The translations under genes were made by a program, and so were the position numbers. From Agromyces marinus (GTDB lineage Bacteria > Actinomycetota > Actinomycetes > Actinomycetales > Microbacteriaceae): DNA of 64,000 nt. Below, in pieces: positions 1 through 64,000 of the stretch. Each line of letters begins with the position of its first letter. The stretch's first letter is position 1. The DNA is taken from assembly GCF_021442325.1 (NCBI RefSeq), contig NZ_CP087879.1, positions 1,116,001 through 1,180,000 on the forward strand. Reading direction: 5' to 3'. Below the pieces are notes generated by a model. It made no database searches, had not been told where the DNA came from, and saw only the letters and a program-made list of their open reading frames with translations.

Positions 1-1
1 C

Positions 2-1084
2 TCGGTCGCGACCGTCGGCGGCGTCGACCTGACGCTGCTGCGCCCCGGCGGCGCCATCCTCCCGGAATCGCCAGAGGCGCCCGACGAACTGCTGCGGCTG
101 CTCGACGCGTGGACGCGTTCCTCCGACGAGCCCGGCGCGCGGCTGGCGGCCGTCATCGAGGGCTTCCATCGCGAGGGCTACGTCAGCCACGGGCTGGAGG
201 ACGAGACGCCGAGCCGATCCGGCCACGCGCTCGACCGGATCGCCGAGCTCGCGACGGCCAACCCGATGGTGGGGGACGGCGAGCAGTACGCGGTCGCGGC
301 TGCGCTCCTCGCGCGCGAGATCGGCTTCCCGGCACGGGTCGTGGTCGGCTACCTGCCACGGCCCGAGGACGACGCAGGGGCCGCACGGGTGCTCCGCAGC
401 TCCGACCTGCAGGCCTGGATCGAAGTGCAGGCAGCGGACGGAGCGTGGATCCCGGTCGACCCCAACCCGGAGGTGCGCCCCGTACCCGAGCGGGAGCCGG
501 ACGACCCCACGGTGGTCTCGCGGCCCCAGTCGGCCCTGCCGCCGCCGGAGGACCCGACACCGCTCGACGACCGTTCGGGCGAGCCGGACTCCGGATCGCA
601 GGACCCCGATCGCGACGACGCCTGGGTCGCCGCGCTCATCGCAACCCTGCGGATCGTCGGCATCGTCCTCGCGTTCCTCGCGCTGCTCGCGAGCCCGTTC
701 GCCGCGATCCTCGTGGCCAAGGCGCGCCGCCGCCGCCTCCGGCGACGAGCTCCGACGTCCGTCGAACGGATCGAGGGCGGATGGCAGGAGTTCGCGGACC
801 AGGCGGCCGACCACGGATACCCGATCGTTCCGACCGCGACTCGCGCCGAACAGGCCGCGGTCGTCGGCGGTCTCGCACCCGCGGTACTCGCCGCAGTCGT
901 CGATCGGGCCGTCTTCGGCCCGGACGGACCGCATCCGGGCGACGACGATCGCGTCTGGGAGTCGGTCGACGAACTCAGGGGACGCCTCGACGAGCCGAGA
1001 TCGCGGCGCGAGCGCCTGCGCGCGCGGGTCTCGCTCGCCTCGCTCGGCGGGTACGCTGGCTCGCGGAAGGGAACGGGGACGTGA
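2..1084 (+). CDS. Transglutaminase-like membrane protein, C-terminal part (5' end outside window)
   Basis: The reading frame is open from the first bases of the window and ends at a TGA at 1082-1084; the N-terminal membrane part lies upstream. The visible part has a transglutaminase-like core (cysteine/helix region at 266-330, Trp-Asp strand region at 405-470), an acidic Pro-rich linker, one transmembrane helix at about 640-715 and a basic/acidic cytoplasmic tail. This is the arrangement of TgpA/DUF3488-type proteins. The core looks catalytically dead: the usual Cys is Gly (codon 278-280, in GDGEQYA) and the usual His of the HAW motif is Gln (LQAWIEV), although the Asp strand (PVDPNP) remains. 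It overlaps the next gene by 4 bp (GTGA). In actinobacteria such genes usually follow MoxR-type ATPase and DUF58 genes, which would be upstream of this window. Its role is unknown; a structural or scaffold function is inferred. Confidence 0.8.
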   Translation, partial: SVATVGGVDLTLLRPGGAILPESPEAPDELLRLLDAWTRSSDEPGARLAAVIEGFHREGYVSHGLEDETPSRSGHALDRIAELATANPMVGDGEQYAVAAALLAREIGFPARVVVGYLPRPEDDAGAARVLRSSDLQAWIEVQAADGAWIPVDPNPEVRPVPEREPDDPTVVSRPQSALPPPEDPTPLDDRSGEPDSGSQDPDRDDAWVAALIATLRIVGIVLAFLALLASPFAAILVAKARRRRLRRRAPTSVERIEGGWQEFADQAADHGYPIVPTATRAEQAAVVGGLAPAVLAAVVDRAVFGPDGPHPGDDDRVWESVDELRGRLDEPRSRRERLRARVSLASLGGYAGSRKGTGT

Positions 1085-1689
1085 ACTGCCGGATCTGCGG
1101 AGCGACACTGCCCGAGGGGGCGATGTTCTGCGGCGCGTGCGGGAGCTCGACGTCGGCGACGCCCGAGTCCCGGAGGCCGTTCGACCCGCGACCCGGCGAC
1201 ACCTTCGTCATCCACCGCACCGAGACCGGCGTGCTCAGCGTGCCGGTGCATCCGCCCGGGCCGTTCGAACCGCCGGCCGCATCCGCGCCCGCTCCGGCAC
1301 CCGATGAGGATGCCGACGAGGAACCCGCGAGCGGCGCCACGCCCGAGGAGGCTCCGCCCGCGGCATCCGCTTTCGTACTGACCTTCACGACCGGCGAGGT
1401 CGTGACCGTCCGGGGGACCGGCCTGGTCGGGCGCCGGCCGCTGGCCGAGCCCGAGGAGGCGTTCGACCACCTCGTGCAGATCGTCGATCGCGGCGTGTCG
1501 GTCTCGAAGACCCATCTCGAGTTCGGCCAGCACGAGGGCGCGCTCTGGGTGGCCGATCGGTACTCGGCGAACGGCACGGTCGTTCGCCGCCCGGGGGAGT
1601 CCGGGGTCCGGTGCGAGCCCGGTCGGCGGGTGCTCGTGCCGAGGGGGAGCCGCGTCGAGATCGGCGAGCAGGCGTTCACGGTCGCCTGA
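1081..1689 (+). CDS. Zinc-ribbon and FHA-domain protein
   Basis: This 202-residue protein begins with a GTG that overlaps the stop of the transglutaminase-like gene (GTGA); a purine-rich ribosome site (gaaggga) precedes it. Residues 3-22 form a zinc ribbon (CRIC and CGAC pairs). A disordered Ala/Pro/Glu-rich linker runs from about 25 to 95. The C-terminal 100 residues form a forkhead-associated domain with the expected GRRP start, SVSKTHLEF and SANGT signatures, so it should bind phosphothreonine peptides. The ORF could be read upstream in the same frame to position 109, but that part is only a shadow of the preceding gene. Next to an EccC-like ATPase it probably acts as a phospho-dependent adaptor, like the separate FHA proteins of type VII-like clusters. 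No kinase is visible in the window. Confidence 0.85.
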   Translation: MNCRICGATLPEGAMFCGACGSSTSATPESRRPFDPRPGDTFVIHRTETGVLSVPVHPPGPFEPPAASAPAPAPDEDADEEPASGATPEEAPPAASAFVLTFTTGEVVTVRGTGLVGRRPLAEPEEAFDHLVQIVDRGVSVSKTHLEFGQHEGALWVADRYSANGTVVRRPGESGVRCEPGRRVLVPRGSRVEIGEQAFTVA

Positions 1690-1788
1690 TCGGCGACCCG
1701 CCCTCCACGGACCGATCCGGTCGGCGCGTTCCCCACGTCCGGGAGTCGGCCGGCCCGCCCGCCCCTGCCGATGTGATGGCGTGGTCGC

Positions 1789-4761
1789 ATGACGGATGCC
1801 GCGGCGCGCGCGCTCGAGGGACTGCCCTCGCTCAGCCTCCCACCGAGCCCGCCCGACCCCCCGCGCCCGGGCTTCCCCTGGATCGCGGCGGCCGCGCCCG
1901 TCGCCGGTGCGTTCGCGATCTGGGCGATCACGGGTTCGGCGCTCGCGCTCGCCTTCGCCGCACTGGGCCCGCTCGTCGCGCTCGCCTCGATGCTCGACGC
2001 CCGACGGTCCGCGCGCAGGGACCGGCGCGCGCACACCCGGGAGCGGCTCGCGGCGCTCCAGCGGCTGCGTGACGAGATCGCGCGGAGACACGACCTCGAA
2101 CGCGCGGCGGCGTGGTCGGCCGCGCCGACCGCTCGGGCGTTGCAGGGCCGCGGGGTTCCCGCGTGGGGTCCGAACCTTCCGGGGCGGGTGGTCGTCGGGT
2201 CGGGCGTGGTCGCGAGTCGCGTCGCGATCGAGCGAGCGCAGCGGTCCGAACCGGACGCGGACGACCTGCTCGCGGTCGCCTCCAGGCTCACGGACGCCCC
2301 GGTGCGGGTCGACCTGCGCGGCGGGATCGGGTTCGTCGGACCCATCGCCCTGGCCCGCGCCGCTGCACGCGCGAGCGTCATGCAGGTCGCCGCGACGATC
2401 GACCCGTCGGCGTGCATCCTGCGCCCGGACGGCGACGCCTGGGCGTGGGTGGACGAGCTGCCGCACGCGACTCGCCCGGGCTCGTCGGTCCGGGTGCGGA
2501 TCGTCGACCGCGTGGAGGAGTCGCGATGCGACCCGGGCAGGGCGGATGCCGCGGCGAGCGAGCCCTCGGAGACCGTCCTCGCCGTCGCCGAGCAGGTCGG
2601 CGAACTCCCACCCGGCGTGGGCGCGATCATCCGGACCGCGACGACGCGCGGCGGGGTGCTGCACGTGGATGGCGCACGGCCGGAGCCGATCCGGCCGGAG
2701 TACCTCTCGGAGGCCGAGGCCCGTGAGGCGGCCGGGCGCCTCGCGTCCATCGCACGGCGGGCCGGCATCGCGGCATCCGCTCGCGCCCTGCCCGAGCGGG
2801 TGGAGCTGGGATCGCTGCTGGAGCCGGCGGGACTCGCACCGCGCGACGGGGCCGACCGCGCCCGTCTGCCCGCGACCTTCCTCGCCGGGGGCTCCGGCCC
2901 CGTCGAGATCGACCTCGTCGCCGGACCGCACGCGATCGTCGCGGGCACGTCGGGGAGCGGGAAGAGCGAACTGCTCGTGGCCTGGATCACGGCGATGGCC
3001 GCGGCGCGCCCGCCGGATCGGGTCGCATTCCTCCTCGTCGACTTCAAGGGCGGTGCGGCATTCGAACCGGTCGCCGGGCTCCCGCACGTGGCCGGGGCGG
3101 TCACCGACCTCGACGAGGACGAGGCGCAGCGCGCCGTGACCAGCCTGCGCGCGGAGCTGCGCCACCGCGAGCGCGTCCTCGCCGATTCGGGGGCGCGCGA
3201 GATCTCCGCCGTCCCGCCGAGCGTCGTCCTGCCTCGCCTGGTCGTGGTCATCGACGAGTTCCAGGCGATGATCGAGCGCTTCCCGGAGCTCGGCTCGGCG
3301 GTCGCCGACATCGCCGCCCGCGGCCGCTCGCTGGGGGTGCACCTGATCCTCTCCGCGCAGCGGCCGAACGGGGTCGTCCGCGAGCAGGTCAGCGCGAACT
3401 GCGGGATCCGGATGTCGCTGCGCGTGCTCCAGCGCGCCGACAGCGTTGCGGTCGTCGGGACCGACGCCGCCGCGCACCTGGATCCGTCCCGCCCGGGCCG
3501 GGTCATGGTCGACGCCGGCGACGCTCGCGCGGTCGAGGCGCAGTCCGCGCTCGCCGACCCCGACACGATCGCGGCGGTCGCGGCCGGGTACGCCGGGGCC
3601 GGGCCGCCGCGCCGCCCCTGGCTCGACCGGCTGCCCGCGCGGATCGGGGTCGACGACGTCGACGCGGTGCTCTCCGACGCCGACGGCGTGCGATCCGACG
3701 GCGTGCGATCCGACGGTCCGTCGGGCGGTTCGGCGGGCCTGGTCCTCGGGGTCGCCGACGACCCGGCCGAGCAGCGGCGTCGGCCGGTGCGCTGGAGCCC
3801 GGGGGTCGACGGCGCGCTGCTCGTCCTGGGCAGCCCGGGGTCGGGCCGGTCCGCACTGCTGGAGGCCATCGCGGTGCAGGTCGAGCGCGAGCACGGCCCG
3901 GGTGCGGTGGTCCGGCTGGACGGACCGCCAGGGCGCGACTGGGACCGGCTGACGACGCTGCGCGAGGCGGCGGTCGCCGCGGCCGGTGCGGCCGACGAGG
4001 TCCGACTGGTCGTCGCGGACGACCTCGACCTGCGCTTCGCCGGCTGGCCGGACGAGCACCGCTTCGCTGCGCTCGACGCGGTCGAGGACCTGGCGCGTGC
4101 GGTCCGCCGCTCGGGACCGGCGCTCGCCGCGGCCGCGACGCGCGCGTCCGCGCTGCCGCCCGGGCTCCGCGACCTGCTCGCGACGCACGCGCTGCTGCGC
4201 CACGCCACGCGTGCCGACCTCGTCCACGCCGGCGGCGACGGCGGGCTGCACCGCGGCGATGCGCCGCCGGGTTCCGGTCAGTGGAACGGGCTCCGTGCCC
4301 AGTTCCTGCATGCGGCACGGCCGCCCGCTCCCGCGAGCGACCTGACGGATGCGCCGGCGCTGCGCCTCGACGGGGCCGCGTGCGTCGCGATCTGCTCGGC
4401 ACGACCCGGACCGGACGCGGCAACCATCGCGCGGATCCTCGAGCGCGGCCCGACGGGCGGCGAGGCGATCCGGCTCGCCGACGGCCCCGAGGCGGTCGCG
4501 CGGGCGACCGCCGCGTTCGCCCGCGGACCGGCCGAGGTGCCGGTCGCGGTCATCGGCGACGGTGAGGCGTGGACCTCGAACTGGGCGCTCGCCGCGACGG
4601 CACGTGCGCGGGCGCACCTGATCGTGCACGGCGGACCGGCCGAGTACCGTGCGCTGGTGCGGAGCTCAGGCCTGCCGCCCCTGCTCGACGGCCACCGCGA
4701 CCAGTGCTGGTCGGTCGAGCCCGGCGAGCCAGCGGTGCGACGAACCTGGCCGACCGGCTGA
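1789..4761 (+). CDS. FtsK/SpoIIIE-type (EccC-like) membrane ATPase
   Basis: This is a 990-residue protein. Residues about 30-65 hold two hydrophobic segments. A first FtsK/SpoIIIE ATPase domain follows, with Walker A GTSGSGKS at 386-393, a VDFKGG motif and Walker B ending in D489-E490. A second, weaker ATPase-like domain has GSPGSGRS at 681-688, where the essential Lys is Arg, so it probably does not hydrolyse ATP. EccC of type VII secretion has an active first domain and degenerate later ones; this protein is shorter (two domains rather than three). The start is the only ATG in frame after a stop at 1774. An exact 15-bp in-frame tandem duplication lies at 3682-3711 between the two domains. 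The gene follows the FHA gene after 99 bp. It is probably the motor of a secretion-like or cell-envelope system; no WXG100 substrate gene is in view. Confidence 0.85.
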   Translation: MTDAAARALEGLPSLSLPPSPPDPPRPGFPWIAAAAPVAGAFAIWAITGSALALAFAALGPLVALASMLDARRSARRDRRAHTRERLAALQRLRDEIARRHDLERAAAWSAAPTARALQGRGVPAWGPNLPGRVVVGSGVVASRVAIERAQRSEPDADDLLAVASRLTDAPVRVDLRGGIGFVGPIALARAAARASVMQVAATIDPSACILRPDGDAWAWVDELPHATRPGSSVRVRIVDRVEESRCDPGRADAAASEPSETVLAVAEQVGELPPGVGAIIRTATTRGGVLHVDGARPEPIRPEYLSEAEAREAAGRLASIARRAGIAASARALPERVELGSLLEPAGLAPRDGADRARLPATFLAGGSGPVEIDLVAGPHAIVAGTSGSGKSELLVAWITAMAAARPPDRVAFLLVDFKGGAAFEPVAGLPHVAGAVTDLDEDEAQRAVTSLRAELRHRERVLADSGAREISAVPPSVVLPRLVVVIDEFQAMIERFPELGSAVADIAARGRSLGVHLILSAQRPNGVVREQVSANCGIRMSLRVLQRADSVAVVGTDAAAHLDPSRPGRVMVDAGDARAVEAQSALADPDTIAAVAAGYAGAGPPRRPWLDRLPARIGVDDVDAVLSDADGVRSDGVRSDGPSGGSAGLVLGVADDPAEQRRRPVRWSPGVDGALLVLGSPGSGRSALLEAIAVQVEREHGPGAVVRLDGPPGRDWDRLTTLREAAVAAAGAADEVRLVVADDLDLRFAGWPDEHRFAALDAVEDLARAVRRSGPALAAAATRASALPPGLRDLLATHALLRHATRADLVHAGGDGGLHRGDAPPGSGQWNGLRAQFLHAARPPAPASDLTDAPALRLDGAACVAICSARPGPDAATIARILERGPTGGEAIRLADGPEAVARATAAFARGPAEVPVAVIGDGEAWTSNWALAATARARAHLIVHGGPAEYRALVRSSGLPPLLDGHRDQCWSVEPGEPAVRRTWPTG

Positions 4762-4846
4762 CGACGGATTCCGCAGGCGCCACGGGCAGAACGATGCGGA
4801 TTCCGTGCCTGCCGATGATGGAAAGTCACGATTCGGACATCATGTG

Positions 4847-4876
4847 CTGACACCGGGCCGTTCCCTGTGTCACTAT
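4847..4876 (+). promoter_or_regulatory. Candidate promoter of the pot operon
   Basis: CTGACA at 4847-4852 and CACTAT at 4871-4876 are separated by 18 bp and lie in the 158-bp gap before potD. A short leader with a clear ribosome site (aggaga, 4909-4914) follows. The same gap also holds two copies of cggattccg (near 4765 and 4797). Confidence 0.4.
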
Positions 4877-4919
4877 CTTCGCACCCCTTGCACGAGCAGC
4901 ACGTCGATAGGAGACCCTC

Positions 4920-6134
4920 GTGAGCAGCCGACCCCTTCCCCAGGACCCCGCCGTCCGCGCCCTCATCGCCCAGGCGCGCCGGGCGCAGCTGACCCGCCGG
5001 AGCCTGCTCGCGGGCGCCGGAGCGGGCGCCTCGGCGCTCACCCTCGCGGCCTGTTCGACCGGAGGCGGTCAGGCGAAGCCGACCGCCGCCGCCGACGACT
5101 CCGCCAACGACAAGACGCTCAACTGGGCGAACTGGGCCGCGTACATCGACGAGGACGACGCCGGCAACTACCCCACCCTCGTCGCCTTCGAGGAGGAGAC
5201 CGGCATCTCGGTCAACTACGAGGTCGCGGTCGACGACAACAACACCTACTACGGCAAGGTCAAGGACCAGCTCGCGCTCGGCCAGGACATCGGCGCCGAC
5301 ACGGTGTGCCTGACCGACTGGATGGTCTCGAGGTGGATCCGGCTCGGCTACACGCAGGAACTCGACCACGCGAACATCCCGAACATCGCCAACCTCGCAC
5401 CCGCGCTCGAGAACCCCGGCTTCGACCCCGGTCGCGTGCACTCGCTGCCGTGGCAGGGCGGCTTCGCCGGCATCTGCTGGAACACCGAGAAGGTCCCGGG
5501 CGGGCTCGCCTCGGTCCAGGACCTCTGGAACGCCGAGCTGAAGGGCCGCGTCGGCGTGCTCTCCGAGATGCGCGACACGATGGGCCTCATCATGCTGGAG
5601 AACGGCGTGGACATCGCGGGCGACTGGGGCGACGCCGAGTACGACGCCGCCATCGAGATCCTCGACGAGCAGGTCGCCAACGGGCAGATCCGCAACATCA
5701 AGGGCAACTCCTACCTCGAGGACCTCAAGAGCGAGGACACGCTCGCGGCCATCTGCTGGTCGGGCGACATCACGGTCCTGAACGCCGAGGCCGGCGACAA
5801 GTGGCAGTTCGCGATCCCGGACGCGGGCGGCACGCTGTGGAACGACAACTTCCTCATCCCGATCGGCTCGCCCCGCAAGACCAACGCCGAGACGCTCATG
5901 AACTACTACTACGAGCCCGAGGTCGCGGCGGAGGTCGCGGCGTGGGTGAACTTCATCACGCCGGTCGTCGGCGCGCAGGAGGCGGCGAGCGCGATCGACC
6001 CGGAACTCGCCGAGAACCAGCTGATCTTCCCCAACGCCGACACCCTGAGCACCGCGCACATCTTCCGCGCGCTCTCGGGAGCCGAGGAGCAGAAGTACCA
6101 GACCCAGTTCCAGCAGATCCTCCTGGGTTCGTGA
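4920..6134 (+). CDS. potD: Polyamine-type ABC transporter substrate-binding lipoprotein
   Basis: This 404-residue extracytoplasmic solute-binding protein resembles PotD/PotF (spermidine/putrescine). The N-terminus carries a twin-arginine signal (TRRSLLAG) followed by a hydrophobic stretch and a lipobox (LAAC), so it should be exported folded by Tat and lipid-anchored. The mature part has PotD-like features: an early NWANWAAYID strand, a YEVAVDDNNTYYGK region, and WQGGFAGICWNTEKV. The GTG start sits 5-6 bp after aggaga. It is the first gene of a tight four-gene operon (1-bp overlap with potA). The exact polyamine cannot be told from sequence. The downstream GABA aminotransferase on the opposite strand would fit putrescine use. 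Confidence 0.88.
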   Translation: MSSRPLPQDPAVRALIAQARRAQLTRRSLLAGAGAGASALTLAACSTGGGQAKPTAAADDSANDKTLNWANWAAYIDEDDAGNYPTLVAFEEETGISVNYEVAVDDNNTYYGKVKDQLALGQDIGADTVCLTDWMVSRWIRLGYTQELDHANIPNIANLAPALENPGFDPGRVHSLPWQGGFAGICWNTEKVPGGLASVQDLWNAELKGRVGVLSEMRDTMGLIMLENGVDIAGDWGDAEYDAAIEILDEQVANGQIRNIKGNSYLEDLKSEDTLAAICWSGDITVLNAEAGDKWQFAIPDAGGTLWNDNFLIPIGSPRKTNAETLMNYYYEPEVAAEVAAWVNFITPVVGAQEAASAIDPELAENQLIFPNADTLSTAHIFRALSGAEEQKYQTQFQQILLGS

Positions 6135-7333
6135 TGTCGGTTCGCGAATTCGCCGAGAGCGGGGCCGACCTCGAGCTCGTCGGGATCCAGAAGCGCTTCC
6201 CGGGCTTCACGGCCATCGAGGAGCTCGACCTCACGATTCCCGCCGGCTCGTTCTTCGCCCTGCTCGGCCCGTCGGGCTGCGGGAAGACCACCACGCTGCG
6301 TCTGGTCGCCGGGCTCGAGGAGCCGACCAACGGGCGCATCCTGATCGGCGGGAAGGACGTCACGGCCACGCGTGCGCACCAGCGCCCCGTCAACACGGTG
6401 TTCCAGAGCTACGCGCTGTTCCCGCACATGTCGATCATCGAGAACGTCGCGTTCGGGCTCAAGCGTCGCCGGATCGCCGACGCGCAGGCCAGGGCCCACG
6501 AGGCGCTCGCGCTCGTCGAACTCGACCACCTCGCGCAACGCCGACCGGCCCAGCTCTCCGGCGGCCAGCAGCAGCGCGTCGCCCTCGCCAGGGCGATCGT
6601 GAACCGGCCCGCGCTGCTGCTGCTCGACGAACCGCTCGGTGCACTCGACCTGAAGCTCCGCCGGCAGATGCAGCTCGAGCTCAAGACCATCCAGGAGGAG
6701 GTCGGACTGACCTTCCTCCATGTCACCCACGACCAGGAGGAGGCCATGACCATGGCCGACACCGTCGCGGTGATGAACAAGGGCGCGATCGAGCAGATGG
6801 GTGCGCCGGAGGAGCTCTACGAGCTGCCGCGCACGGCGTTCGTGGCGAACTTCCTCGGCAAGTCGAACCTGTTCACGGGCGATGTGGTCGCCACGACCGA
6901 CGCGGCGATCACCGTCGACGCGGGCGGCCATCGCATCGTGGTGCCCACGTCGCGCTCGCAGCGGCACCAGGGCCTGGTCACGATCGGGGTCCGACCCGAG
7001 AAGGTCACGTTGCATCCGGAGGAGCCGGAGCCGTCGTCGGGTCGGAACCTGCTCGGCCCGGGGCACGTCATCGACGTGTCGTTCGCCGGGGTGAGCACCG
7101 AGTACACGGTCGCGGTCCCGGGCGTCGGAACGATGTCGGTGTTCGCGCAGAACATGACGTTCGGCCCCGTCGCGCACGAGGGATCCGAGGTCTGGCTCAG
7201 CTGGGACGTCGAGCACGGGTTCGGGCTCTCCGATGAACCGGACGAGTCCTCGCGCTTCCCGGCGGACTCGGATACGCAGTCCATCGCCGTGCAGCGCCGC
7301 GAAGCGCTCCTCACGGAGCTCGAGGGCAGCTGA
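6134..7333 (+). CDS. potA: Polyamine-type ABC transporter ATP-binding protein
   Basis: This 399-residue ATPase energises the importer. It has Walker A GPSGCGKT at about 45-52, a Q-loop (FQSYALFPHM), the signature LSGGQQQR, Walker B LLLLDEP and a switch His (THDQEEA). The C-terminal third (about 260-370) is a TOBE/OB-type regulatory domain as in PotA and MalK. The chosen ATG (6134) overlaps the potD stop by one base (TGATG); an adjacent GTG at 6131 is an alternative. The ORF can be read upstream in the same frame but only as a shadow of potD. An extra tail of about 25 residues after the TOBE domain is unremarkable. Confidence 0.92.
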   Translation: MSVREFAESGADLELVGIQKRFPGFTAIEELDLTIPAGSFFALLGPSGCGKTTTLRLVAGLEEPTNGRILIGGKDVTATRAHQRPVNTVFQSYALFPHMSIIENVAFGLKRRRIADAQARAHEALALVELDHLAQRRPAQLSGGQQQRVALARAIVNRPALLLLDEPLGALDLKLRRQMQLELKTIQEEVGLTFLHVTHDQEEAMTMADTVAVMNKGAIEQMGAPEELYELPRTAFVANFLGKSNLFTGDVVATTDAAITVDAGGHRIVVPTSRSQRHQGLVTIGVRPEKVTLHPEEPEPSSGRNLLGPGHVIDVSFAGVSTEYTVAVPGVGTMSVFAQNMTFGPVAHEGSEVWLSWDVEHGFGLSDEPDESSRFPADSDTQSIAVQRREALLTELEGS

Positions 7334-7336
7334 GCC

Positions 7337-8248
7337 ATGGCCTTCGCAGCATTCGCGACGACGGAGGCGCAGCCGCAGGTCACCAGGAGGAAGAGCCCGA
7401 TCGCGCTCCTCCTGCTGCTTCCCGGCATCCTCTACCTCGTCCTGTTCTTCCTGACACCGCTCATCTCGCTGATCCTGACCTCGCTCCAGGCCCCCAGCGA
7501 GTTCGGCGACATCGGCGTATACGACTACGCGTTCAACTGGCAGAACTACGTCGCCGTCGTCGAGGCGTACTGGCCGCACATCCTGCGCTCGTTCGGCTAC
7601 GCACTGCTGGCGACGGTGTTCGCGCTCCTGTTCAGCTACCCGATCGCCTACTTCATCGGCGTCAAGGCGCGACGCTGGCCGTTGCTGCAGAGCCTCATGC
7701 TGGTGCTCGTGATCGCGCCGTTCTTCATCAGCTTCCTGCTGCGCACCCTGGCCTGGAAGCAGATCCTGTCGGACGAGTCGCTCATCATCACCTCGCTGAA
7801 GGCGCTGTCGCTGCTCGCACCCGACGCGTACTTCGCGGGGACGCCGTTCGCGGTGGTGTTCGGCCTGACGTACAACTTCATCCCGTTCATGACCCTGCCG
7901 CTCTACACCGCGCTCGAGCGGCTCGACACGCGCTACCTCGAGGCGGGCAGCGACCTGTACGCGAACCCCTTCACGGTCTTCCGGAAGGTGACCATCCCGC
8001 TTTCGATGCCGGGCATCGTCGCGGGGACGCTGCTGACCTTCATCCCGGCGGCGGGTGACTACATCAACGCCAGTCGCGACTTCCTCGGCGGGCCGGACAC
8101 GCAGATGATGGGCAACGTGATCGAGGCGAACTTCCTGGTGCTGCTGAACTACCCGGCGGCCGCGGCGCTCTCGATCATCCTGATGGCCGCGATCCTCGTG
8201 CTCGTCGGCGTCTACGTGAAGCGCTCGGGAACGGAGGACCTGCTGTGA
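7337..8248 (+). CDS. potB: Polyamine-type ABC transporter permease 1
   Basis: This 303-residue membrane protein has about six transmembrane helices and the EAA loop typical of binding-protein-dependent permeases (EAGSDLYANPFTVFRKVTIPLSMPG). It starts 3 bp after the potA stop, within the same transcript. It pairs with the next gene to form the channel. The first 20 residues are a short cytoplasmic extension. Confidence 0.9.
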   Translation: MAFAAFATTEAQPQVTRRKSPIALLLLLPGILYLVLFFLTPLISLILTSLQAPSEFGDIGVYDYAFNWQNYVAVVEAYWPHILRSFGYALLATVFALLFSYPIAYFIGVKARRWPLLQSLMLVLVIAPFFISFLLRTLAWKQILSDESLIITSLKALSLLAPDAYFAGTPFAVVFGLTYNFIPFMTLPLYTALERLDTRYLEAGSDLYANPFTVFRKVTIPLSMPGIVAGTLLTFIPAAGDYINASRDFLGGPDTQMMGNVIEANFLVLLNYPAAAALSIILMAAILVLVGVYVKRSGTEDLL

Positions 8249-9147
8249 GCGGAGAAGTCCAGGCGGCCGCCGTCCTCGGCGGGCTGGCCGAGAGCGAGGA
8301 ACTCGAGGACCGACGGGGGCCGCAGCGCCCCCGGCGCGGACGGATCGGGCTCGGCGACTGGCTCCTGCCGGTCTACGTCGTCATCGCCTTCGTGTTCCTG
8401 CTGATCCCGATCGCGTACACGTTCGTGTTCTCGTTCAACGACTCCCTGAAGTCCAACATCGCGTGGCGCGGCTTCACCTTCGACAAGTGGCTGAACGTCT
8501 GCAACGTCGAGGGCGGCGCCGTGTGCGAGGCGTTCGGCAACAGCATCCTGATCGGCCTCGTGGCGACGGTCATCGCGACGACGCTCGGCACGATGATCGC
8601 GATCGCGCTCGTGCGCTACCGGTTCCGGGCGCGGTCGTCGATCAGCCTGCTGCTGTTCCTGCCCATGGCGACCCCCGAGGTCGTGCTCGGCGCCGGACTC
8701 GCGGCGCAGTTCCTCGCGGTGGGCGTGCCGAAGGACATGCTGACGATCATCCTCGCGCACACGATGTTCTGCATCAGCTTCGTGGTGGTGACCGTCAAGG
8801 CCCGCGTCGCGAGCCTCGATCCCGCCCTCGAGGAGGCCGGGCGCGACCTCTACGGTTCGCCGCGCGCGGTGTTCTGGCGGATCACGTTCCCCCTGCTCAC
8901 CCCGGGCATCATGGCCGCGGCGCTGCTGTCGTTCGCGCTGAGCTTCGACGACTTCATCATCACGAACTTCAACTCCGGTTCCGTGACGACGTTCCCGAAG
9001 TACGTCTACATCTCGGCGTCGCGCGGCATTCCGGCCGAGGCGAACGTCATCGCGTCCGCGGTGTTCATCGTGGCCCTCGTGCTCGTCGTCATCGCGCAGG
9101 TCTCGCGCGCGGCCCGGGCGAAGCGCCTCGCGGCGGAGGTGGGCTGA
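8245..9147 (+). CDS. potC: Polyamine-type ABC transporter permease 2
   Basis: This 300-residue inner-membrane permease has six predicted helices and the EAA motif (EEAGRDLYGSPRAVFWRITF). The GTG start overlaps the potB stop (GTGA), implying translational coupling. It has a charged N-terminal extension of about 30 residues before the first helix. With PotA, PotB and PotD it completes an importer of the spermidine/putrescine class. A hairpin right after the stop (9149-9178) could end the transcript. Confidence 0.9.
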   Translation: MSGEVQAAAVLGGLAESEELEDRRGPQRPRRGRIGLGDWLLPVYVVIAFVFLLIPIAYTFVFSFNDSLKSNIAWRGFTFDKWLNVCNVEGGAVCEAFGNSILIGLVATVIATTLGTMIAIALVRYRFRARSSISLLLFLPMATPEVVLGAGLAAQFLAVGVPKDMLTIILAHTMFCISFVVVTVKARVASLDPALEEAGRDLYGSPRAVFWRITFPLLTPGIMAAALLSFALSFDDFIITNFNSGSVTTFPKYVYISASRGIPAEANVIASAVFIVALVLVVIAQVSRAARAKRLAAEVG

Positions 9148-9148
9148 C

Positions 9149-9178
9149 CGGACCGGTCGAAGCCGGTGGCCGGGTCCG
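9149..9178. terminator. Hairpin between convergent potC and the asparaginase gene
   Basis: CGGACC (9149-9154) pairs with GGTCCG (9173-9178), with an inner ACCGG/CCGGT pair at 9152-9156 and 9163-9167. There is no T-run, so it would be a weak or factor-assisted bidirectional terminator. Confidence 0.4.
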
Positions 9179-9184
9179 TGCGCG

Positions 9185-10174
9185 TCAGACCGTCGCGCGG
9201 ATCCGGCCGACGGCTCGGCCACCGCCGAGCACGTCGAGTCCGAGTTCGGGCTCGACCCGGTCGACGTCGGACGCCGCCAGCGCACCCGCCGCGACGAGCA
9301 GGCGTGCTGCGACGACGCCCGAGGCCCGTGGCGACCCGTCGAGCATCTTCATCGCGAGCGTCGTGCCGTCCGGTGCGGTCATGACCTGCACGCCCTCGGC
9401 ACCGAACTTCGAGAACACGCCGAGGCGTTCGATGAGCACCGAGTCGTGCCTGCCCGCGCCGGCGACGGCCCATCCGTTGCCGCGCACGCCCTCGGTGAGC
9501 GCGGCGGCCTCGCGGAAGAGCGCGAACGGCGAGGACGCCGCGGAGGTCGTGATCTTCTGGATGCCACGCGCGAGCGCGGTGAGGCTGACGGCGTGGACCG
9601 GCGCCCCGCACCCGTCGATGACGCTCGCGACCGGACGTTCGCCCGCGAGTCGTTCGAGCACGTCGAGGATGCGCTTCTGCAGCGGATGCTCCGGCTCCAG
9701 GTAGTCCTCGATCGACCAGCCGTTGGCTCGGCAGGCCAGGAGCATCGCCGCGTGCTTGCCCGAGCAGTTCATCGTGATCGGGTCCGGACGGAGCCCGGCG
9801 CGCACGATCTCGTCGCGCGCGGCGCGGTCGGTCGGGAACTCGGCCGGGCACTGCAGTGCGGATGCGGGCAGGCCCTCGCGCGCGAGCAACCCCCGGACGA
9901 GGGCGACGTGGCGGGAGGTGCCGGTGTGGCTCGCGGTCGCGATGGCGGCATCCTCGCCGCGCAGGGTGACGCCCGAGGTCATGACGGCGAGCGCCTGGAA
10001 CGGCTTCATGCTGGATCGTGCGAGCACCGGGGCGTTCGGCGCGCCGAGTACGCGCACCGTGTCGCCGTCGGGACCGAGGACAACCGCCGAGCCGATGTGC
10101 CGGGACTCGACGAATCCGCCGCGTTCGACGACGGCCAGTTCGGCGGCGGCAGCCGCGGGGAAGGTCTCTCCCAC
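9185..10174 (-). CDS. L-asparaginase II-like protein (COG4448 type)
   Basis: This 329-residue protein matches the thermolabile/Rhizobium-type L-asparaginase family: GGFVESRHIGSAVV near the N-terminus, VLARSSMKPFQALA, ASHTGTSRHVALV, NCSGKHAAMLL, IDGCGAPVHA and RHDSVLIERLGVFSKFGAEG. Family members hydrolyse asparagine to aspartate and ammonia through a serine/lysine site within the conserved motifs. I chose the GTG at 10174, 5 bp after the stop of the upstream aminotransferase gene; no ATG is available near the conserved start. The two genes are clearly co-transcribed. Whether the substrate is asparagine or a related amide is not shown by the sequence. Confidence 0.82.
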   Translation of the reverse strand: MGETFPAAAAAELAVVERGGFVESRHIGSAVVLGPDGDTVRVLGAPNAPVLARSSMKPFQALAVMTSGVTLRGEDAAIATASHTGTSRHVALVRGLLAREGLPASALQCPAEFPTDRAARDEIVRAGLRPDPITMNCSGKHAAMLLACRANGWSIEDYLEPEHPLQKRILDVLERLAGERPVASVIDGCGAPVHAVSLTALARGIQKITTSAASSPFALFREAAALTEGVRGNGWAVAGAGRHDSVLIERLGVFSKFGAEGVQVMTAPDGTTLAMKMLDGSPRASGVVAARLLVAAGALAASDVDRVEPELGLDVLGGGRAVGRIRATV

Positions 10175-10179
10175 GTGCG

Positions 10180-11562
10180 TCAGCCGAGGCTCGCGAACGC
10201 GTCGCCGATCACGCCGAGCGCATCTTCGACGAGCTCGTCGGTCATGCGCAGGCTCGGCAGGAACCGCAGGACGTTGCCCCACGTCCCGGCGTTCAGCAGG
10301 AGGACGCCGTGCTCGGCCGCGTAGGCGATGACCTTCGACACCGCCTCGGCGTTGGGCGCCTTGGTCGTCTCGGCCGTGCCCGGCTGGACGAGTTCGATCG
10401 CGATCATGGCACCGCGTCCGCGGATGTCGCCGATGATCGGGTGCCGTTCGCGCAGCCGTTCCAGGCCCGCCGTCAGGGTCGCCTCGATCCGCTGCGCCTC
10501 GGCGAGGAGCCCGTCGGCCTCGATGGTCTCGAACACGGCGATCGCCGCGGCGCACGCGACCGGGTTGCCCCCGAAGGTGCCGCCGAGGCCGCCCGCGTGT
10601 GCGGCATCCATGATCTCGGCGCGCCCGGTCACGGCGGCGAGGGGGAAGCCGGCGGCGACCCCCTTTGCGGTGAGCACGAGGTCCGGGGTCCAGCCGAAGT
10701 GCTCGGCGGCGTACACGCGCCCGGTGCGGGCCATGCCGGTCTGGATCTCGTCGGCGATCATGACGACGCCGGCCGCGGTGCACCATTCCTGCAGCGCGGG
10801 CAGGTAGCCGTCGGCGGGGACCATGAAGCCGCCTTCGCCCTGGATGGGTTCGACGACGAGGCACGCGAGGTCGCTCGCGCCGACGACCTTCTCGAGGTAG
10901 CCGATGGTCCGTGCTGCGGCCTCGGCCCCGGTCAGGCCGTCGCGGTACGGGTAGGAGCTCGGAGCGTGGTAGACGTCGCCCGCGAGCGGGCCGAACCCGG
11001 TCGCGTACGGCATGGCCTTGTAGTTCATGGCCATCGTGAGGTTCGTGCGGCCGTGGTACGCGTGGTCGAGCACGGCGACGGCGCGTCGCCCGGTGTGCTT
11101 GCGGGCGATCTTCACGCCGTTCTCGACGGCCTCGGCGCCCGAGTTGACGAGCACGCTCCGCTTCGCGAAGTCGCCGGGGGTGTGCTCGGCGAGCAGTTCC
11201 GCGACGCGGACGTACTCCTCGTAGGGGGTCACGGTGAAGAGCGTGTGCAGCACGTCGCGCGACTGATCGATCGCGGCCTCGACGACGCGCGCGGGCGTGT
11301 GGCCCGCGGTCGTGACGCCGATGCCCGCGCCGAAGTCGAGGAATCGGTTGCCGTCGACGTCTTCGATCACGGCGCCGTGGGCGCGGGCGATGTAGACCGG
11401 GAGCGCGCTGGAGACGCCTGCGGACACGACCGCGGTGCGACGGGCGTGCAGTTCCTGCGAACGCGGGCCGGGGATCGCGGTGACGATCCGTCGTTCCTGC
11501 GGAACGGCCGAGCCGGCCGGTTCCGCGGGCAGCGTCTGGACGGGAAGCTGGGTGTCAGTCAT
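10180..11562 (-). CDS. gabT: 4-aminobutyrate (GABA) aminotransferase
   Basis: This 460-residue class-III PLP aminotransferase shows IVTAIPGPRSQELHARR, GNRFLDFGAGIGVTTAGHTPARV, NSGAEAVENGVKIARKHTGR, the Asp-Glu of MIADEIQTGMARTGR and the PLP lysine in LTAKGVAAGFPLAA. These are typical of GabT, which transfers the amino group of GABA to 2-oxoglutarate to give succinate semialdehyde. No gabD (semialdehyde dehydrogenase) is adjacent. It is followed in the same transcript by the asparaginase-like gene and lies beside the polyamine importer, which fits putrescine-to-GABA catabolism (inference). A TAGGCT box at 11572-11577 on the minus strand lies 9 nt before the ATG. Confidence 0.88.
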   Translation of the reverse strand: MTDTQLPVQTLPAEPAGSAVPQERRIVTAIPGPRSQELHARRTAVVSAGVSSALPVYIARAHGAVIEDVDGNRFLDFGAGIGVTTAGHTPARVVEAAIDQSRDVLHTLFTVTPYEEYVRVAELLAEHTPGDFAKRSVLVNSGAEAVENGVKIARKHTGRRAVAVLDHAYHGRTNLTMAMNYKAMPYATGFGPLAGDVYHAPSSYPYRDGLTGAEAAARTIGYLEKVVGASDLACLVVEPIQGEGGFMVPADGYLPALQEWCTAAGVVMIADEIQTGMARTGRVYAAEHFGWTPDLVLTAKGVAAGFPLAAVTGRAEIMDAAHAGGLGGTFGGNPVACAAAIAVFETIEADGLLAEAQRIEATLTAGLERLRERHPIIGDIRGRGAMIAIELVQPGTAETTKAPNAEAVSKVIAYAAEHGVLLLNAGTWGNVLRFLPSLRMTDELVEDALGVIGDAFASLG

Positions 11563-11571
11563 GATCCGCCC

Positions 11572-11577
11572 AGCCTA
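11572..11577 (-). promoter_or_regulatory. -10 box of gabT
   Basis: On the minus strand TAGGCT ends 9 nt before the gabT ATG, so the mRNA would have almost no leader. Confidence 0.4.
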
Positions 11578-11665
11578 GCGCCGCGTCGGGCCCGCGGCGT
11601 GGGCCCTCTGGTGCAGAATCGACCTCGGCGCGGCGCTCGTCCGCGCGCTCGGCGAAGGGATGGCG

Positions 11666-12145
11666 ATGCTCGGCGAACACCGTTACGCGATCGGCCTCGA
11701 ATGGCAGGGGGATCGGGGCGAGGGCACCGCCTCGTACCGTTCCTACGGTCGGCAGCACGTCGTCCGCGCCCCTGGCAAGCTGCACGAGATCGCCGGTTCG
11801 AGCGATCGGGCGTTCCACGGCGACCGCGACCGGTGGAATCCGGAGGAGCTGGTGCTCGCGGCGCTCAGTCAGTGCCACATGCTCTCCTACCTGCATGTCG
11901 CGGTGAACCACGGCATCGTCGTCGTGGGCTACGAGGACGACGCCGCGGCCCTCATGCGCGAGGACGGACGCGGCGGGGGGAGCCTCGTCGAGGCGGTGCT
12001 CCGACCGAGGGTCACCGTGGCCGAGGAGTCGATGCGGGTGCTCGCCGAGTCGCTGCACCACGAGGCGGCCGAGAAGTGCTTCATCGCGGCATCCGTCGCG
12101 TTCCCGGTCCGGCACGAACCGGCGACCCTGGTCCGGGAGGCCTGA
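11666..12145 (+). CDS. OsmC family peroxidase-like protein
   Basis: This protein of about 159 residues belongs to the OsmC/Ohr family, small dimeric thiol peroxidases that reduce organic hydroperoxides. Both family cysteines are present, in ALSQCHMLSYLH and EKCFIAASVAFP. I prefer the ATG at 11666 because gaagg (11654-11658) is 7 nt before it; the ATG at 11660 would sit directly on the ribosome site. It is divergent from gabT (about 100 bp between starts) and convergent with the next gene (10 bp). The distance of the two Cys and the HRYAIGLEWQG start point to the general OsmC subgroup more than to Ohr. Confidence 0.85.
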   Translation: MLGEHRYAIGLEWQGDRGEGTASYRSYGRQHVVRAPGKLHEIAGSSDRAFHGDRDRWNPEELVLAALSQCHMLSYLHVAVNHGIVVVGYEDDAAALMREDGRGGGSLVEAVLRPRVTVAEESMRVLAESLHHEAAEKCFIAASVAFPVRHEPATLVREA

Positions 12146-12155
12146 TCCGCCGCCG

Positions 12156-13049
12156 CTACGGCGCCGAGCCGGGAGGCGCCGGAGCGGGGCACGGGAAGCC
12201 GCCCACGAGCCTCGAGCACGGCGGGAAGTACTCGGGCAGCCGTTCCTCGAGCGGGTCGCCGAACCAGCGGTTCCAGATGCGCCAGAAATTCAGGTTGCCG
12301 TAGGCCGAGCAGTCGTCGCCCGCCGACGGATCCTCGAGGACCGTGCCGTTGGGTTGGTAGGGCGTGTAGTTGTACAGGTTCGCGGTCGCCTGGTTCCGGA
12401 TCCGGATCGCGCTCGACCCGCAGGCGGTGTCCGGGTGGTACCCCACCTCGACGCGGCCGACCCGGTAGGCCCGGTCCGGCTGGACCGTGTACTGCCGGAA
12501 CTGCCAGGCGGCGTTGTAGACCTGGTTGAAGAAGCCGAAGTACTCGGTGTCGCAGTCGGCGGTGTCGGGGCAGGCGTAGCCGGTCGCGCGCTGGTACCCG
12601 TAGGTGCTCGGCCTCGTGAGCAGCGATTGCTCCTTCTGGAGCAGGACGAGCAGGGTGCGCGGGCTCACGCCGCAGGCGTCGGCGACCTCGGCGATGATGC
12701 GGCTGGCCGGCACGGCGGTGCCCGCGGGCACTGCGGTGCAGTGGCGCGGTCCGGCGGGCGGCACCGCGGGGACGTCTTCGGCGTAGTCGGCCAGGCAGGG
12801 CACGTCGTCGGCGGGCCGGCAGTCCCGCGATTCCAGGAAGGACTGGATGCCGCGCTCGGTCATCGCGGCCGAATCGAAGAAGGCGTCGTCGCTGACGATG
12901 AACCCCGGGTCGAACTGCGCGGTCGACGGCGCCCGCCGGTCCTGCGAGGTGACGTCGCGTTGCATGCCCGGCTCGGGTGCGCAGGCCGAGAGCAGCAGTG
13001 CCGCGGATGCCGCGATCACCGCGATCCACGTCCGCGTCGCCGTCCTCAT
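12156..13049 (-). CDS. Secreted lipoprotein of the actinobacterial 'hemagglutinin'-like family
   Basis: This 297-residue protein starts with a lipoprotein signal (hydrophobic run, then lipobox LSAC at about residues 19-22). The mature part contains several Cys pairs, the helix VSPRTLLVLLQKEQSLLT, GYACPDTADCDTEYFGF and NQVYNAAWQFRQYT. From recall, proteins with this core are often labelled hemagglutinin in actinobacteria, and the core resembles a lysozyme-like fold with a Glu in KEQSL, so peptidoglycan binding or cleavage is possible but unproven. The C-terminus ends in a Pro-rich segment. The ATG lies 7 nt after TATCGT on the minus strand (leaderless). The frame continues upstream only as a shadow of plsC. 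Confidence 0.6.
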   Translation of the reverse strand: MRTATRTWIAVIAASAALLLSACAPEPGMQRDVTSQDRRAPSTAQFDPGFIVSDDAFFDSAAMTERGIQSFLESRDCRPADDVPCLADYAEDVPAVPPAGPRHCTAVPAGTAVPASRIIAEVADACGVSPRTLLVLLQKEQSLLTRPSTYGYQRATGYACPDTADCDTEYFGFFNQVYNAAWQFRQYTVQPDRAYRVGRVEVGYHPDTACGSSAIRIRNQATANLYNYTPYQPNGTVLEDPSAGDDCSAYGNLNFWRIWNRWFGDPLEERLPEYFPPCSRLVGGFPCPAPAPPGSAP

Positions 13050-13056
13050 CCGGCCG

Positions 13057-13062
13057 ACGATA
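13057..13062 (-). promoter_or_regulatory. -10 box of the lipoprotein gene (leaderless)
   Basis: TATCGT on the minus strand is separated from the ATG at 13049 by 7 nt, the spacing expected when transcription begins at the start codon. Confidence 0.45.
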
Positions 13063-13087
13063 CCGGCGCGCCCGGATCGATCGCTGG

Positions 13088-13142
13088 GAATCAAGTCGAT
13101 CCCCGCGAATCGGGCCGATCGCCGGAATCGGGCTGATCCCCG
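13088..13142. repeat. Three imperfect 18-19-bp tandem repeats
   Basis: Units beginning gaatcaag (13088), gaatcggg (13107) and gaatcggg (13125) repeat the pattern gaatcNNgNYgatcNcc. They fill the 107-bp gap between the lipoprotein gene and plsC and lie upstream of the lipoprotein -10 box. Confidence 0.6.
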
Positions 13143-13156
13143 GGAACCCGCAGGGG

Positions 13157-13918
13157 TCAGACGCGCTCGCGCGGTACGACGCGGTCGGCGATCTTCGCCA
13201 GGGTGCCCTGCGGCGGTGCCTCGTTGTAGGCGTTCGCGAGTTCCTGGCCCGTGAGCGCGTGGATCGCCGCCATGATCTCGTCGGTCGCGGCCCGGCGGGC
13301 GCGCCCGGAGGTGGCTGCGCCGTGCCGCGAGAGGTCGAGGGGTTCGCCGAACTTCACCGTCACCGGCGCCACGCGCGGCATCGTCGAGCCGACCGGCTGG
13401 ATCTCCTGCGTGCCGATGAGCCCGACGGGGACGACGGTCGCGCCCGTCTCGAGGGCGAGCCAGGCGATGCCGGTGCGCCCGCGGTAGAGGCGGCCGTCGA
13501 GCGATCGCGTGCCTTCGGGGTAGAGCGCGAACGCGCTGCCGGACTCCAGGATGCGACGGCCCTGGTCGAGCGCGGCCTGCGCTTGGGCGCCCGCCCCGCG
13601 CTCGACGCCGACCGCGCCGATCGCGGTGAAGAACGTCCGGGAGGCCCAGCCCTTCAGGCCGGTGCCGGTGAAGTAGTGCGATTTCGCGAGGAACTGGACG
13701 GGCCGGGGCGCCGCGAGCGGGATGACGATGCTGTCGACGAAGGAGAGGTGGTTCGAGGCGAGGATGACCGGGCCGGTGCGGGGAACGTGCTCGGCGCCGA
13801 GGATCTTCGGCCGGTAGACCAGCCGGACGAGGGGCCGGAGGACGCCGCGGACGAGACCGTAGACGGGCCCCGGCTTCGACGGCTTCGCGGGCGCGGCATC
13901 GACCTCGATCTGAGTCAC
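13157..13918 (-). CDS. plsC: 1-acyl-sn-glycerol-3-phosphate acyltransferase
   Basis: This 253-residue acyltransferase of phospholipid synthesis should acylate lysophosphatidic acid at the membrane. It contains the H-x4-D catalytic motif NHLSFVD (H57, D62), the glycerophosphate-binding EGTRS motif (about 135-139) and a later PVGLIGTQEIQP segment. The GTG at 13918 is the most upstream start that keeps the family's normal length (about 240-260); no ATG lies nearby. The C-terminus is charged and ends in RVVPRERV. It has no operon partner: the next minus-strand gene starts after 107 bp with its own promoter. Several paralogues usually exist per actinobacterial genome, so the exact acceptor is uncertain. 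Confidence 0.85.
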   Translation of the reverse strand: MTQIEVDAAPAKPSKPGPVYGLVRGVLRPLVRLVYRPKILGAEHVPRTGPVILASNHLSFVDSIVIPLAAPRPVQFLAKSHYFTGTGLKGWASRTFFTAIGAVGVERGAGAQAQAALDQGRRILESGSAFALYPEGTRSLDGRLYRGRTGIAWLALETGATVVPVGLIGTQEIQPVGSTMPRVAPVTVKFGEPLDLSRHGAATSGRARRAATDEIMAAIHALTGQELANAYNEAPPQGTLAKIADRVVPRERV

Positions 13919-14004
13919 CCCTCGACGGTACGGCAGCCCGTATGCGCACTCCGGAATACGGGGCGTGGCCCGCACCGCGTGCCCGCGTGCGTCATCATGG
14001 GCGG

Positions 14005-14646
14005 GTGGAACGGATGCCGGGAGAGACGATCGAGCTGCCCGGGACGGGGGTGCGCGTCCTCGTCGTCGCGGGCGGACGCCGGGGGATCGGCGTCGATGCG
14101 GCGCTCCGCGCGCACGTCGCGCACGTCGCCGGGGTCCCGGCGGACGACGTCGAACTCGACCACGCGTGCCCACTGTGCGGCGTGCGACACGGCAGCCCCG
14201 CCGTGCGGTACCCGACGACGCCGTCGGGCGCGTCGTGGTTCGCGGATGCCGCGACGGGCGGCGGCGTGGTCGTCGCGGCGATCGATGCCCGGCACGCGCT
14301 CGGGGTGGGCGTCGAGGCGGTCGCACCCGAGCCCGACCCGGCGCTCGACGAGGCGGCGCTGCACCCGGAGGAGCGGGCGCGGCTCGACGGGCTCGACGTG
14401 ACGGCGCGCGGGATGGTGCGCGCACAGCTGTGGGCGCGCAAGGCGGCGATGCTGCGGGCGATCGGGCACGTCTCGGTCGTCGAGCCGGCGCGGATCGCAC
14501 TCACGATGCCGGGCGACGACGCCGGCGACGCACGCGTGGTCCGGGGCGCGCCCGAACTCGGCGACGGGTGGTCGCGGGTGCGGATCCGCGATGTCGCCGT
14601 GCCGGGCCGTGCCGCGGCATCCGTCGCGCTCGTGCCGCGCCCCTGA
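14005..14646 (+). CDS. Degenerate 4'-phosphopantetheinyl-transferase-like protein
   Basis: This protein of about 213 residues (GTG 14005; an ATG at 14014 and a longer form from 13942 are alternatives) has the layout of Sfp-type phosphopantetheinyl transferases. A CPLCGVRHGSP motif lies at 55-65, a GVGVEAV strand at about 100-106 and a LWARKAAMLRAIG helix at 142-154. In active enzymes these read GxDxE and WxxKEA. Here the Asp is Gly (102) and the helix Glu is Ala (147), so two of three magnesium ligands are missing. The protein is probably not an active transferase, or is a diverged subgroup with another role. It lies alone between divergent plsC and dxr. The family assignment rests on motif order only. 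Confidence 0.55.
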   Translation: MERMPGETIELPGTGVRVLVVAGGRRGIGVDAALRAHVAHVAGVPADDVELDHACPLCGVRHGSPAVRYPTTPSGASWFADAATGGGVVVAAIDARHALGVGVEAVAPEPDPALDEAALHPEERARLDGLDVTARGMVRAQLWARKAAMLRAIGHVSVVEPARIALTMPGDDAGDARVVRGAPELGDGWSRVRIRDVAVPGRAAASVALVPRP

Positions 14647-14661
14647 TCGCTGGGCGCCGCC

Positions 14662-14667
14662 TATGGT
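14662..14667 (+). promoter_or_regulatory. -10 box of dxr (leaderless)
   Basis: TATGGT ends exactly 6 nt before the GTG start at 14674, so transcription should begin at or next to the start codon. Confidence 0.5.
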
Positions 14668-14673
14668 GGTGCT

Positions 14674-15768
14674 GTGCGCAGCGTCATCATCCTCGGGTCC
14701 ACGGGTTCCATCGGCACGCAGGCGCTCGACGTCATCAGGGCCAACCCGCGGCGCTTCGACGTCGTGGGCCTCGCCGTCGGTTCGAACCGTGCCGAGCTCG
14801 AGCGCCAGGCGGAGGAGTTCGGGGTCGAGCACACCGCGGTCGGCATCGACGAGGCCGTTCAGCTGGTGCGCAGCGTCGACGCCGACGTCGTCCTGAACGG
14901 CATCACCGGATCGGTGGGCCTCGGCCCGACGATCGCGACGCTCGAGCGCGGCATGACGCTCGCTCTGGCGAACAAGGAATCGCTCATCGTCGGCGGCGAC
15001 CTCGTGACGCGGCTCGCCGAGCCCGGGCAGATCGTGCCCGTCGACTCGGAGCATTCGGCCATCGCGCAGGCGTTGCGATCGGGCACGCGCGACGAGGTGC
15101 GCCGACTCGTGCTGACCGCGTCCGGCGGGCCGTTCCGCGGGCGCCGTCGCGAGGAGCTCGTCGGCGTCACGCCCGCCGAGGCGCTCGCGCACCCGACGTG
15201 GGACATGGGCCTCGTCGTCACGACGAACTCGGCGACGCTCGTGAACAAGGGCCTCGAGGTCATCGAGGCGCACCTGCTGTTCGACGTCGACTACGACCGC
15301 ATCGACGTCGTCGTGCACCCGCAGTCGATCGTGCACTCGATGGTCGAGTTCGTCGACGGGTCCACGATCGCGCAGGCGTCGCCGCCCGACATGCGCCTGC
15401 CGATCTCGCTCGGCCTGGACTGGCCGAAGCGGGTCGGTGCCGTCGGGCGCCCGCTCGACTGGACCACCGCGCAGCAGTGGAGCTTCGAACCGCTCGACGA
15501 CGAGGCGTTCCCCGCCGTGCGGCTGGCCAAGCAGGTCGGCCGGGCCGGCGGGGAGTACCCGGCCGTGTTCAACGCGGCGAACGAGCAGGCGGTCGCGGCG
15601 TTCCACGCGGGCAGGATCGGGTTCACCGACATCGTCGAAACCGTGCGCGCCGTGGTCGATGCGCACGAGGCCCCCACGGGTGCGCTGAGCGTCGACTCGC
15701 TGGCCGAGGCCGAGCGCATCGCCCGGGCCGCGGCCGACCGGCGCATCGAGCACGCCGGGCGCGGCTGA
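14674..15768 (+). CDS. dxr: 1-deoxy-D-xylulose 5-phosphate reductoisomerase
   Basis: This 364-residue enzyme of the non-mevalonate isoprenoid pathway converts DXP to 2-C-methylerythritol 4-phosphate with NADPH. It shows the NADPH-binding [15 protein letters not shown] start, [13 protein letters not shown], the metal-site motif VDSEHSAI, the flexible-loop [10 protein letters not shown] and HPTWDMG. Length is normal (about 380-400, slightly short at the C-terminus). The GTG start follows a TANNNT box by 6 nt and has no ribosome site, suggesting a leaderless mRNA. It is followed by rseP, as in many actinobacteria; ispG, the usual third gene, is displaced 14 kb downstream. Confidence 0.95.
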
Positions 15769-15821
15769 CGCCCGCGGCATCCGCTCACCGCTGCGGACAG
15801 CGCGCACCAAGCTGACGCCCC

Positions 15822-15827
15822 TACGAT
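15822..15827 (+). promoter_or_regulatory. -10 box of rseP (leaderless)
   Basis: TACGAT is followed by 6 nt and the GTG start at 15834; no ribosome site is present. Confidence 0.5.
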
Positions 15828-15833
15828 GACGGG

Positions 15834-17159
15834 GTGGAATCCGTGCTCGCGTTCGTCATCGGCGTCGCCATCATCTTCGTCGGCCTCGTCCTGTCGATCG
15901 GCCTGCACGAGATCGGGCACCTCGTTCCGGCGAAGCTGTTCGGGGTCAGGGTCACGCAGTACATGATCGGGTTCGGCCCGACGATCTGGTCGAGGCGGCG
16001 CGGTGAGACCGAGTACGGCCTCAAGGCGGTCCCGCTCGGCGGGTACATCGCGATGATCGGCATGTTCCCGCCCGGCAAGGGCGAGCAGGCGACCGAGGGC
16101 AGCACCGGCTTCTTCCGCACGCTCGTGCAGGACGCGCGCGAGTCGAGCCGGGAGTCGATCACGCCCGGCGACGAGCACCGCGCGTTCTACCGGCTGCCGG
16201 TGTGGAAGCGCATCATCGTCATGTTCGGCGGGCCGTTCATGAACCTCCTGCTCGCGATCGTGCTGTTCGGCGTGCTGCTCATGGGCTTCGGCATCGCTCA
16301 ACCGTCGACCACGATCGGCAGCGTCTCGGAGTGCGTGCTGCCCGCGACGAGCGAGCGCCAGACGTGCGAGACGGGCGACCCGGCGGCGCCCGGGGCCGAG
16401 GCCGGGATCCAGCCCGGCGACACGCTCCTGGCGGTCGCGGGGACGCCGATCGATTCGTGGACCGAGTCGACCGCGATCATCCGCGAGCGCCCGGGGCAGC
16501 CCATCCCGGTCGTCGTCGAGCGCGACGGCGAGGAGGTCGAGCTGCAGGTCACGCCCATGCTCTCGGAGCGGTACGTGACCGACGAGCTCGGCCGCGTCGT
16601 CGAGGGCGAGGACGGCGAGCCCGCGACGATCGAGGTCGGCTTCGTCGGCATCGGACCGGCCTCCGAGACGGTGCGCCAGCCGGCCGGGGCCGTGCTGCCC
16701 ATGGTGGGTGAGAACGTGCAGGCCGTCGCGGGCATCATCGTCAATCTCCCGCAGCGCATGACGGATGTCGCGAACGCCGCGTTCGGTCCGGAGGAACGCG
16801 ATCCGAACGGGCCCATCTCGGTCGTCGGCGTCGGGCGCCTCGCGGGGGAGATCTCGAGCCTCGACGAGGTGCCGATCGCGTCGCGTGCTGCGGGCCTCGT
16901 CGGCATCCTCGCGTCGCTGAACGTGGCCCTGTTCGTCTTCAACCTCATCCCGCTGCTCCCGCTCGACGGCGGGCACATCGCGGGCGCGATCTGGGAGGCG
17001 ATCCGGCGAGGCTGGGCGAAGCTGCGGAACCGCCCCGACCCGGGCCCGGTCGACCTCGCCAAGCTCATGCCGCTGACCTTCGCGATGGTCATCGTGCTCG
17101 GCGGTATGAGCGTGCTGCTCATCTACGCGGACCTCGTCAAGCCCGTCAGCATCCTCTGA
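15834..17159 (+). CDS. rseP: Site-2-type intramembrane metalloprotease
   Basis: This 441-residue M50 protease (RseP/Rip1 type) cuts membrane-embedded substrates such as anti-sigma factors. The zinc motif HEIGH (H25, E26, H29) lies in the first helix. The second zinc-site motif is LDGGH with D378 near the C-terminus. A PDZ domain occupies about 180-260 (QPGDTLLAVAGTPI). Four transmembrane segments are predicted. It starts at a GTG 6 nt after TACGAT. It stands between dxr and a convergent thiolase gene; a strong hairpin at 17181-17213 follows. Confidence 0.93.
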   Translation: MESVLAFVIGVAIIFVGLVLSIGLHEIGHLVPAKLFGVRVTQYMIGFGPTIWSRRRGETEYGLKAVPLGGYIAMIGMFPPGKGEQATEGSTGFFRTLVQDARESSRESITPGDEHRAFYRLPVWKRIIVMFGGPFMNLLLAIVLFGVLLMGFGIAQPSTTIGSVSECVLPATSERQTCETGDPAAPGAEAGIQPGDTLLAVAGTPIDSWTESTAIIRERPGQPIPVVVERDGEEVELQVTPMLSERYVTDELGRVVEGEDGEPATIEVGFVGIGPASETVRQPAGAVLPMVGENVQAVAGIIVNLPQRMTDVANAAFGPEERDPNGPISVVGVGRLAGEISSLDEVPIASRAAGLVGILASLNVALFVFNLIPLLPLDGGHIAGAIWEAIRRGWAKLRNRPDPGPVDLAKLMPLTFAMVIVLGGMSVLLIYADLVKPVSIL

Positions 17160-17180
17160 GGCGGACGCGCCGGACGCGCC

Positions 17181-17213
17181 CGACGCCCGACCGCATCCTG
17201 CGGCCGGGCGTCG
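17181..17213. terminator. Bidirectional terminator hairpin between rseP and the thiolase gene
   Basis: CGACGCCCG (17181-17189) pairs with CGGGCGTCG (17205-17213), and the inner CCGCA/TGCGG arms extend the stem around a 3-nt loop. The genes converge here. There is no T-run, as is usual in high-GC actinobacteria. Confidence 0.6.
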
Positions 17214-17232
17214 GTTCGTGCGTCGGTTCGTG
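17209..17232. repeat. Exact 12-bp tandem duplication
   Basis: cgtcggttcgtg occurs twice head to tail (17209-17220 and 17221-17232), directly before the stop codon of the minus-strand thiolase gene and partly within the terminator arm. Confidence 0.7.
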
Positions 17233-17234
17233 CG

Positions 17235-18419
17235 TCAGCGCGAGAGCAGCAGCGCCTCGCCCTGGCCGCCGCCTCCGCACAGGGCGACGGCCGCCCTGCC
17301 GCCGCCGCGCCGCGAGAGCTCGAGGGCCGCGTGCAGGGCGAGTCGGGCGCCGGAGGCGCCGATGGGGTGGCCGAGCGCGATCGCCCCGCCGTGGACGTTG
17401 ACCTTCTCGTGGTCGAGCTCGAGGTCTCGCATCGACTGGAGCGACACGGCCGCGAAGGCCTCGTTGATCTCGACGAGGTCGAGGTCGGCGGCGTTCCAGC
17501 CGTCGCGGTCGAGCGCTGCGGCGATCGCGTTCGAGGGCTGCGAGTGCAGCGAGTTGTCGGGGCCGGCGACCTGGCCGGATGCGCCGACGAGGGCGAGCCA
17601 GGGCAGCCCGCGCTCCTCGGCCCAGGTGCGGGAGGCGACGACGACGGCCGCGGCGCCGTCGGAGATGGGCGAGGAGTTGCCGGCGGTGATCGCGCCGCCC
17701 TCGGCGAAGGCCGGGCGGAGCTTTCCGAGGGTCTCGGCCGTGGAGTCGGGGCGGACGCCCTCGTCGGCCCCGACGATGACGGGGTCGCCCTTGCGCTGGG
17801 GGATCTCGACCGGCACGATCTCGTCGTCGAACAGCCCGTCGGCCTGGGCGGCCCCGGCGCGCACGTGGGATGCCGCGGCCACTTCGTCCTGCTCGGTTCG
17901 CCCGAGTCCGTACCGGGCGTTGAACCGTTCGGTGGACGCGCCCATCGACTCGTGGTCGAAGGCGTCGGTGAGGCCGTCGTGGGCGGTGACGTCGAGCATC
18001 TCGACGTTGCCGTAGAGCGTGCCCCTGCGCGAGCCGGGGAGCACGTGGGGAGCGTTGGTCATGGACTCCTGGCCGCCGGCGACGACGACCTCGGCCTCGC
18101 CGAGGCGGATGAGCCGGGCGGCGTCGGCGATCGCGACGAGGCCCGAGAGGCACACCTTGTTGATCGTGACCGCGGGGACGCGCCAGGGGATGCCGGCCGC
18201 GACGGCCGACTGCTTGGCGGGGTTCTGGCCGGCACCGGCCTGGAGCACCTGGCCCATGATGACGGCGTCGACGTCGTCGGGGGAGACCCCGGCCTTCTCG
18301 ATCGCGCCGCGGATGGCGACCGTGCCGAGTTCGACGGCGGTGCGGCTGCCGAGGTTGCCGGCGATGCGGCCGAACGGGGTGCGGGCGCCGGCGATGATCA
18401 CGACGTCGGGAACGCTCAT
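17235..18419 (-). CDS. Acetyl-CoA acetyltransferase (thiolase)
   Basis: This 394-residue degradative or biosynthetic thiolase cleaves acetoacetyl-CoA to two acetyl-CoA (or the reverse). The active-site residues are all present: C90 in NKVCLSG, H351 in [10 protein letters not shown] and C381 in CGGGGQGEA. It is divergent from the solute-binding protein gene of a branched-chain-type importer, with a 121-bp shared control region that contains an inverted repeat. With the CoA-transferase and 3-hydroxybutyrate dehydrogenase downstream on the other strand it completes a route from 3-hydroxybutyrate to acetyl-CoA. A candidate -10 (TACACT, minus strand 18472-18477) lies upstream. Confidence 0.92.
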
Positions 18420-18487
18420 GTCGGGTGGACTCCTTCGTCTCGAGGCTTGCGCATCGTGCGCGGTTGACTCTAGTGTACGTTCCTGAG

Positions 18488-18507
18488 ACCTGAACCACCT
18501 GTCAGGT
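18488..18507. promoter_or_regulatory. Candidate operator between the thiolase and livJ-like genes
   Basis: ACCTG-T-CAGGT (18497-18507) is a perfect 11-bp palindrome, and a further ACCTGA at 18488-18493 pairs with TCAGGT at 18502-18507. It overlaps the expected -35 region of the thiolase promoter (-10 TACACT at 18472-18477, minus strand). The TetR-type protein encoded at 24814 is the natural candidate to bind it (inference). Confidence 0.45.
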
Positions 18508-18540
18508 TTGACATCGTCGTCACCCAGAGAGGCTCACAGC

Positions 18541-19737
18541 ATGCGAGTTGCACCGAAGTATCTCGCCCCGGCGTTCGTCGCCGTCGCGGCGCTGACCCTG
18601 GTCGGATGCGCTCCGACCACCACCGCGGGAGGCGACGCCGACACCGGCGATGCAGCCCCCGTCGCCATCGGCATGATCACGTCGCAGACCGGCCCCCTCG
18701 CCGCCTACGGCGAGGCCTACACCGCCGGGTTCGAAGCCGGCCTCGACTACGCCACGGACGGCACCGGCGCCGTCGACGGCCGCGAACTCGACATCACCTG
18801 GGCGGACGACCAGGGCAACCCCGACACCGCGGTCGCCAAGGCCAAGGACCTCATCGGCCAGGGCACCTCCGTGCTCGCGGGCACCGTCGTCTCGGGCATC
18901 GCGGTCTCGCTCGCCGAACAGGCCGAGCAGAACGAGATCCTCTACATCTCGGGCCCCGCCGCCGCCGACGCGATCACGGGTGTCAACGAGTACACCTTCC
19001 GCTCGGGCCGGCAGACCTACCAGGACGTCGCGACCGCGGGAACGTTCATCGGCGACCCCGAGGGCAAGAAGGTCGTCGTGTTCGCGCAGGACACCGCGTT
19101 CGGCCAGGGCAACCTCGCCGGCGTCGAAGCGGTGCTCGGCGGCCAGGGCGCCGAGGTGCAGGGCGTGCTCGTCGCAGAGGACGCGACCGAGTTCACCCCG
19201 TTCGCGCAGCAACTCCTCGACGCCGACGCCGACCTCGTCTTCGTCGCCTGGGCCGGGGCCTCCTCTGGCGCGATGTGGACCTCGCTGCAGCAGCAGGGCG
19301 TGTTCGACGCGGTCCCGGTCGTGACCGGGCTCGGAGACGTCGCGACCTACCAGGCCTACGGCGACGCCTCCTCGGAGATCTCGTTCCTCAACCACTACTT
19401 CGGCGGCGCGGCGGGCACCGACGTCGAAGCCGCGATGATCGAGCGGCTCGAGGAGGACGGCGCCGAGCCCGACCTCTTCTCGGTCGACGGGTTCGTGGCC
19501 GCGCAGATGATCGTGCAGGCCGTCCGCGAGGGCGGCGACGACGTCGCGGCCATGATCGAGGCACTCGAGGGATGGACGTTCGAGTCGGTCAAGGGCGAGA
19601 TCACCGTCCGCGCCGAGGACCACGCGCTCATCCAGCCGATGTACCAGGTCAAACTCGTCGACGGCGCCGACGGCTGGGCGCCCGAACTCGTCGACACCGT
19701 CGACGCCGAGGACGTCGCCCCGCCGGTCGCCGGCTGA
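18541..19737 (+). CDS. Branched-chain-type ABC transporter substrate-binding lipoprotein
   Basis: This 398-residue periplasmic-binding protein of the LivJ/Peripla_BP_6 class has a lipoprotein signal (hydrophobic run, lipobox LVGC at about residues 18-21). The mature protein begins with an acidic linker and then PVAIGMITSQTGPLAAYGEAYTAG and ITWADDQGNPDTA, as in LivJ. I chose the ATG at 18541, 8 nt after gagagg; a TTG at 18508 is less likely. It is divergent from the thiolase gene and is followed by livG-livF-livH-livM. The family binds amino acids but also many amides, carboxylates and aromatics, so substrate is open. The neighbours suggest a hydroxyacid or its oligomers. Confidence 0.88.
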   Translation: MRVAPKYLAPAFVAVAALTLVGCAPTTTAGGDADTGDAAPVAIGMITSQTGPLAAYGEAYTAGFEAGLDYATDGTGAVDGRELDITWADDQGNPDTAVAKAKDLIGQGTSVLAGTVVSGIAVSLAEQAEQNEILYISGPAAADAITGVNEYTFRSGRQTYQDVATAGTFIGDPEGKKVVVFAQDTAFGQGNLAGVEAVLGGQGAEVQGVLVAEDATEFTPFAQQLLDADADLVFVAWAGASSGAMWTSLQQQGVFDAVPVVTGLGDVATYQAYGDASSEISFLNHYFGGAAGTDVEAAMIERLEEDGAEPDLFSVDGFVAAQMIVQAVREGGDDVAAMIEALEGWTFESVKGEITVRAEDHALIQPMYQVKLVDGADGWAPELVDTVDAEDVAPPVAG

Positions 19738-19740
19738 TCC

Positions 19741-19776
19741 GATCCGCCCGATCCGCCCGATCCGACCCGACCCGAC
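19741..19776. repeat. Short tandem repeats between the binding-protein gene and livG
   Basis: gatccgccc is repeated twice (19741-19758) and grades into gatccgaccc and further gaccc units. The repeats fill most of the 63-bp gap and may affect relative expression of the binding protein and the transporter core. Confidence 0.55.
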
Positions 19777-19800
19777 CGCGAACCGAAGGACGCTTCGACC

Positions 19801-20556
19801 ATGACCGACCACCCGGCGCTCGAACTCGAGCACGTCTCGCTCAGCATCGGCGGCGCACACCTGCTCAGGGACGTGTCGCTCGCCGTGCCCGTGGGAGAGA
19901 TGCTCGGCGTCATCGGCCCGAACGGGGCCGGCAAGACGACGCTGTTCAACGTCGTCTCCGGCATCCTGAAGCCGACCGAGGGGTCGGTTCGCCTCGCCGG
20001 CGCCGACGTGACCGCCCACCCCGTCCACCGGCGGGCGGCGGCCGGGCTCGGCCGCACGTTCCAGACCTCGAGCCTGTTCCCCGCACTCGACGTCCTGGAG
20101 AACGTGCGGCTGGCGGCTCAGGCGCGCGAGGGCCGCGCGGCATCCGTGTTCCGAACCCCCAGGCGCACGGATGCCGCCACCGGCCGAGCACTCGCCGCCC
20201 TCGAGGAGGTCGGCATGGCCCACCGGGCCGATGCCGGCGCCTCCGGGCTCAGCCACGGCGAGAAGCGCAAGGTCGAGATCGCGATGCTCATCGCGATGGA
20301 GCCACGCGTGATCCTCCTCGACGAGCCCATGGCGGGCGTCGGCTCGGCCGACGTCCCCGCGCTCACCGAGGTCATCCGCGGGCTCCACCGCGGCGGGCGC
20401 ACCGTGCTCATGGTCGAGCACCACATGGACGTCGTCCTCGGCCTGGCCGACCGGGTCGCCGTCATGCACCACGGCGAACTGCTCGCCGCCGACTCCCCGG
20501 AGGCCGTCATGGCGAACCCCACCGTCCAGTCCGCCTACCTCGGGACCGCAGCATGA
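19801..20556 (+). CDS. livG: Branched-chain-type ABC transporter ATP-binding protein (LivG class)
   Basis: This 251-residue ATPase has Walker A GPNGAGKTT, the LivG-type insert after the Q-loop (ARTFQ-like GRTFQTSSLFPALDVLENV), a signature reading LSHGEKRKVEIAM and Walker B ILLDEPMAGV. The C-terminus shows the LivG/BCA_ABC_TP tail (HHGELLAADSPEAVM). It starts with ATG after gaagga and overlaps livF by 4 bp. It forms the importer with the next three genes. Confidence 0.9.
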   Translation: MTDHPALELEHVSLSIGGAHLLRDVSLAVPVGEMLGVIGPNGAGKTTLFNVVSGILKPTEGSVRLAGADVTAHPVHRRAAAGLGRTFQTSSLFPALDVLENVRLAAQAREGRAASVFRTPRRTDAATGRALAALEEVGMAHRADAGASGLSHGEKRKVEIAMLIAMEPRVILLDEPMAGVGSADVPALTEVIRGLHRGGRTVLMVEHHMDVVLGLADRVAVMHHGELLAADSPEAVMANPTVQSAYLGTAA

Positions 20557-21284
20557 CCCGCGAGCATCCGGCCGCAGAACCCATCCTGTCGGTCCGCGGC
20601 CTGCACGGCCGGATCGCGGGACAGCAGGTCGTCGAGGACGTCGCGTTCGACGTGCCCGCGACGGGCGTGACCGCCCTGCTCGGACGCAACGGCGTCGGCA
20701 AGACCTCGACGATCAGGTCGATCCTCGGCCTGATCGAACGCACCGGCGAGGTGCGCCTCGCGGGCGAGCGCATCGACCGGCTCCCGACCCACCGCATCGT
20801 CGGACGCGGCGTCGCCTACGTGCCCGAGGACCGCGAGGTCTTCGGAACGCTCACCGTCGAGGAGAACCTCCGGCTGGCCGAGCGCGACCGGATGCCGCGG
20901 CGCGAGCTCGTGGCATCCCTCTTCCCCGACCTGGTCGCCCGCCGCGGCCAGCGAGCGGGCACCCTCTCGGGCGGGCAGCAGCAGATGCTCTCGCTCGCCC
21001 GCGCCCTCGTCAACGAGAACCGGCTCCTGCTGGTCGACGAACCCACGAAGGGCCTCGCACCGCGCATCGTCGACGAGGTGGCCGATGCGCTCGCCGAGGC
21101 CGCGCGGACCGCACCGATCCTGCTCGTCGAGCAGAACCTCCACGTCGTGCGGCGACTGGCCGAACGCGTGGTCGTGCTCTCCTCGGGCCGCGTCGTGTTC
21201 ACCGGCACGGCCGGTGAGCTCCTCGACGACCACGACCGCGTGCAGCGCTTCCTCGGCGTGCACGACGAACGGGAGGCCGCCTGA
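20553..21284 (+). CDS. livF: Branched-chain-type ABC transporter ATP-binding protein (LivF class)
   Basis: This 243-residue ATPase has Walker A GRNGVGKTS, signature LSGGQQQMLSLARAL and Walker B LLLVDEPTKGLAP, all typical of LivF. The ATG start overlaps the livG stop (ATGA). It is the second ATPase of the importer; LivF and LivG normally form a heterodimer. Confidence 0.9.
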   Translation: MTREHPAAEPILSVRGLHGRIAGQQVVEDVAFDVPATGVTALLGRNGVGKTSTIRSILGLIERTGEVRLAGERIDRLPTHRIVGRGVAYVPEDREVFGTLTVEENLRLAERDRMPRRELVASLFPDLVARRGQRAGTLSGGQQQMLSLARALVNENRLLLVDEPTKGLAPRIVDEVADALAEAARTAPILLVEQNLHVVRRLAERVVVLSSGRVVFTGTAGELLDDHDRVQRFLGVHDEREAA

Positions 21285-22159
21285 TGGACACCCTGATCCT
21301 GCTGCTCGTCACGGGCCTCGGCCTCGGCGCGCTGTACTTCCTCGTCGCCAGCGGGCTCTCCCTCATCTACGGGCTCATGGGCGTGCTGAACTTCGCCCAC
21401 GGCGCCTTCCTCACGATCGCGGCATTCCTCGGCTGGGAGGTCGGGCGTCGCATCTCCGACGGCACGTGGACGGGCCTGGTGATCTCCGCGGTCGTCGGCA
21501 TCCTCGTCGGCGCGACCGTCGCCGTGCTCACCGAGGTGCTCATCATCCGACGCCTCTACGAGCGCCACATCGAGCAGGCGCTCGTCACGGTCGGCATCTC
21601 CCTCGCCGCGGTCGCCCTGTTCGAGGGCATCTGGGGCACCGACCCGATCTACACCGACCGGCCCGCCTGGCTCACCCAGACCACCGAGATCCTCGGCGCC
21701 CGCATCCCGAACGACCGGTTCCTGCTCATCGCGTGCGCCGCGCTCGTGCTCGGCGGCATCGTGCTCTTCCTCAGACGCACCAGGTACGGCCTCATCATCC
21801 GCGCGGGCGTCGAGAACCGGAACATGGTGACCGCGCTCGGCATCGACGTCCGCCGCTCGTTCACGCTCGTGTTCGCCATCGGCGGCGCCGCCGCCGGACT
21901 CGGCGGCGTGCTGGCATCCGTCTACTACGGGTACGTCTCGGCGCACCTCGGATCGATCCTGCTCATCTTCGCGTTCATCGTGACCGTCATCGGCGGCCTC
22001 GGCTCGCTCACGGGCGCCGCGATCGCGTCGGTGCTCGTGGCCGTACTGCAGCAGTTCGCGAACTTCTTCCTCGGCGGCACCGGCGACCTCGTCGTCGTCG
22101 TGCTCCTCGCCGCCGTGCTGCTCATCCGCCCGCGTGGACTCATGGGGAAGGCCGCATGA
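21284..22159 (+). CDS. livH: Branched-chain-type ABC transporter permease (LivH class)
   Basis: This 291-residue membrane protein has about eight helices and the LivH signature GLSLIYGLMGVLNFAHGAFL. The EAA-like loop is IRAGVENRNMVTALGIDVRRSFTL. It shares one base with the livF stop (TGATG) and overlaps livM by 4 bp, so the importer genes are translationally coupled. Confidence 0.9.
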   Translation: MDTLILLLVTGLGLGALYFLVASGLSLIYGLMGVLNFAHGAFLTIAAFLGWEVGRRISDGTWTGLVISAVVGILVGATVAVLTEVLIIRRLYERHIEQALVTVGISLAAVALFEGIWGTDPIYTDRPAWLTQTTEILGARIPNDRFLLIACAALVLGGIVLFLRRTRYGLIIRAGVENRNMVTALGIDVRRSFTLVFAIGGAAAGLGGVLASVYYGYVSAHLGSILLIFAFIVTVIGGLGSLTGAAIASVLVAVLQQFANFFLGGTGDLVVVVLLAAVLLIRPRGLMGKAA

Positions 22160-23244
22160 CCAAGACCTCGCTCCGCCTGCTCGTCGGCGGCATCCTGCTC
22201 GTCATCGCCCTCGCGGTGCTGCCGCTGCTCGCCATCGACATCCCGGGCGTCCTGCCCGGCCCGACCTACACGCCGGGAACCCTGCAGCTGCTCGCCTTCG
22301 CCCTGCTCATCGCCGCGCTCGCGCTCACCTACCGCATGATGTTCGGCCTGGCCGGCCTGCTCTCGTTCGGCCACGCGCTGTTCTTCGCCGCGGGCGCGTA
22401 CGGCCTGGCGATGACCCTGGAGGCGTTCGGCCCGGCCGAGTGGCCGAGCGCGCTCGTGTTCACGGTGTCGATCCTCGTCACGCTCGTGCTCGGCTTCGTG
22501 CTCGCGGCGACCGTCGGCGCGCTCGCCCTGCGCGTCACCGGGATCTCGTTCGCGATGGTCACCCTCGCGTTCGCCCAGGCCGGGTCGGTGCTCATCCGCC
22601 GCAACCCCGGCAGCGCGACCGGCGGCGAGGAGGGCCTGCCGCTGGACACGACCCACGTGCCCGGCGACCTCGTCGGCGTCGTCGACACCCGCAACCTCTA
22701 CTGGGTCGCCCTCGGCATCCTCGTCGCGGTGTACCTCGTCGTGCTGTGGGTCGAGAAGAGCCGTGCCGGCCATGTCGCCGAGGCGGTCCGCGAGAACGAG
22801 CTCCGGGTGCGCGTCATCGGCATGCGCCCCTACAACGTCAAGCTCCTCGTGTTCATCGCCGCGAGCGTGCTCGCCTCGGTCGCGGGCATGGGCTACCTGC
22901 TGCTCCAGTCCGGAGCCGCGCCGCGCGTCGCGACCGCCGACTTCACGCTCACGCTGCTCGTCATCGTCGTCCTCGGCGGTGTGGGGGCGCGCTGGGGCGC
23001 GGTCGTCGGCGGTATCGTCTACACACTGCTCGACCAGCGGCTCACGGCGCTCGCCGGGTCGGACGCGATCGCCGCCCTGCCCGACGTGCTCCGGATCCCG
23101 CTGTCCGAGCCGCTGTTCATCCTGGGCACGCTGTTCGTGCTCGTGGTCCTGTTCCTCCCGGGGGGCATCGCGGGGCTCCCGGCACGCATCGCCACGGGCC
23201 GCAAGCAGCACCCGGTCGAGCCGGAGGGGGCCGTCGATGCCTGA
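22156..23244 (+). CDS. livM: Branched-chain-type ABC transporter permease (LivM class)
   Basis: This 362-residue permease has eight to nine predicted helices, the LivM motif GLAGLLSFGHALFFAAGAYG and the EAA loop VRENELRVRVIGMRPYNVKL. The ATG overlaps the livH stop by 4 bp, and its last 8 bp overlap the acyl-CoA ligase gene, which makes the ligase part of the same operon. Confidence 0.9.
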   Translation: MTKTSLRLLVGGILLVIALAVLPLLAIDIPGVLPGPTYTPGTLQLLAFALLIAALALTYRMMFGLAGLLSFGHALFFAAGAYGLAMTLEAFGPAEWPSALVFTVSILVTLVLGFVLAATVGALALRVTGISFAMVTLAFAQAGSVLIRRNPGSATGGEEGLPLDTTHVPGDLVGVVDTRNLYWVALGILVAVYLVVLWVEKSRAGHVAEAVRENELRVRVIGMRPYNVKLLVFIAASVLASVAGMGYLLLQSGAAPRVATADFTLTLLVIVVLGGVGARWGAVVGGIVYTLLDQRLTALAGSDAIAALPDVLRIPLSEPLFILGTLFVLVVLFLPGGIAGLPARIATGRKQHPVEPEGAVDA

Positions 23245-24817
23245 CGGGGCATGCACGCTGGGTCGCTGGACCGCCGATCGGGCGCGGACCGCGCCCGACG
23301 CGGTCGCGGTCGACGACCGGGGGGTCGCGCTGACCTACCGCGGGCTGGACGAGCGCGCCGCACGGCTCGCCGCGACGTTCCGCGAGGCGGGGTACGCGAT
23401 CGGCGACCGCGTCGCGACGATCACGGGCAACAGCGCCGACCACGTCGTGCTGTTCTTCGCCTGCGCGAAGGCCGGACTCGTGCTCGTGCCGCTGTCGTGG
23501 CGGCTCTCGCCGCGTGAGCTCGCGGAGCAGCTCGAGATCGCCGACCCCGTGCTGCTGCTCGTCGAGGACGAGTTCGCCACGCTCGCGCGCGCCACGCTGG
23601 CCCGCGTCGCACGGCGCATCCCGGTCGCCGCGCTCGGCGCGCACGGCGTCGAGCAGCGCGTGCCGCACCCGGGCGCGCGTACCGAGACGCCCGAGACCCG
23701 CACCGAGGTCCGCGACGACGACGTGCTGCTCATCGTGTTCACGTCGGGCACGACGTCTCGCCCGAAGGGCGCGATGCTCACGCACGCGAACTGCTTCTGG
23801 ACGAACCTGTCGCTGTCCAAGACCATCCAGATCGCCGAGCACGACGTCGTGCTGGCGGTCATGCCGCAGTTCCACGTCGGCGGATGGAACATCCAGCCGC
23901 TGCTGGCGTGGTGGTCCGGGGCCACGGTCGTGCTCGAGCGCACGTTCGATCCGGGCCGGGTGCTCCGGCTGGTGGCGGAGCGCCGGATCACGACGATGAT
24001 GGGCGTGCCCGCGAACTACCTCTTCCTCGCCCAGCACCCTGACTTCGCGCACACCGACCTCTCGAGCCTCGGGCACGCGGTCGTCGGCGGCGCCCCGATG
24101 CCGCCCGCGCTGCTGCGCACCTGGCACGCGCGCGGCGTCGCGCTCACGCAGGGCTACGGGCTCACCGAGGCCTCGCCCAACGTGCTGTGCCTGCCCGACC
24201 GCGAGGCACGGGAGCGCGTCGGCTCGGCGGGCGTCGCATACGCGCACGTCGACGTGCGCGTCGCCGACCCGGCGACGGGCGAGCTGCTCGCCGGCGCGGC
24301 GGAGGGCGAGCTCCTCGTCGCCGGCCCGGGGGTGTTCCCCGGCTACTTCCGCGACCCCGAGGCGACCGCGGCGGCGCTGCGGGACGGCTGGCTGCACACG
24401 GGCGACCTCGTCCGGCGCGACGCCGACGGCCACTTCACGATCGTCGACCGGCTCTCCGACGTGTACATCTCGGGCGGCGAGGGCGTCTCGCCGGCCGAGG
24501 TCGAGTCCGTGCTGATCGCCCACCCGGCCGTCGCCGACGTCGCGGTCGTGGGCGTGCCCGACGAGCGCTGGGGCGAGGCCGGCTCGGCCTGGGTGGTCCT
24601 GCGGCCGGGCGCGATCACGGATGCCGCCGAGCTGGCCGAGTTCGCCCGCGGCTCGCTCGCGGGCTACAAGGTGCCGCGCGACATCCGCTTCATCGACGAG
24701 ATCCCGCGCTCGACCGCGGCCAAGACCCTGCGCCGCGTGCTCGCCGAACGGGCCGCACGGCTGCGCGAGGCCGAACGCGAGGCCGGGTCCGCATCGACGA
24801 CGGAGGTGGACGCATGA
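23237..24817 (+). CDS. Acyl-CoA synthetase (AMP-forming)
   Basis: This 526-residue ANL-superfamily ligase activates a carboxylic acid as acyl-AMP and then acyl-CoA. The P-loop FTSGTTSRPKGAM is at about 167-179. Other motifs are the GYGLTE adenylate motif, the hinge-region DLVRRDADGHFTIVDRLSDVYISGGE and the catalytic Lys near the C-terminus (PRSTAAKTLRR). The ATG lies inside the end of livM (8-bp overlap) with a strong ribosome site (ggaggggg, 23223-23230). Chain-length preference cannot be read. Co-location with import and 3-hydroxybutyrate genes suggests a short- or medium-chain (hydroxy)acid. Confidence 0.88.
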   Translation: MPDGACTLGRWTADRARTAPDAVAVDDRGVALTYRGLDERAARLAATFREAGYAIGDRVATITGNSADHVVLFFACAKAGLVLVPLSWRLSPRELAEQLEIADPVLLLVEDEFATLARATLARVARRIPVAALGAHGVEQRVPHPGARTETPETRTEVRDDDVLLIVFTSGTTSRPKGAMLTHANCFWTNLSLSKTIQIAEHDVVLAVMPQFHVGGWNIQPLLAWWSGATVVLERTFDPGRVLRLVAERRITTMMGVPANYLFLAQHPDFAHTDLSSLGHAVVGGAPMPPALLRTWHARGVALTQGYGLTEASPNVLCLPDREARERVGSAGVAYAHVDVRVADPATGELLAGAAEGELLVAGPGVFPGYFRDPEATAAALRDGWLHTGDLVRRDADGHFTIVDRLSDVYISGGEGVSPAEVESVLIAHPAVADVAVVGVPDERWGEAGSAWVVLRPGAITDAAELAEFARGSLAGYKVPRDIRFIDEIPRSTAAKTLRRVLAERAARLREAEREAGSASTTEVDA

Positions 24818-25473
24818 GCGCGGCACCGCGCACCGCGCGCGGCGAGAAGACGCGCAGGAGGCTCCTCGAGGCCGCCGAGCACGTGTTCGCCGAGCACGGG
24901 TACACCGAGGCATCCGTCTCGCGCATAACCGAGCGCGCGGGCGTCGGGCAGGGAACGTTCTACCTGTACTTCGACTCGAAGCTCGACGTGTTCGACGAAC
25001 TCGTCGAGGACCTGAACCAGCGCGTGCGCCACGCCATGAGCGAGGGTGCGCGCGGCGCGAGCACGAGGCTCGAGGCCGAGCGCGCCGGCTTCGCGGGGTT
25101 CTTCCGGTTCACCGCCGAGCACCCCGCCCTGTACCGGGTCGTGCGCGAGGCCGAGTTCGTCTCGCCGGGCGCGCTCCGGATGCACTACACGCGCATCGTC
25201 GAGGGCTACATCGACGGGCTCCGGCAGGCGCAGGATGACGGCGAGATCACCGACATCGACCCGACGGTGGCCGCCTGGGCTCTCATGGGCATCGGCGAGA
25301 TGATCGGCATGCGCTGGGTGCTGTGGGGCACCGGCGGCGACGGCGCGGGCGGCGACGCCGACCCGACCGCTTCGGGCACCTCCGCCGTCCCGGATCACGT
25401 GTTCGACGAGATGATGCGATTCATCGGCGGCGCCCTCGGGCGCGGCCGTGGCGAAGGGGAGGGCGGTTCATGA
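24814..25473 (+). CDS. TetR-family transcriptional regulator
   Basis: This 219-residue protein has an N-terminal TetR helix-turn-helix (TRRRLLEAAEHVFAEHGY; VSRITERAGVGQGTFYLYF) and a C-terminal ligand domain with FFRFTAEHPALYRVVREAEF, a pattern seen in TetR_C_11-type regulators of acyl-CoA metabolism. It starts inside the ligase stop (ATGA) and ends inside the next gene (ATGA), so it is embedded in the operon. It is the obvious candidate to bind the inverted repeat at 18488-18507 and to sense an acyl-CoA (inference). Confidence 0.88.
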   Translation: MSAAPRTARGEKTRRRLLEAAEHVFAEHGYTEASVSRITERAGVGQGTFYLYFDSKLDVFDELVEDLNQRVRHAMSEGARGASTRLEAERAGFAGFFRFTAEHPALYRVVREAEFVSPGALRMHYTRIVEGYIDGLRQAQDDGEITDIDPTVAAWALMGIGEMIGMRWVLWGTGGDGAGGDADPTASGTSAVPDHVFDEMMRFIGGALGRGRGEGEGGS

Positions 25474-26216
25474 CTTCACTGGCAGGCCGGCGCGCGATCG
25501 TCACCGGCGGTGCGAGCGGCATCGGGCTCGCGTGCGCCGAGGCGCTCGCCGGCGCGGGGGCGCACGTGGTCATCGCGGACCTGAACGGAGCCGCCGCCGC
25601 CGAGGCGGCCGACCGCGTCGGCGGCGAGGCGTGGCGGGTCGACCTCGGCGAGACCGCCGCGCTCGCGGAGCTCTCGCTCGAGGCCGACATCCTCGTCAAC
25701 AACGCCGGGCTCCAGCACGTGCGCCCCATCGAGGAGTTCGAGCCCGAACGCTTCTCGCTGCTGCTCCGCGTCATGCTCGAGGCGCCGTTCCTGCTCATCC
25801 GGGCGGCGCTGCCCGGCATGTACGAGCGCGGCTGGGGTCGGGTGATCAACGTCTCGAGCGTGCACGGCCTGCGTGCCTCGCCGTACAAGTCGGCGTACGT
25901 CGCGGCCAAGCACGGGCTCGAAGGCCTCTCGAAGGTCACGGCGCTCGAGGGCGGCGCGCACGGCGTGACCTCGAACTGCGTCAACCCGGGCTACGTGCGC
26001 ACCCCGCTCGTCGAGCAGCAGGTCGCCGACCAGGCGAGGGTGCACGGCATCCCCGAGGCCGATGTCGTCGAGAAGGTCATGCTCACCGAGTCGGCGATCA
26101 AGCGGCTGGTCGAGCCGGCGGAGGTCGCGAGCCTCGTGCGCTGGCTCGCGAGCGAGGACGCCCGCATGGTGACCGGCGCGAGCTACACGATGGACGGCGG
26201 ATGGAGCGCCCGATGA
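25470..26216 (+). CDS. bdhA: 3-Hydroxybutyrate dehydrogenase (SDR family)
   Basis: This 248-residue short-chain dehydrogenase should oxidise D-3-hydroxybutyrate to acetoacetate with NAD. It has TGGASGIG for NAD binding, NNAG, the catalytic Ser in NVSSVHGL and the Tyr/Lys of SAYVAAKHG. Further stretches are characteristic of 3-hydroxybutyrate dehydrogenases: AGLQHVRPIEEF, SPYKSAYVAAKHGLEGL and NCVNPGYVRTPLVEQQV. The start overlaps the TetR stop and the end overlaps the next hydrolase gene (both ATGA). The substrate assignment is supported by the CoA-transferase pair downstream. Confidence 0.88.
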   Translation: MTSLAGRRAIVTGGASGIGLACAEALAGAGAHVVIADLNGAAAAEAADRVGGEAWRVDLGETAALAELSLEADILVNNAGLQHVRPIEEFEPERFSLLLRVMLEAPFLLIRAALPGMYERGWGRVINVSSVHGLRASPYKSAYVAAKHGLEGLSKVTALEGGAHGVTSNCVNPGYVRTPLVEQQVADQARVHGIPEADVVEKVMLTESAIKRLVEPAEVASLVRWLASEDARMVTGASYTMDGGWSAR

Positions 26217-27181
26217 TCGGACCCGAGGCGATCGGACCCGAGGCGTTCAGCGCACCCGTCCGCGGCGGCGCCCTCGCGGGCGGCCAGTGGCGAGCGGATG
26301 CCACGGGCACCCCGATCCTCGCCGTGCACGGCATCACCGCGAGCCACCGGGCCTGGCATCACGTCGCCGGTGCGCTTCGCGGGCGCCGCATCGTCGCGCC
26401 CGACCTGCGGGGCCGTGGTCGCTCGGCCGATCTGCCGGGACCGTGGTCGCTCGTGGACCATGCCGAGGACCAGGTCCGCGTACTCGACGCGCTCGGCATC
26501 GACCGGGCCTTCGTCATCGGCCATTCGATGGGCGCGTTCGTCGCCGTGCGCCTCGCCGCGGCGCGTCCCGACCGCGTCGCGGGCGTCGTGCTCGTCGACG
26601 GCGGCCTGCCGATCCCGCACCCCGAGGGGCTCGCGCCCGACGAGGTCGCCTCGGCCGTGCTCGGGCCGGCGATCGCGCGGCTCGAGATGCGCTTCCCGAC
26701 CGAGGACGCGTACGCGGACTTCTGGAGGGCGCACCCGGGCATCGGCCCCGCGTGGGACGAGCGCGTCGCCGACTACGTCGCCTACGACCTCGTGGGCGGC
26801 GCGCCCGAGCTGCGCAGTTCGTCGGTCGCGGCCGCCGTCGCGCAGAACGTGCTCGAACTGGACGGCAGCGGCGGCTACGCCGAGGCCCTCGCGAGCCTGC
26901 CCGGGCCCGTGGACTTCCTCCGCGCCGAGCGCGGGCTGCTCGATCAGCCCGAAGCCCTGTACCCTGCCGAACGGGTGACGGCGTGCGCACGACGGACGCC
27001 GGCGCTCCGCGTCACCGAGGTCGCGGGGCTCAACCACTACACGGTCGTGATGACGGATGCCGGGGCGGCCCGGGTCGCCGCGGTCGCAGCACCGCGACTG
27101 GTCGAGGCGGATGCCGCGGCATCCGCTCACGGCCGACTGATGGAGCGCATCGGCGCCGTTGACGAGGAGGTCACACGATGA
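26213..27181 (+). CDS. Alpha/beta hydrolase
   Basis: This 322-residue alpha/beta-hydrolase has the oxyanion HG motif ([12 protein letters not shown]), the nucleophile elbow GHSMG and a late catalytic His in LNHYTVV. It has no signal peptide, so it acts in the cytoplasm. It starts in the bdhA stop and ends in the CoA-transferase start (4-bp overlaps on both sides). The N-terminus carries an exact 15-bp tandem duplication (26216-26245, IGPEA twice). An esterase for hydroxyacid oligomers or thioesters would fit the operon; this is inference. Confidence 0.82.
26216..26245 (+). repeat. Exact 15-bp in-frame tandem duplication
   Basis: atcggacccgaggcg occurs twice directly after the start codon of the hydrolase gene and adds five residues (IGPEA). 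Confidence 0.8.
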
Positions 27182-27969
27182 CACTGGACAAGACGTTCCC
27201 ATCGGCCGCGGAGGCGGTCGCCGACATCCCCGACGGAGCGTCGCTCGCGGTCGGCGGGTTCGGGCTGTGCGGCATCCCCATGGTGCTGATCCAGGCGCTG
27301 CTCGAGCGCCGCGTCGGCGGCCTGTCGGTCGTCTCGAACAACTGCGGCGTGGACGACTGGGGGCTCGGGGTGCTCCTGGCCGAGGGCCTGATCCGCAAGA
27401 TGACCTCGTCGTACGTCGGCGAGAACAAGGAGTTCGAGCGGCAGTACCTCTCGGGCGAGCTCGAGCTCGAGCTGACCCCGCAGGGCACGCTCGCCGAGAA
27501 GCTGCGCGCGGGCGGCGCGGGCATCGCGGCGTTCTTCACGCAGACCGGCGTGGGCACGCAGGTCGCCGAGGGCGGCCTGCCGCGCAGGTACGCGACCGAC
27601 GGCTCGATCGCCGTCGCGTCGGAGCCCAAGCCCGTGCAGACGTTCACGATGCGCGGGCAGGAGCACGAGTTCGTGCTCGAGGAGGCCATCACGACCGACT
27701 TCGCGCTCGTGCACGCGCTGAAGGGCGACCGGCACGGCAACCTCGTCTTCGACAAGTCGGCCCGCAACTTCTCGCCGCTGTGCGCGATGGCCGGGCGCGT
27801 CTGCATCGCCGAGGTGGAGGAGCTCGTCGAGCCGGGCGAGCTCGACCCGGACGCCGTGCACCTGCCCGGCATCTTCGTCGACCGCGTCGTCGAGGTCGGT
27901 CGCGACGTCGAGAAGCGGATCGAGCGGCGTACCGTGCGCCAGGCCACCGAGACGACGGAGGGGAACTGA
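27178..27969 (+). CDS. scoA: 3-Oxoacid CoA-transferase subunit A
   Basis: This 263-residue subunit of succinyl-CoA:3-ketoacid CoA-transferase belongs to the family I CoA-transferases. It has the [16 protein letters not shown] start, [17 protein letters not shown], the [20 protein letters not shown] motif and [10 protein letters not shown]. It acts with the next gene to move CoA from succinyl-CoA to acetoacetate. It overlaps the preceding hydrolase by 4 bp and is separated from subunit B by 1 bp. Confidence 0.92.
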
Positions 27970-27970
27970 G

Positions 27971-28612
27971 ATGGCGCTCACCAGGCTGGAGATGGCCGCG
28001 CGCGCGGCGAAGGAGCTGACGGACGGCTCGTACGTGAACCTCGGCATCGGACTGCCGACGCTGGTTCCGAACTACGTGCCCGACGGCGTCACGGTCGTGC
28101 TGCAGTCCGAGAACGGCATCCTCGGCGTCGGGCCGTACCCGACCGAGGACGCGGTCGACCCCGACCTGATCAACGCGGGCAAGGAGACCGTGACGGTGCT
28201 CCCGGGTGCGGCGTACTTCGACTCGGCCACGAGCTTCGGCATGATCCGCGGCGGCAAGGTCGACGCGGCGATCCTCGGCGCGATGCAGGTCTCCGCCGCC
28301 GGAGACCTGGCGAACTGGATGATCCCCGGGAAGATGGTCAAGGGCCCCGGCGGCGCGATGGACCTCGTGCACGGCGCGAGGCGCCGCATCGTGCTCATGG
28401 AGCACGTCGCGAGGGACGGCTCGCCGAAGATCGTGAACGAGTGTTCGCTGCCGCTGACCGGTCGCGGGGTCGTGGACCGCATCATCACCGACCTCGCCGT
28501 GATCGACGTCACCGCCGACGGGCTGAAGCTCGTCGAACTCGCGCCCGGCGTGAGCGTCGACGAGGTCGTCGCCGCGACCGAGCCGCCGCTGGACACCACC
28601 GCGCTCGGCTGA
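27971..28612 (+). CDS. scoB: 3-Oxoacid CoA-transferase subunit B
   Basis: This 213-residue subunit B holds the catalytic glutamate (E47 in SENGILG) that forms the CoA thioester intermediate. It also has [26 protein letters not shown] and [17 protein letters not shown], all typical of ScoB/AtoA. It begins 1 bp after the scoA stop. With the thiolase gene it would feed acetoacetate into acetyl-CoA. Confidence 0.92.
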
Positions 28613-28623
28613 AAGGAACCCCC

Positions 28624-29703
28624 ATGGTCGACACCATCCTCCCCGGCATCGCCGTCCACCGCGTCGAGACCGCGCGTCTGACCGCGCAGGTGCTCGAACG
28701 CCCCGCCGCCGAGCCCGGGCCACCGGATGCCACGGTGCTGTTCGTGCACGGCAACGTGTCGTCCTCGTTGTTCTGGCAGCCCACGATGCTCACCCTCCCG
28801 CCCGGCGTCCGCGCCCTCGCGGTCGACCTGCGCGGATTCGGCGGCAGCGACGTGCTCCCGGTCGACGCGGCCCGCGGCCTCGGCGACTTCGCCGAGGACG
28901 TGGCATCCGTCGCCGACGCCCTCGGGCTCGACCGCCCGCACGTGGTCGGGTGGAGCATGGGCGGCGGCGTCGTCATGCAGGCACTCGTCGAGCAGCGGAT
29001 GCCGGCGGCATCCGTCACGCTCGTCAATCCGGTCTCGCCATACGGTTTCGGCGCGACGGATGCCTCGGGGAAGCTGCTCACGCCCGACGCTGCCGGCTCG
29101 GGCGGCGGGGGAGCGAACCCCGACTTCATCGCCCGACTCCGTGACGGAGATCGCACCGCCGACGCGCCGTCATCGCCGCGATCGGTGTACCTCGGCACGT
29201 ACGTGACGCCCGGCTTCAGCTCGGAGCACGACGACATCTGGGTCGAGGCGATGCTCACGACCGCGCTCGGCGAGGCCAACTACCCGGGCGATTCGACGAC
29301 GTCGGAGAACTGGCCGGGCTTCGCGCCGGGCCACAGCGGCGTGCTCAACACCATGGCGCCCACGCAGTTCGACGTCAGCGGCATCGTCGACCTCGACGTC
29401 AAGCCGCCGATCCTGTGGATCCGGGGGGCGAACGACGTCATCGTCTCGGACACGTCGCTCTTCGACCTCAACCACCTCGGCGCGCTCGGCGTGATTCCCG
29501 GTTGGCCGGGGGAGGACGTCGCACCGGCGCAGCCGATGGTCGCGCAGACCCGCGCGGTCCTCGAGGCCTATGCCGAGCGGGGCGGTGCGTACCGCGAGGC
29601 GGTGTTCGAGGCGAGCGGGCACTCGCCGCTCCTCGAGGAGCCCGAGCGATTCGTCGCCGAGCTCGTCGCGCAGGTCATCGGGGAGGCCCCGACCGCTGCC
29701 TGA
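28624..29703 (+). CDS. Alpha/beta hydrolase, last gene of the catabolic operon
   Basis: This 359-residue alpha/beta-hydrolase has [12 protein letters not shown] (oxyanion), the nucleophile elbow GWSMGGG and the catalytic His of [13 protein letters not shown]. An insert of about 100 residues between the elbow and the Asp strand (Gly/Pro/Asp-rich, 29040-29400) probably forms a large lid. It lacks a signal peptide. A good ribosome site (aaagga) precedes the ATG, 11 bp after scoB. Two different hydrolases in one operon suggest successive cleavage of an ester or oligomer substrate, but neither can be assigned by motif alone. Confidence 0.8.
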
Positions 29704-29743
29704 GCCAATCGTTCGATGGAGGCCCCGCGCAGCGGCCCGGCCG

Positions 29744-29749
29744 TAGACT
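29744..29749 (+). promoter_or_regulatory. -10 box of ispG (leaderless)
   Basis: TAGACT ends 7 nt before the GTG at 29757. ispG therefore has its own promoter rather than depending on the catabolic operon in front of it. Confidence 0.45.
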
Positions 29750-29756
29750 CGAACAC

Positions 29757-30908
29757 GTGCCTGCAGTGAATCTCGGAATGCCCAAGGTCCCCGAAGTCCT
29801 CGCGCCCCGGCGCAAGACGCGGCAGATCAAGGTGGGCAAGGTGCTCGTCGGCGGCGACGCCCCGGTGAGCGTGCAGTCGATGACGACGACGCCCACGCCG
29901 AACATCAACGCGACCCTGCAGCAGATCGCCGAACTCACCGCGTCGGGCTGCGACATCGTGCGCGTCGCCGTGCCGAGCCGCGACGACGCCGAGGCGCTGC
30001 CGATCATCGCGAAGAAGAGCCAGATCCCGGTCATCGCCGACATCCACTTCCAGCCGAACTACGTCTACGCCGCGATCGACGCCGGCTGCGCCGCGGTGCG
30101 CGTGAACCCGGGCAACATCCGCAAGTTCGACGACCAGGTCGGCGAGATCGCACGCCGGGCGAAGGAGGCGGACGTCTCGATCCGCATCGGTGTCAACGCG
30201 GGCTCCCTCGACCCCCGCCTGCTCGAGAAGTACGGCAAGGCCACGCCCGAGGCGCTCGTCGAGTCGGCCGTGTGGGAGGCGAGCCTGTTCGAGGAGCACG
30301 ACTTCCACGACTTCAAGATCTCGGTCAAGCACAACGACCCGATCGTCATGGTGAAGGCGTACCGCATGCTCGCCGAACGCGGCGACTGGCCGCTGCACCT
30401 CGGCGTGACCGAGGCCGGCCCGGCGTTCCAGGGCACGATCAAGTCGGCGACCGCGTTCGGCATCCTGCTCTCAGAGGGCATCGGCGACACCATCCGCGTC
30501 TCGCTCTCCGCGCCGCCCGTCGAAGAGGTGAAGGTCGGACTGCAGATCCTGCAGTCGCTGAACCTCCGCGAGCGCAAGCTCGAGATCGTCTCGTGCCCGT
30601 CGTGCGGCCGCGCGCAGGTCGACGTGTACAAGCTCGCCAACGACGTCACCGACGGGCTCGAGGGCATGAGCGTGCCCCTGCGCGTCGCCGTCATGGGCTG
30701 CGTCGTCAACGGTCCCGGCGAAGCGCGCGAGGCCGACCTCGGCGTGGCATCCGGCAACGGCAAGGGCCAGATCTTCGTCAAGGGCGAGGTCATCAAGACC
30801 GTGCCCGAGTCCGAGATCGTCGAGACCCTCATCGCCGAGGCGAACCGCATCGCCGGCGAGATGGGTGCCGACGCGCCGGTCGGCACGCCCACGATCGTCA
30901 CGCCGTAG
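29757..30908 (+). CDS. ispG: 4-Hydroxy-3-methylbut-2-en-1-yl diphosphate synthase
   Basis: This 383-residue iron-sulfur enzyme is the penultimate step of the non-mevalonate isoprenoid pathway. It has [10 protein letters not shown] and [12 protein letters not shown] near the N-terminus, [16 protein letters not shown] and the [4Fe-4S] cysteines in SCPSCGRAQ and [13 protein letters not shown] chose the GTG at 29757 because a TAGACT box lies 7 nt upstream; GTG 29766 and ATG 29778 are alternatives. The frame upstream is a shadow of the hydrolase gene. In many actinobacteria ispG directly follows rseP; here 12.5 kb lies between them. Confidence 0.94.
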
Positions 30909-30997
30909 GGAGCGCCCGGGCATTCCCGTACCCCCAGTTCGGGGCTGACCCGTATCCGAGCAATCCTTCGCTTCGTTAGCGTAGGGCTGCGCGCCGG

Positions 30998-31009
30998 GGG
31001 ACGCGTCCC
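30998..31009. promoter_or_regulatory. Perfect 12-bp palindrome upstream of the surface-protein gene
   Basis: GGGACGCGTCCC lies in the 160-bp gap between ispG and the LAETG surface protein, about 60 bp before the start codon and about 15 bp after a TAGCGT box (30977-30982). It could be an operator or only a GC-rich chance palindrome. Confidence 0.3.
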
Positions 31010-31068
31010 ACTCGGTTCATGCGCGTATCGAGCGCCGTCGAGGACGGCCCGACGAACGGAGTGCACGG

Positions 31069-32595
31069 ATGTCCATCGAGAACCCGCACCGGCCGCGATC
31101 CCGGCTCGGACTGGGCGCAGCCGCCCTCGCGACGACCCTCGCGTTGTCGTTCGCCCCGCTCGTCGCCTACGCCGACGAGTCGTCGACCCCGGACGAGGCG
31201 GCCTCGGTCGCAGCGACCGAGATGGGGGACACGGTACCCGCCGAGCCCGAGGCCATCGAAGCGGATGCCGCCCCGGCGGCCGAAGCCCCCGAAGCCCCCG
31301 AAGGCGCCGACCCGGCTGCACCCGCGGAACCCGCCGAGCCCGTCGAGGTCGTCGTGGCCGACGACGACGCCACCGTCGACGAGACGCTCGCCGAGGACGT
31401 CGAGGAGCCGCTCGTGACGCTCTTCAGCGCGGAGCCCGCCGCCGAATCCGCCGCGGTCGAGTCCGCAGCCGTCGAGGCTGCGGCCGTTCCGGCACCGGGC
31501 GACCCGTGCTACCCCGCCGTGTGCATCACGAACGGCACGATCCTGCTCGCGGTGAATCCCACGGGCGAGCTCAACACCAACGACGCGACGGGGTCGCCCG
31601 CGGGGCCGGGCGATGCGGGCCTCGCCTACCTGCCCACGGGCAGCGACTCGACCTCGCCCGGCTGCCTCTGCGAGGGCTGGGGCGTCGGCGACCCGGCATC
31701 CGGAGTCTGGGGCGGTGCGAACCTCGCCTCGGAGGGCCAGGGCGGGACGAACCTGCAACTCGAATCGTTCGTCTACACCGGATCGACGGCGAAGTCCGTC
31801 GTGGTCGTCGTGGACGACGCGGATGCACCGGTGTTCCGCGTGACGCACGAGTACGTCCCGTCATCGGCGACGCCGAACCTCTACCAGGTCAACGTGACCA
31901 TCGAGAACCTCTCGGGCGCGCCCATCGCGACGGTGCAGTATCGCCGCGTCATGGACTGGGACATCGAGCCGACCGCGTTCAGCGAGTTCGTCACGATCGA
32001 CCGCGGAAGCGCGAGCGCGCTGTTCTACACGAGCGATGACGGCTTCGCGAGCCCCAACCCGCTCTCCGGCCCCGCGTCGATCCTGTTCGAGGGCGAAGCG
32101 GTCGACTCCGGGCCGGACGACCACGGTGCCCTGTTCGACTTCAGGTTCGGACCGCTCGGCGTCGGCGGAAGCCTCGGCTTCGTGATCTTCTACGGTGCGG
32201 CCGCGACCGAGGCCGAGGCGATCGCCGCGCTCGCCGCGGTCGGTGCCGAGGCGTACTCGTTCGGCCAGACCGAGACCGATCCGAAGGGCGGAACGCCGAA
32301 CACGTTCATCTTCGCCTTCGGCAAGGTCGGCGGCGCGCCGATCTTCAGCCCGCCCGGCGGCCCCGGCGGACCCGGCGAGCCCGAGCCGAAGCCCGGCTCC
32401 GCACCCGCATCCGACGGCGGCGCGACTCCGGTCATGGCCGTGAGCGACACCGGATCGATGGGATCAGCGCTCGCCGAGACGGGCACCGACTCCCAGCCCG
32501 TGCTGTGGATCGCGCTCTGGGTGATGCTCGCAGGCGCAGCAGCAGTCGTCGTCGCGCGGATCGCCGGCCGGCGCGAGGACGCTCGAAGGGAGTGA
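31069..32595 (+). CDS. Sortase-anchored surface protein (LAETG signal)
   Basis: This 508-residue secreted protein has a signal peptide cleaved near LVAYA-DE (residues 35/36), an Ala/Glu/Pro-rich acidic stalk of about 105 residues and a folded domain of about 250 residues. The domain starts with CYPAVCITNGTILLAVN and includes CLCEGWGVGD, so it may hold two disulfides. A Pro/Gly spacer is followed by LAETG (468-472), a hydrophobic helix and a basic tail. LAxTG is the class E sortase signal of high-GC Gram-positives, so the protein should be linked to the cell wall. No sortase gene is in the window. I do not recognise the central domain. Two strong hairpins follow the stop. Confidence 0.75.
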   Translation: MSIENPHRPRSRLGLGAAALATTLALSFAPLVAYADESSTPDEAASVAATEMGDTVPAEPEAIEADAAPAAEAPEAPEGADPAAPAEPAEPVEVVVADDDATVDETLAEDVEEPLVTLFSAEPAAESAAVESAAVEAAAVPAPGDPCYPAVCITNGTILLAVNPTGELNTNDATGSPAGPGDAGLAYLPTGSDSTSPGCLCEGWGVGDPASGVWGGANLASEGQGGTNLQLESFVYTGSTAKSVVVVVDDADAPVFRVTHEYVPSSATPNLYQVNVTIENLSGAPIATVQYRRVMDWDIEPTAFSEFVTIDRGSASALFYTSDDGFASPNPLSGPASILFEGEAVDSGPDDHGALFDFRFGPLGVGGSLGFVIFYGAAATEAEAIAALAAVGAEAYSFGQTETDPKGGTPNTFIFAFGKVGGAPIFSPPGGPGGPGEPEPKPGSAPASDGGATPVMAVSDTGSMGSALAETGTDSQPVLWIALWVMLAGAAAVVVARIAGRREDARRE

Positions 32596-32605
32596 TCGAC
32601 GAGCA

Positions 32606-32651
32606 GGCCGGTGGCGGGGTCGACCCGCCACCGGCCCGCCGTGCGGCGGGC
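32606..32651. terminator. Tandem terminator hairpins after the surface-protein gene
   Basis: A perfect 13-bp stem (GGCCGGTGGCGGG at 32606-32618 with CCCGCCACCGGCC at 32624-32636, loop 5 nt) runs into a second hairpin (GCCCGCC/GGCGGGC, 32634-32651). They separate the surface-protein gene from the proS promoter. Confidence 0.65.
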
Positions 32652-32690
32652 ACCGTCGCGACCGGCGGACCCGCGGCATCCGCCCCTGCA

Positions 32691-32696
32691 TAGAAT
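32691..32696 (+). promoter_or_regulatory. -10 box of proS (leaderless)
   Basis: TAGAAT is followed by 6 nt and the GTG start at 32703; no ribosome site is seen. Confidence 0.5.
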
Positions 32697-32702
32697 CGTC
32701 GG

Positions 32703-34469
32703 GTGCCCACACGCCTGACGAACTTCTTCCTCCGCACGCTCCGCGAAGACCCCGCCGACGCCGAGGTCGCGAGCCACAAGCTGCTCGTGCGCGCCGGCTA
32801 CATCCGGCGCCAGGCGCCGGGGGTGTTCGCCTGGCTGCCGCTCGGTCTGCGCGTGAAGGCGAAGATCGAGCGCGTCGTCCGCGAGGAGATGGAGGCCGCG
32901 GGTGCGCACGAGGTGCACTTCCCGGCGCTGCTGCCGCGCGAGCCCTACGAGCAGACCGGCCGCTGGACCGAGTACGGCGACGCGCTGTTCCGGCTCAAGG
33001 ACCGCAAGGATGCCGACTACCTGCTCGCGCCCACGCACGAGGAGGTCTTCACCCTGCTCGTGAAGGACCTGTACTCCTCGTACAAGGAGCTGCCGCTCAC
33101 GATCTACCAGATCCAGGACAAGTACCGCGACGAGGCCCGGCCCCGCGCCGGCCTCCTGCGCGGCCGCGAGTTCACCATGAAGGACGCCTACTCGTTCGAC
33201 GTCAGCGACGCCGGCCTCGACGCCAGCTACCAGGCGCAGCGCGACGCCTACGAGCGCATCTTCGCGCGGCTCGGCCTCGAGTACGTCATCGTCCAAGCGG
33301 ATGCCGGCGCCATGGGCGGCTCCAAGAGCGAGGAGTTCCTGCACCCGACCCCCGTCGGCGAGGACACGTTCGTGCGCTCGGCCGGGGGCTACGCGGCGAA
33401 CGTCGAGGCGTACACGACCGCGGTGCCCGAGCCGATCCCGTTCGACGGGCTGCCCGAAGCCGAAGTGCTCGACTCGCCGAACACGCCGACGATCGCGACC
33501 CTCGTCGACCTCGCGAACCTCGAGTACCCGCGGCCCGACGGCCGTGACTGGACCGCGGCCGACACCCTGAAGAACGTCGTGCTCGCGCTCACGCACCCCG
33601 ATCACACGCGCGAGGTCGTCGTCATCGGCGTGCCCGGCGACCGCGAGGTCGACGCCAAGCGCGTCGAGGTCGCCTTCGCCCCCGCCGAGGTCGAGGCCGC
33701 CACCGAAGCGGACTTCGCGAAGCACCCCGGTCTCGTCAAGGGCTACATCGGGCCGTGGTCGCCGGGCGGCGCCGTGCTCGGGGCCGAGTCGGCCACCGGC
33801 ATCCGCTACCTCGTCGACCCGCGCGTCGTCGACGGGACCGAGTGGATCACCGGCGCCAACCTCGACGAGAAGCACGTCTTCGGCCTCGTCGCCGGCCGCG
33901 ACTTCGTCGCGGACGGCACCATCGAGGCGGCGAACGTGCGCGAGGGCGACCCCGCGCCCGACGGGTCGGGCCCGGTCGAACTCGCCCGGGGCATGGAGAT
34001 CGGGCACGTCTTCCAGCTCGGCCGCAAGTACGCCGAGGCGCTCGGGCTCAAGGTGCTCGACGAGAACGGCAAGCTCGCGACCGTGACGATGGGCTCCTAC
34101 GGCATCGGCGTGACCCGCATCCTCGCGATCATCGCCGAACTCAACAACGACGACAAGGGCCTCGTCTGGCCCGCCTCGGTCGCGCCGTTCGACGTGCACG
34201 TGCTCGCGACCGGCAAGGACCAGGCGGCGTTCGACGCAGCTGAGACCGTCGTCGCCGACCTCGAGGCGGCCGGTCTCGACGTGCTCTTCGACGACCGCCC
34301 CAAGCTCTCGCCCGGCGTGAAGTTCGCCGACGCCGAGCTCATCGGCGTGCCGAAGATCGTGATCGCCGGCCGCGGCGTCGCCGACGGGCTCGTCGAGGTC
34401 TGGGACCGTTCGACCGGAGAACGCGCGAGCGTGCCGATCGACGGCGTGCGCGCGGCGCTCGCCGGCTGA
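32703..34469 (+). CDS. proS: Prolyl-tRNA synthetase
   Basis: This 588-residue class II synthetase charges tRNA-Pro. It has motif 1 near [29 protein letters not shown], motif 2 [23 protein letters not shown] and motif 3 in [12 protein letters not shown]. The bacterial insertion (editing) domain lies between about residues 220 and 400, and an anticodon-binding domain forms the C-terminus ([13 protein letters not shown]...). Length is normal for the bacterial type. It starts at a GTG 6 nt after TAGAAT. Confidence 0.95.
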
Positions 34470-34472
34470 CCG

Positions 34473-34500
34473 GGGCGCTCGCCGGGAGGCTGCGGCGCCC
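34473..34500. terminator. Hairpin between convergent proS and the DUF1206 gene
   Basis: GGGCGC (34473-34478) pairs with GCGCCC (34495-34500) across a 16-nt loop that is itself GC-rich. The two genes converge here with 40 bp between stops. Confidence 0.35.
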
Positions 34501-34509
34501 GCTCGCTCC

Positions 34510-35322
34510 TCACAGGCGCGCGTAGCGCGCACGGGCCACGCAGAACAGCCCGTAGACGATGAGGCCGCCGCCGACGATCCAGAGCACCAACGTGCCGAAC
34601 GGCAGTTCGGCGAGGCTCCGCAATGCCCCGTCGAGCCCGCCGGCCCGTTCCGGGTCGTGGGTGAGCGAGGCGACGACGAAGAGCACGCCGACCACGCCGA
34701 TCGCCACGCCCTTGGCGACGTAGCCGACGACGCCCAGCGCGAGGATGCCCGTGCGGGCGACGCCGCCGGGCAGGTCGAGGTACTCCTCGAAACGGCGGAG
34801 CGCACCGCGGTACACGAAGGCGATCCCGACGCCGATCACGACGAGCCCGAGCAGCACGAGGACGAGCACGCCGCCCGGCGCGGCGAGCAGCCGTGAGCTC
34901 AGGGTCTGCGCCGACTCCGAGGAGTCGGACCTGCCGCCCATGGCGTAGACCAGTGCGGTGGCGCCGATCGAGACGTACGCGATCGCCGTGCCGACGTACT
35001 TGGCGCGATGGGCCCACTTCGTCTTCGCGTCCGGGTCGCGCTCGAGGAACGCTTCGGTGACCTGCCAGATCGCGAGCGCGAACAGCCCGAGCGCGATGAT
35101 CCAGAGGAGCACGACGCCGAACGGCAGGCGCGCCAGCTGGCTCATCGCGCCGCCCTGATCGGCGTCTGCGCCGCCGCCGGCGCCCTGCGCGACGGTGATG
35201 GCGATGCTGCCGATGACCACGTGGACGACCCCGAGCACGACGTAGCCGAGCCGCGCGGCCACGCGGAAGGAACTCGAACGCTGCGCGGCACCCGCCGCAG
35301 ACCTTCCCGAGTCGCTCGCCAT
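34510..35322 (-). CDS. DUF1206 family membrane protein
   Basis: This 270-residue protein is built from three repeats of a two-helix unit (RLGYVVLGVVHVVIGSIAI; KYVGTAIAYVSIGATALVY; ILALGVVGYVAKGVAIGVV), which is the DUF1206 signature. Function is unknown. I chose the ATG at 35322 because TACGCT lies 6 nt upstream on the minus strand; the frame extends eight codons further but with no signal. It is convergent with proS and divergent from phoX. Confidence 0.82.
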   Translation of the reverse strand: MASDSGRSAAGAAQRSSSFRVAARLGYVVLGVVHVVIGSIAITVAQGAGGGADADQGGAMSQLARLPFGVVLLWIIALGLFALAIWQVTEAFLERDPDAKTKWAHRAKYVGTAIAYVSIGATALVYAMGGRSDSSESAQTLSSRLLAAPGGVLVLVLLGLVVIGVGIAFVYRGALRRFEEYLDLPGGVARTGILALGVVGYVAKGVAIGVVGVLFVVASLTHDPERAGGLDGALRSLAELPFGTLVLWIVGGGLIVYGLFCVARARYARL

Positions 35323-35328
35323 GCGTTC

Positions 35329-35334
35329 AGCGTA
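35329..35334 (-). promoter_or_regulatory. -10 box of the DUF1206 gene (leaderless)
   Basis: TACGCT on the minus strand, 6 nt before the ATG at 35322. Confidence 0.5.
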
Positions 35335-35381
35335 GCGACGGCGCACGCGAGCCGGCAGGCTTCCCGGATCGGATGGCCCAC

Positions 35382-35403
35382 GTTCACCCGTCGGACACCG
35401 ATG
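35382..35403 (+). promoter_or_regulatory. Candidate Pho box upstream of phoX
   Basis: GTTCACCCGTC (35382-35392) is followed directly by GGACACCGATG (35393-35403). Both fit the 11-bp direct-repeat units known from actinobacterial PhoP sites (GTTCACC core; second unit weaker). It lies about 90 bp before the start of a PhoX phosphatase, the classic target of phosphate control. Confidence 0.5.
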
Positions 35404-35493
35404 CGTGGTGCTCCGGCCACTGCGTCCCGAGAGGCTCGGCGCGTCCTTCCGGCCCGAAGCGCGGGGCGCCCGCGCGCAGAACGAGGAGCTTCA

Positions 35494-37530
35494 ATGACCA
35501 TCCCCGAACTCCGTCTCACCCCGGTCTCGCACGCGATCGGCAAGCGATCGCCCGTGACCTGCCGACTGAAGTGCGCCGACGCATGCCTCGGGCCCGAATG
35601 CAACACCTCGAACAACGCCCACTTCCGCGACATCGCGTCGCAGGCGATCTCCCGTCGTTCGGTGCTCGGCCTGGGCGTCGCCGGCGCGATCGGCCTCATG
35701 GTGGGCGGCGGCGCAGGAGGCGGCGTCGCCCCGGCCTTCGCTGCGAAGCCCGGGACCGCCGGGCTCGCGTTCACCCCGATCGCCCCCGTCGCCCGGACCG
35801 TGGACGCGTTCACCGTGCCGACCGGGTACCGCTGGCAGCCGATCATCCGCTGGGGCGACCCGCTGTTCTCCTCGGTGCCGGCCTTCGACTTCGAGGCCCA
35901 GACCGCCGAGGCCCAGGCCGGGCAGTTCGGCTACAACAACGACTACCTCGACATCATCGCCGACCCCAGCGGCAAGACGGGCGTGCTCGTGACCAACCAC
36001 GAGTACGTCAACCCCGACCTGATGTTCGCGCCCACGAACGACCCCGAGGAGCGCCGCCGCCGCGGCGAGGTCTTCAAGGCCGCCATGGGCATGGCGGTCG
36101 TCGAGGTGAAGCGCCGTCGCGTCGGCGACCCGTGGGAGTACGTGGTCGACGGCAGGCGCAACCGGCGCGTGACCGTCGAGTCGACGTTCGAGCTCACCGG
36201 TCCCGCCGCCGGCTCCGACCTCGTGAAGACGGCCGCCGACCCCGAGGGCCGCTGGGTGAAGGGCACCCTCGGCAACTGCGCCGGCGGCACCACGCCGTGG
36301 GGCACCGTGCTCTCGGGCGAGGAGAACTTCAACGGGTACTTCGCCTGGGCGGCCGACACGGCCGAGCAGAAGCGCTACAGCGCCACCCCGACCACGTCGA
36401 CGGAGACGGGCTGGGAGCAGTACGACGAGCGCTTCGACGCGCACCGCCCCGGCTACGTCAACGAGCCGAACCGGTTCGGCTGGATCGTCGAGATCGACCC
36501 GAGCGACCCGACGTCGACGCCGAAGAAGCACACCGCGATGGGCCGCTTCAAGCACGAGGGCGCCAACGTCACGATCGCCGAGGACGGCCGCGTGGTGGCG
36601 TACATGGGCGACGACGAGCGCAACGACTACCTGTACAAGTTCGTCTCGAAGGGCCGCTACACGGCGGCGACCTCGACGGGTGCGCGCAAGAAGAACCTGC
36701 GCCTGCTGAGCGAGGGCGACCTGTTCGTCGCGCGCTTCACGGGCAACTCTCCTGCGGCCGAGATCACGGGCGACGGCATGCTGCCGTCGGACGGCGCCTT
36801 CGACGGCGGCGGCGAGTGGGTCGCGCTCACGCGCGACGGCGAGAGCGTCGTGCCCGGCATGTCGACCGAACAGGTGCTCGTCCACACGCGCCTCGCAGCC
36901 GACCTCATGGGGGCCACCAAGATGGACCGCCCCGAGGACGTCGAACCGAACCCGCGCACCGGAAAGGTGTACCTCGCGCTCACGAACAACAGCCGCCGCA
37001 CGGTCGCGACCCTCGACGAGGTCAACCCGATCACCGGCAACCGCTTCGGGCACGTCGTCGAGATCACCGAGACCTCGGGCCAGGCGGGGGAGCGCTTCGC
37101 CTGGAGCATCCTGCTGCTGTGCGGCGACCCGGCGGTGAACGAGGCCACGTACTTCGCGGGCTTCCCGAAGGAACTGGTCTCACCGATCTCCTGCCCCGAC
37201 AACGTCGCCTTCGACTCCGAGGGCAACCTCTGGATCTCGACCGACGGCCAGCCGAGCACGATCGGCTACAACGACGGCCTGTTCCGGGTGCCGCTCGAGG
37301 GAGACCAGCGCGGCAATGTGCAGCAGTTCCTCGCGGTTCCGCGCGAAGCCGAGACCTGCGGGCCCGTGATCCACGACCGCGAGGGGCTCGTGTTCGTCGC
37401 GGTGCAGCACCCCGGCGAGAACGGGTCGGTCGGCGCGCAGACGTCGTACTTCCCGGACTACGTCGCGGCGCACACGGGCGACCGGGTCGCCGCGCCGCGG
37501 CCCTCGGTCGTGCAGGTCTGGAAGGGCTGA
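35494..37530 (+). CDS. phoX: PhoX-type alkaline phosphatase (DUF839), Tat-exported
   Basis: This 678-residue protein belongs to the PhoX/DUF839 family, calcium/iron-dependent extracellular phosphatases. A twin-arginine signal (SRRSVLGLG, about 53-61) with a glycine-rich hydrophobic core follows an unusually long N-region holding four cysteines (C23, C27, C31, C36). Family stretches include VLVTNHEYVNP, GTLGNCAGGTTPWGTVLSGEENFNGYF, KKHTAMGRFKHEGANV, MDRPEDVEPNP and PDNVAFDSEGNLWISTDGQ. The ATG follows gaggag by 6 nt. A candidate Pho box lies upstream. It converges with the alanine symporter gene with only 12 bp between stops. Confidence 0.88.
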   Translation: MTIPELRLTPVSHAIGKRSPVTCRLKCADACLGPECNTSNNAHFRDIASQAISRRSVLGLGVAGAIGLMVGGGAGGGVAPAFAAKPGTAGLAFTPIAPVARTVDAFTVPTGYRWQPIIRWGDPLFSSVPAFDFEAQTAEAQAGQFGYNNDYLDIIADPSGKTGVLVTNHEYVNPDLMFAPTNDPEERRRRGEVFKAAMGMAVVEVKRRRVGDPWEYVVDGRRNRRVTVESTFELTGPAAGSDLVKTAADPEGRWVKGTLGNCAGGTTPWGTVLSGEENFNGYFAWAADTAEQKRYSATPTTSTETGWEQYDERFDAHRPGYVNEPNRFGWIVEIDPSDPTSTPKKHTAMGRFKHEGANVTIAEDGRVVAYMGDDERNDYLYKFVSKGRYTAATSTGARKKNLRLLSEGDLFVARFTGNSPAAEITGDGMLPSDGAFDGGGEWVALTRDGESVVPGMSTEQVLVHTRLAADLMGATKMDRPEDVEPNPRTGKVYLALTNNSRRTVATLDEVNPITGNRFGHVVEITETSGQAGERFAWSILLLCGDPAVNEATYFAGFPKELVSPISCPDNVAFDSEGNLWISTDGQPSTIGYNDGLFRVPLEGDQRGNVQQFLAVPREAETCGPVIHDREGLVFVAVQHPGENGSVGAQTSYFPDYVAAHTGDRVAAPRPSVVQVWKG

Positions 37531-37542
37531 GCGCACGGATAT

Positions 37543-39057
37543 CTACCGTGGCTCGTCCTCGTGACGCAGGTGGTCGCGGTGCTTCTCCGCCTGGCGGCGC
37601 TTGGTCGCGACGTCGATCGGGCCCGTCACGGACCGCTCGTCGACCCAGCACTCGATGCCCGCGACGTCCGGGAGGAGGTCCCGCGTGAAGACGGGGTCGC
37701 GGCCCTGCCGACGCTGGTGCGTGTAGTCGCGGAGGAGCCGGAAGGCGATGCCCGAGAGCAGCGCGATGGCGATGAGGTTCACGAGCGCCATGAGACCCAT
37801 GATCCCGTCGGCCGTGTTCCAGACGAGGTCCGCTCCCGCGATCGAGCCGACGAAGATCGCGACGACGACGAGCGAACGATAGGTCGTGAGCACCCATCGC
37901 CGGGGCGAGATGAACTCGATGTTCGATTCGCCGTAGTAGTAGTTGCCGAGGATCGAGCTGAACGCCAGCAGGAACACCACGATCGTCAGCAGCACGCCGG
38001 ACCACGGCCCGAGGGTCGCGACCATCGCGTCCTGCGTGAGCCCGATGCCGCGTTCGGCGTTCGCGAGGTCGGGGTTCGAGAGCAGGATGATGAACGCCGT
38101 GATCGAGCACACCAGGAACGTGTCGAAGTACACCCCGAGGGTCTGGACGAGACCCTGCTTGACGGGGTGGGTGACGGCTGCGCTCGCGCCGGCGTTCGGC
38201 GCCGAGCCGAGACCGGCCTCGTTCGAGAACATGCCGCGCTTGACCCCGGTCAGGATGATCGTGCCGAGCGTCGCGCCGACGACTTCGTTGAAGCCGAACG
38301 CCTCGGTGAAGATCGAGGCGAACACGGCTGGGAGCTCGGTGATGTTCATGGCGACGATCACGAGCCCGATGAGCAGGTAGGTCAGCGCCATGAGCGGAAC
38401 GACCGCCTGGGTGACCGAGGCGATGCGGCGGACGCCCCCGAACACCACGAGCCCGGTGAGGGTGGCGATCGCCGCGCCGACCGCCCACCCGACCCAGCCC
38501 GGTGCGCCGCCCGGGGCCACGGTGCTCGCGAACGAGGCGCTGATCGTGTTCGCCTGGAGCGAGGAGAACGCGAACGGGAAGCAGAGGATCAGGATGACGG
38601 CGAAGAGGATGCCGGCCCATCGCGCCTTGAGTCCTCGTTCGATGTAGTACGCGGGTCCGCCGCGGAAGCCGTCCTCGTCTCGCACCTTGAAGAGCTGCCC
38701 GAGGCTGGATTCGACGAACGCCGATGCGCCGCCGATGAAGGCCATGAGCCACATCCAGAAGATCGCGCCGGGTCCGCCGATCGCGATCGCGGTGCCCACG
38801 CCGGCGATGTTGCCGACGCCGACGCGGGAGGCCGCGGAGATCGTGAACGCCTGGAACGCCGAGACGGATTGCGGCGCGCCGTCCTCGTCGCGGGGCGTCT
38901 TGTCGGTCAGGGTCCGGAACATCTCCGGGATGAGCCGGAACTGCACGACCCCCGAACGGATCGTGAAGTACACGCCGAGCATCACCACGACCGGGAGCAC
39001 GATCCAGGTCCAGAGCCCGTCGCCGGCGTCGAGCACGAAGTCGTTGAGGACGTCCAT
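37543..39057 (-). CDS. Sodium:alanine/glycine symporter (AGCS family)
   Basis: This 504-residue transporter has about ten to eleven helices and AGCS landmarks: the FQAFTISAASRVGVGNIAGVGTAIAIGGPGAIFWMW region, GGPAYYIERGL, the GMFSNEAGLGSAPNA motif and NYYYGESNIEF. The family imports alanine, glycine or D-alanine with sodium. A hydrophilic tail of about 60 residues ends in a Lys/Arg/His-rich segment. Start at ATG 39057; the frame extends far upstream only as antisense to nusA. It is divergent from nusA. Confidence 0.9.
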   Translation of the reverse strand: MDVLNDFVLDAGDGLWTWIVLPVVVMLGVYFTIRSGVVQFRLIPEMFRTLTDKTPRDEDGAPQSVSAFQAFTISAASRVGVGNIAGVGTAIAIGGPGAIFWMWLMAFIGGASAFVESSLGQLFKVRDEDGFRGGPAYYIERGLKARWAGILFAVILILCFPFAFSSLQANTISASFASTVAPGGAPGWVGWAVGAAIATLTGLVVFGGVRRIASVTQAVVPLMALTYLLIGLVIVAMNITELPAVFASIFTEAFGFNEVVGATLGTIILTGVKRGMFSNEAGLGSAPNAGASAAVTHPVKQGLVQTLGVYFDTFLVCSITAFIILLSNPDLANAERGIGLTQDAMVATLGPWSGVLLTIVVFLLAFSSILGNYYYGESNIEFISPRRWVLTTYRSLVVVAIFVGSIAGADLVWNTADGIMGLMALVNLIAIALLSGIAFRLLRDYTHQRRQGRDPVFTRDLLPDVAGIECWVDERSVTGPIDVATKRRQAEKHRDHLRHEDEPR

Positions 39058-39135
39058 CGCCCCAGCATGGCACCTTCCGCGAGGAACCCTCGGGAACCGG
39101 GGGCGGCCGCGTGGCCCGGCGGGCCGGGCATCCGC

Positions 39136-39141
39136 TACGCT
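39136..39141 (+). promoter_or_regulatory. Candidate -10 box of the nusA operon
   Basis: TACGCT at 39136-39141 would place the transcript start near 39148, giving a leader of about 48 nt with a small hairpin (TCCGCC/GGCGGA, 39149-39169) before the ribosome site gaggagg. Confidence 0.4.
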
Positions 39142-39195
39142 TGAGTGTTCCGCCCGCGGGGGAGGCGGACTGAGAGCTGAATAGAGGAGGCCGGA

Positions 39196-40194
39196 ATGGA
39201 CATCGACCTCAGCGTGCTCCGCATGATGGAGCGCGAGAAGGAGATCCCGTTCGACGAACTGGTGCAGATCATCGAGCAGGCGATCCTGATGGCCTACCTC
39301 AAGCACACCGATCCAGCCGTCCACGGGCACGCCAACCCGCGAGGCGCGCGAGCGCACCTCGACCGCAAGACCGGGCACGTGTCGATCTACGTGCCCGAAC
39401 TCGACGAGAACGGCGACGTCATCGGCGAGGCCGAGGACTCGCCGAGCGACTTCGGGCGGATCGCGGCGTTCGCGGCGAAGCAGGTCATCAACCAGCGCCT
39501 GCGCGACATCGCGGACGACGCCGTGCTCGGCGAGTTCCGCGGGCGCGAGGGCGACATCGTCGCCGGCATCATCCAACAGGGACCGAACCCGCGGATGGTG
39601 CACATCGACCTGGGCACCGTCGAGGCCATCCTCCCGCCGGAGGAGCAGGTCCCGGGCGAGGAGTACCCCCACGGCCAGCGCATCCGCGTCTACGTGACGA
39701 GCGTCGCGAAGGGCGCGAAGGGGCCCGCGATCACCGTCTCCCGGACCCACCCCGCGCTCGTCCGCAAGCTCTTCGCGCTCGAGGTCCCCGAGATCGCGTC
39801 GGGCGTCGTCGAGATCGTCTCGCTCGCGCGTGAGGCCGGGCACCGCACGAAGATCGCGGTGCGGGCGAACCAGCCGGGCGTCAACGCGAAGGGCGCGTGC
39901 ATCGGCGAGCTGGGTCAGCGCGTGCGGGCGGTCACTGCCGAGCTCGGCAACGAGAAGATCGACATCGTCGACTGGAACGACGACCTCGCGACGTTCGTCG
40001 CGTCGGCGCTCTCGCCGGCGAAGGTCACCAGGGCGTTCGTGATCGACGACGGCACGCGTGCGGTGCGCGCGCTCGTGCCCGACTACCAGCTGTCGCTCGC
40101 GATCGGCAAGGAGGGCCAGAACGCCCGCCTCGCGGCCAAGCTCACGGGCGCGAAGATCGACATCCAGCCCGATTCGATCCTCGACAAGGCCTGA
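39196..40194 (+). CDS. nusA: Transcription termination/antitermination factor NusA
   Basis: This 332-residue protein binds RNA polymerase and nascent RNA. It has the N-terminal polymerase-binding domain (MDIDLSVLRMMEREKEI), an S1 domain at about 108-180 and two KH domains (ACIGELGQRVRAV; LSLAIGKEGQNARLAAKLTGAKIDI). It lacks the C-terminal acidic repeats of E. coli NusA, as usual in Gram-positives. A strong ribosome site (gaggagg) precedes the ATG. rimP, normally the gene in front of nusA, is absent here; an alanine symporter gene lies there instead. Confidence 0.95.
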   Translation: MDIDLSVLRMMEREKEIPFDELVQIIEQAILMAYLKHTDPAVHGHANPRGARAHLDRKTGHVSIYVPELDENGDVIGEAEDSPSDFGRIAAFAAKQVINQRLRDIADDAVLGEFRGREGDIVAGIIQQGPNPRMVHIDLGTVEAILPPEEQVPGEEYPHGQRIRVYVTSVAKGAKGPAITVSRTHPALVRKLFALEVPEIASGVVEIVSLAREAGHRTKIAVRANQPGVNAKGACIGELGQRVRAVTAELGNEKIDIVDWNDDLATFVASALSPAKVTRAFVIDDGTRAVRALVPDYQLSLAIGKEGQNARLAAKLTGAKIDIQPDSILDKA

Positions 40195-40228
40195 TCGGGC
40201 CGACACGACCTGATCGAGCCCGACACGA
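40190..40228. repeat. Tandem 19/20-bp duplication spanning the nusA stop codon
   Basis: cctgatcgggccgacacga (40190-40208, containing the nusA TGA) is followed by a near-copy of 20 bp (40209-40228). The second unit is non-coding. Confidence 0.65.
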
Positions 40229-40287
40229 CCCGGCCTCGGCGCTCCGTGCGCGGCGCGCGCGGGGGACGCCCCGAACGGAGGTGTAGG

Positions 40288-40533
40288 ATGGAACCCGTCA
40301 GAACGTGCATCGGATGCCGTTCGCGTGCCCCGCGGTCCTCGCTTCTGAGGGTCGTCGCCCAGAACTCTCGAGTCCTCGCCGACACGTCGGCGGTGCTTCC
40401 CGGGCGTGGCGCGTGGCTGCATCCGACGCTCGAGTGCTTCCGACTCGCCCAGCGGCGGCGCGCCTTCGGGCGCGCACTTCGTCTGGGCGGCGAAACCGAT
40501 GCATCCGATGTGGAGAACAGGTTGAACGGCTAA
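40288..40533 (+). CDS. ylxR: YlxR family RNA-binding protein
   Basis: This 81-residue DUF448 protein is found between nusA and infB in most bacteria. It begins MEPVRTCIGCRSRAPR, with the two conserved cysteines, and contains LLRVVAQ and LPGRGAWLHP. I chose the ATG at 40288, 6 nt after ggagg. The family binds RNA or RNase P RNA, or acts as a nucleoid-associated regulator in the few cases studied. Confidence 0.9.
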   Translation: MEPVRTCIGCRSRAPRSSLLRVVAQNSRVLADTSAVLPGRGAWLHPTLECFRLAQRRRAFGRALRLGGETDASDVENRLNG

Positions 40534-40579
40534 TGGACAACTCATGAGCGGCTCGAAATGAGACCCGTCCGTCATTGAT

Positions 40580-40606
40580 GGTCCGCCCCTGTGCCGGGGT
40601 CGGACC
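40580..40606 (+). promoter_or_regulatory. Leader hairpin directly before infB
   Basis: GGTCCG (40580-40585) pairs with CGGACC (40601-40606), extended inside by CCCC/GGGG. The stem ends about 6 nt before the infB ribosome site (aggagag), so it could regulate infB translation or act as a processing site. Confidence 0.4.
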
Positions 40607-40621
40607 CGGAACAGGAGAGAA

Positions 40622-43447
40622 GTGGCTGCCAAACCACGCGTACACGAGATCGCCAGCGAACTCGGCGTCGACAGCAAGGTCGCGCTCGAGAAGCTGAAGG
40701 AGATGGGCGAATACGTCAAGGGCCCGTCGTCCTCGATCGAACCCCCCGTCGCCCGCAAGCTCCGCGCCGCCCTCGAGGGCGCAGCGGGCGCGCCTGCCGA
40801 GGCGGGCAAGTCCGCCGCGGCCAAGCCAGGCGCGGCCAAGCCCGGCGCGGGCAAGCCCGGGCCGAAGCCGGGGCCGAAGCCCGCGGCCGACGCCCCGAAG
40901 AGCGTCGCCGAGCGTCAGGCCGAGGCCGAGCAGAAGGCCGCCGCGGCTGCCGCCGAGAAGAAGTCGGCTGCGGCCGAGACCTCGGCTGCCGACCAGGCGC
41001 CTGCCGAGGCGCCCGCCGCACCTGCGGCCGAGGCTCCGGCGCAGCGCCCCGGCGGTGCGCCCAAGCCCGGCGGGCCCAAGCCCGCCGACACCGCCCGCCC
41101 CGGCGCGCCCAAGCCCGGCCAGGGCGGCGCACCGCGTCCCGGCGGCCCCCGCCCTGGTGCACCGCGCCCCGGCAACAACCCGTACTCGAGCTCGCAGGGC
41201 ATGGGCCAGCGCCCGAGCCAGCCGCGTCCGGGCAACAACCCGTTCTCGAGCTCGCAGGGCATGGGCCAGCGCCCCACGCCGGGCAACATCCCGCGGCCCC
41301 AGCCGCCGCGGCCCGGCGCTCCGCGGCCCGGCGCCCCGCGCCCCGGTGGTGGCGGCGGCGGTCGCCCCGGCGGCTTCCAGCGCCCCGGTGGCGGTGGCGG
41401 CGGCGGCGCGCGTCCCGGTGGCGGCGGCGGCTTCGGCGGCCCTCGTCCCGGCGGCGGCTTCGGCGGCCCGCGTCCCGCGGGCGGCGGCGGTCGTGGTCGC
41501 GGCCCGGGCGGCGGCACCGCGGGTGCCTTCGGTCGCGGTGGCGGCAAGAGCAAGTCGCGCAAGTCGAAGCGGACGAAGCGGGCAGAATTCGAGATGCGGG
41601 AGGCCCCGTCGCTCGGTGGCGTGAGCGTTCCGCGCGGCGACGGCAACACCGTCATCCGCCTGCGTCGAGGCTCCTCGATCTCCGACTTCGCCGACAAGAT
41701 CGACGCGAACCCCGGTTCGCTCGTCACGGTGCTGTTCCACCTCGGTGAGATGGCGACGGCCACCGAGTCGCTCGACGAGGCCACCTTCGAGGTGCTCGGC
41801 GCCGAGCTCGGCTACAAGATCCAGGTCGTCTCCCCCGAGGACGAGGACCGCGAGCTCCTCGAGGGCTTCGCGATCGACCTCGACCAGGAGCTCGAGGACG
41901 AGACCGACGAGGACCTCCGGGCGCGCCCGCCGGTCGTCACGGTCATGGGCCACGTCGACCACGGAAAGACGCGACTGCTCGACGCCATCCGCAACGCGAA
42001 CGTCGTCGCGGGCGAGGCCGGCGGCATCACGCAGCACATCGGTGCGTACCAGGTGCACACCCAGCACGACAGCATCGATCGCGCGATCACCTTCATCGAC
42101 ACCCCGGGTCACGAGGCGTTCACCGCCATGCGCGCCCGTGGTGCGCAGGTGACCGACATCGCGATCCTCGTGGTCGCGGCCGACGACGGCATCATGCCGC
42201 AGACGATCGAGGCGCTGAACCACGCGCAGTCGGCGAACGTGCCGATCGTGGTCGCGGTGAACAAGATCGACAAGCCCGACGCCAATCCCGGCAAGGTGCG
42301 CCAGCAGCTCACCGAGTTCGGCCTCGTGGCCGAGGAGTACGGCGGCGACGTCATGTTCGTCGACGTCTCGGCGCGCGAGAACATCGGCATCCAGGACCTC
42401 CTGGACGCGGTGCTGCTCACGGCCGACGCCGGGCTCGACCTGCGCGCGAACCCCGACAAGGACGCCCGAGGCGTGGCCATCGAGGCCAAGCTCGACAAGG
42501 GCCGCGGTGCGGTTGCGACCGTGCTCATCCAGTCGGGCACGCTGAAGGTCGGCGACGCGATCGTCGCGGGCACGGCCTACGGCCGCGTCCGTGCGATGAG
42601 CGACGAGAACGGCGAGCCCGTGCACGAGGCGACGCCGTCGCGGCCGGTCCAGGTGCAGGGCCTCTCGAGCGTCCCGCGCGCCGGCGACACCTTCCTCGTC
42701 ACCGAGGAGGACCGCACGGCCCGCCAGATCGCCGAGAAGCGCGAGGCCGCCGAGCGCAACGCCCAGCTGGCCAAGGCTCGCAAGCGGATCTCGCTCGAGG
42801 ACTTCACGCGTGCGCTGGAGGAGGGCAAGGTCGAGGCGCTCAACCTCATCATCAAGGGCGACGTGTCGGGTGCCGTCGAGGCGCTCGAGGAGTCGCTGAT
42901 GAAGATCGAGGTCGACGACTCGGTGCAGCTGCGCATCCTCCACCGCGGTGTGGGTGCCGTGACCGAGAGCGACATCGACCTGGCCACGATCGACAACGCG
43001 ATCGTGATCGGCTTCAACGTCCGCCCCGACGTGAAGGCACGTGAGCGCGCCGCCCGCGAGGGCGTCGACGTGCGCTTCTACTCGGTCATCTACAACGCCA
43101 TCGACGACATCGAGAACTCGCTCAAGGGCATGCTCAAGCCCGAGTTCGAAGAGGTGCAGTCGGGTGTCGCCGAGATCCGCGAGGTGTTCCGCTCCTCGAA
43201 GTTCGGCAACATCGCCGGTGTCATCGTGCGATCGGGGACGATCACGCGAAACGCCAAGGCACGCGTCATCCGCGACGGCGTCGTGGTCGGCGACAACCTG
43301 GCCATCGAGTCGCTGCGTCGATTCAAGGACGACGTCACCGAGGTCCGCACGGACTTCGAGGCGGGCATCGGCCTCGGCAAGTACAACGACATCCAGGTCG
43401 GCGACGAGATCGAGACCATCGAGATGCGCGAGAAGCCGCGGGCCTAG
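40622..43447 (+). CDS. infB: Translation initiation factor IF-2
   Basis: This 941-residue GTPase brings fMet-tRNA to the 30S subunit. After a short IF2_N domain comes a low-complexity stretch of about 250 residues rich in Ala, Pro, Gly and Lys, including a 60-bp-period repeat ([15 protein letters not shown] twice) and many PGAPR and poly-Gly runs. A second IF2_N domain (about 340-400) precedes the G domain: GHVDHGKT at 443-450, DTPGHEAF and NKIDK. Domains II-IV follow with normal length. The start is a GTG after caggagag. The long Gly/Pro-rich linker is usual in actinobacteria. Confidence 0.96.
41171..41277 (+). repeat. 60-bp-period repeat in the infB linker
   Basis: Two nearly identical units begin at 41171 and 41231 and encode [15 protein letters not shown] and [15 protein letters not shown]. 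They lie in the flexible N-terminal linker of IF-2. Confidence 0.75.
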
Positions 43448-43459
43448 GCCCAGGCATCC

Positions 43460-43489
43460 GGTCCGGGGCGGCGCGAGCCGCCCCGGACC
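43460..43489 (+). terminator. Perfect 13-bp hairpin with GCGA tetraloop between infB and rbfA
   Basis: GGTCCGGGGCGGC (43460-43472) and GCCGCCCCGGACC (43477-43489) are exact complements around a GCGA (GNRA-type) loop. It lies 13 bp after the infB stop and ends just before the rbfA ribosome site (ggaagg). It may be a terminator or attenuator, or an RNA processing or stability element in the operon. Confidence 0.55.
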
Positions 43490-43510
43490 TTCCCCGGAAG
43501 GATGGACAGC

Positions 43511-43954
43511 ATGGCTGATCCGCAGCGGGCCAGGAAGCTGGCCGACCGCATCAAGGAGATCGTCGCGCGACGTCTCGACAAGGGACTGCGCGACCCGCGC
43601 CTCGGGTTCGTGACGATCACGGACGTCCGCGTGACCGGCGACCTGCAGCACGCGAGCATCTTCTACACCGTCTACGGCACCGATGAGGAGCGCCGCGACT
43701 CGGCGCTCGCGCTGAAGGCCGCGACGGGGATGCTCCGCAGCGAGGTCGGGCGGAACATCACCGCGCGCCTCACGCCGACGCTCGAGTTCATCGCGGATGC
43801 GATCCCTGAGAACGCCCAGCACATCGAGGAGCTCCTCCGCGAGGCACGCGAGCGCGACCAGGCCACCACCGCCATGGCGGCGACCGCCGCGTTCGCGGGC
43901 GACGCCGACCCCTACGTGAAGCCGCGCGAGGTCGACGAAGAGGTCGAGGACTGA
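43511..43954 (+). CDS. rbfA: Ribosome-binding factor A
   Basis: This 147-residue KH-like protein is needed for 16S rRNA 5'-end maturation. It shows RARKLADRIKEIVARRL, DPRLGFVTITDVRVTGDLQHASIFYTV and LTPTLEFIAD. I chose the ATG at 43511 (MADPQRARKLAD), 9 nt after ggaagg; the ATG at 43502 would overlap the ribosome site. The C-terminus has an acidic tail. It closes the nusA-infB transcript; truB, often next, is 5.4 kb away. Confidence 0.93.
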   Translation: MADPQRARKLADRIKEIVARRLDKGLRDPRLGFVTITDVRVTGDLQHASIFYTVYGTDEERRDSALALKAATGMLRSEVGRNITARLTPTLEFIADAIPENAQHIEELLREARERDQATTAMAATAAFAGDADPYVKPREVDEEVED

Positions 43955-44042
43955 CCGGCCCGGGCCCGGTGGAGGTCGCGCTCGAGCGCGCGTGAGCGCG
44001 GCGAGGGGCCTGTCGCCCTGTCGCCGCCGTCGTTGCGCAGAG

Positions 44043-44048
44043 TAGACT
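44043..44048 (+). promoter_or_regulatory. -10 box of the receiver/TrxR-like fusion gene
   Basis: TAGACT lies 8 nt before the ATG at 44057. Confidence 0.4.
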
Positions 44049-44056
44049 CCGGGCGC

Positions 44057-45739
44057 ATGTCGAGCGTCGCGCAACCGGTCATCCTCGTCGTGGCGCGCGA
44101 CCCCCGGGTCCGTGCCGCGATCGTCGCCGAGCTCGAGCGGCGGTACGCCGCCGACTACGGCATCGAGCAGGCCGACGACGATGCCGCCGCCGCGACGCGT
44201 ATCGACGACATCGCCGCCCGAGGGGCGCACCTCGCGTTGATCCTCGCCGACCGCGCGGGAGACGTCGACGGCCGCAGCCTGTTCGCGCGGGCGCGCACGC
44301 GCTTCCCCGACGTGCGCCGCGGCCGCCTCATCGAGTGGGGCCAGTGGGGCGACGCGGCCGTGCGCGACGAGATCCTCTCGCTCATGGGCGCGGGCGAACT
44401 CGAGTACTACGTGATCCGGCCGTGGCACTCGCCCGACGAGTACTTCCACCGCACGATCACCGAGTTCCTGCTCGAGTGGGAACGCTCCATCGGACTGCGT
44501 CCGCGCGAGGTCGCCGTGATCGGCCGGGCCGGGTTGCCGCGCACGCACGAACTGCGGAGCCTGCTCGCACGCGGCGGGGTTCCCCACGAGTGGCTCGAGC
44601 CCGAGACGGATGCCGCTCGCACGCGCCTCGCGGCCGCGGGCGTCGGCGAGGTGCCCGACCGGCCGATCGTGGTCATGCTCGACGGCCGCGTGCTGCGCGA
44701 CCCCGGCAATGCCGAGCTCGCCGAGGCGTATGGACTCACCACGTCGCTCGGCGACGACCCGAGCGCCGACGTCGTCGTCGTCGGGGCGGGCCCGGGCGGG
44801 CTCGCGGCGGGCGTGTACGCGGCTTCCGAGGGGCTCGAGGTGCTCATCGTCGAACGCGAGTCGATCGGCGGGCAGGCCGGGTCCAGTTCGCTCATCCGCA
44901 ACTACCTCGGATTCTCTCGAGGGATCTCCGGATCCGAGCTCGCGCAGCGCGCGTACCAGCAGGCCTGGGTGTTCGGGGCCCGGTTCGCGCACGCGCGGGA
45001 GGCCGTCGCGATGGAGGCGGGCGAGTCCGGGTTCGTGGTGCACGTCGCTCCCGAGGATGCGATCCGCTGCCGCGCGATCGTGCTCGCGACGGGCGTGTCG
45101 TACCGGCGACTGGACGTCGCCGGACTCGAGGCGTTCGAGGGCGCGGGGGTGTACTACGGTGCGTCGGCGATGGAGGCGCAGTGGATGGTCGGCCGCCCCG
45201 TGTTCGTCATCGGCGGCGGCAACTCCGCGGGGCAGGCGGCGCTGCACCTGGCGCGGTACGCGGCATCCGTCACGCTCCTCGTGCGGGGCTCGGGCCTCGC
45301 TGAGAGCATGTCGCAGTACCTCATCGACCAACTCGCCGCGCAGGGCGTCGAGGTGCGCACGCGCGTCGAGGTCGTCGGCGGCGGCGGCGACGGGGTGCTC
45401 GAGCGCATCCGCCTGCGCGACCGCGACACGGGTGTCGAGGTCGACGAGGCGTGCGGGGGGCTGTTCGTGCTCATCGGCGCGGCGCCGCGGACCGGCTGGC
45501 TTCCCGAGGGCATCCTCCGCGATCGTTGGGGGTACGTGCTCACGGGCCCCGACATGATCGCGCAGGGCGGTGCCGAGACGTGGCCGCTCGAGCGCGACCC
45601 GTTCCCGCTCGAGACGAGCGTTCCGGGCATCTTCGCGGTCGGCGACGCCCGGCGGGGTTCGGTCAAGCGCGTGGCGTCCGCGGTCGGGGAGGGTTCGGTC
45701 GTCGTCGCGGCGGTGCATGCGCACCTCGCGACGAGCTGA
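44057..45739 (+). CDS. Receiver-like domain fused to a thioredoxin-reductase-like flavoprotein
   Basis: This 560-residue protein has three parts. Residues 1-140 resemble a response-regulator receiver (acceptor-like D65 in ILADRAG; the usual KPW reads RPW at 121-123). Residues about 148-230 look like a thioredoxin/glutaredoxin fold without a CxxC. Residues about 237-560 are a thioredoxin-reductase-like FAD/NAD(P)H domain with GAGPGG at 243-248, an NAD(P)H site GGGNSAGQAAL near 386-397 and a C-terminal FAVGDAR motif. The redox-active CxxC of thioredoxin reductase is replaced by YYGASAMEA (366-374), so it cannot reduce thioredoxin by the usual route. Similar fusions are annotated in actinobacteria as fused response regulator/thioredoxin-disulfide reductase. 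It converges with mutY. Confidence 0.8.
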   Translation: MSSVAQPVILVVARDPRVRAAIVAELERRYAADYGIEQADDDAAAATRIDDIAARGAHLALILADRAGDVDGRSLFARARTRFPDVRRGRLIEWGQWGDAAVRDEILSLMGAGELEYYVIRPWHSPDEYFHRTITEFLLEWERSIGLRPREVAVIGRAGLPRTHELRSLLARGGVPHEWLEPETDAARTRLAAAGVGEVPDRPIVVMLDGRVLRDPGNAELAEAYGLTTSLGDDPSADVVVVGAGPGGLAAGVYAASEGLEVLIVERESIGGQAGSSSLIRNYLGFSRGISGSELAQRAYQQAWVFGARFAHAREAVAMEAGESGFVVHVAPEDAIRCRAIVLATGVSYRRLDVAGLEAFEGAGVYYGASAMEAQWMVGRPVFVIGGGNSAGQAALHLARYAASVTLLVRGSGLAESMSQYLIDQLAAQGVEVRTRVEVVGGGGDGVLERIRLRDRDTGVEVDEACGGLFVLIGAAPRTGWLPEGILRDRWGYVLTGPDMIAQGGAETWPLERDPFPLETSVPGIFAVGDARRGSVKRVASAVGEGSVVVAAVHAHLATS

Positions 45740-45750
45740 CCGGTGTGCGA

Positions 45751-46659
45751 TCAGGAGCCGGGGAGCGCGTAGCCTCCGTGCGAGTGCACCGCGAGGCCGT
45801 CCGCGACGAGGGTCGTCAGGGCGCGACCGAGCCGGTCGTCGGGCACGACGGGCTCGAGGTCCTCGCGCGGAACCGGCCGGTGCGCGGCCCGCAGTTCGCG
45901 CATGACGAGTCCGCGCGCCTCGCGGTCGCTGCCGGCGAACCGCGCCTGCCGCGGCCGCCGTGGGGCGTCGGAGGCCGGGTGCCCCGCCGCGCGCCAGGCG
46001 CAGCGCCCGGCGATGGGGCACGCGTCGCACCGCGGCGCGCGGGCGACGCACACCGTCGCGCCGAGCTCCATCGCCGCCGCGTTGAACGCGCGCGCCTCGG
46101 CCGGATCATCGGGCAGGACGGCCGCCATCGCCTCGAGGTCGCGCCTGGACGACGGGGGTCCTGCGTCGGGCCGTCCGTCGATCGCCCGCGCGAGCACCCG
46201 GCGCGTGTTGGTGTCGACGACCGGGTGCCGGTCGCCGAACGCGAACGCCGCGACGGCCCGTGCCGTGTACGGTCCGACGCCCTGGAGTGCCAGGAGCGCG
46301 TCGAGGTCGCGCGGCACCCGGCCGCCGTGGCGCTCGACGATCTCGGTGGCCGCCCGGTGCAGCCACAGCGCCCGGCGCGGGTACCCGAGCCGATCCCACA
46401 TGCGCACGGCCTCGCCCGGAGGCGCGGCCGCGAGATCGGCGGGCGTCGGCCACCGCCGCATCCACTCCTCCCACCTGGGCTGCACGCGGGCGACCTGGGT
46501 CTGCTGCAGCATGAACTCGCTGACGAGCACGGCCCACGCCGAGACATCGGCGGCACGCCACGGCAGCGGCCGCGCGGCATCCGCGAACCAGGCGACGACG
46601 GCCGACGCGATCGGGGCATGATCGTGCTCGCGGTCGGCGATCGACGCGGGCGGGGTCAT
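45751..46659 (-). CDS. mutY: A/G-specific adenine glycosylase
   Basis: This 302-residue base-excision repair enzyme removes adenine mispaired with 8-oxoguanine. It has RPLPWR, the catalytic-region EFMLQQTQVARV, the helix-hairpin-helix LQGVGPYTARAVAAFAFG, the Asp of VVDTNTRRVLAR and the iron-sulfur C-x6-C-x2-C-x5-C (CVARAPRCDACPIAGRC). The C-terminal 8-oxoG recognition domain is short, as is common in actinobacteria. The ATG lies 6 nt after TACGCT (minus strand). Only 23 bp separate its start from the divergent kinase gene. Confidence 0.93.
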   Translation of the reverse strand: MTPPASIADREHDHAPIASAVVAWFADAARPLPWRAADVSAWAVLVSEFMLQQTQVARVQPRWEEWMRRWPTPADLAAAPPGEAVRMWDRLGYPRRALWLHRAATEIVERHGGRVPRDLDALLALQGVGPYTARAVAAFAFGDRHPVVDTNTRRVLARAIDGRPDAGPPSSRRDLEAMAAVLPDDPAEARAFNAAAMELGATVCVARAPRCDACPIAGRCAWRAAGHPASDAPRRPRQARFAGSDREARGLVMRELRAAHRPVPREDLEPVVPDDRLGRALTTLVADGLAVHSHGGYALPGS

Positions 46660-46665
46660 CCGTCC

Positions 46666-46675
46666 AGCGTAGGCT
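46666..46675. promoter_or_regulatory. Overlapping divergent -10 boxes of mutY and the kinase gene
   Basis: TACGCT on the minus strand (46666-46671) for mutY and TAGGCT on the plus strand (46670-46675) for the kinase share the central TA. Each is 6-7 nt from its start codon, so both genes should be leaderless and cannot easily fire at once. Confidence 0.5.
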
Positions 46676-46682
46676 TCGAGTC

Positions 46683-47279
46683 ATGCGCTTGGTCACCACG
46701 CCCCGGGTCGCGTTCCTGCGTCAGGTCGCCGACGACGTGCTCGCACGCATCGGTCGAGGGCGGGTGATCGTCGCGATCGACGGCCCGGTGCGCAGCGGCA
46801 AGACGCAGCTCGCGGACGACCTGGCCGACGTGCTCCGCGAGCGCGACCTGGCCGTGTTCCGGGCCAGCTCGGAGGATTTCCACCGGTCGCGCGAAGCGCA
46901 GGCCGCCTACGGTCCCGACACCGCCGAGCGGTACTGGCGGTACGGCATCGACGAGTCGCTCCTGGACCGCACGCTCGTCGACCCGTTCCGGATGGCCGGC
47001 TCGACGGCGTTCGTGACCCGCGCGTTCGACCTGGTGCGCGACGCGTGGGTCGAACCGAAGTGGGTCACCGGGCCTGCCGACGCGATCCTCGTGCTCGACG
47101 GGCGATTCCTGCTCCGCGAGCGCCTGCGCGACCAGTGGGACGTCGCGATCGCGGTCGACGGCGAGCCGACGGACGCCGCCGACCGTCTCGCCTATGCCGC
47201 GAGCGACCCGCGCGAGGTCGCGGCGATCGTGATCGACCAGTCCGACCCGGAGCATCCCCGCCGCGCCGGGGCCCGCTGA
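46683..47279 (+). CDS. Uridine-kinase-like P-loop protein
   Basis: This 198-residue protein has a Walker A motif GPVRSGKT (in AIDGPVRSGKTQLADDL) and a uridine-kinase-like layout: SSEDFHR, the DRTLVDPFR region and LVLDGRFLLRERLRDQWD. It is shorter than Udk and probably phosphorylates a nucleoside or a small metabolite; the substrate is unknown. The ATG follows TAGGCT by 7 nt, with no ribosome site. It is convergent with the membrane-protein gene after 7 bp. Confidence 0.75.
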   Translation: MRLVTTPRVAFLRQVADDVLARIGRGRVIVAIDGPVRSGKTQLADDLADVLRERDLAVFRASSEDFHRSREAQAAYGPDTAERYWRYGIDESLLDRTLVDPFRMAGSTAFVTRAFDLVRDAWVEPKWVTGPADAILVLDGRFLLRERLRDQWDVAIAVDGEPTDAADRLAYAASDPREVAAIVIDQSDPEHPRRAGAR

Positions 47280-47286
47280 GCGCGGA

Positions 47287-48243
47287 TCATCCCGCGGCGG
47301 GCTCAGCCTGCTCGCGGCCGAGCCGGCCGACGATGAGCTTCCCGAGCAGGCCGAGCACCGCGACGACCACGGCGACGATGATCGGCGGGAGCGCGAGTGA
47401 GGGGTCGGTCACCGCGGCCCGGAACACGTCTCCGGCGTAGTCGAGCATCTCGACCGGGTCGCGCGCGAGCACCCGGCTGCTGGCCGCGTTCGACACCGCG
47501 GTGATGAGCGCCGGTCCGATCCAGAGCACCGCGAGCGCGACGAGCGCACCGAGCACCCGGCCGACGCTCGCGACCCCGGCCCACGCGATCGCGGCGCCGA
47601 CGAGGACCGCGGGCAGCCAGCGCAGGAGGTCGAGCACCTGCGCCGACGCGGGGTCCACCACCGGGAAGAGGTCGTGGATGAGGAGCAGCCGGACCCAGCC
47701 CGGCGTGAGGACCGCCGTGATCGCGAGCCCGATGACGGCCCCGCCCGGCGGAGCGGCCGCGACGAGCAGCATGACCACGAGCCCGACGAACACCGCCAGG
47801 GTCGCGATGCCGACGAGCGCGGCCAGGTAGAGCGTCGATTCGGGTCGTTCTTCGAGGCCGTCGCGCACGACCGTCGCGGTCTGCGCGATCGCGAAGACCT
47901 GGACGGCGAGCAGTCCGAGCAGCATCCACGCCGTGCCCGGACGCCGCCGTACCGGCCGGGTCGCACGGGCCGCGACCCCGGCGAACGCCGAGCCGACGAT
48001 CAGCAGCGCGGCGATGATCGACAGCGCGTACTGGCTGAACGGCAGCAGCACGAGCGGGTACGACTCGGGCGGGGTATCGGTCGCCCAGAGGTTCTGCAGC
48101 GGCAGTCGCATGCCTGAGAGCACCCACGGCAGGAGGCCGAGTGCTGCGGCAGCGGCTCCGATCGGCAGGCACAGCCACCAGCGAATCGGGCGAGGGCCGG
48201 TCTCGTCGGGTTCCGCGGATGACTCGGGCTCGCTGGGTTCCAC
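47287..48243 (-). CDS. Multi-pass membrane protein of unknown function
   Basis: This protein of about 318 residues has an acidic N-terminus (EPSEPESSAEPDETGP) and about eight predicted transmembrane helices. I recognise no family motif. The GTG at 48243 is the best start because it gives the hydrophilic N-terminus directly before the first helix and has gagcgag-type purines upstream; the longer frame is a shadow of panE. It probably forms a transcript separate from panE (68 bp gap; TAGGGT on the minus strand near 48283-48288). Confidence 0.65.
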   Translation of the reverse strand: MEPSEPESSAEPDETGPRPIRWWLCLPIGAAAAALGLLPWVLSGMRLPLQNLWATDTPPESYPLVLLPFSQYALSIIAALLIVGSAFAGVAARATRPVRRRPGTAWMLLGLLAVQVFAIAQTATVVRDGLEERPESTLYLAALVGIATLAVFVGLVVMLLVAAAPPGGAVIGLAITAVLTPGWVRLLLIHDLFPVVDPASAQVLDLLRWLPAVLVGAAIAWAGVASVGRVLGALVALAVLWIGPALITAVSNAASSRVLARDPVEMLDYAGDVFRAAVTDPSLALPPIIVAVVVAVLGLLGKLIVGRLGREQAEPAAG

Positions 48244-48311
48244 GTCGACTCGTCTCGCTCGGCGGATCGGACTGCGCCGAACCCTAGCCGGTCGGGCGCG
48301 CCGCCGGCGTG

Positions 48312-49316
48312 CTACGCGCCGGTGTGCGCGAGGACCGCGCTCACCCGATCGGCCGGAAGCGGCGTTCCGGCGGACTCGACCTCGTGGACGAGCGCCGTGA
48401 GCGCGCGGTTGACCGGTGCGGCGAGCCCTGCGGCATCCGCTGCCCGGACGACCGCGCCGTTGAGGAAGTCGACCTCGGTCGGCTGTCCGCGGCGCAGGCT
48501 CTGCTGGGTCGAGCCGAGGTTGGGAACCCGGCCCATGCGCACGCGCATGAGCCACGGCAGCACCTGCCCGATCGCGAGGGGCAGGCGCGCGAACAGGCGC
48601 AGGCGCCGGTCGCCGAGGCCCTGCAGGGCGCCGAAGCGGATGCCGCCGGCGATGCCGACCCGCACGCACTCGCGCATCGACGCGGTCACGACCCGGCGCA
48701 GCGCCCGGTCGCCGAGGACGTCCTGCACCGAGCGGCCGACGATCGCGGGCACGGCGTTGAGCATGTTGACGACGAGCTTGGTCCACTGCGCGCCGCGGAA
48801 GTTCGCGACGGCGACGACCGGCACGGCGCCCGAGAGGAGCGCCGCGACGCGACGCACCTCGCCGTCGGGCTCGCCGTCGCCGCGGCCCAGGTAGCTGGCC
48901 GCGGCCGTGGTGACCCGCACCGAGCCCGGCTCGGTGTAGTTCGCGGCGATGATCGAGAGCATGCCCATGCACGAGGAGGCGGGCAGGAGGCGCTCGGCCG
49001 CAGCGACGCCGTCGAGCCCGTTCTGCACGACCACGACCGGAACGCCGTCGATCGCGTCGGCGTTCGCGGTGATCGCGGCGGCGGCGTCCTGTGCCTTGGT
49101 GCACACGAGCACGAGGTCCGGCCGCGCGGACAACCGCTCGGCCGCCGCAGGTCGCGCATGGACCTCGCCGTAGCCGCCGGTCAGGCGGATGCCGCCCGCG
49201 CGGATCGCCTCGAGGCCGGCGCCGCGGGCCGTCACCTCCACGTCGTGCCCCGCTCGGGTGAGCAGGGCGGCGAACGTGCCGCCGAGCGCACCCGCACCGA
49301 TGATCCCGATCCTCAC
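48312..49316 (-). CDS. panE: 2-Dehydropantoate 2-reductase family protein
   Basis: This 334-residue NADPH enzyme of the PanE/ApbA family converts ketopantoate to pantoate for CoA synthesis. It has GIIGAGALGG at the N-terminus, VVQNGLDG, the catalytic Lys in QWTKLVVN and the substrate-site STQQSLRRGQPTEVDFLNG near the C-terminus. The GTG start lies 6 nt after TACGCT (minus strand), hence leaderless. Genomes often carry several paralogues, so the symbol marks the family rather than a proven role. Confidence 0.82.
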   Translation of the reverse strand: MRIGIIGAGALGGTFAALLTRAGHDVEVTARGAGLEAIRAGGIRLTGGYGEVHARPAAAERLSARPDLVLVCTKAQDAAAAITANADAIDGVPVVVVQNGLDGVAAAERLLPASSCMGMLSIIAANYTEPGSVRVTTAAASYLGRGDGEPDGEVRRVAALLSGAVPVVAVANFRGAQWTKLVVNMLNAVPAIVGRSVQDVLGDRALRRVVTASMRECVRVGIAGGIRFGALQGLGDRRLRLFARLPLAIGQVLPWLMRVRMGRVPNLGSTQQSLRRGQPTEVDFLNGAVVRAADAAGLAAPVNRALTALVHEVESAGTPLPADRVSAVLAHTGA

Positions 49317-49322
49317 CGGACC

Positions 49323-49328
49323 AGCGTA
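49323..49328 (-). promoter_or_regulatory. -10 box of panE (leaderless)
   Basis: TACGCT on the minus strand, 6 nt before the GTG at 49316. Confidence 0.5.
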
Positions 49329-49360
49329 GGCGCACGACGGAGCCCGGCGGTCCGCGCTGT

Positions 49361-49366
49361 TAGCCT
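49361..49366 (+). promoter_or_regulatory. -10 box of truB (leaderless)
   Basis: TAGCCT, 7 nt before the GTG start at 49374. It is divergent from the panE box 32 bp away, so the two -35 regions interleave. Confidence 0.45.
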
Positions 49367-49373
49367 GTACGGC

Positions 49374-50279
49374 GTGAACAGCGGCATCCTCCTCGTCGAC
49401 AAGCCGCAGGGGATGACCAGCCATGACGTCGTCGCCCGCGTGCGGCGACTCGCGGGCACGCGCAAGGTCGGCCACGCCGGCACGCTCGACCCGATGGCCA
49501 CCGGCCTGCTCCTGATCGGCGTCGAGGGCTCCACGCGCCTGCTGCACCACCTCGTCGGGCTCGACAAGGAGTACCTCGCGACGATCCGACTCGGGTGGGG
49601 CACGACGACCGACGATGCCGAGGGGGAGGCGCTGCCCGCGGCATCCGCCGACCTCGTCGCGGGCCTCGGACGCGAGGCGGTCCTCGCCCGCATGGCCGAG
49701 CTCACGGGCACCATCGACCAGGTTCCGAGCTCGGTCAGCGCGGTCAAGGTCGACGGCAAGCGCGCCTACCGCCGTGTGCGCGACGGCGAGGCCGTCGACC
49801 TTCCGGCCAGGACGGTGACCGTGTCGGTCTTCGAGGCGGGCGCCCAGCGGGCGGGCGACGGATGGCTCGACCTCGACGTGCGCGTCGCGTGCTCGTCCGG
49901 CACCTACGTGCGCGCGCTCGCGCGCGACCTCGGCGCGGGGCTCGGCGTCGGCGGGCACCTGACCGCGCTGCGTCGCACCCGGATCGGCGCGTTCGACGTC
50001 GCCGAGGCCGGCGGGCTCGAGGGGTTCGACGTCGCGGCCGCCAGGCTCGCGCCGGCGGCCGCCGCGCGCCGCGTGCTCCCCGCGATCGGGGTCGACGAGG
50101 ACGGCGTGCGCGACCTGCGCCACGGCAAGCGCATCGCGGCGCCGCCGGGGGCCGGGACCATCGCGGCCGGCGATCCCATCGCGGCGGTCGGCCCGGGCGA
50201 CGTGCTCGTCGCCGTCGTCGAACGACGCGGCCCGCAGCTCAAGGTCGTCACCGGATTCCCCGCCGAGGAGGGCGCATGA
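49374..50279 (+). CDS. truB: tRNA pseudouridine(55) synthase
   Basis: This 301-residue enzyme modifies U55 of tRNA. It begins with GILLVDKPQGMTSHDVV and has the catalytic Asp in VGHAGTLDPMATGLL, the KRAYRRVRDGE segment and SSGTYVRALARDLG. The C-terminal domain is of the actinobacterial length. The GTG at 49374 lies 7 nt after TAGCCT. The frame upstream is antisense to panE. It overlaps the next gene by 4 bp. Confidence 0.94.
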   Translation: MNSGILLVDKPQGMTSHDVVARVRRLAGTRKVGHAGTLDPMATGLLLIGVEGSTRLLHHLVGLDKEYLATIRLGWGTTTDDAEGEALPAASADLVAGLGREAVLARMAELTGTIDQVPSSVSAVKVDGKRAYRRVRDGEAVDLPARTVTVSVFEAGAQRAGDGWLDLDVRVACSSGTYVRALARDLGAGLGVGGHLTALRRTRIGAFDVAEAGGLEGFDVAAARLAPAAAARRVLPAIGVDEDGVRDLRHGKRIAAPPGAGTIAAGDPIAAVGPGDVLVAVVERRGPQLKVVTGFPAEEGA

Positions 50280-50644
50280 TCGAGTGGTTCGCGTACGTGC
50301 AGGTCGCCGTCGCGGTCGTCGCGGGCGTGCTGTGCCTGGTGCTCGGCCTGGCCGGCCGGGTCCCGAACGACCTCGTGCTCGGGGCGCTCGCGGTCGTCGA
50401 ACTGCTGCTGATCGCGCAGGTGGTCGTCGCACTCGTCGCGCCCGCGGTCGGCAACGCCGCTGCCGGGAGCGTGCTCGAGTTCTGGGTGTACCTCGTCAGT
50501 GCGGTGCTGCTGCCGCCCGCGGCGGCGTTCTGGGCGCTCGTCGATCGCGGGCGCTGGGCGACCGTCGTGTGCGGGGTCGCCGCGCTCGCCGTGGCGGTCA
50601 TGCTGTACCGCATGCTGCAGATCTGGACGGTCCCGCTGTCGTGA
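50276..50644 (+). CDS. Small four-helix membrane protein
   Basis: This 122-residue protein consists almost entirely of four hydrophobic helices (MIEWFAYVQVAVAVVAG..., ending MLQIWTVPLS). No known domain is recognised. It starts in the truB stop (ATGA) with ribosome site gaggaggg, so it is translated from the truB transcript, and is followed after 26 bp by another membrane protein. From recall, similar small membrane proteins sit between truB and ribF in other actinobacteria. Confidence 0.75.
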   Translation: MIEWFAYVQVAVAVVAGVLCLVLGLAGRVPNDLVLGALAVVELLLIAQVVVALVAPAVGNAAAGSVLEFWVYLVSAVLLPPAAAFWALVDRGRWATVVCGVAALAVAVMLYRMLQIWTVPLS

Positions 50645-50670
50645 GGCGGGGTCTGGGAGAATCGGACGAC

Positions 50671-51138
50671 ATGAACGAGACATCCACCGCGCCCGCGCCC
50701 GAGCGGGCACGTCGACGCGGTCGGCTGAGCGGCGTCGGGCGCGTGCTCGTCGCCGTGTACGGGGTGCTCGCGCTCGCCGCGACCGGCCGGTCGCTCGTGC
50801 AGATCGTGGAGCGCTTCGACGAGGCGCCGATCGCGTACGGGCTCTCGGCGTTCGCGGCGCTCGTCTACATCCTGGCGACCGTCGCGCTCGTGCGGCCCGG
50901 TCGCGTCTGGTACCGGGTGGCGTGGGCGACGATCGCGTTCGAGTTCACGGGCGTGATCGTCGTCGGGCTCGTGAGCGTGCTGCGGCCGGACCTGTTCCCG
51001 GACGACACCGTCTGGTCGTACTTCGGCATGGGCTACCTGTTCATCCCGCTCGTGCTGCCGCCGCTCGGCATGTGGTGGCTCGCCCGCCACCCGGTCGCCG
51101 GGAACGGCGCCGAGGCGGACGCTCGGGAGGGCGAGTGA
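50671..51138 (+). CDS. Membrane protein between truB and ribF
   Basis: This 155-residue protein has a basic N-terminus (ERARRRGRLSG) and four predicted helices; residues such as WYRVAWATIAFEF and FPDDTVWSYFGMGYLF are typical of a conserved actinobacterial hypothetical family. Function is unknown. It follows the previous small membrane gene after 26 bp and overlaps the ribF start by 4 bp (GTGA), which couples it to flavin-kinase synthesis. Confidence 0.75.
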   Translation: MNETSTAPAPERARRRGRLSGVGRVLVAVYGVLALAATGRSLVQIVERFDEAPIAYGLSAFAALVYILATVALVRPGRVWYRVAWATIAFEFTGVIVVGLVSVLRPDLFPDDTVWSYFGMGYLFIPLVLPPLGMWWLARHPVAGNGAEADAREGE

Positions 51139-52064
51139 GGACCTTCCCGGGGATCGAGGCGGTCACCGCGCACTTCGGTCCGTCCGCCGTGACGATCGGC
51201 AAGTTCGACGGGGTGCACCAGGGCCACCGTGCGGTCATCGGCGAGCTGCGGCGCATCGCCGACGCGCGGGGCCTCGAGTCGGTCGCGATCACGTTCGACC
51301 GGCACCCGGCGGCGTTCCACGCGCCCGGGCAGGCGCCGCCCGAGCTCGTCAGCACCCGGCAGAAGCTCGAACTGCTGGCCACGACGGGCCTGGATGCCAC
51401 GGTGCTCCTGCACTACGACGGCGGGTTGGCCGGCCACACGGCCGAGGCGTTCGTCCGCAGGTACCTCGTCGACGCGCTCGACGCGCGGGTGCTCCTGGTC
51501 GGGCACGACTTCCGGTACGGGGCCGGCAACGAGGGCGATGTCGAGATGCTCCGCCGTCAGGGCGAGGAGCACGGGTTCGAGGTCGTCGTGGTCGACGACG
51601 TCGTGCCCGAGGGCGGGCGCCGGGTGTCCTCGACGTGGATCCGGGAACTGCTCGACGCCGGGGACGTCGCGCACGCGGCCGAACTGCTCGGGCACCAGCC
51701 GACGGTGCGCGGCATCGTCGTGCACGGCTTCAAGCGCGGGCGTGAACTCGGGTACCCGACGGCGAACCTGTCGCCGGAGTCGGAGGGCCTCATCCCGGCC
51801 GACGGCGTCTACGCGGGGTGGCTCGTCGACGGCGGGGTGCGTTACCCGGCTGCCATCTCGGTCGGTGACAACCCCACCTTCGAGGGCGTGCGCAAGAAGC
51901 AGGTCGAGGCGTACGTCCTCGACCGGGACCTCGACCTCTACGATCACGTGGTCGATGTCGAATTCGTCGAGCGCATCCGCGGCATGGAGCGCTTCGACGG
52001 CGTCGAGGCGCTCGTCGCGCGCATGGCCGTCGACGTGGAGCGCGTGCGCGAACTCGTGTCGTGA
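51135..52064 (+). CDS. ribF: Bifunctional riboflavin kinase/FAD synthetase
   Basis: This 309-residue enzyme makes FMN and FAD from riboflavin. The N-terminal adenylyltransferase has TIGKFDGVHQGHRAVI, FDRHPAAF and the GHDFRYGAGNEGDVEML region. The C-terminal kinase has VVHGFKRGRELGYPTANL and DGVYAGWL. The GTG start overlaps the preceding stop. Its last 121 bp overlap, on the opposite strand, the end of the MFS transporter gene. Confidence 0.94.
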   Translation: MRTFPGIEAVTAHFGPSAVTIGKFDGVHQGHRAVIGELRRIADARGLESVAITFDRHPAAFHAPGQAPPELVSTRQKLELLATTGLDATVLLHYDGGLAGHTAEAFVRRYLVDALDARVLLVGHDFRYGAGNEGDVEMLRRQGEEHGFEVVVVDDVVPEGGRRVSSTWIRELLDAGDVAHAAELLGHQPTVRGIVVHGFKRGRELGYPTANLSPESEGLIPADGVYAGWLVDGGVRYPAAISVGDNPTFEGVRKKQVEAYVLDRDLDLYDHVVDVEFVERIRGMERFDGVEALVARMAVDVERVRELVS

Positions 52065-53440
52065 GCCGCCGAGCGCCCGGGCGGCAGGAGCATCGCGACG
52101 GCTGCGGCGAGACCGAGCACGACGGCGCCCGTCGCCACAGCGGGGACGGCGGCGTCGACGTAGTCGGCGGGAGCGAGCGCCCCGCCTGCCGCGGCGAACA
52201 CGGCGGTGAGCACGGCGATGCCCAGTGCACCGCCGACCTCGCGGATCGTGGAGTTGACGCCGGAGGCCGTCGCGTGGTGCCGCTCGGGCATCCGGGCGAG
52301 CACGGCGGTCGCCATGGGCGCGAACACGAGTCCCATCCCGATCCCGGCGAGCACGAACGCCGGGGCGAGTTCCGGGTAGGGGACCCGCTCGTCGAGGCGT
52401 GCGGCGATCCAGGCCATCGCGGCGGACTGGGCGGTCAGGCCGGCGACCATGAGGGCGCGCGTGCCGACGCGCGGCGCGAGCAGGCCCGCGGCGGGGGCGA
52501 CGAACATGGGTGCGAGGGTCCAGGGCATCGTCATGAGTCCCGCCTCGAGGGCGCTCCTGCCCTGGACGACCTGGAGGAACTGCACGAGGAGGAAGATCGC
52601 GCCGAACATGCCGAAGCTGAAGGCGAACCCGACGGCGTTCGCGACGCTGAAGCTGCGGTCGCGGAACAGCGAGAGGGGCATGACGGGGGCGGGCGCGCGT
52701 GCCTCCCACCTGACGAACCCGGCGATGAGCGCGGAGCCGCCGAGGATCGGCAGGGCCACTTCGGGCGAGGCCCAACCGGCCTCGTTGCCGCGGACGATGC
52801 CGAAGACGAGTCCGAGCACGCCGAGTCCCGCGAGGGCGACGCCGACGGAGTCGATGCGGGTGCGTTCGCCCCTGGAGTCCGCGAGCGCGACGCGTGCGAG
52901 CGCGAGGGCCGCGATGCCCAGCGGCACGTTGATCCAGAAGATCGCCTGCCAGCTCCAGCCCGAGATGACGGCGCCGCCGACGAGCGGGCCGAGCGCGACG
53001 CCGAGGCCGGACACGCCACCCCACACGCCGATGACCTGTGCGCGCCGGTGGGGCGGTGCGGCGCCGGCGACGAGGGCGAGCGAGAGCGGCATGATCGCGG
53101 CGGCGCCGACGCCCTGCACCGCACGCGCGCCGATGACCATCCACGGTTCGGTGCTGAGCGCGGTGAGGGCGCTCGCGAACGTGAACACGGCGATGCCGGC
53201 GAGGAACACGCTGCGCCTGCCGAGCCGGTCGCCGAGCGCGGCCGCGGGCAGGAGGAACGTGGCGAAGGCGAGCGCGAACGAGTTGAGGAACCATTGCAGC
53301 TCCTCGAGGTCGGCGTCGAGCCGGGCGCCCATGACGGGGAGCGCGGTCGTGATGACGAGGTTGTCGAGCGAGGCCATGAACATGGGCAGCGAGGTCGCGA
53401 CGAGCGCGAGCCAGACGGGGGAGCGGCGGGGCCGGTGCAT
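51944..53440 (-). CDS. MFS drug exporter (DHA2/EmrB-QacA type)
   Basis: This 498-residue transporter has about 14 helices and the family signatures LDNLVITTALPVMGARL (near the N-terminus), GDRLGRRSVFLAG and WGGVSGLGVALGPLVGG. The normal protein would end near LLPPGRSAAHD. Instead the frame runs 121 bp into the opposite strand of ribF, giving a Ser/Thr/Arg-rich tail of about 40 residues. The chosen ATG (53440) fits the family; a longer frame from 53515 overlaps the promoter region. It is divergent from a TetR gene with two direct operator-like repeats in between, the usual arrangement of a repressor-controlled efflux pump. Confidence 0.87.
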   Translation of the reverse strand: MHRPRRSPVWLALVATSLPMFMASLDNLVITTALPVMGARLDADLEELQWFLNSFALAFATFLLPAAALGDRLGRRSVFLAGIAVFTFASALTALSTEPWMVIGARAVQGVGAAAIMPLSLALVAGAAPPHRRAQVIGVWGGVSGLGVALGPLVGGAVISGWSWQAIFWINVPLGIAALALARVALADSRGERTRIDSVGVALAGLGVLGLVFGIVRGNEAGWASPEVALPILGGSALIAGFVRWEARAPAPVMPLSLFRDRSFSVANAVGFAFSFGMFGAIFLLVQFLQVVQGRSALEAGLMTMPWTLAPMFVAPAAGLLAPRVGTRALMVAGLTAQSAAMAWIAARLDERVPYPELAPAFVLAGIGMGLVFAPMATAVLARMPERHHATASGVNSTIREVGGALGIAVLTAVFAAAGGALAPADYVDAAVPAVATGAVVLGLAAAVAMLLPPGRSAAHDTSSRTRSTSTAMRATSASTPSKRSMPRMRSTNSTSTT

Positions 53441-53460
53441 CGTTTCGGGACTCCGAGCAA

Positions 53461-53512
53461 GTAGTAATCGAATGATCACTTGACGGTAGTAATCGACTGA
53501 TAACCTGTCAAG
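53461..53512. promoter_or_regulatory. Divergent promoters and paired operator repeats between MFS and TetR genes
   Basis: gtagtaatcgaatgatcac (53461-53479) and gtagtaatcgactgataac (53486-53504) are direct repeats spaced 25 bp, each with an inner ATC...GAT dyad. For the exporter, TTGACA (minus, 53506-53511) and TACCGT (minus, 53483-53488) are 17 bp apart and flank the second repeat. For the TetR gene, TAACCT (53501-53506) is 7 nt before its ATG. Binding would block both. Confidence 0.6.
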
Positions 53513-53513
53513 C

Positions 53514-54167
53514 ATGAACCCGAATCCCGTCCGGCTCTCGGCCGACCAGCGGCGCGAGCAGATCCTCGCGGCCGCGACCCGCGTCTTCGGCGAACTCGGC
53601 TACGCCGGCGCGACGACCGACCGGGTCGCGCGCGCCGCCGGGATCAGCCAGCCCTACGTCGTCCGGCTGTTCGGCACGAAGGAGCAACTGTTCCTGGAGA
53701 CACTGCGGCACACGCTCGCGAGAGTCCTCTCGGTGTTCCGCGAGGCGCTCGCGGCGGAAGACGTGGGAGGCCCTGCGACCGGCCCCGGCCCCGGTCCCGG
53801 CCCCGGCCCCGGCCCCGGCCCGGGCCCCGGGTACGAGACGGAGGCGCGACTCGGCGCGGCCTACCTGGCGCTCGTCGAGGACCGCGGGACCCTGCTCACG
53901 CTCCTGCACGGCTTCCTGATGGGCTCCGACCCGGTGATCGGCCCCGTCGCCCGCGACGGCCTGCTCCAGGTGTTCCGCCTGCTGCGTGACGAGGCGGGCT
54001 TCGCCCCCGAGCAGATCCGCCGCTTCCTCGCCGACGGCGCGCTCATGAACACGCTCCTGGCCTCGGGCATCGGGCTCGCGGTCGAGCGCGATCCGGACGC
54101 GGCGGACCTCATCGCGTGCACGTTCGGCCCCCATGTCGGCGCGGTGCTCGGGCGCGCCTCCGCATGA
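53514..54167 (+). CDS. TetR-family repressor of the adjacent exporter
   Basis: This 217-residue protein has the TetR helix-turn-helix (REQILAAATRVFGELGYAGATTDRVARAAGIS; YVVRLFGTKEQLF). A stretch of eight Gly-Pro dipeptides (53781-53828) interrupts the start of the ligand domain. The C-terminal half has the EDRGTLLTLLHGFLMGSD segment common in regulators of MFS pumps. The ATG lies 7 nt after TAACCT. It probably represses both itself and the divergent exporter through the repeats at 53461-53504. Confidence 0.88.
   Translation: MNPNPVRLSADQRREQILAAATRVFGELGYAGATTDRVARAAGISQPYVVRLFGTKEQLFLETLRHTLARVLSVFREALAAEDVGGPATGPGPGPGPGPGPGPGPGYETEARLGAAYLALVEDRGTLLTLLHGFLMGSDPVIGPVARDGLLQVFRLLRDEAGFAPEQIRRFLADGALMNTLLASGIGLAVERDPDAADLIACTFGPHVGAVLGRASA
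53781..53828 (+). repeat. (Gly-Pro)8-coding hexanucleotide repeat
   Basis: Eight consecutive GGNCCN units encode (GP)8 inside the TetR gene. Such a run is prone to slippage in whole units, which keeps the frame but changes linker length. Confidence 0.8.
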
Positions 54168-54174
54168 CCCCGAC

Positions 54175-54188
54175 TGCTCATGTGAGCA
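54175..54188. promoter_or_regulatory. Candidate operator of the deo operon
   Basis: TGCTCA-TG-TGAGCA is a perfect 6-bp inverted repeat. It lies upstream of a promoter TTGCCG (54205-54210) - 17 bp - TACGCT (54228-54233) in front of the SorC-type regulator, centred near -58 from the expected transcript start. Confidence 0.5.
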
Positions 54189-54204
54189 GAACCGCACGCG
54201 AGTG

Positions 54205-54233
54205 TTGCCGATGCGCGGGTCGCTGCCTACGCT
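54205..54233 (+). promoter_or_regulatory. Candidate promoter of the deo operon
   Basis: TTGCCG (54205-54210) and TACGCT (54228-54233) are 17 bp apart; the ribosome site ggaagga follows before the ATG at 54255. Confidence 0.45.
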
Positions 54234-54254
54234 GGATGCGGGGGAAGGAGGCGA

Positions 54255-55199
54255 ATGGACGAGACCGACGAACTCCTCTCGATCCGAGCTGCCGAGCTCT
54301 ACTACGAGGAGAACAAGACCCAGGACGAGATCGGCCAGGCCCTGCGGCTCACCCGCTGGAAGGTCGGGCGGCTGCTCGCGCAGGCCAAGCAACGCGGCTT
54401 CATCCGCATCGAGATCCTGCATCCGCGCGCCCGGCGGCTGCCCATCGAGCGCCGCCTCCGCGAGGAACGCGGGCTCGACGACGCGATCGTCGTGTCCGCC
54501 GCGGGCGTGGCATCCGCTGAGGAGCTGCAGGCCCGCACCGCCCAGGCCGCGGCCGACTACCTGACCGCCCTGCGGCCCGTGCCGCGCACGCTCGGAGTGA
54601 GCTGGGGCCGAACGCTCTTCGAGATCTCCCAGCACCTGCGCACCGGGTGGGCGACCGGCGCCAACGTCGTCCAGATCAACGGCGGCGTGAGCCTGAACCG
54701 CCGCGCGGGCACGGCGGCCGCCACGGCCGTCGCCATCGCCCAGAAGGGCGGCGGGAGCGCCACGCTCCTGCCCAGCCCCGCCATCCTCGAGCACCTCGCG
54801 ACGAAGGAGGCCATCGAGGCCGACCGCGTCGTCGCCGGGGTCATCGACCTGGCCCGTTCGGCCGACGCCTTCCTGTTCAGCGCCGGACCGGCCGACCACA
54901 CGTCCATCCACATCGAGAGCGGCTACCTCACCGAATCCGACGTCGACCTCCTGGTGCAGAAGGGCGCCGTCGGCGACGTCGTCGGCCGCTACATCGACTC
55001 CGACGGCAACATCGTCGACGCCGCGCTCGACGCGCGCACGGTCGGCCTCACGCTCGACGACCTGCGCGGCACCCGCCTGCGCATCGCCGTGATCGCCGGC
55101 CGCAGCAAGCACCCCGTCGCCGACGCCGTCGTGCGCTCCGGGCTGTGCTCCGTCCTCGTCACCGACGAGGCCACGGCCCTCGACCTCCTCGACGGCTGA
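54255..55199 (+). CDS. deoR: SorC/DeoR-type sugar-binding transcriptional regulator
   Basis: This 314-residue regulator has an N-terminal helix-turn-helix (KTQDEIGQALRLTRWKVGRLLAQAKQ, about 22-45) and a C-terminal sugar-phosphate-binding domain (LGVSWGRTL; QINGGV; AGPADHTSIHIESGYL) of the SorC/CggR/DeoR(Bacillus) class. Members sense phosphorylated sugars. It stands first in an operon with deoC, so deoxyribose 5-phosphate is the likely signal. A perfect inverted repeat at 54175-54188 is a possible binding site. Confidence 0.87.
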   Translation: MDETDELLSIRAAELYYEENKTQDEIGQALRLTRWKVGRLLAQAKQRGFIRIEILHPRARRLPIERRLREERGLDDAIVVSAAGVASAEELQARTAQAAADYLTALRPVPRTLGVSWGRTLFEISQHLRTGWATGANVVQINGGVSLNRRAGTAAATAVAIAQKGGGSATLLPSPAILEHLATKEAIEADRVVAGVIDLARSADAFLFSAGPADHTSIHIESGYLTESDVDLLVQKGAVGDVVGRYIDSDGNIVDAALDARTVGLTLDDLRGTRLRIAVIAGRSKHPVADAVVRSGLCSVLVTDEATALDLLDG

Positions 55200-55224
55200 A
55201 TCCAAGAAAGACAGGTCACCACTG

Positions 55225-56232
55225 ATGTCCGGCACCTCACTCGTCACCGCGCGCGAGCGCGCTGTGGCCGTCCTCGGCGGCCAGCCCGACGACGCGACGC
55301 TCCGCAGGTACCTGCACGGCATCGCGGGCGTCGACGCCGTCGGCCTCGAACAGCGCGCGGCGGGCCTCGCCACGCGCTCGATCAAGACCTCGTCCAAGAC
55401 CTGGGCGCTCGATCGCATCATCTCGCTCATCGACCTCACCACGCTCGAGGGCGCCGACACCCCGGGCAAGGTGCGCTCGCTCGTCGCGAAGGCCATGACC
55501 CCCGACCCGACGGATGCCACGACCCCGCGCGTCGCGGCCGTCTGCGTCTACGGTGACATGGTCCCGTTCGCGGTCGACGCGCTCGGCTCCGCGCACGGCG
55601 ACCCCGACGACGGGCTCGTCTCGGTCGCGGCCGTCGCGACCGCGTTCCCGTCGGGCCGGTCCTCGCTCGAGATCAAGCTCGCCGACACCGCCGAGGCCGT
55701 CGCGGCCGGCGCCGACGAGATCGACATGGTCATCGACCGTGGAGCGTTCCTCGCGGGCCGCTACGGGCAGGTGTTCGACCAGATCGCCGCGGTCAAGGAG
55801 GCCTGCCGTCGCCCCGACGGCACGAGCGCGTCGCTCAAGGTCATCCTCGAGACCGGCGAGCTCGTCACCTACGACAACGTCCGTCGCGCCTCGTGGCTGT
55901 CCATCCTCGCGGGCGGCGACTTCATCAAGACCTCGACCGGCAAGGTCCAGCCCGCAGCGACCCTGCCCGTGACGCTGCTCATGCTCGAGGTCGTGCGCGA
56001 CTGGCACCTGCTGACGGGCCAGCGCATCGGCGTGAAGCCCGCGGGCGGCATCCGCGCCTCGAAGGACGCGATCAGGTACCTCGTGACCGTCGCCGAGACC
56101 GTCGGCGAGGAGTGGCTCGTGCCCCACCTCTTCCGGTTCGGGGCGTCCAGCCTGCTGAACGACGTGCTCCTGCAGCGCCGGAAGATGGCCAGCGGCCACT
56201 ACTCCGGACCCGACTACGTGACGATCGACTGA
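55225..56232 (+). CDS. deoC: Deoxyribose-phosphate aldolase
   Basis: This 335-residue class I aldolase cleaves 2-deoxyribose 5-phosphate to glyceraldehyde 3-phosphate and acetaldehyde. The Schiff-base lysine is K235 in DFIKTSTGK, and the second site lysine is in GVKPAGGIR. It also has IDLTTLEG and EIDMVIDRGAFL. It is longer than the usual bacterial enzyme (about 220-260) and matches the eukaryote-like DERA length. The ATG follows aagaaag. It lies between the regulator and the aldehyde dehydrogenase pair. Confidence 0.94.
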   Translation: MSGTSLVTARERAVAVLGGQPDDATLRRYLHGIAGVDAVGLEQRAAGLATRSIKTSSKTWALDRIISLIDLTTLEGADTPGKVRSLVAKAMTPDPTDATTPRVAAVCVYGDMVPFAVDALGSAHGDPDDGLVSVAAVATAFPSGRSSLEIKLADTAEAVAAGADEIDMVIDRGAFLAGRYGQVFDQIAAVKEACRRPDGTSASLKVILETGELVTYDNVRRASWLSILAGGDFIKTSTGKVQPAATLPVTLLMLEVVRDWHLLTGQRIGVKPAGGIRASKDAIRYLVTVAETVGEEWLVPHLFRFGASSLLNDVLLQRRKMASGHYSGPDYVTID

Positions 56233-56249
56233 GACGAGAGCACCGCATC

Positions 56250-57830
56250 ATGAGCTTCCTCGAATACGCACCCGCCCCCGAGTCGCGGGCGATCCTCTCC
56301 CTCCGCGACCAGTACGGCCTCTTCATCGACGGCGAGTTCGTCGACGGACGGGGCACGCCCTTCCAGACCATCTCGCCCGCGAGCGAGGAGCGCATCGCGA
56401 TGATCGCGAACGCGAACGGCGCCGACGTCGACGACGCCGTCGCCGCGGCCCGGCGCGCCCACGACCGCGTCTGGTCGAAGATGTCGGGCCGCGACCGGGG
56501 CAAGTACCTGTTCCGCATCGCCCGGCTCGTGCAGGAACGCGCGCGCGAACTCGCCGTCGCCGAGTCGCTCGACAACGGCAAGCCCATCAAGGAGTCCCGC
56601 GACGTCGACGTGCCGCTCGTGGCCGCCTGGTTCTTCTACTACGCGGGCTGGGCCGACAAGCTCGACCACGCGGGCCTCGGTGCGAACCCGCGGGCGTTGG
56701 GCGTCGCCGCGCAGGTGATCCCGTGGAACTTCCCGCTGCTCATGCTCGCGTGGAAGATCGCGCCGGCGCTCGCGGCGGGCAACACGGTCGTCCTCAAGCC
56801 CGCCGAGACCACGCCGCTGACCGCGCTGATCTTCGCCGAGATCGTGCAGCAGGCCGACCTGCCGCCCGGCGTCGTGAACATCGTGACCGGCGCGGGCGAC
56901 ACGGGCGCCGCGCTCGTCGCCCACGAGGGCGTCGACAAGGTGGCCTTCACCGGGTCGACGGCCGTCGGCCGCGCGATCGCGAAGCAGGTCGCGGGCACCG
57001 ACAAGAAGGTCACGCTCGAGCTCGGCGGCAAGGCCGCGAACATCGTGTTCGACGACGCGCCCATCGACCAGGCCATCGAGGGCATCGTCAACGGCATCTT
57101 CTTCAACCAGGGGCACGTGTGCTGCGCGGGCAGCCGACTGCTCGTGCAGGAGTCGATCCACGACGAGGTCGTCGAGCGGCTCAAGAACCGGCTGTCGACG
57201 CTTCGCCTCGGCGACCCGCTCGACAAGAACACCGACATCGGGGCGATCAACTCGCGCGAGCAGCTCGAGCGCATCCGCGCGCTCTCCGACGCGGGCGTCG
57301 ACGAGGGGGCCGATCGGTGGAGCGCTCCGTGCGAGATCCCCGAGAACGGGTTCTGGTACGCGCCGACGATCTTCACCAACGTGCAGACCTCGAACCGCAT
57401 CGCGCGCGAGGAGATCTTCGGGCCGGTGCTCTCGGTGCTGACCTTCCGCACGCCGCAGGAGGCGATCGCGAAGGCGAACAACACGCCCTACGGCCTCTCG
57501 GCAGGCATCTGGACCGACAAGGGCAGCCGCATCCTCGCGGTCGCCGACCAGCTGCGCGCGGGCGTCATCTGGGCGAACACGTTCAACCGGTTCGACCCCT
57601 CGAGCCCGTTCGGCGGGTACAAGGAGTCCGGCTACGGTCGCGAGGGCGGCAGGCACGGGCTCGGGGCGTACCTCGCTCCGGCATCCGTCACCTCGAGTCG
57701 TCGCGGCACGCCCCGCGCCGTGGCGGCCGCGGCCGAGGCATCCGACACGAAGCCCGCGGCGCGTCGCCGCACCGCGCGAAGCGCGAAGTCCACGAAGACC
57801 ACCAAGACCACGAAGGGAGCCGCGAAGTGA
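56250..57830 (+). CDS. Aldehyde dehydrogenase, catalytic half of an ALDH16-like pair
   Basis: This 526-residue aldehyde dehydrogenase has the NAD-binding QVIPWNFPLLMLAWKIAPALAAGNTVVLKPAE, the catalytic Glu in LELGGKAANIVF and Cys (C291, in GHVCCAG). PLTALIFAEIV and the C-terminal SSPFGGYKESGYGREGG are also present. It ends in a Lys/Thr/Ala-rich tail (about 480-526) that looks like a flexible linker. In the deo operon it probably oxidises the acetaldehyde released by DeoC. The next gene begins in its stop codon and resembles the second, truncated half of ALDH16 proteins. Confidence 0.88.
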   Translation: MSFLEYAPAPESRAILSLRDQYGLFIDGEFVDGRGTPFQTISPASEERIAMIANANGADVDDAVAAARRAHDRVWSKMSGRDRGKYLFRIARLVQERARELAVAESLDNGKPIKESRDVDVPLVAAWFFYYAGWADKLDHAGLGANPRALGVAAQVIPWNFPLLMLAWKIAPALAAGNTVVLKPAETTPLTALIFAEIVQQADLPPGVVNIVTGAGDTGAALVAHEGVDKVAFTGSTAVGRAIAKQVAGTDKKVTLELGGKAANIVFDDAPIDQAIEGIVNGIFFNQGHVCCAGSRLLVQESIHDEVVERLKNRLSTLRLGDPLDKNTDIGAINSREQLERIRALSDAGVDEGADRWSAPCEIPENGFWYAPTIFTNVQTSNRIAREEIFGPVLSVLTFRTPQEAIAKANNTPYGLSAGIWTDKGSRILAVADQLRAGVIWANTFNRFDPSSPFGGYKESGYGREGGRHGLGAYLAPASVTSSRRGTPRAVAAAAEASDTKPAARRRTARSAKSTKTTKTTKGAAK

Positions 57831-58687
57831 GCCGCCTCGCCGTACCCAAGACGTACAAGCTGTTCATCGGCGGCGCGTTCCCGCGCAGCGAGTCCGGTCG
57901 CACCTACGAGGTGACCCGGGCCGACGGGGCGTTCCTCGCCAACGCCGCGAAGGCGTCGCGCAAGGACGCGCGCGACGCGGTCGTCGCCGCTCGCGGCGGC
58001 GTCGCCGGGTGGGCCGGAGCGACCGCGTACAACCGCGGCCAGGTGCTCTACCGCATCGCCGAGCTGCTCGAGGGGCGGCGGGCGCAGTTCGTCGCCGAGA
58101 TCGAGGATGCCGAGGGCGTCACGCGCGCCGAGGCCGGCGCCCAGGTCGACGAGGCGATCGACCGCTGGGTCTGGTACGCGGGCTGGGCCGACAAGTTCGC
58201 GCAGGTCGCGGGAGGCGCCAACCCGGTCGCGGGCCCGTACTTCAACATCTCGGTGCCCGAGCCGACCGGGGTGGTCGCGGTCATCGCTCCGCAGGACTCC
58301 TCGCTCGTCGGACTCGTCTCGGCGATCGCGCCGGCGCTCGTCGCCGGCAACTCGGTGGTCGTGGTCGCGAGTGAGCGGTTCCCGCTCTCGGCGATCAGCC
58401 TGGCCGAGGTCCTCGCGACGAGCGACGTGCCCAAGGGCGTCGTCAACGTCCTCACCGGATCGCCAGCCGAGATCGCACCGTGGCTCGCGAGCCACGCCGA
58501 CGTCAACGCGATCGACCTGGTGGGCGCCGGCGACCTCGACTGGATCGACCTCGAGATCGCGGCCGCCGAGACCCTCAAGCGCGTGCTCCGGCCCGAGCAG
58601 GGCGCGGATGCCGCGGCTCCGGCGCTCGACCGGATCTCGGCGTTCACCGAGACCAAGACGGTCTGGCACACGAAGAGCCTGCGGTAG
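57827..58687 (+). CDS. Truncated aldehyde dehydrogenase-like protein without catalytic domain
   Basis: This 286-residue protein begins like an aldehyde dehydrogenase (YKLFIGGAFPRSESGRTYEV) and keeps the Rossmann part (VVAVIAPQDSSLVGLVSAIAPALVAGNSVVVVAS; DVPKGVVNVLTG). It stops after AFTETKTVWHTKSLR and has neither catalytic Cys nor Glu. The GTG start overlaps the preceding stop (GTGA). ALDH16 proteins carry exactly such a second, inactive, shortened domain on one chain of about 780-800 residues; 526 plus 286 gives 812. I infer that the two genes encode a split ALDH16, with this subunit structural. Confidence 0.82.
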   Translation: MSRLAVPKTYKLFIGGAFPRSESGRTYEVTRADGAFLANAAKASRKDARDAVVAARGGVAGWAGATAYNRGQVLYRIAELLEGRRAQFVAEIEDAEGVTRAEAGAQVDEAIDRWVWYAGWADKFAQVAGGANPVAGPYFNISVPEPTGVVAVIAPQDSSLVGLVSAIAPALVAGNSVVVVASERFPLSAISLAEVLATSDVPKGVVNVLTGSPAEIAPWLASHADVNAIDLVGAGDLDWIDLEIAAAETLKRVLRPEQGADAAAPALDRISAFTETKTVWHTKSLR

Positions 58688-58695
58688 GAGGCGGC

Positions 58696-58935
58696 GTGTC
58701 CGGGCGCAGGGGAGCCTCCGACGAGCGCGGACGCCTCGTCTCCGATCCGTTCGGCTACCGGGTGACCGGGGGCGGCGCGGTCATCGTGCTGCGCGGGGGC
58801 CGCGCCGTGATGACGGTCGGCGGCAGGGATGCCGCCAAGCTCGCCGCGGCGTTGGAGCGCGCCGACGATGACGGCGCGCAGCACCTGCTCGCGCGGGCGA
58901 GCGGACACTACCGCCAGGGCAACGAGCGCGGCTGA
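58696..58935 (+). CDS. Small conserved hypothetical protein
   Basis: This 79-residue protein is read from a GTG 6 nt after aggagg (58686-58691), 8 bp past the ALDH-like gene. It has a basic N-terminus, a beta-rich middle (YRVTGGGAVIVLRGGRAVMTVGG) and a helix (RDAAKLAAALERADDDGAQHLLARASGHYR). No known family is recognised. The strong ribosome site and tight spacing make it real. It could be the last gene of the deo operon or co-transcribed with the next gene (2 bp away). Confidence 0.7.
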   Translation: MSGRRGASDERGRLVSDPFGYRVTGGGAVIVLRGGRAVMTVGGRDAAKLAAALERADDDGAQHLLARASGHYRQGNERG

Positions 58936-58937
58936 GC

Positions 58938-60437
58938 ATGCGAGTTCTCGTGACCGGGGCGACCGGGTACATCGGGGGGCGGCTCGTGCCGCGGCTCGTC
59001 GAGGCGGGGCACGAGGTGCGCGCGATCGTGCGCCGGCCGGAGCGCCTGCGGACGGTTCCGTGGGCGCGCGACGTCGAGGTCGTCGGGGGCGACCTGACGG
59101 ATGCCGCGGCAGTGGACGCGGCCATGCGCGGGATCGACACGGTGTACTACCTGGTGCACTCCATGGGCGGGCGCGGGGACTTCGAGGACGTCGAGCTCGA
59201 GATCGCGGGCAACGTCGCCGAGAGCGCGCGGCGCAGCGGCGTGGGGCGCATCGTGTACCTCGGCGGCCTGCATCCGGGCGAGGGCGAGTTGTCCAGGCAC
59301 CTGCGGTCGCGGGTGCGGGTCGGCGAGGTGCTCATGTCGTCGGGGGTTCCGACGATCGTGCTGCAGGCGGGGGTGATCATCGGGTCGGGGTCGACCTCGT
59401 TCGAGATGATCCGGCACCTGACCGAGGTGCTGCCGTACATGCCCGCGCCGCGATGGGTGCGCAACTTCATCCAGCCGATCGCCGTCCGGGACGTGCTGCA
59501 CTACCTGGTCGCGGCCGCGCGGGTGCCCGAGCGCGTGAACCGCACGTTCGACATCGGCGGGCCGGACGTGCTGCGCTACGGGCAGCTCATGAACGGCTAC
59601 GCGGTCGAGGCGGGCCTTCGGCAGCGTCCGATCGCCGCGCTCCCCGTGCTCACGCCGTGGCTCGCCGGGCAGTGGGTCAACCTCGTCACCCCGATCCCGC
59701 GGCGGCTCGCGGTGCCGATCATCGAGTCGCTGCAGTTCGACTGCGTCGCGCGCGACCACGACATCGACCGGGTGATCCCGCCGCCTGCGGGCGGCCTCAC
59801 GCCGTACCGCCGTGCCGTGCGGCTCGCGCTGGAGCGCGAACGGGCGGGCGAGGTCGAGACCAGTTGGCAGAACACCGAGGTCGTCGGGGCTCCCAGCGAT
59901 CCGCTTCCGAGCGACCCGGAGTGGGCCGGGTACCGCGTGTACACGGATGTGCGCGAGCGCGAGTGCTCGGCGCCCGCCGCGTCGCTCTGGAGCGTGATCG
60001 AGGGCGTCGGCGGCACCAACGGCTGGTACTCGTTCCCCCTCGCCTGGGCGATCCGCGGGTGGATCGACAAGCTGGCGGGCGGCGTCGGCCTGCGGCGGGG
60101 CAGGCGCGACCCGGCGCGGCTGCGGGCCGGGGACGCGGTGGACTTCTGGCGGGTCGAGCGGGTCGCGCCGCCCGGGGATCGGCCGGGCTTCCTCCGGCTG
60201 CGGGCCGAGATGCGCGTTCCAGGGCGTGCCTGGCTCGAGATGTCCGCCGAACCGGCGGGGCAGGGCTCGCGCTACCGGCAGCGGGCGGTCTTCTTCCCGC
60301 GCGGGCTCGCCGGCCGGCTGTACTGGTGGGCGGTGTTCCCCTTCCACGGGATCGTCTTCGCCGGGATGGCCAACCGGATCACGTCGGAGGCCGAGGCGGG
60401 CCCGTCCTCGACGGGCGCGGAAGTAACGAATCGGTAA
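58938..60437 (+). CDS. NAD(P)-binding SDR protein with C-terminal DUF2867 domain
   Basis: This 499-residue protein joins an atypical short-chain dehydrogenase (GATGYIGGRLV at the N-terminus; YYLVHSMGG; VYLGGLHP; LQAGVIIGSGSTSFEM) with a DUF2867 domain from about residue 330 (ECSAPAASLWSVIEGVGGTNGWYSF ... MANRITSEAE). This fusion is widespread in actinobacteria, often called NAD-dependent epimerase or YbjT-like, with unknown function. A 2-bp gap separates it from the 79-residue gene. Confidence 0.85.
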   Translation: MRVLVTGATGYIGGRLVPRLVEAGHEVRAIVRRPERLRTVPWARDVEVVGGDLTDAAAVDAAMRGIDTVYYLVHSMGGRGDFEDVELEIAGNVAESARRSGVGRIVYLGGLHPGEGELSRHLRSRVRVGEVLMSSGVPTIVLQAGVIIGSGSTSFEMIRHLTEVLPYMPAPRWVRNFIQPIAVRDVLHYLVAAARVPERVNRTFDIGGPDVLRYGQLMNGYAVEAGLRQRPIAALPVLTPWLAGQWVNLVTPIPRRLAVPIIESLQFDCVARDHDIDRVIPPPAGGLTPYRRAVRLALERERAGEVETSWQNTEVVGAPSDPLPSDPEWAGYRVYTDVRERECSAPAASLWSVIEGVGGTNGWYSFPLAWAIRGWIDKLAGGVGLRRGRRDPARLRAGDAVDFWRVERVAPPGDRPGFLRLRAEMRVPGRAWLEMSAEPAGQGSRYRQRAVFFPRGLAGRLYWWAVFPFHGIVFAGMANRITSEAEAGPSSTGAEVTNR

Positions 60438-60503
60438 CGCCGGATGCTAGGGTGACCTGCACGGTCCGCGCAACGAGGCACGGCCCGTGGAAAGGCCCGA
60501 CAC

Positions 60504-61439
60504 GTGCGTTCCCCCCGAGACGCGGTCGACCCGGCGACCGCATCCCGCCCCCGGCGTTCCCACCGCCCGCCACGTCCGCTCGTCCGGATCCCGCTCGCCA
60601 TGACCGGCCTGGTCGCAGCAGCCTCGCTGCTGTGGAGCGTCTCGACGCCCGCCGACGTCTACGCCATCGACGTGTTCGGGGCGTTGCGCGAACCCGGCCA
60701 GGCCGCCGCGATCATCGGGCATCGCGGCGATCGCGCCCAGGCGCCCGAGAACACGATGCCCTCGCTCGAATCGGCGATGGACGAACTCGAGTACGTCGAG
60801 ACCGACGTGCGGCTCACCCGCGACGGGGTTCCGGTGCTCTTCCACGACACCGATCTCGAACGCGTCACGGGCCGCACCGGTCGCGTCGAGGACCTCGACC
60901 ACGACCAGGTCGCCCGCCTCGACGCCGGCGCCTGGTACGCGGAGGAGTGGGCGGGCGAGCCCATCCCGACGCTCGAGGAGTTCCTGGCGGCGCTCGGCGA
61001 GCGCGACGCCGCGCGCGCGCTCGTCGAGCTCAAGGCGGACTGGACGGCGTCCGAGGTGCGCATCGTGCTCGACCTCATCGAGCGCCACGGCCTGCGCGGG
61101 CGCATCATCCTGCAGAGCTTCAGCATCGAGACCCTGCAGTCCATCCAGCGCGTCGCGCCGACGACGCCGCGCATCATGCTCATCCGCGAGCTCCCGGCAG
61201 ACCCCGTGCCGTTGGCCGACGAACTCGGGGTCATCGGATTCGGCACGACCGCGGCATCCGTCACCGACGCCCCCGGCGCCGTCGACGCCGCGCACGCGGC
61301 CGGACTGGCCGTGCTCTGCTACACGCTGAACACGCAGGACCGCTGGCAGGAGGTCAGCGCGCTCGGCGTCGACGGCATCATCACCGACCAGCCGAGCGAC
61401 CTCGACGCGTGGATCGCGTCGACCGCGCCGGGCACCTGA
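60504..61439 (+). CDS. Secreted or membrane-anchored glycerophosphodiester phosphodiesterase
   Basis: This 311-residue protein has a basic N-terminus, one hydrophobic segment (about 30-50) that anchors or exports it, and a GDPD barrel. The catalytic signatures are GHRGDRAQAPENTMPSLESA and ETDVRLTRDGVPVLFHDTDLERVTGRTG, then VELKADW and a late DGIITDQP. It releases glycerol 3-phosphate from glycerophosphodiesters outside the cell, useful for phosphate and carbon supply. The GTG follows ggaaag. A TAGGGT box at 60449-60454 may be its promoter. Confidence 0.9.
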   Translation: MRSPRDAVDPATASRPRRSHRPPRPLVRIPLAMTGLVAAASLLWSVSTPADVYAIDVFGALREPGQAAAIIGHRGDRAQAPENTMPSLESAMDELEYVETDVRLTRDGVPVLFHDTDLERVTGRTGRVEDLDHDQVARLDAGAWYAEEWAGEPIPTLEEFLAALGERDAARALVELKADWTASEVRIVLDLIERHGLRGRIILQSFSIETLQSIQRVAPTTPRIMLIRELPADPVPLADELGVIGFGTTAASVTDAPGAVDAAHAAGLAVLCYTLNTQDRWQEVSALGVDGIITDQPSDLDAWIASTAPGT

Positions 61440-61465
61440 CCGGGCGGGAACCTGACCCGGGGCCG

Positions 61466-61490
61466 GACGCCCGTCGGCTCAGCGGGCGTC
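61466..61490. terminator. Hairpin between GDPD and macrodomain genes
   Basis: GACGCCCG (61466-61473) pairs with CGGGCGTC (61483-61490). The loop contains the stop codon of the minus-strand macrodomain gene (61479-61481), so the element would end both convergent transcripts. Confidence 0.45.
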
Positions 61491-62036
61491 GAGTTCGACG
61501 ACCTCGACGCCCAGGCGCGACGCGGCCTCGGAGAAGGTCTCGTGCATGCGCTCGGAGAACAGCACGAAGCGCACGAGCGGGGGCGATGCGGTCGCGCCGG
61601 CGACGCTCCCGATCGCGACCTCCGCCGCGTCGTCGGCCGGCCAGCCGTACACGCCGGCCGAAACCGCGGGCAGGGCGACGGATGCCGCGCCGAGCCCGTG
61701 CGCGACGCGCAGCGCGTTCCGGTAGGCGTCGGCGAGCCGGACGCGACGTGCGGCCGCTTCGGGGCCCGGGCCGGGCCACACCGGCCCGACGGCGTGCACG
61801 ACCCACCGTGCGGGCAACCGGCCGGCGGTCGTCGCGACCGCATCCCCGGTCGCCAGGCCGTCCGGCAGCATGGTCTCCCTGATCCGGCGGCACGCGGCCA
61901 GGACCTCCGGTCCGCCCGCCCGGTGGATGGCGCCGTCCACGCCGCCGCCGCCGAGCAGCGACGGGTTCGCCGCGTTCACGATCGCATCGACCCGCTCGAG
62001 CGTGAGGTCGCCCGTGACCAGCTCGATCCGCGGCAT
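61479..62036 (-). CDS. Macrodomain protein (O-acetyl-ADP-ribose deacetylase-like)
   Basis: This 185-residue MacroD-type protein binds or hydrolyses ADP-ribose derivatives. It has the IVNAANPSLLGGGGVDGAIHRAGG substrate loop and the PAVSAGVYGWP phosphate loop that define the class, both intact. No sirtuin or ADP-ribosyl-transferase is nearby. It follows the CsoR-type repressor gene after 7 bp on the same strand, so the two may be co-transcribed. Confidence 0.9.
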   Translation of the reverse strand: MPRIELVTGDLTLERVDAIVNAANPSLLGGGGVDGAIHRAGGPEVLAACRRIRETMLPDGLATGDAVATTAGRLPARWVVHAVGPVWPGPGPEAAARRVRLADAYRNALRVAHGLGAASVALPAVSAGVYGWPADDAAEVAIGSVAGATASPPLVRFVLFSERMHETFSEAASRLGVEVVELDAR

Positions 62037-62043
62037 CCGCCCG

Positions 62044-62322
62044 TCAGCCCCGGTTGTTGGAGAGCTCGAAGATGCGCACGAGCTCGGCGACGGCCGCCTC
62101 GCGCTCGTCGCCGCCCGCCTCGTACATGTGCGACACGTGGGTGCGCAGGTGGTTCTCGACGAGGAGCTTGTTCAGCGAGCCGAGCGACTTCTGCACCGCC
62201 AGGGAGAGCGTGACGATGTCGACGCAGTAGTCCTCGTTCTCGATCATCTTCTCGATGCCGCGCAACTGACCCTCGATGATCTTCGTGCGGTGGAGCGCGC
62301 GCTTCTTGATGTCCTCGATCAC
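62044..62322 (-). CDS. Metal-sensing CsoR/RcnR-family repressor
   Basis: This 92-residue all-helical DUF156 protein shows HRTKIIEGQLRGIEKMIENEDYC and ENHLRTHV. The metal positions are C33, H58 and H62; the copper sensor CsoR has Cys-His-Cys, whereas RcnR (nickel/cobalt) has Cys-His-His plus an N-terminal His, which is missing here. The GTG at 62322 lies 6 nt after TATCCT on the minus strand; a longer ORF to 62418 is not supported. It heads a transcript with the macrodomain gene. No metal exporter is nearby. Confidence 0.88.
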   Translation of the reverse strand: MIEDIKKRALHRTKIIEGQLRGIEKMIENEDYCVDIVTLSLAVQKSLGSLNKLLVENHLRTHVSHMYEAGGDEREAAVAELVRIFELSNNRG

Positions 62323-62328
62323 CTCGTC

Positions 62329-62334
62329 AGGATA
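62329..62334 (-). promoter_or_regulatory. -10 box of the CsoR/RcnR-type gene (leaderless)
   Basis: TATCCT on the minus strand, 6 nt before the GTG at 62322. Confidence 0.5.
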
Positions 62335-62348
62335 CGCCCGACGTTCGC

Positions 62349-62354
62349 TAGCGT
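62349..62354 (+). promoter_or_regulatory. -10 box of the DUF2207 gene (leaderless)
   Basis: TAGCGT, 6 nt before the ATG at 62361; only 14 bp from the divergent -10 box of the repressor gene, so each -35 falls on or beside the other -10. Confidence 0.5.
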
Positions 62355-62360
62355 GAACGC

Positions 62361-64000
62361 ATGCGCCGCGTCCTCCTGAGCTCGATGATCGTGCTGCTCG
62401 CGTTCGGCGCCGGGGCACCCGTGGCGGCGGCGGCGCCGGCGGACGCGGTGCCCGCGGCGGCGCCGATCGCCGGGGCGCCGGTCGCCGCGGTGCGGGCCGA
62501 TGTCGACGACTTCACGTTCGCGAGCCTCGACGCGGTGTACGAACTCGGCAGGGACGACGGCGGACGCTCGACGCTGCGCACGACGGAGACGCTCGTGGCC
62601 GTCTTCCCCGAGTTCGACCAGAACCGCGGCATCCGCCGCGCGATCCCGCGCTGGTACGACGGCCACCCCACCGACATCCGGGTCGTCTCCGTCCACGACG
62701 ACACGGGGGCCGAGCGCGGCTTCGAGACCGAGCGCAGCGAGGACGACGAATTCGAACTGGTCACGATCGCGGCCGACGACTTCGTGCACGGCGAGCAGAC
62801 CTACGTGATCACCTACGACCAGCGGAACGTGACCTTCGACCCCGACGACCTCGACGTCCAGGAGTTCTACTGGGACGTCAACGGCACGGGGTGGGCGCAG
62901 CCGTTCGGCAGGGTCCGGGCCGAGGTCCGGCTCGAACCCGACCTCGCCGCGGCGTTCACCGGGGATGCCGCCTGCTACCGCGGCTTCGAGGGCTCGAACA
63001 CGCCGTGCGAACGCCTGGACGTGACCCCCGGCGGCGATCCCGTCGCGGTCGCCCGCGCCGAGGCCCTCGGCCCGCACCAGAACCTCACGATCGCGCTCGC
63101 CTTCGCACCGGGGACCTTCGAGCCCCGCGACGAGCGGTTCACCTCGTCGCCGGTCGCGATGGCGTCGCTGTTCGGGGCGGTGGCCGCGGTGCTCCTCGCG
63201 ATCGCCGCGGCCGTGATGCGGCTGACCCGCTGGCGGGACCACCCCGGGCGCGGCATCGTCGTGGCCGAGTACGAACCGCCCGCCGACCTGACGCTCATGG
63301 AGGCCGCCGACCTCGTCGGCGCCGCGCCCAAGGGCGTCACGGCGACGCTCCTGGCCGAGGCGGTGTGCCGCCGCGTGCGGGTGGTCGAGAGCCGCCCGAA
63401 GCGCTACGCGGTCGTGCTCGAGGCACCGGTCGACGGGGCCGATCGCGACGCCGTGCGCGTCCTGCGGGCGCTGTTCGGCGCCGGTGCCGCGCCGGGGGCG
63501 CGCAGGGACCTGCGTACGCGCGACACCGCGGTGGGCACGCGGTTGGCGAGCCTGCGCCGCTCGGTGCACGCGCGTGTGGAGCGCGAGGGGCTGCGCCGCA
63601 AGCCCGACCGCGGGTTCCGCGCGGTGTTCGCCGTGCTCGGGCTCGCGGCCGGGCTGTCGGCCGTCGTGTTCGGCTTCGGCGCGCTGGATGCGCGCATGGG
63701 CGGCGCATGGCCGTGGCTGACGATCCTCACCGGGGTGATCGCGGCGGCCGCGACGCTCGGCGTGGTCGCGGTCGTGCGTCCCCTCACCGAACGGGGTCGG
63801 GCCGGGCGCGACCACCTCGACGGGCTGCGCGAGTTCATCCGCCTCGCCGAGGCCGACCGGATCCGGGTCCTGCAGTCGCCGAGCGGTGCGGAGCGGCGCC
63901 CGTTCGCGGGCGAGGACCCAGAGCAGGTGCTCCGCCTGAACGAGCGACTGCTGCCGTACGCGGTGCTGTTCGGGCTCGAACGCGAATGGAGCCGGGTGCT
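62361..64000 (+). CDS. DUF2207 membrane protein (3' end outside window)
   Basis: The frame is open from the ATG at 62361 to the window end (about 546 residues visible). It has a signal peptide (hydrophobic, then Ala-rich), an extracytoplasmic domain (FASLDAVYELGRDDGGRSTLRTTETLVAVFP; QRNVTFDPDDLDVQEFYWDVNGTGW) typical of DUF2207, a helix near 63165-63225, a cytoplasmic part and two more helices (63625-63775). DHLDGLREFIRLAEADRIRVL and LLPYAVLFGLEREW are the family's C-terminal signatures. Function is unknown. It is leaderless and divergent from the CsoR/RcnR-type gene. Confidence 0.85.
   Translation, partial: MRRVLLSSMIVLLAFGAGAPVAAAAPADAVPAAAPIAGAPVAAVRADVDDFTFASLDAVYELGRDDGGRSTLRTTETLVAVFPEFDQNRGIRRAIPRWYDGHPTDIRVVSVHDDTGAERGFETERSEDDEFELVTIAADDFVHGEQTYVITYDQRNVTFDPDDLDVQEFYWDVNGTGWAQPFGRVRAEVRLEPDLAAAFTGDAACYRGFEGSNTPCERLDVTPGGDPVAVARAEALGPHQNLTIALAFAPGTFEPRDERFTSSPVAMASLFGAVAAVLLAIAAAVMRLTRWRDHPGRGIVVAEYEPPADLTLMEAADLVGAAPKGVTATLLAEAVCRRVRVVESRPKRYAVVLEAPVDGADRDAVRVLRALFGAGAAPGARRDLRTRDTAVGTRLASLRRSVHARVEREGLRRKPDRGFRAVFAVLGLAAGLSAVVFGFGALDARMGGAWPWLTILTGVIAAAATLGVVAVVRPLTERGRAGRDHLDGLREFIRLAEADRIRVLQSPSGAERRPFAGEDPEQVLRLNERLLPYAVLFGLEREWSRV

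Follow-up and report, generated by a model that had tools for sequence, protein, structure and literature searches.

Does Agromyces marinus make ALDH16, a single long protein in animals and in other bacteria, in the form of two proteins, and, if so, how are the two arrangements related and which reaction do they serve? Bacterial ALDH16 enzymes carry out NAD-dependent aldehyde oxidation. In the window, that is, the whole 64,000-nucleotide stretch of DNA analysed, two adjoining genes (gene A and gene B) had been read from the sequence as the two aldehyde dehydrogenase (ALDH) domains of ALDH16, one active and one truncated, encoded apart in an operon with the deoxyribose-phosphate aldolase gene deoC. 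According to excerpts of two papers (PMC8160307 and PMC10650815), the extra domain of ALDH16 is called non-functional and the physiological substrate of the human member is listed as unknown. Neither a two-gene ALDH16 nor an ALDH16 with deoC was found among the open-access literature matches listed, and neither is mentioned in the excerpts of PMC8160307, PMC10650815, PMC6365646, PMC8346489 and PMC9007349.

Gene A and gene B of Agromyces marinus

The sequence bears out the predicted layout of two genes, encoding 526 and 286 residues and joined by a GTGA overlap (Table 1). The gene A product is a complete ALDH with the motifs NQGHVCCAGSR, LELGGK and PWNFP, and the Pfam ALDH domain covers profile positions 1-458 of 461 in it, as against only 6-232 in the product of gene B, which begins with a GTG start codon. 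The gene B product contains no cysteine and no E-L-G-G-K motif. It had been described as a domain without Cys or Glu, which stands for Cys but, in the case of Glu, is true just for the catalytic residue, because gene B contains ordinary Glu residues. Together, the two products amount to 812 residues, a length that had been noted as matching the family, and the solved ALDH16 chain has 767; the surplus is about the size of the 48-residue low-confidence tail of gene A.

Table 1. Features of the ALDH16-type locus of Agromyces marinus (positions in the window).
Feature	Position	Strand	Evidence
SorC/DeoR-type sugar-sensing regulator	54255..55199	+	Pfam Sugar-bind PF04198, 178 bits
deoC, deoxyribose-phosphate aldolase	55225..56232	+	TIGR00126 162.6 bits (cut-off 117.3); Pfam DeoC
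Gene A, putative active ALDH subunit, corresponding to ALDH16 residues 11-503	56250..57830	+	Pfam Aldedh 541 bits
Catalytic-type Glu codon, E257 of gene A	57018..57020	+	Invariant column
CC pair with catalytic-type Cys, C291-C292 of gene A	57120..57125	+	Invariant columns
Lineage-specific tail of gene A rich in Lys/Thr/Ala/Arg, residues 479-526	57684..57827	+	pLDDT <50 throughout
GTGA overlap of gene B start with gene A stop (TGA)	57827..57830	+	Sequence
Gene B, putative non-catalytic ALDH16-type subunit (Rossmann part and C-terminal strand), corresponding to ALDH16 residues 500-762	57827..58687	+	
C-terminal strand at residues 274-282 of gene B, equivalent to the classical ALDH strand; motif absent from gene A	58646..58672	+	Predicted strand

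Each gene product matches one part of ALDH16

In a PDB sequence search, the gene A product retrieved bacterial ALDH16 first (6mvr, 530 bits, residues 11-503), the next non-ALDH16 entry scoring 423, and ALDH16 was also the top match of the gene B product (200 bits, residues 500-762; next other entry, 113 bits). The gap between 113 and 200 bits, like that between 117 and 254 bits among the actinobacterial matches listed below, puts the assignment of gene B well beyond chance. The best match of both, the Loktanella sp. enzyme (6mvr/6mvs/6mvt/6mvu), likewise has an active ALDH domain with a non-catalytic ALDH remnant behind it, but on one polypeptide instead of two. Foldseek ranked ALDH16 first for the AlphaFold model of gene B (pLDDT 89.7), and VIA-align aligned this model with residues 494-766 of 6mvu_A over 273 residues (Z 36.6, rmsd 2.0). 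Against ordinary ALDHs it reached Z 36.1, a tie with ALDH16 by the tool’s own rule, so fold alone cannot single out ALDH16 for gene B. For gene A, ALDH16 was absent from the 50 VIA-align matches listed, while the sequence search ranks it first. The alignment of gene B to ordinary ALDHs extends up to their C-terminal end (for example, 8..286 on 7..482 of 4nmj), and gene B therefore looks like an ALDH from which the catalytic domain was excised while both ends stayed in place.

The proposed layout was thus matched domain for domain, gene A providing the complete ALDH domain with the catalytic Cys and gene B the second, truncated and non-catalytic ALDH domain. The two domains occupy separate frames here, and none of the 77 scorable actinobacterial loci described below is fused. 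Since A and B are on separate chains, we name the pair a split sister of ALDH16 and keep it apart from the fused members. Human ALDH16A1, compared by description only, also belongs to the family and is described in excerpts of PMC10650815 and PMC8160307 as non-catalytic; it lacks the catalytic residues that gene A keeps. Gene A has the fold of the classical tetrameric ALDHs (ALDH1/2, betaine aldehyde dehydrogenase) and gene B that fold minus the catalytic domain, but those enzymes carry the catalytic domain and the C-terminal strand on one chain, whereas here they are divided between A and B.

Distribution of split and fused forms

We surveyed 396 genomes of Actinomycetota. C domains of at least 254 bits were present in 84 of them, all others among the matches listed scoring 117 or less; A orthologues were found in 82, and A and B together in 81. 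The two genes co-occurred in 81 of the 85 genomes holding either one, and the other four are cut by contig ends: in G211, G267 and G287, scored as B only, a piece of A adjoins B at the contig end, and in G135, scored as A only, A is cut by the contig start. Three of the 84 C-domain genomes (G149, G178 and G181) were left out of the set of loci that we scored, twelve loci repeating a genome were dropped before scoring, and loci with short flanks were exchanged for longer ones. The 81 actinobacterial loci comprised 77 split, no fused and four cut before A. The survey of fused and split forms proposed with the original prediction thus returned the split form in 77 of 77 scorable loci, and a special standing of the A. 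marinus locus, which has the only form found among them, is not supported. The nearest start of B lies at or before the stop of A in 56 of 76 actinobacterial split loci. A frameshifted single gene was also considered and is ruled out, as all 77 scorable loci are split, mostly with short overlaps; in one of them (L044), the A match is broken over two frames, which we took as a frameshift and omitted from the overlap, tail and post-GRE counts. Nonomuraea gerenzanensis, also of the Actinomycetota, shares 77% identity in A and 68% in B, and the fused groups sampled have a mean identity of 53-54% to A and 33-38% to B.

Outside Actinomycetota, with each phylum named from the record of its central genome, C-domain profile matches exceeded the threshold in 47 of 398 genomes of Pseudomonadota (three of them ordinary ALDHs with no more than 164 bits), 24 of 194 of Verrucomicrobiota, 136 of 200 of Gemmatimonadota (three with no more than 171 bits) and 20 of 52 of SAR324. 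In the fetched part of these matches, Verrucomicrobiota had 21 split loci, four fused and two without A, and Gemmatimonadota had 11 split (one of them, L287, doubtful), eight fused and four without A; SAR324 had 11 fused and one broken locus, and Pseudomonadota 33 fused. The broken SAR324 locus (L245), scored as split, was not counted as a split pair because of a stop inside its A domain. The remaining genome-contig loci contributed 74 fused genes; they come from the best 80 of at least 593 confirmed candidates, ranked by similarity to Loktanella ALDH16, so Rhodobacterales are over-represented. Among the gemmatimonad matches listed, the 12 with the best scores lie in open frames of 430 aa or less and most others in open frames at least about 790 aa long, which makes the fused form commoner than the split one in Gemmatimonadota. 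Ten loci without an upstream A went unscored: four actinobacterial and four gemmatimonad with no more than about 0.4 kb before the contig end, L256, whose A lies on another contig, and the verrucomicrobial L273. As a separate observation, a contig labelled Nocardioides marinus (L090) carries a fused ALDH16 with a C domain 73% identical to that of Loktanella and may represent a mislabelled or contaminated roseobacter genome.

The two genes are not always contiguous. In Verrucomicrobiota, more than 60 nt separate A and B in 13 of the 19 split loci with a readable start. We inspected nine wide gaps, six of which (L254, L258, L259, L260, L261 and L263) appear to hold the same transporter, identified in L261 as a POT family member (PF00854, 245 bits). 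A small protein of the PDDEXK_3 nuclease superfamily is encoded at L259:3533-3922, a small protein resembling it by eye lies in the inserts of L264 and L270, and the L271 insert encodes another protein. Genome G964 carries A on contig C11, 27 kb from the nearer end, and B on contig C4, 145 kb from the nearer end, so the partners could work in trans; no deoC was found within about 6 kb on either side of A, nor within 7 kb upstream or 2.4 kb downstream of B. Another verrucomicrobial genome, G906 (locus L273), has a fused-type C domain next to an N-domain piece that corresponds to residues 363-478 of A, and its 1.7 Mb yielded no A match at E <= 1e-80; this may be a truncated or broken gene, an assembly gap or a lone C domain. 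In the gemmatimonad L287, which belongs to the fused clade, the two domains are in different frames with a GC-rich repetitive stretch between them (6780-6916 in gene orientation), which may be a genuine secondary split, a variable repeat or a misassembly.

Phylogeny of split and fused ALDH16

A concatenated FastTree phylogeny was computed from 139 loci (68 split, 69 fused, L287 and L245). A branch with a support of 100 separated the 68 split loci (37 actinobacterial, 21 verrucomicrobial and 10 gemmatimonad) from all 69 fused loci together with L287 and L245. In these sequence trees, which hold bacterial proteins only, the split pairs of Actinomycetota, Verrucomicrobiota and Gemmatimonadota group with ALDH16 and are the sister clade of its fused form. 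Given this two-clade tree, a single main switch in gene form accounts for the data. When the tree was rooted on six other ALDHs of the A. marinus genome, the root of the A and N domains fell between the split and fused clades, with SH-aLRT values of 99 for the split clade, 90 for the fused clade and 99 for A and fused N domains against the six ALDHs; this tree has very long outgroup branches and does not include L287 and L245.

The C domains of split and fused forms fell into a single clade, separate from N domains and from ordinary ALDHs, with 100/100 support in two trees. An independent truncation of gene B, the outcome named beforehand as fatal to the ALDH16 assignment, is ruled out by this joint clade. 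Although the entire catalytic domain is absent from B, as it would be in a truncated and decaying copy of some stand-alone ALDH, be it a pseudogene or an independent truncation, we give almost no credence to such an origin: B lies in one clade with fused ALDH16 C domains, orthologous C domains are found in 84 of 396 actinobacterial genomes, with separate genes in two further phyla, and motifs are common to split and fused forms.

As to the direction of change, a plausible but tentative reading is that the split pair represents ALDH16 before fusion. A duplicated ALDH beside deoC would have lost its catalytic domain, become an obligate partner and later been fused once, giving the single-chain ALDH16 of Pseudomonadota and others. 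The split state may instead have arisen when an ancestral fused ALDH16 underwent fission, and a root between two sister clades decides neither direction. We consider fission possible but rather doubtful, since it would take duplication, fusion and fission, compared to the fewer steps of a split-first history (duplication and one fusion), and since split A proteins lack a conserved linker remnant.

Active site and complementary C-termini

The Cys, Glu, Asn and Lys active-site columns of the A/N domain are invariant in all 68 split and all 69 fused loci of the 139-locus alignment. A strict motif scan gave no Glu motif in 17 of 108 split loci and no Cys motif in 11 of 130 fused ones; the alignment columns show both residues in every counted locus. 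At the other end of the pair, a KTxW-type motif closes 106 of 108 split C domains and 67 of 130 fused C domains, and a wider pattern admitting KNIW recovers it in 130 of 130 fused C domains. None of 107 split A proteins showed the KTxW-type motif after GRE, and none of the N domains showed it in the final 25 residues (0 of 108 split and 0 of 130 fused). Eight of 16 ordinary ALDHs (L336-L343) extend 20 residues past the last GRE/GRD and end in a YTxxKSVW-like strand, others having different ends, and the median number of residues past GRE in split A proteins is 15 in actinobacterial (76), 13 in verrucomicrobial (21) and 13 in gemmatimonad (10) sequences. From the motif counts and the shorter ends, it follows that split A proteins lack the strand motif and some of its length. 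L287 and L245 were kept apart from motif, column and tail counts.

The Lys/Thr/Ala tail of gene A had been seen as linker-like, and a remnant of a fusion linker was therefore considered. Past GREGG, split A proteins have a median of 13 residues in 75 actinobacterial, 11 in 19 verrucomicrobial and 11 in nine gemmatimonad loci. Long Lys-rich tails, of 30-59 residues past GREGG, occur in just four of 107 split A proteins, those of A. marinus, two congeners and one member of the same family; the next-longest ends reach 26 residues past GRE and are not Lys-rich. Being confined to near relatives, and modelled with low confidence, the tail is a late addition and not a remnant of fusion. It may resemble nucleic-acid-binding tails.

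Linkage to deoC

In A. marinus, 17 nt separate the end of deoC from the start of gene A. The SorC/DeoR-type gene upstream of deoC, which scores 231 bits with the NCBIfam DeoR model NF053881, under its cut-off of 420, likely regulates the operon. Further upstream, a TetR-type regulator gene (53514-54167, PF00440) with a long mid-protein Gly-Pro repeat (GPGPGP...) adjoins a divergent frame resembling, by eye, an MFS efflux protein.

We counted deoC in split loci with at least 1.6 kb of upstream sequence. A same-strand deoC was present in 73 of 74 such actinobacterial loci, at 1.5 kb or less in 69, abutting in L049 and at 1.6-2.6 kb in L305, L312 and L317; the 74th (L041) has a mere piece of deoC at the contig edge. 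It also accompanied every such split pair of Verrucomicrobiota (21 of 21) and Gemmatimonadota (11 of 11), the latter including the doubtful L287. Fused bacterial ALDH16 sits behind deoC as well. In the genome-contig set (best 80 of at least 593), all 78 fused loci free of contig-end cuts have deoC on the same strand, 0.75 kb or less upstream; the two contig-cut loci outside this count are L114, unscored here and fused in the locus scoring, and L117. For fused loci from the phylum searches, again given 1.6 kb or more of upstream sequence, deoC was present in six of six gemmatimonad, six of six Pseudomonadota and one of two SAR324 loci; the exception (L323), with no deoC in 5.4 kb upstream, is the sole fused locus with upstream room that lacks it. 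In the annotated record of Paracoccus ferrooxidans, deoC is followed by the fused ALDH, and the same deoC-first order is seen in S. fredii NGR234 (fused) and Nonomuraea (split).

The predicted position behind deoC is thus kept across split and fused forms, and deoC adjoins the gene or pair in five phyla. Taken as a whole, the original interpretation is supported in part, in its equivalence to ALDH16 and its link with deoC, but not in the linker-like tail or the special standing of the locus.

A probable two-subunit ALDH16-type enzyme

We consider it probable that A and B form an ALDH16-type enzyme in two separate subunits that oxidises the acetaldehyde released by DeoC, inferring association, stoichiometry and substrate from the comparisons above. 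The gene A product would bind NAD and oxidise the aldehyde, and the gene B product, retaining the Rossmann part and the C-terminal strand of an ALDH minus its catalytic domain, would most likely dock on A in the position that the C-terminal domain takes in ALDH16. Excerpts of PMC8160307 describe domain-swapped dimerisation in ALDHs and an ALDH16 dimer that mimics the classical ALDH tetramer. In the simplest account, an A-B heterodimer would replace the classical dimer, and two such pairs would assemble into an A2B2 complex of the same shape. B would lend its strand to the catalytic domain of A, which would need no strand of its own because B has no catalytic domain. The persistence of the pair with a transporter gene in between, or on different contigs as in G964, speaks for this reading. 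Points against it are the VIA-align results for both genes, the lack of deoC near either gene of G964 and upstream of the fused L323, and the G906 C domain with just a fragment of an N domain next to it.

B might instead be a separate regulatory or chaperone-like pseudoenzyme, acting transiently on A or DeoC rather than as a stoichiometric subunit. The catalytic Cys and the ELGGK motif are absent from it, the A and B genes can be apart, and roles of this kind are discussed for human ALDH16A1 in excerpts of PMC10650815. We nonetheless judge a transient partner quite improbable, given that the matching domains share one chain in the sister clade, that the complementary C-termini point to a fixed interface and that B co-occurs almost perfectly with A.

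For the proposed two-subunit enzyme, the gene neighbourhood by itself suggests that the ALDH16 family clears acetaldehyde from DNA-sugar recycling. DeoC would cleave deoxyribose 5-phosphate, its products being acetaldehyde and glyceraldehyde 3-phosphate (PMC6365646, in excerpt), and A-B would turn the acetaldehyde into acetate. The A. marinus genome also encodes an acetyl-CoA synthetase (952 bits) and a pyrimidine phosphorylase (549 bits), both over their cut-offs, which makes a route from deoxynucleosides to acetyl-CoA plausible, as judged from these sequence matches. The pair could also oxidise another aldehyde, such as glyceraldehyde or one from another nucleoside-derived sugar, with deoC linked for regulation only: the assignment of acetaldehyde comes from gene neighbourhood only, DeoC also releases glyceraldehyde 3-phosphate, and gene A is under every listed NCBIfam cut-off (best 25 of 44), so the models give no substrate. 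Against this stand the adjoining deoC in five phyla and in both forms, and acetaldehyde as a product of DeoC in the excerpted source (PMC6365646), and we regard a different aldehyde as unlikely.

Implications for the ALDH16 family

With A and B on separate chains in a large bacterial lineage, the extra domain of ALDH16 can be omitted, re-added, titrated or swapped, which a fused chain does not allow, and the position of deoC, kept in both forms, points to one concrete reaction. The complementary losses, of the catalytic domain in one partner and of the strand motif in the other, would offer a clear example of an enzyme homo-oligomer turning into a hetero-oligomer, with the sister lineage bringing it onto one chain. 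If the split pair does represent ALDH16 before fusion, the founding job of the family would have been the disposal of acetaldehyde from DNA-sugar salvage, and an orphan family would gain a testable function.
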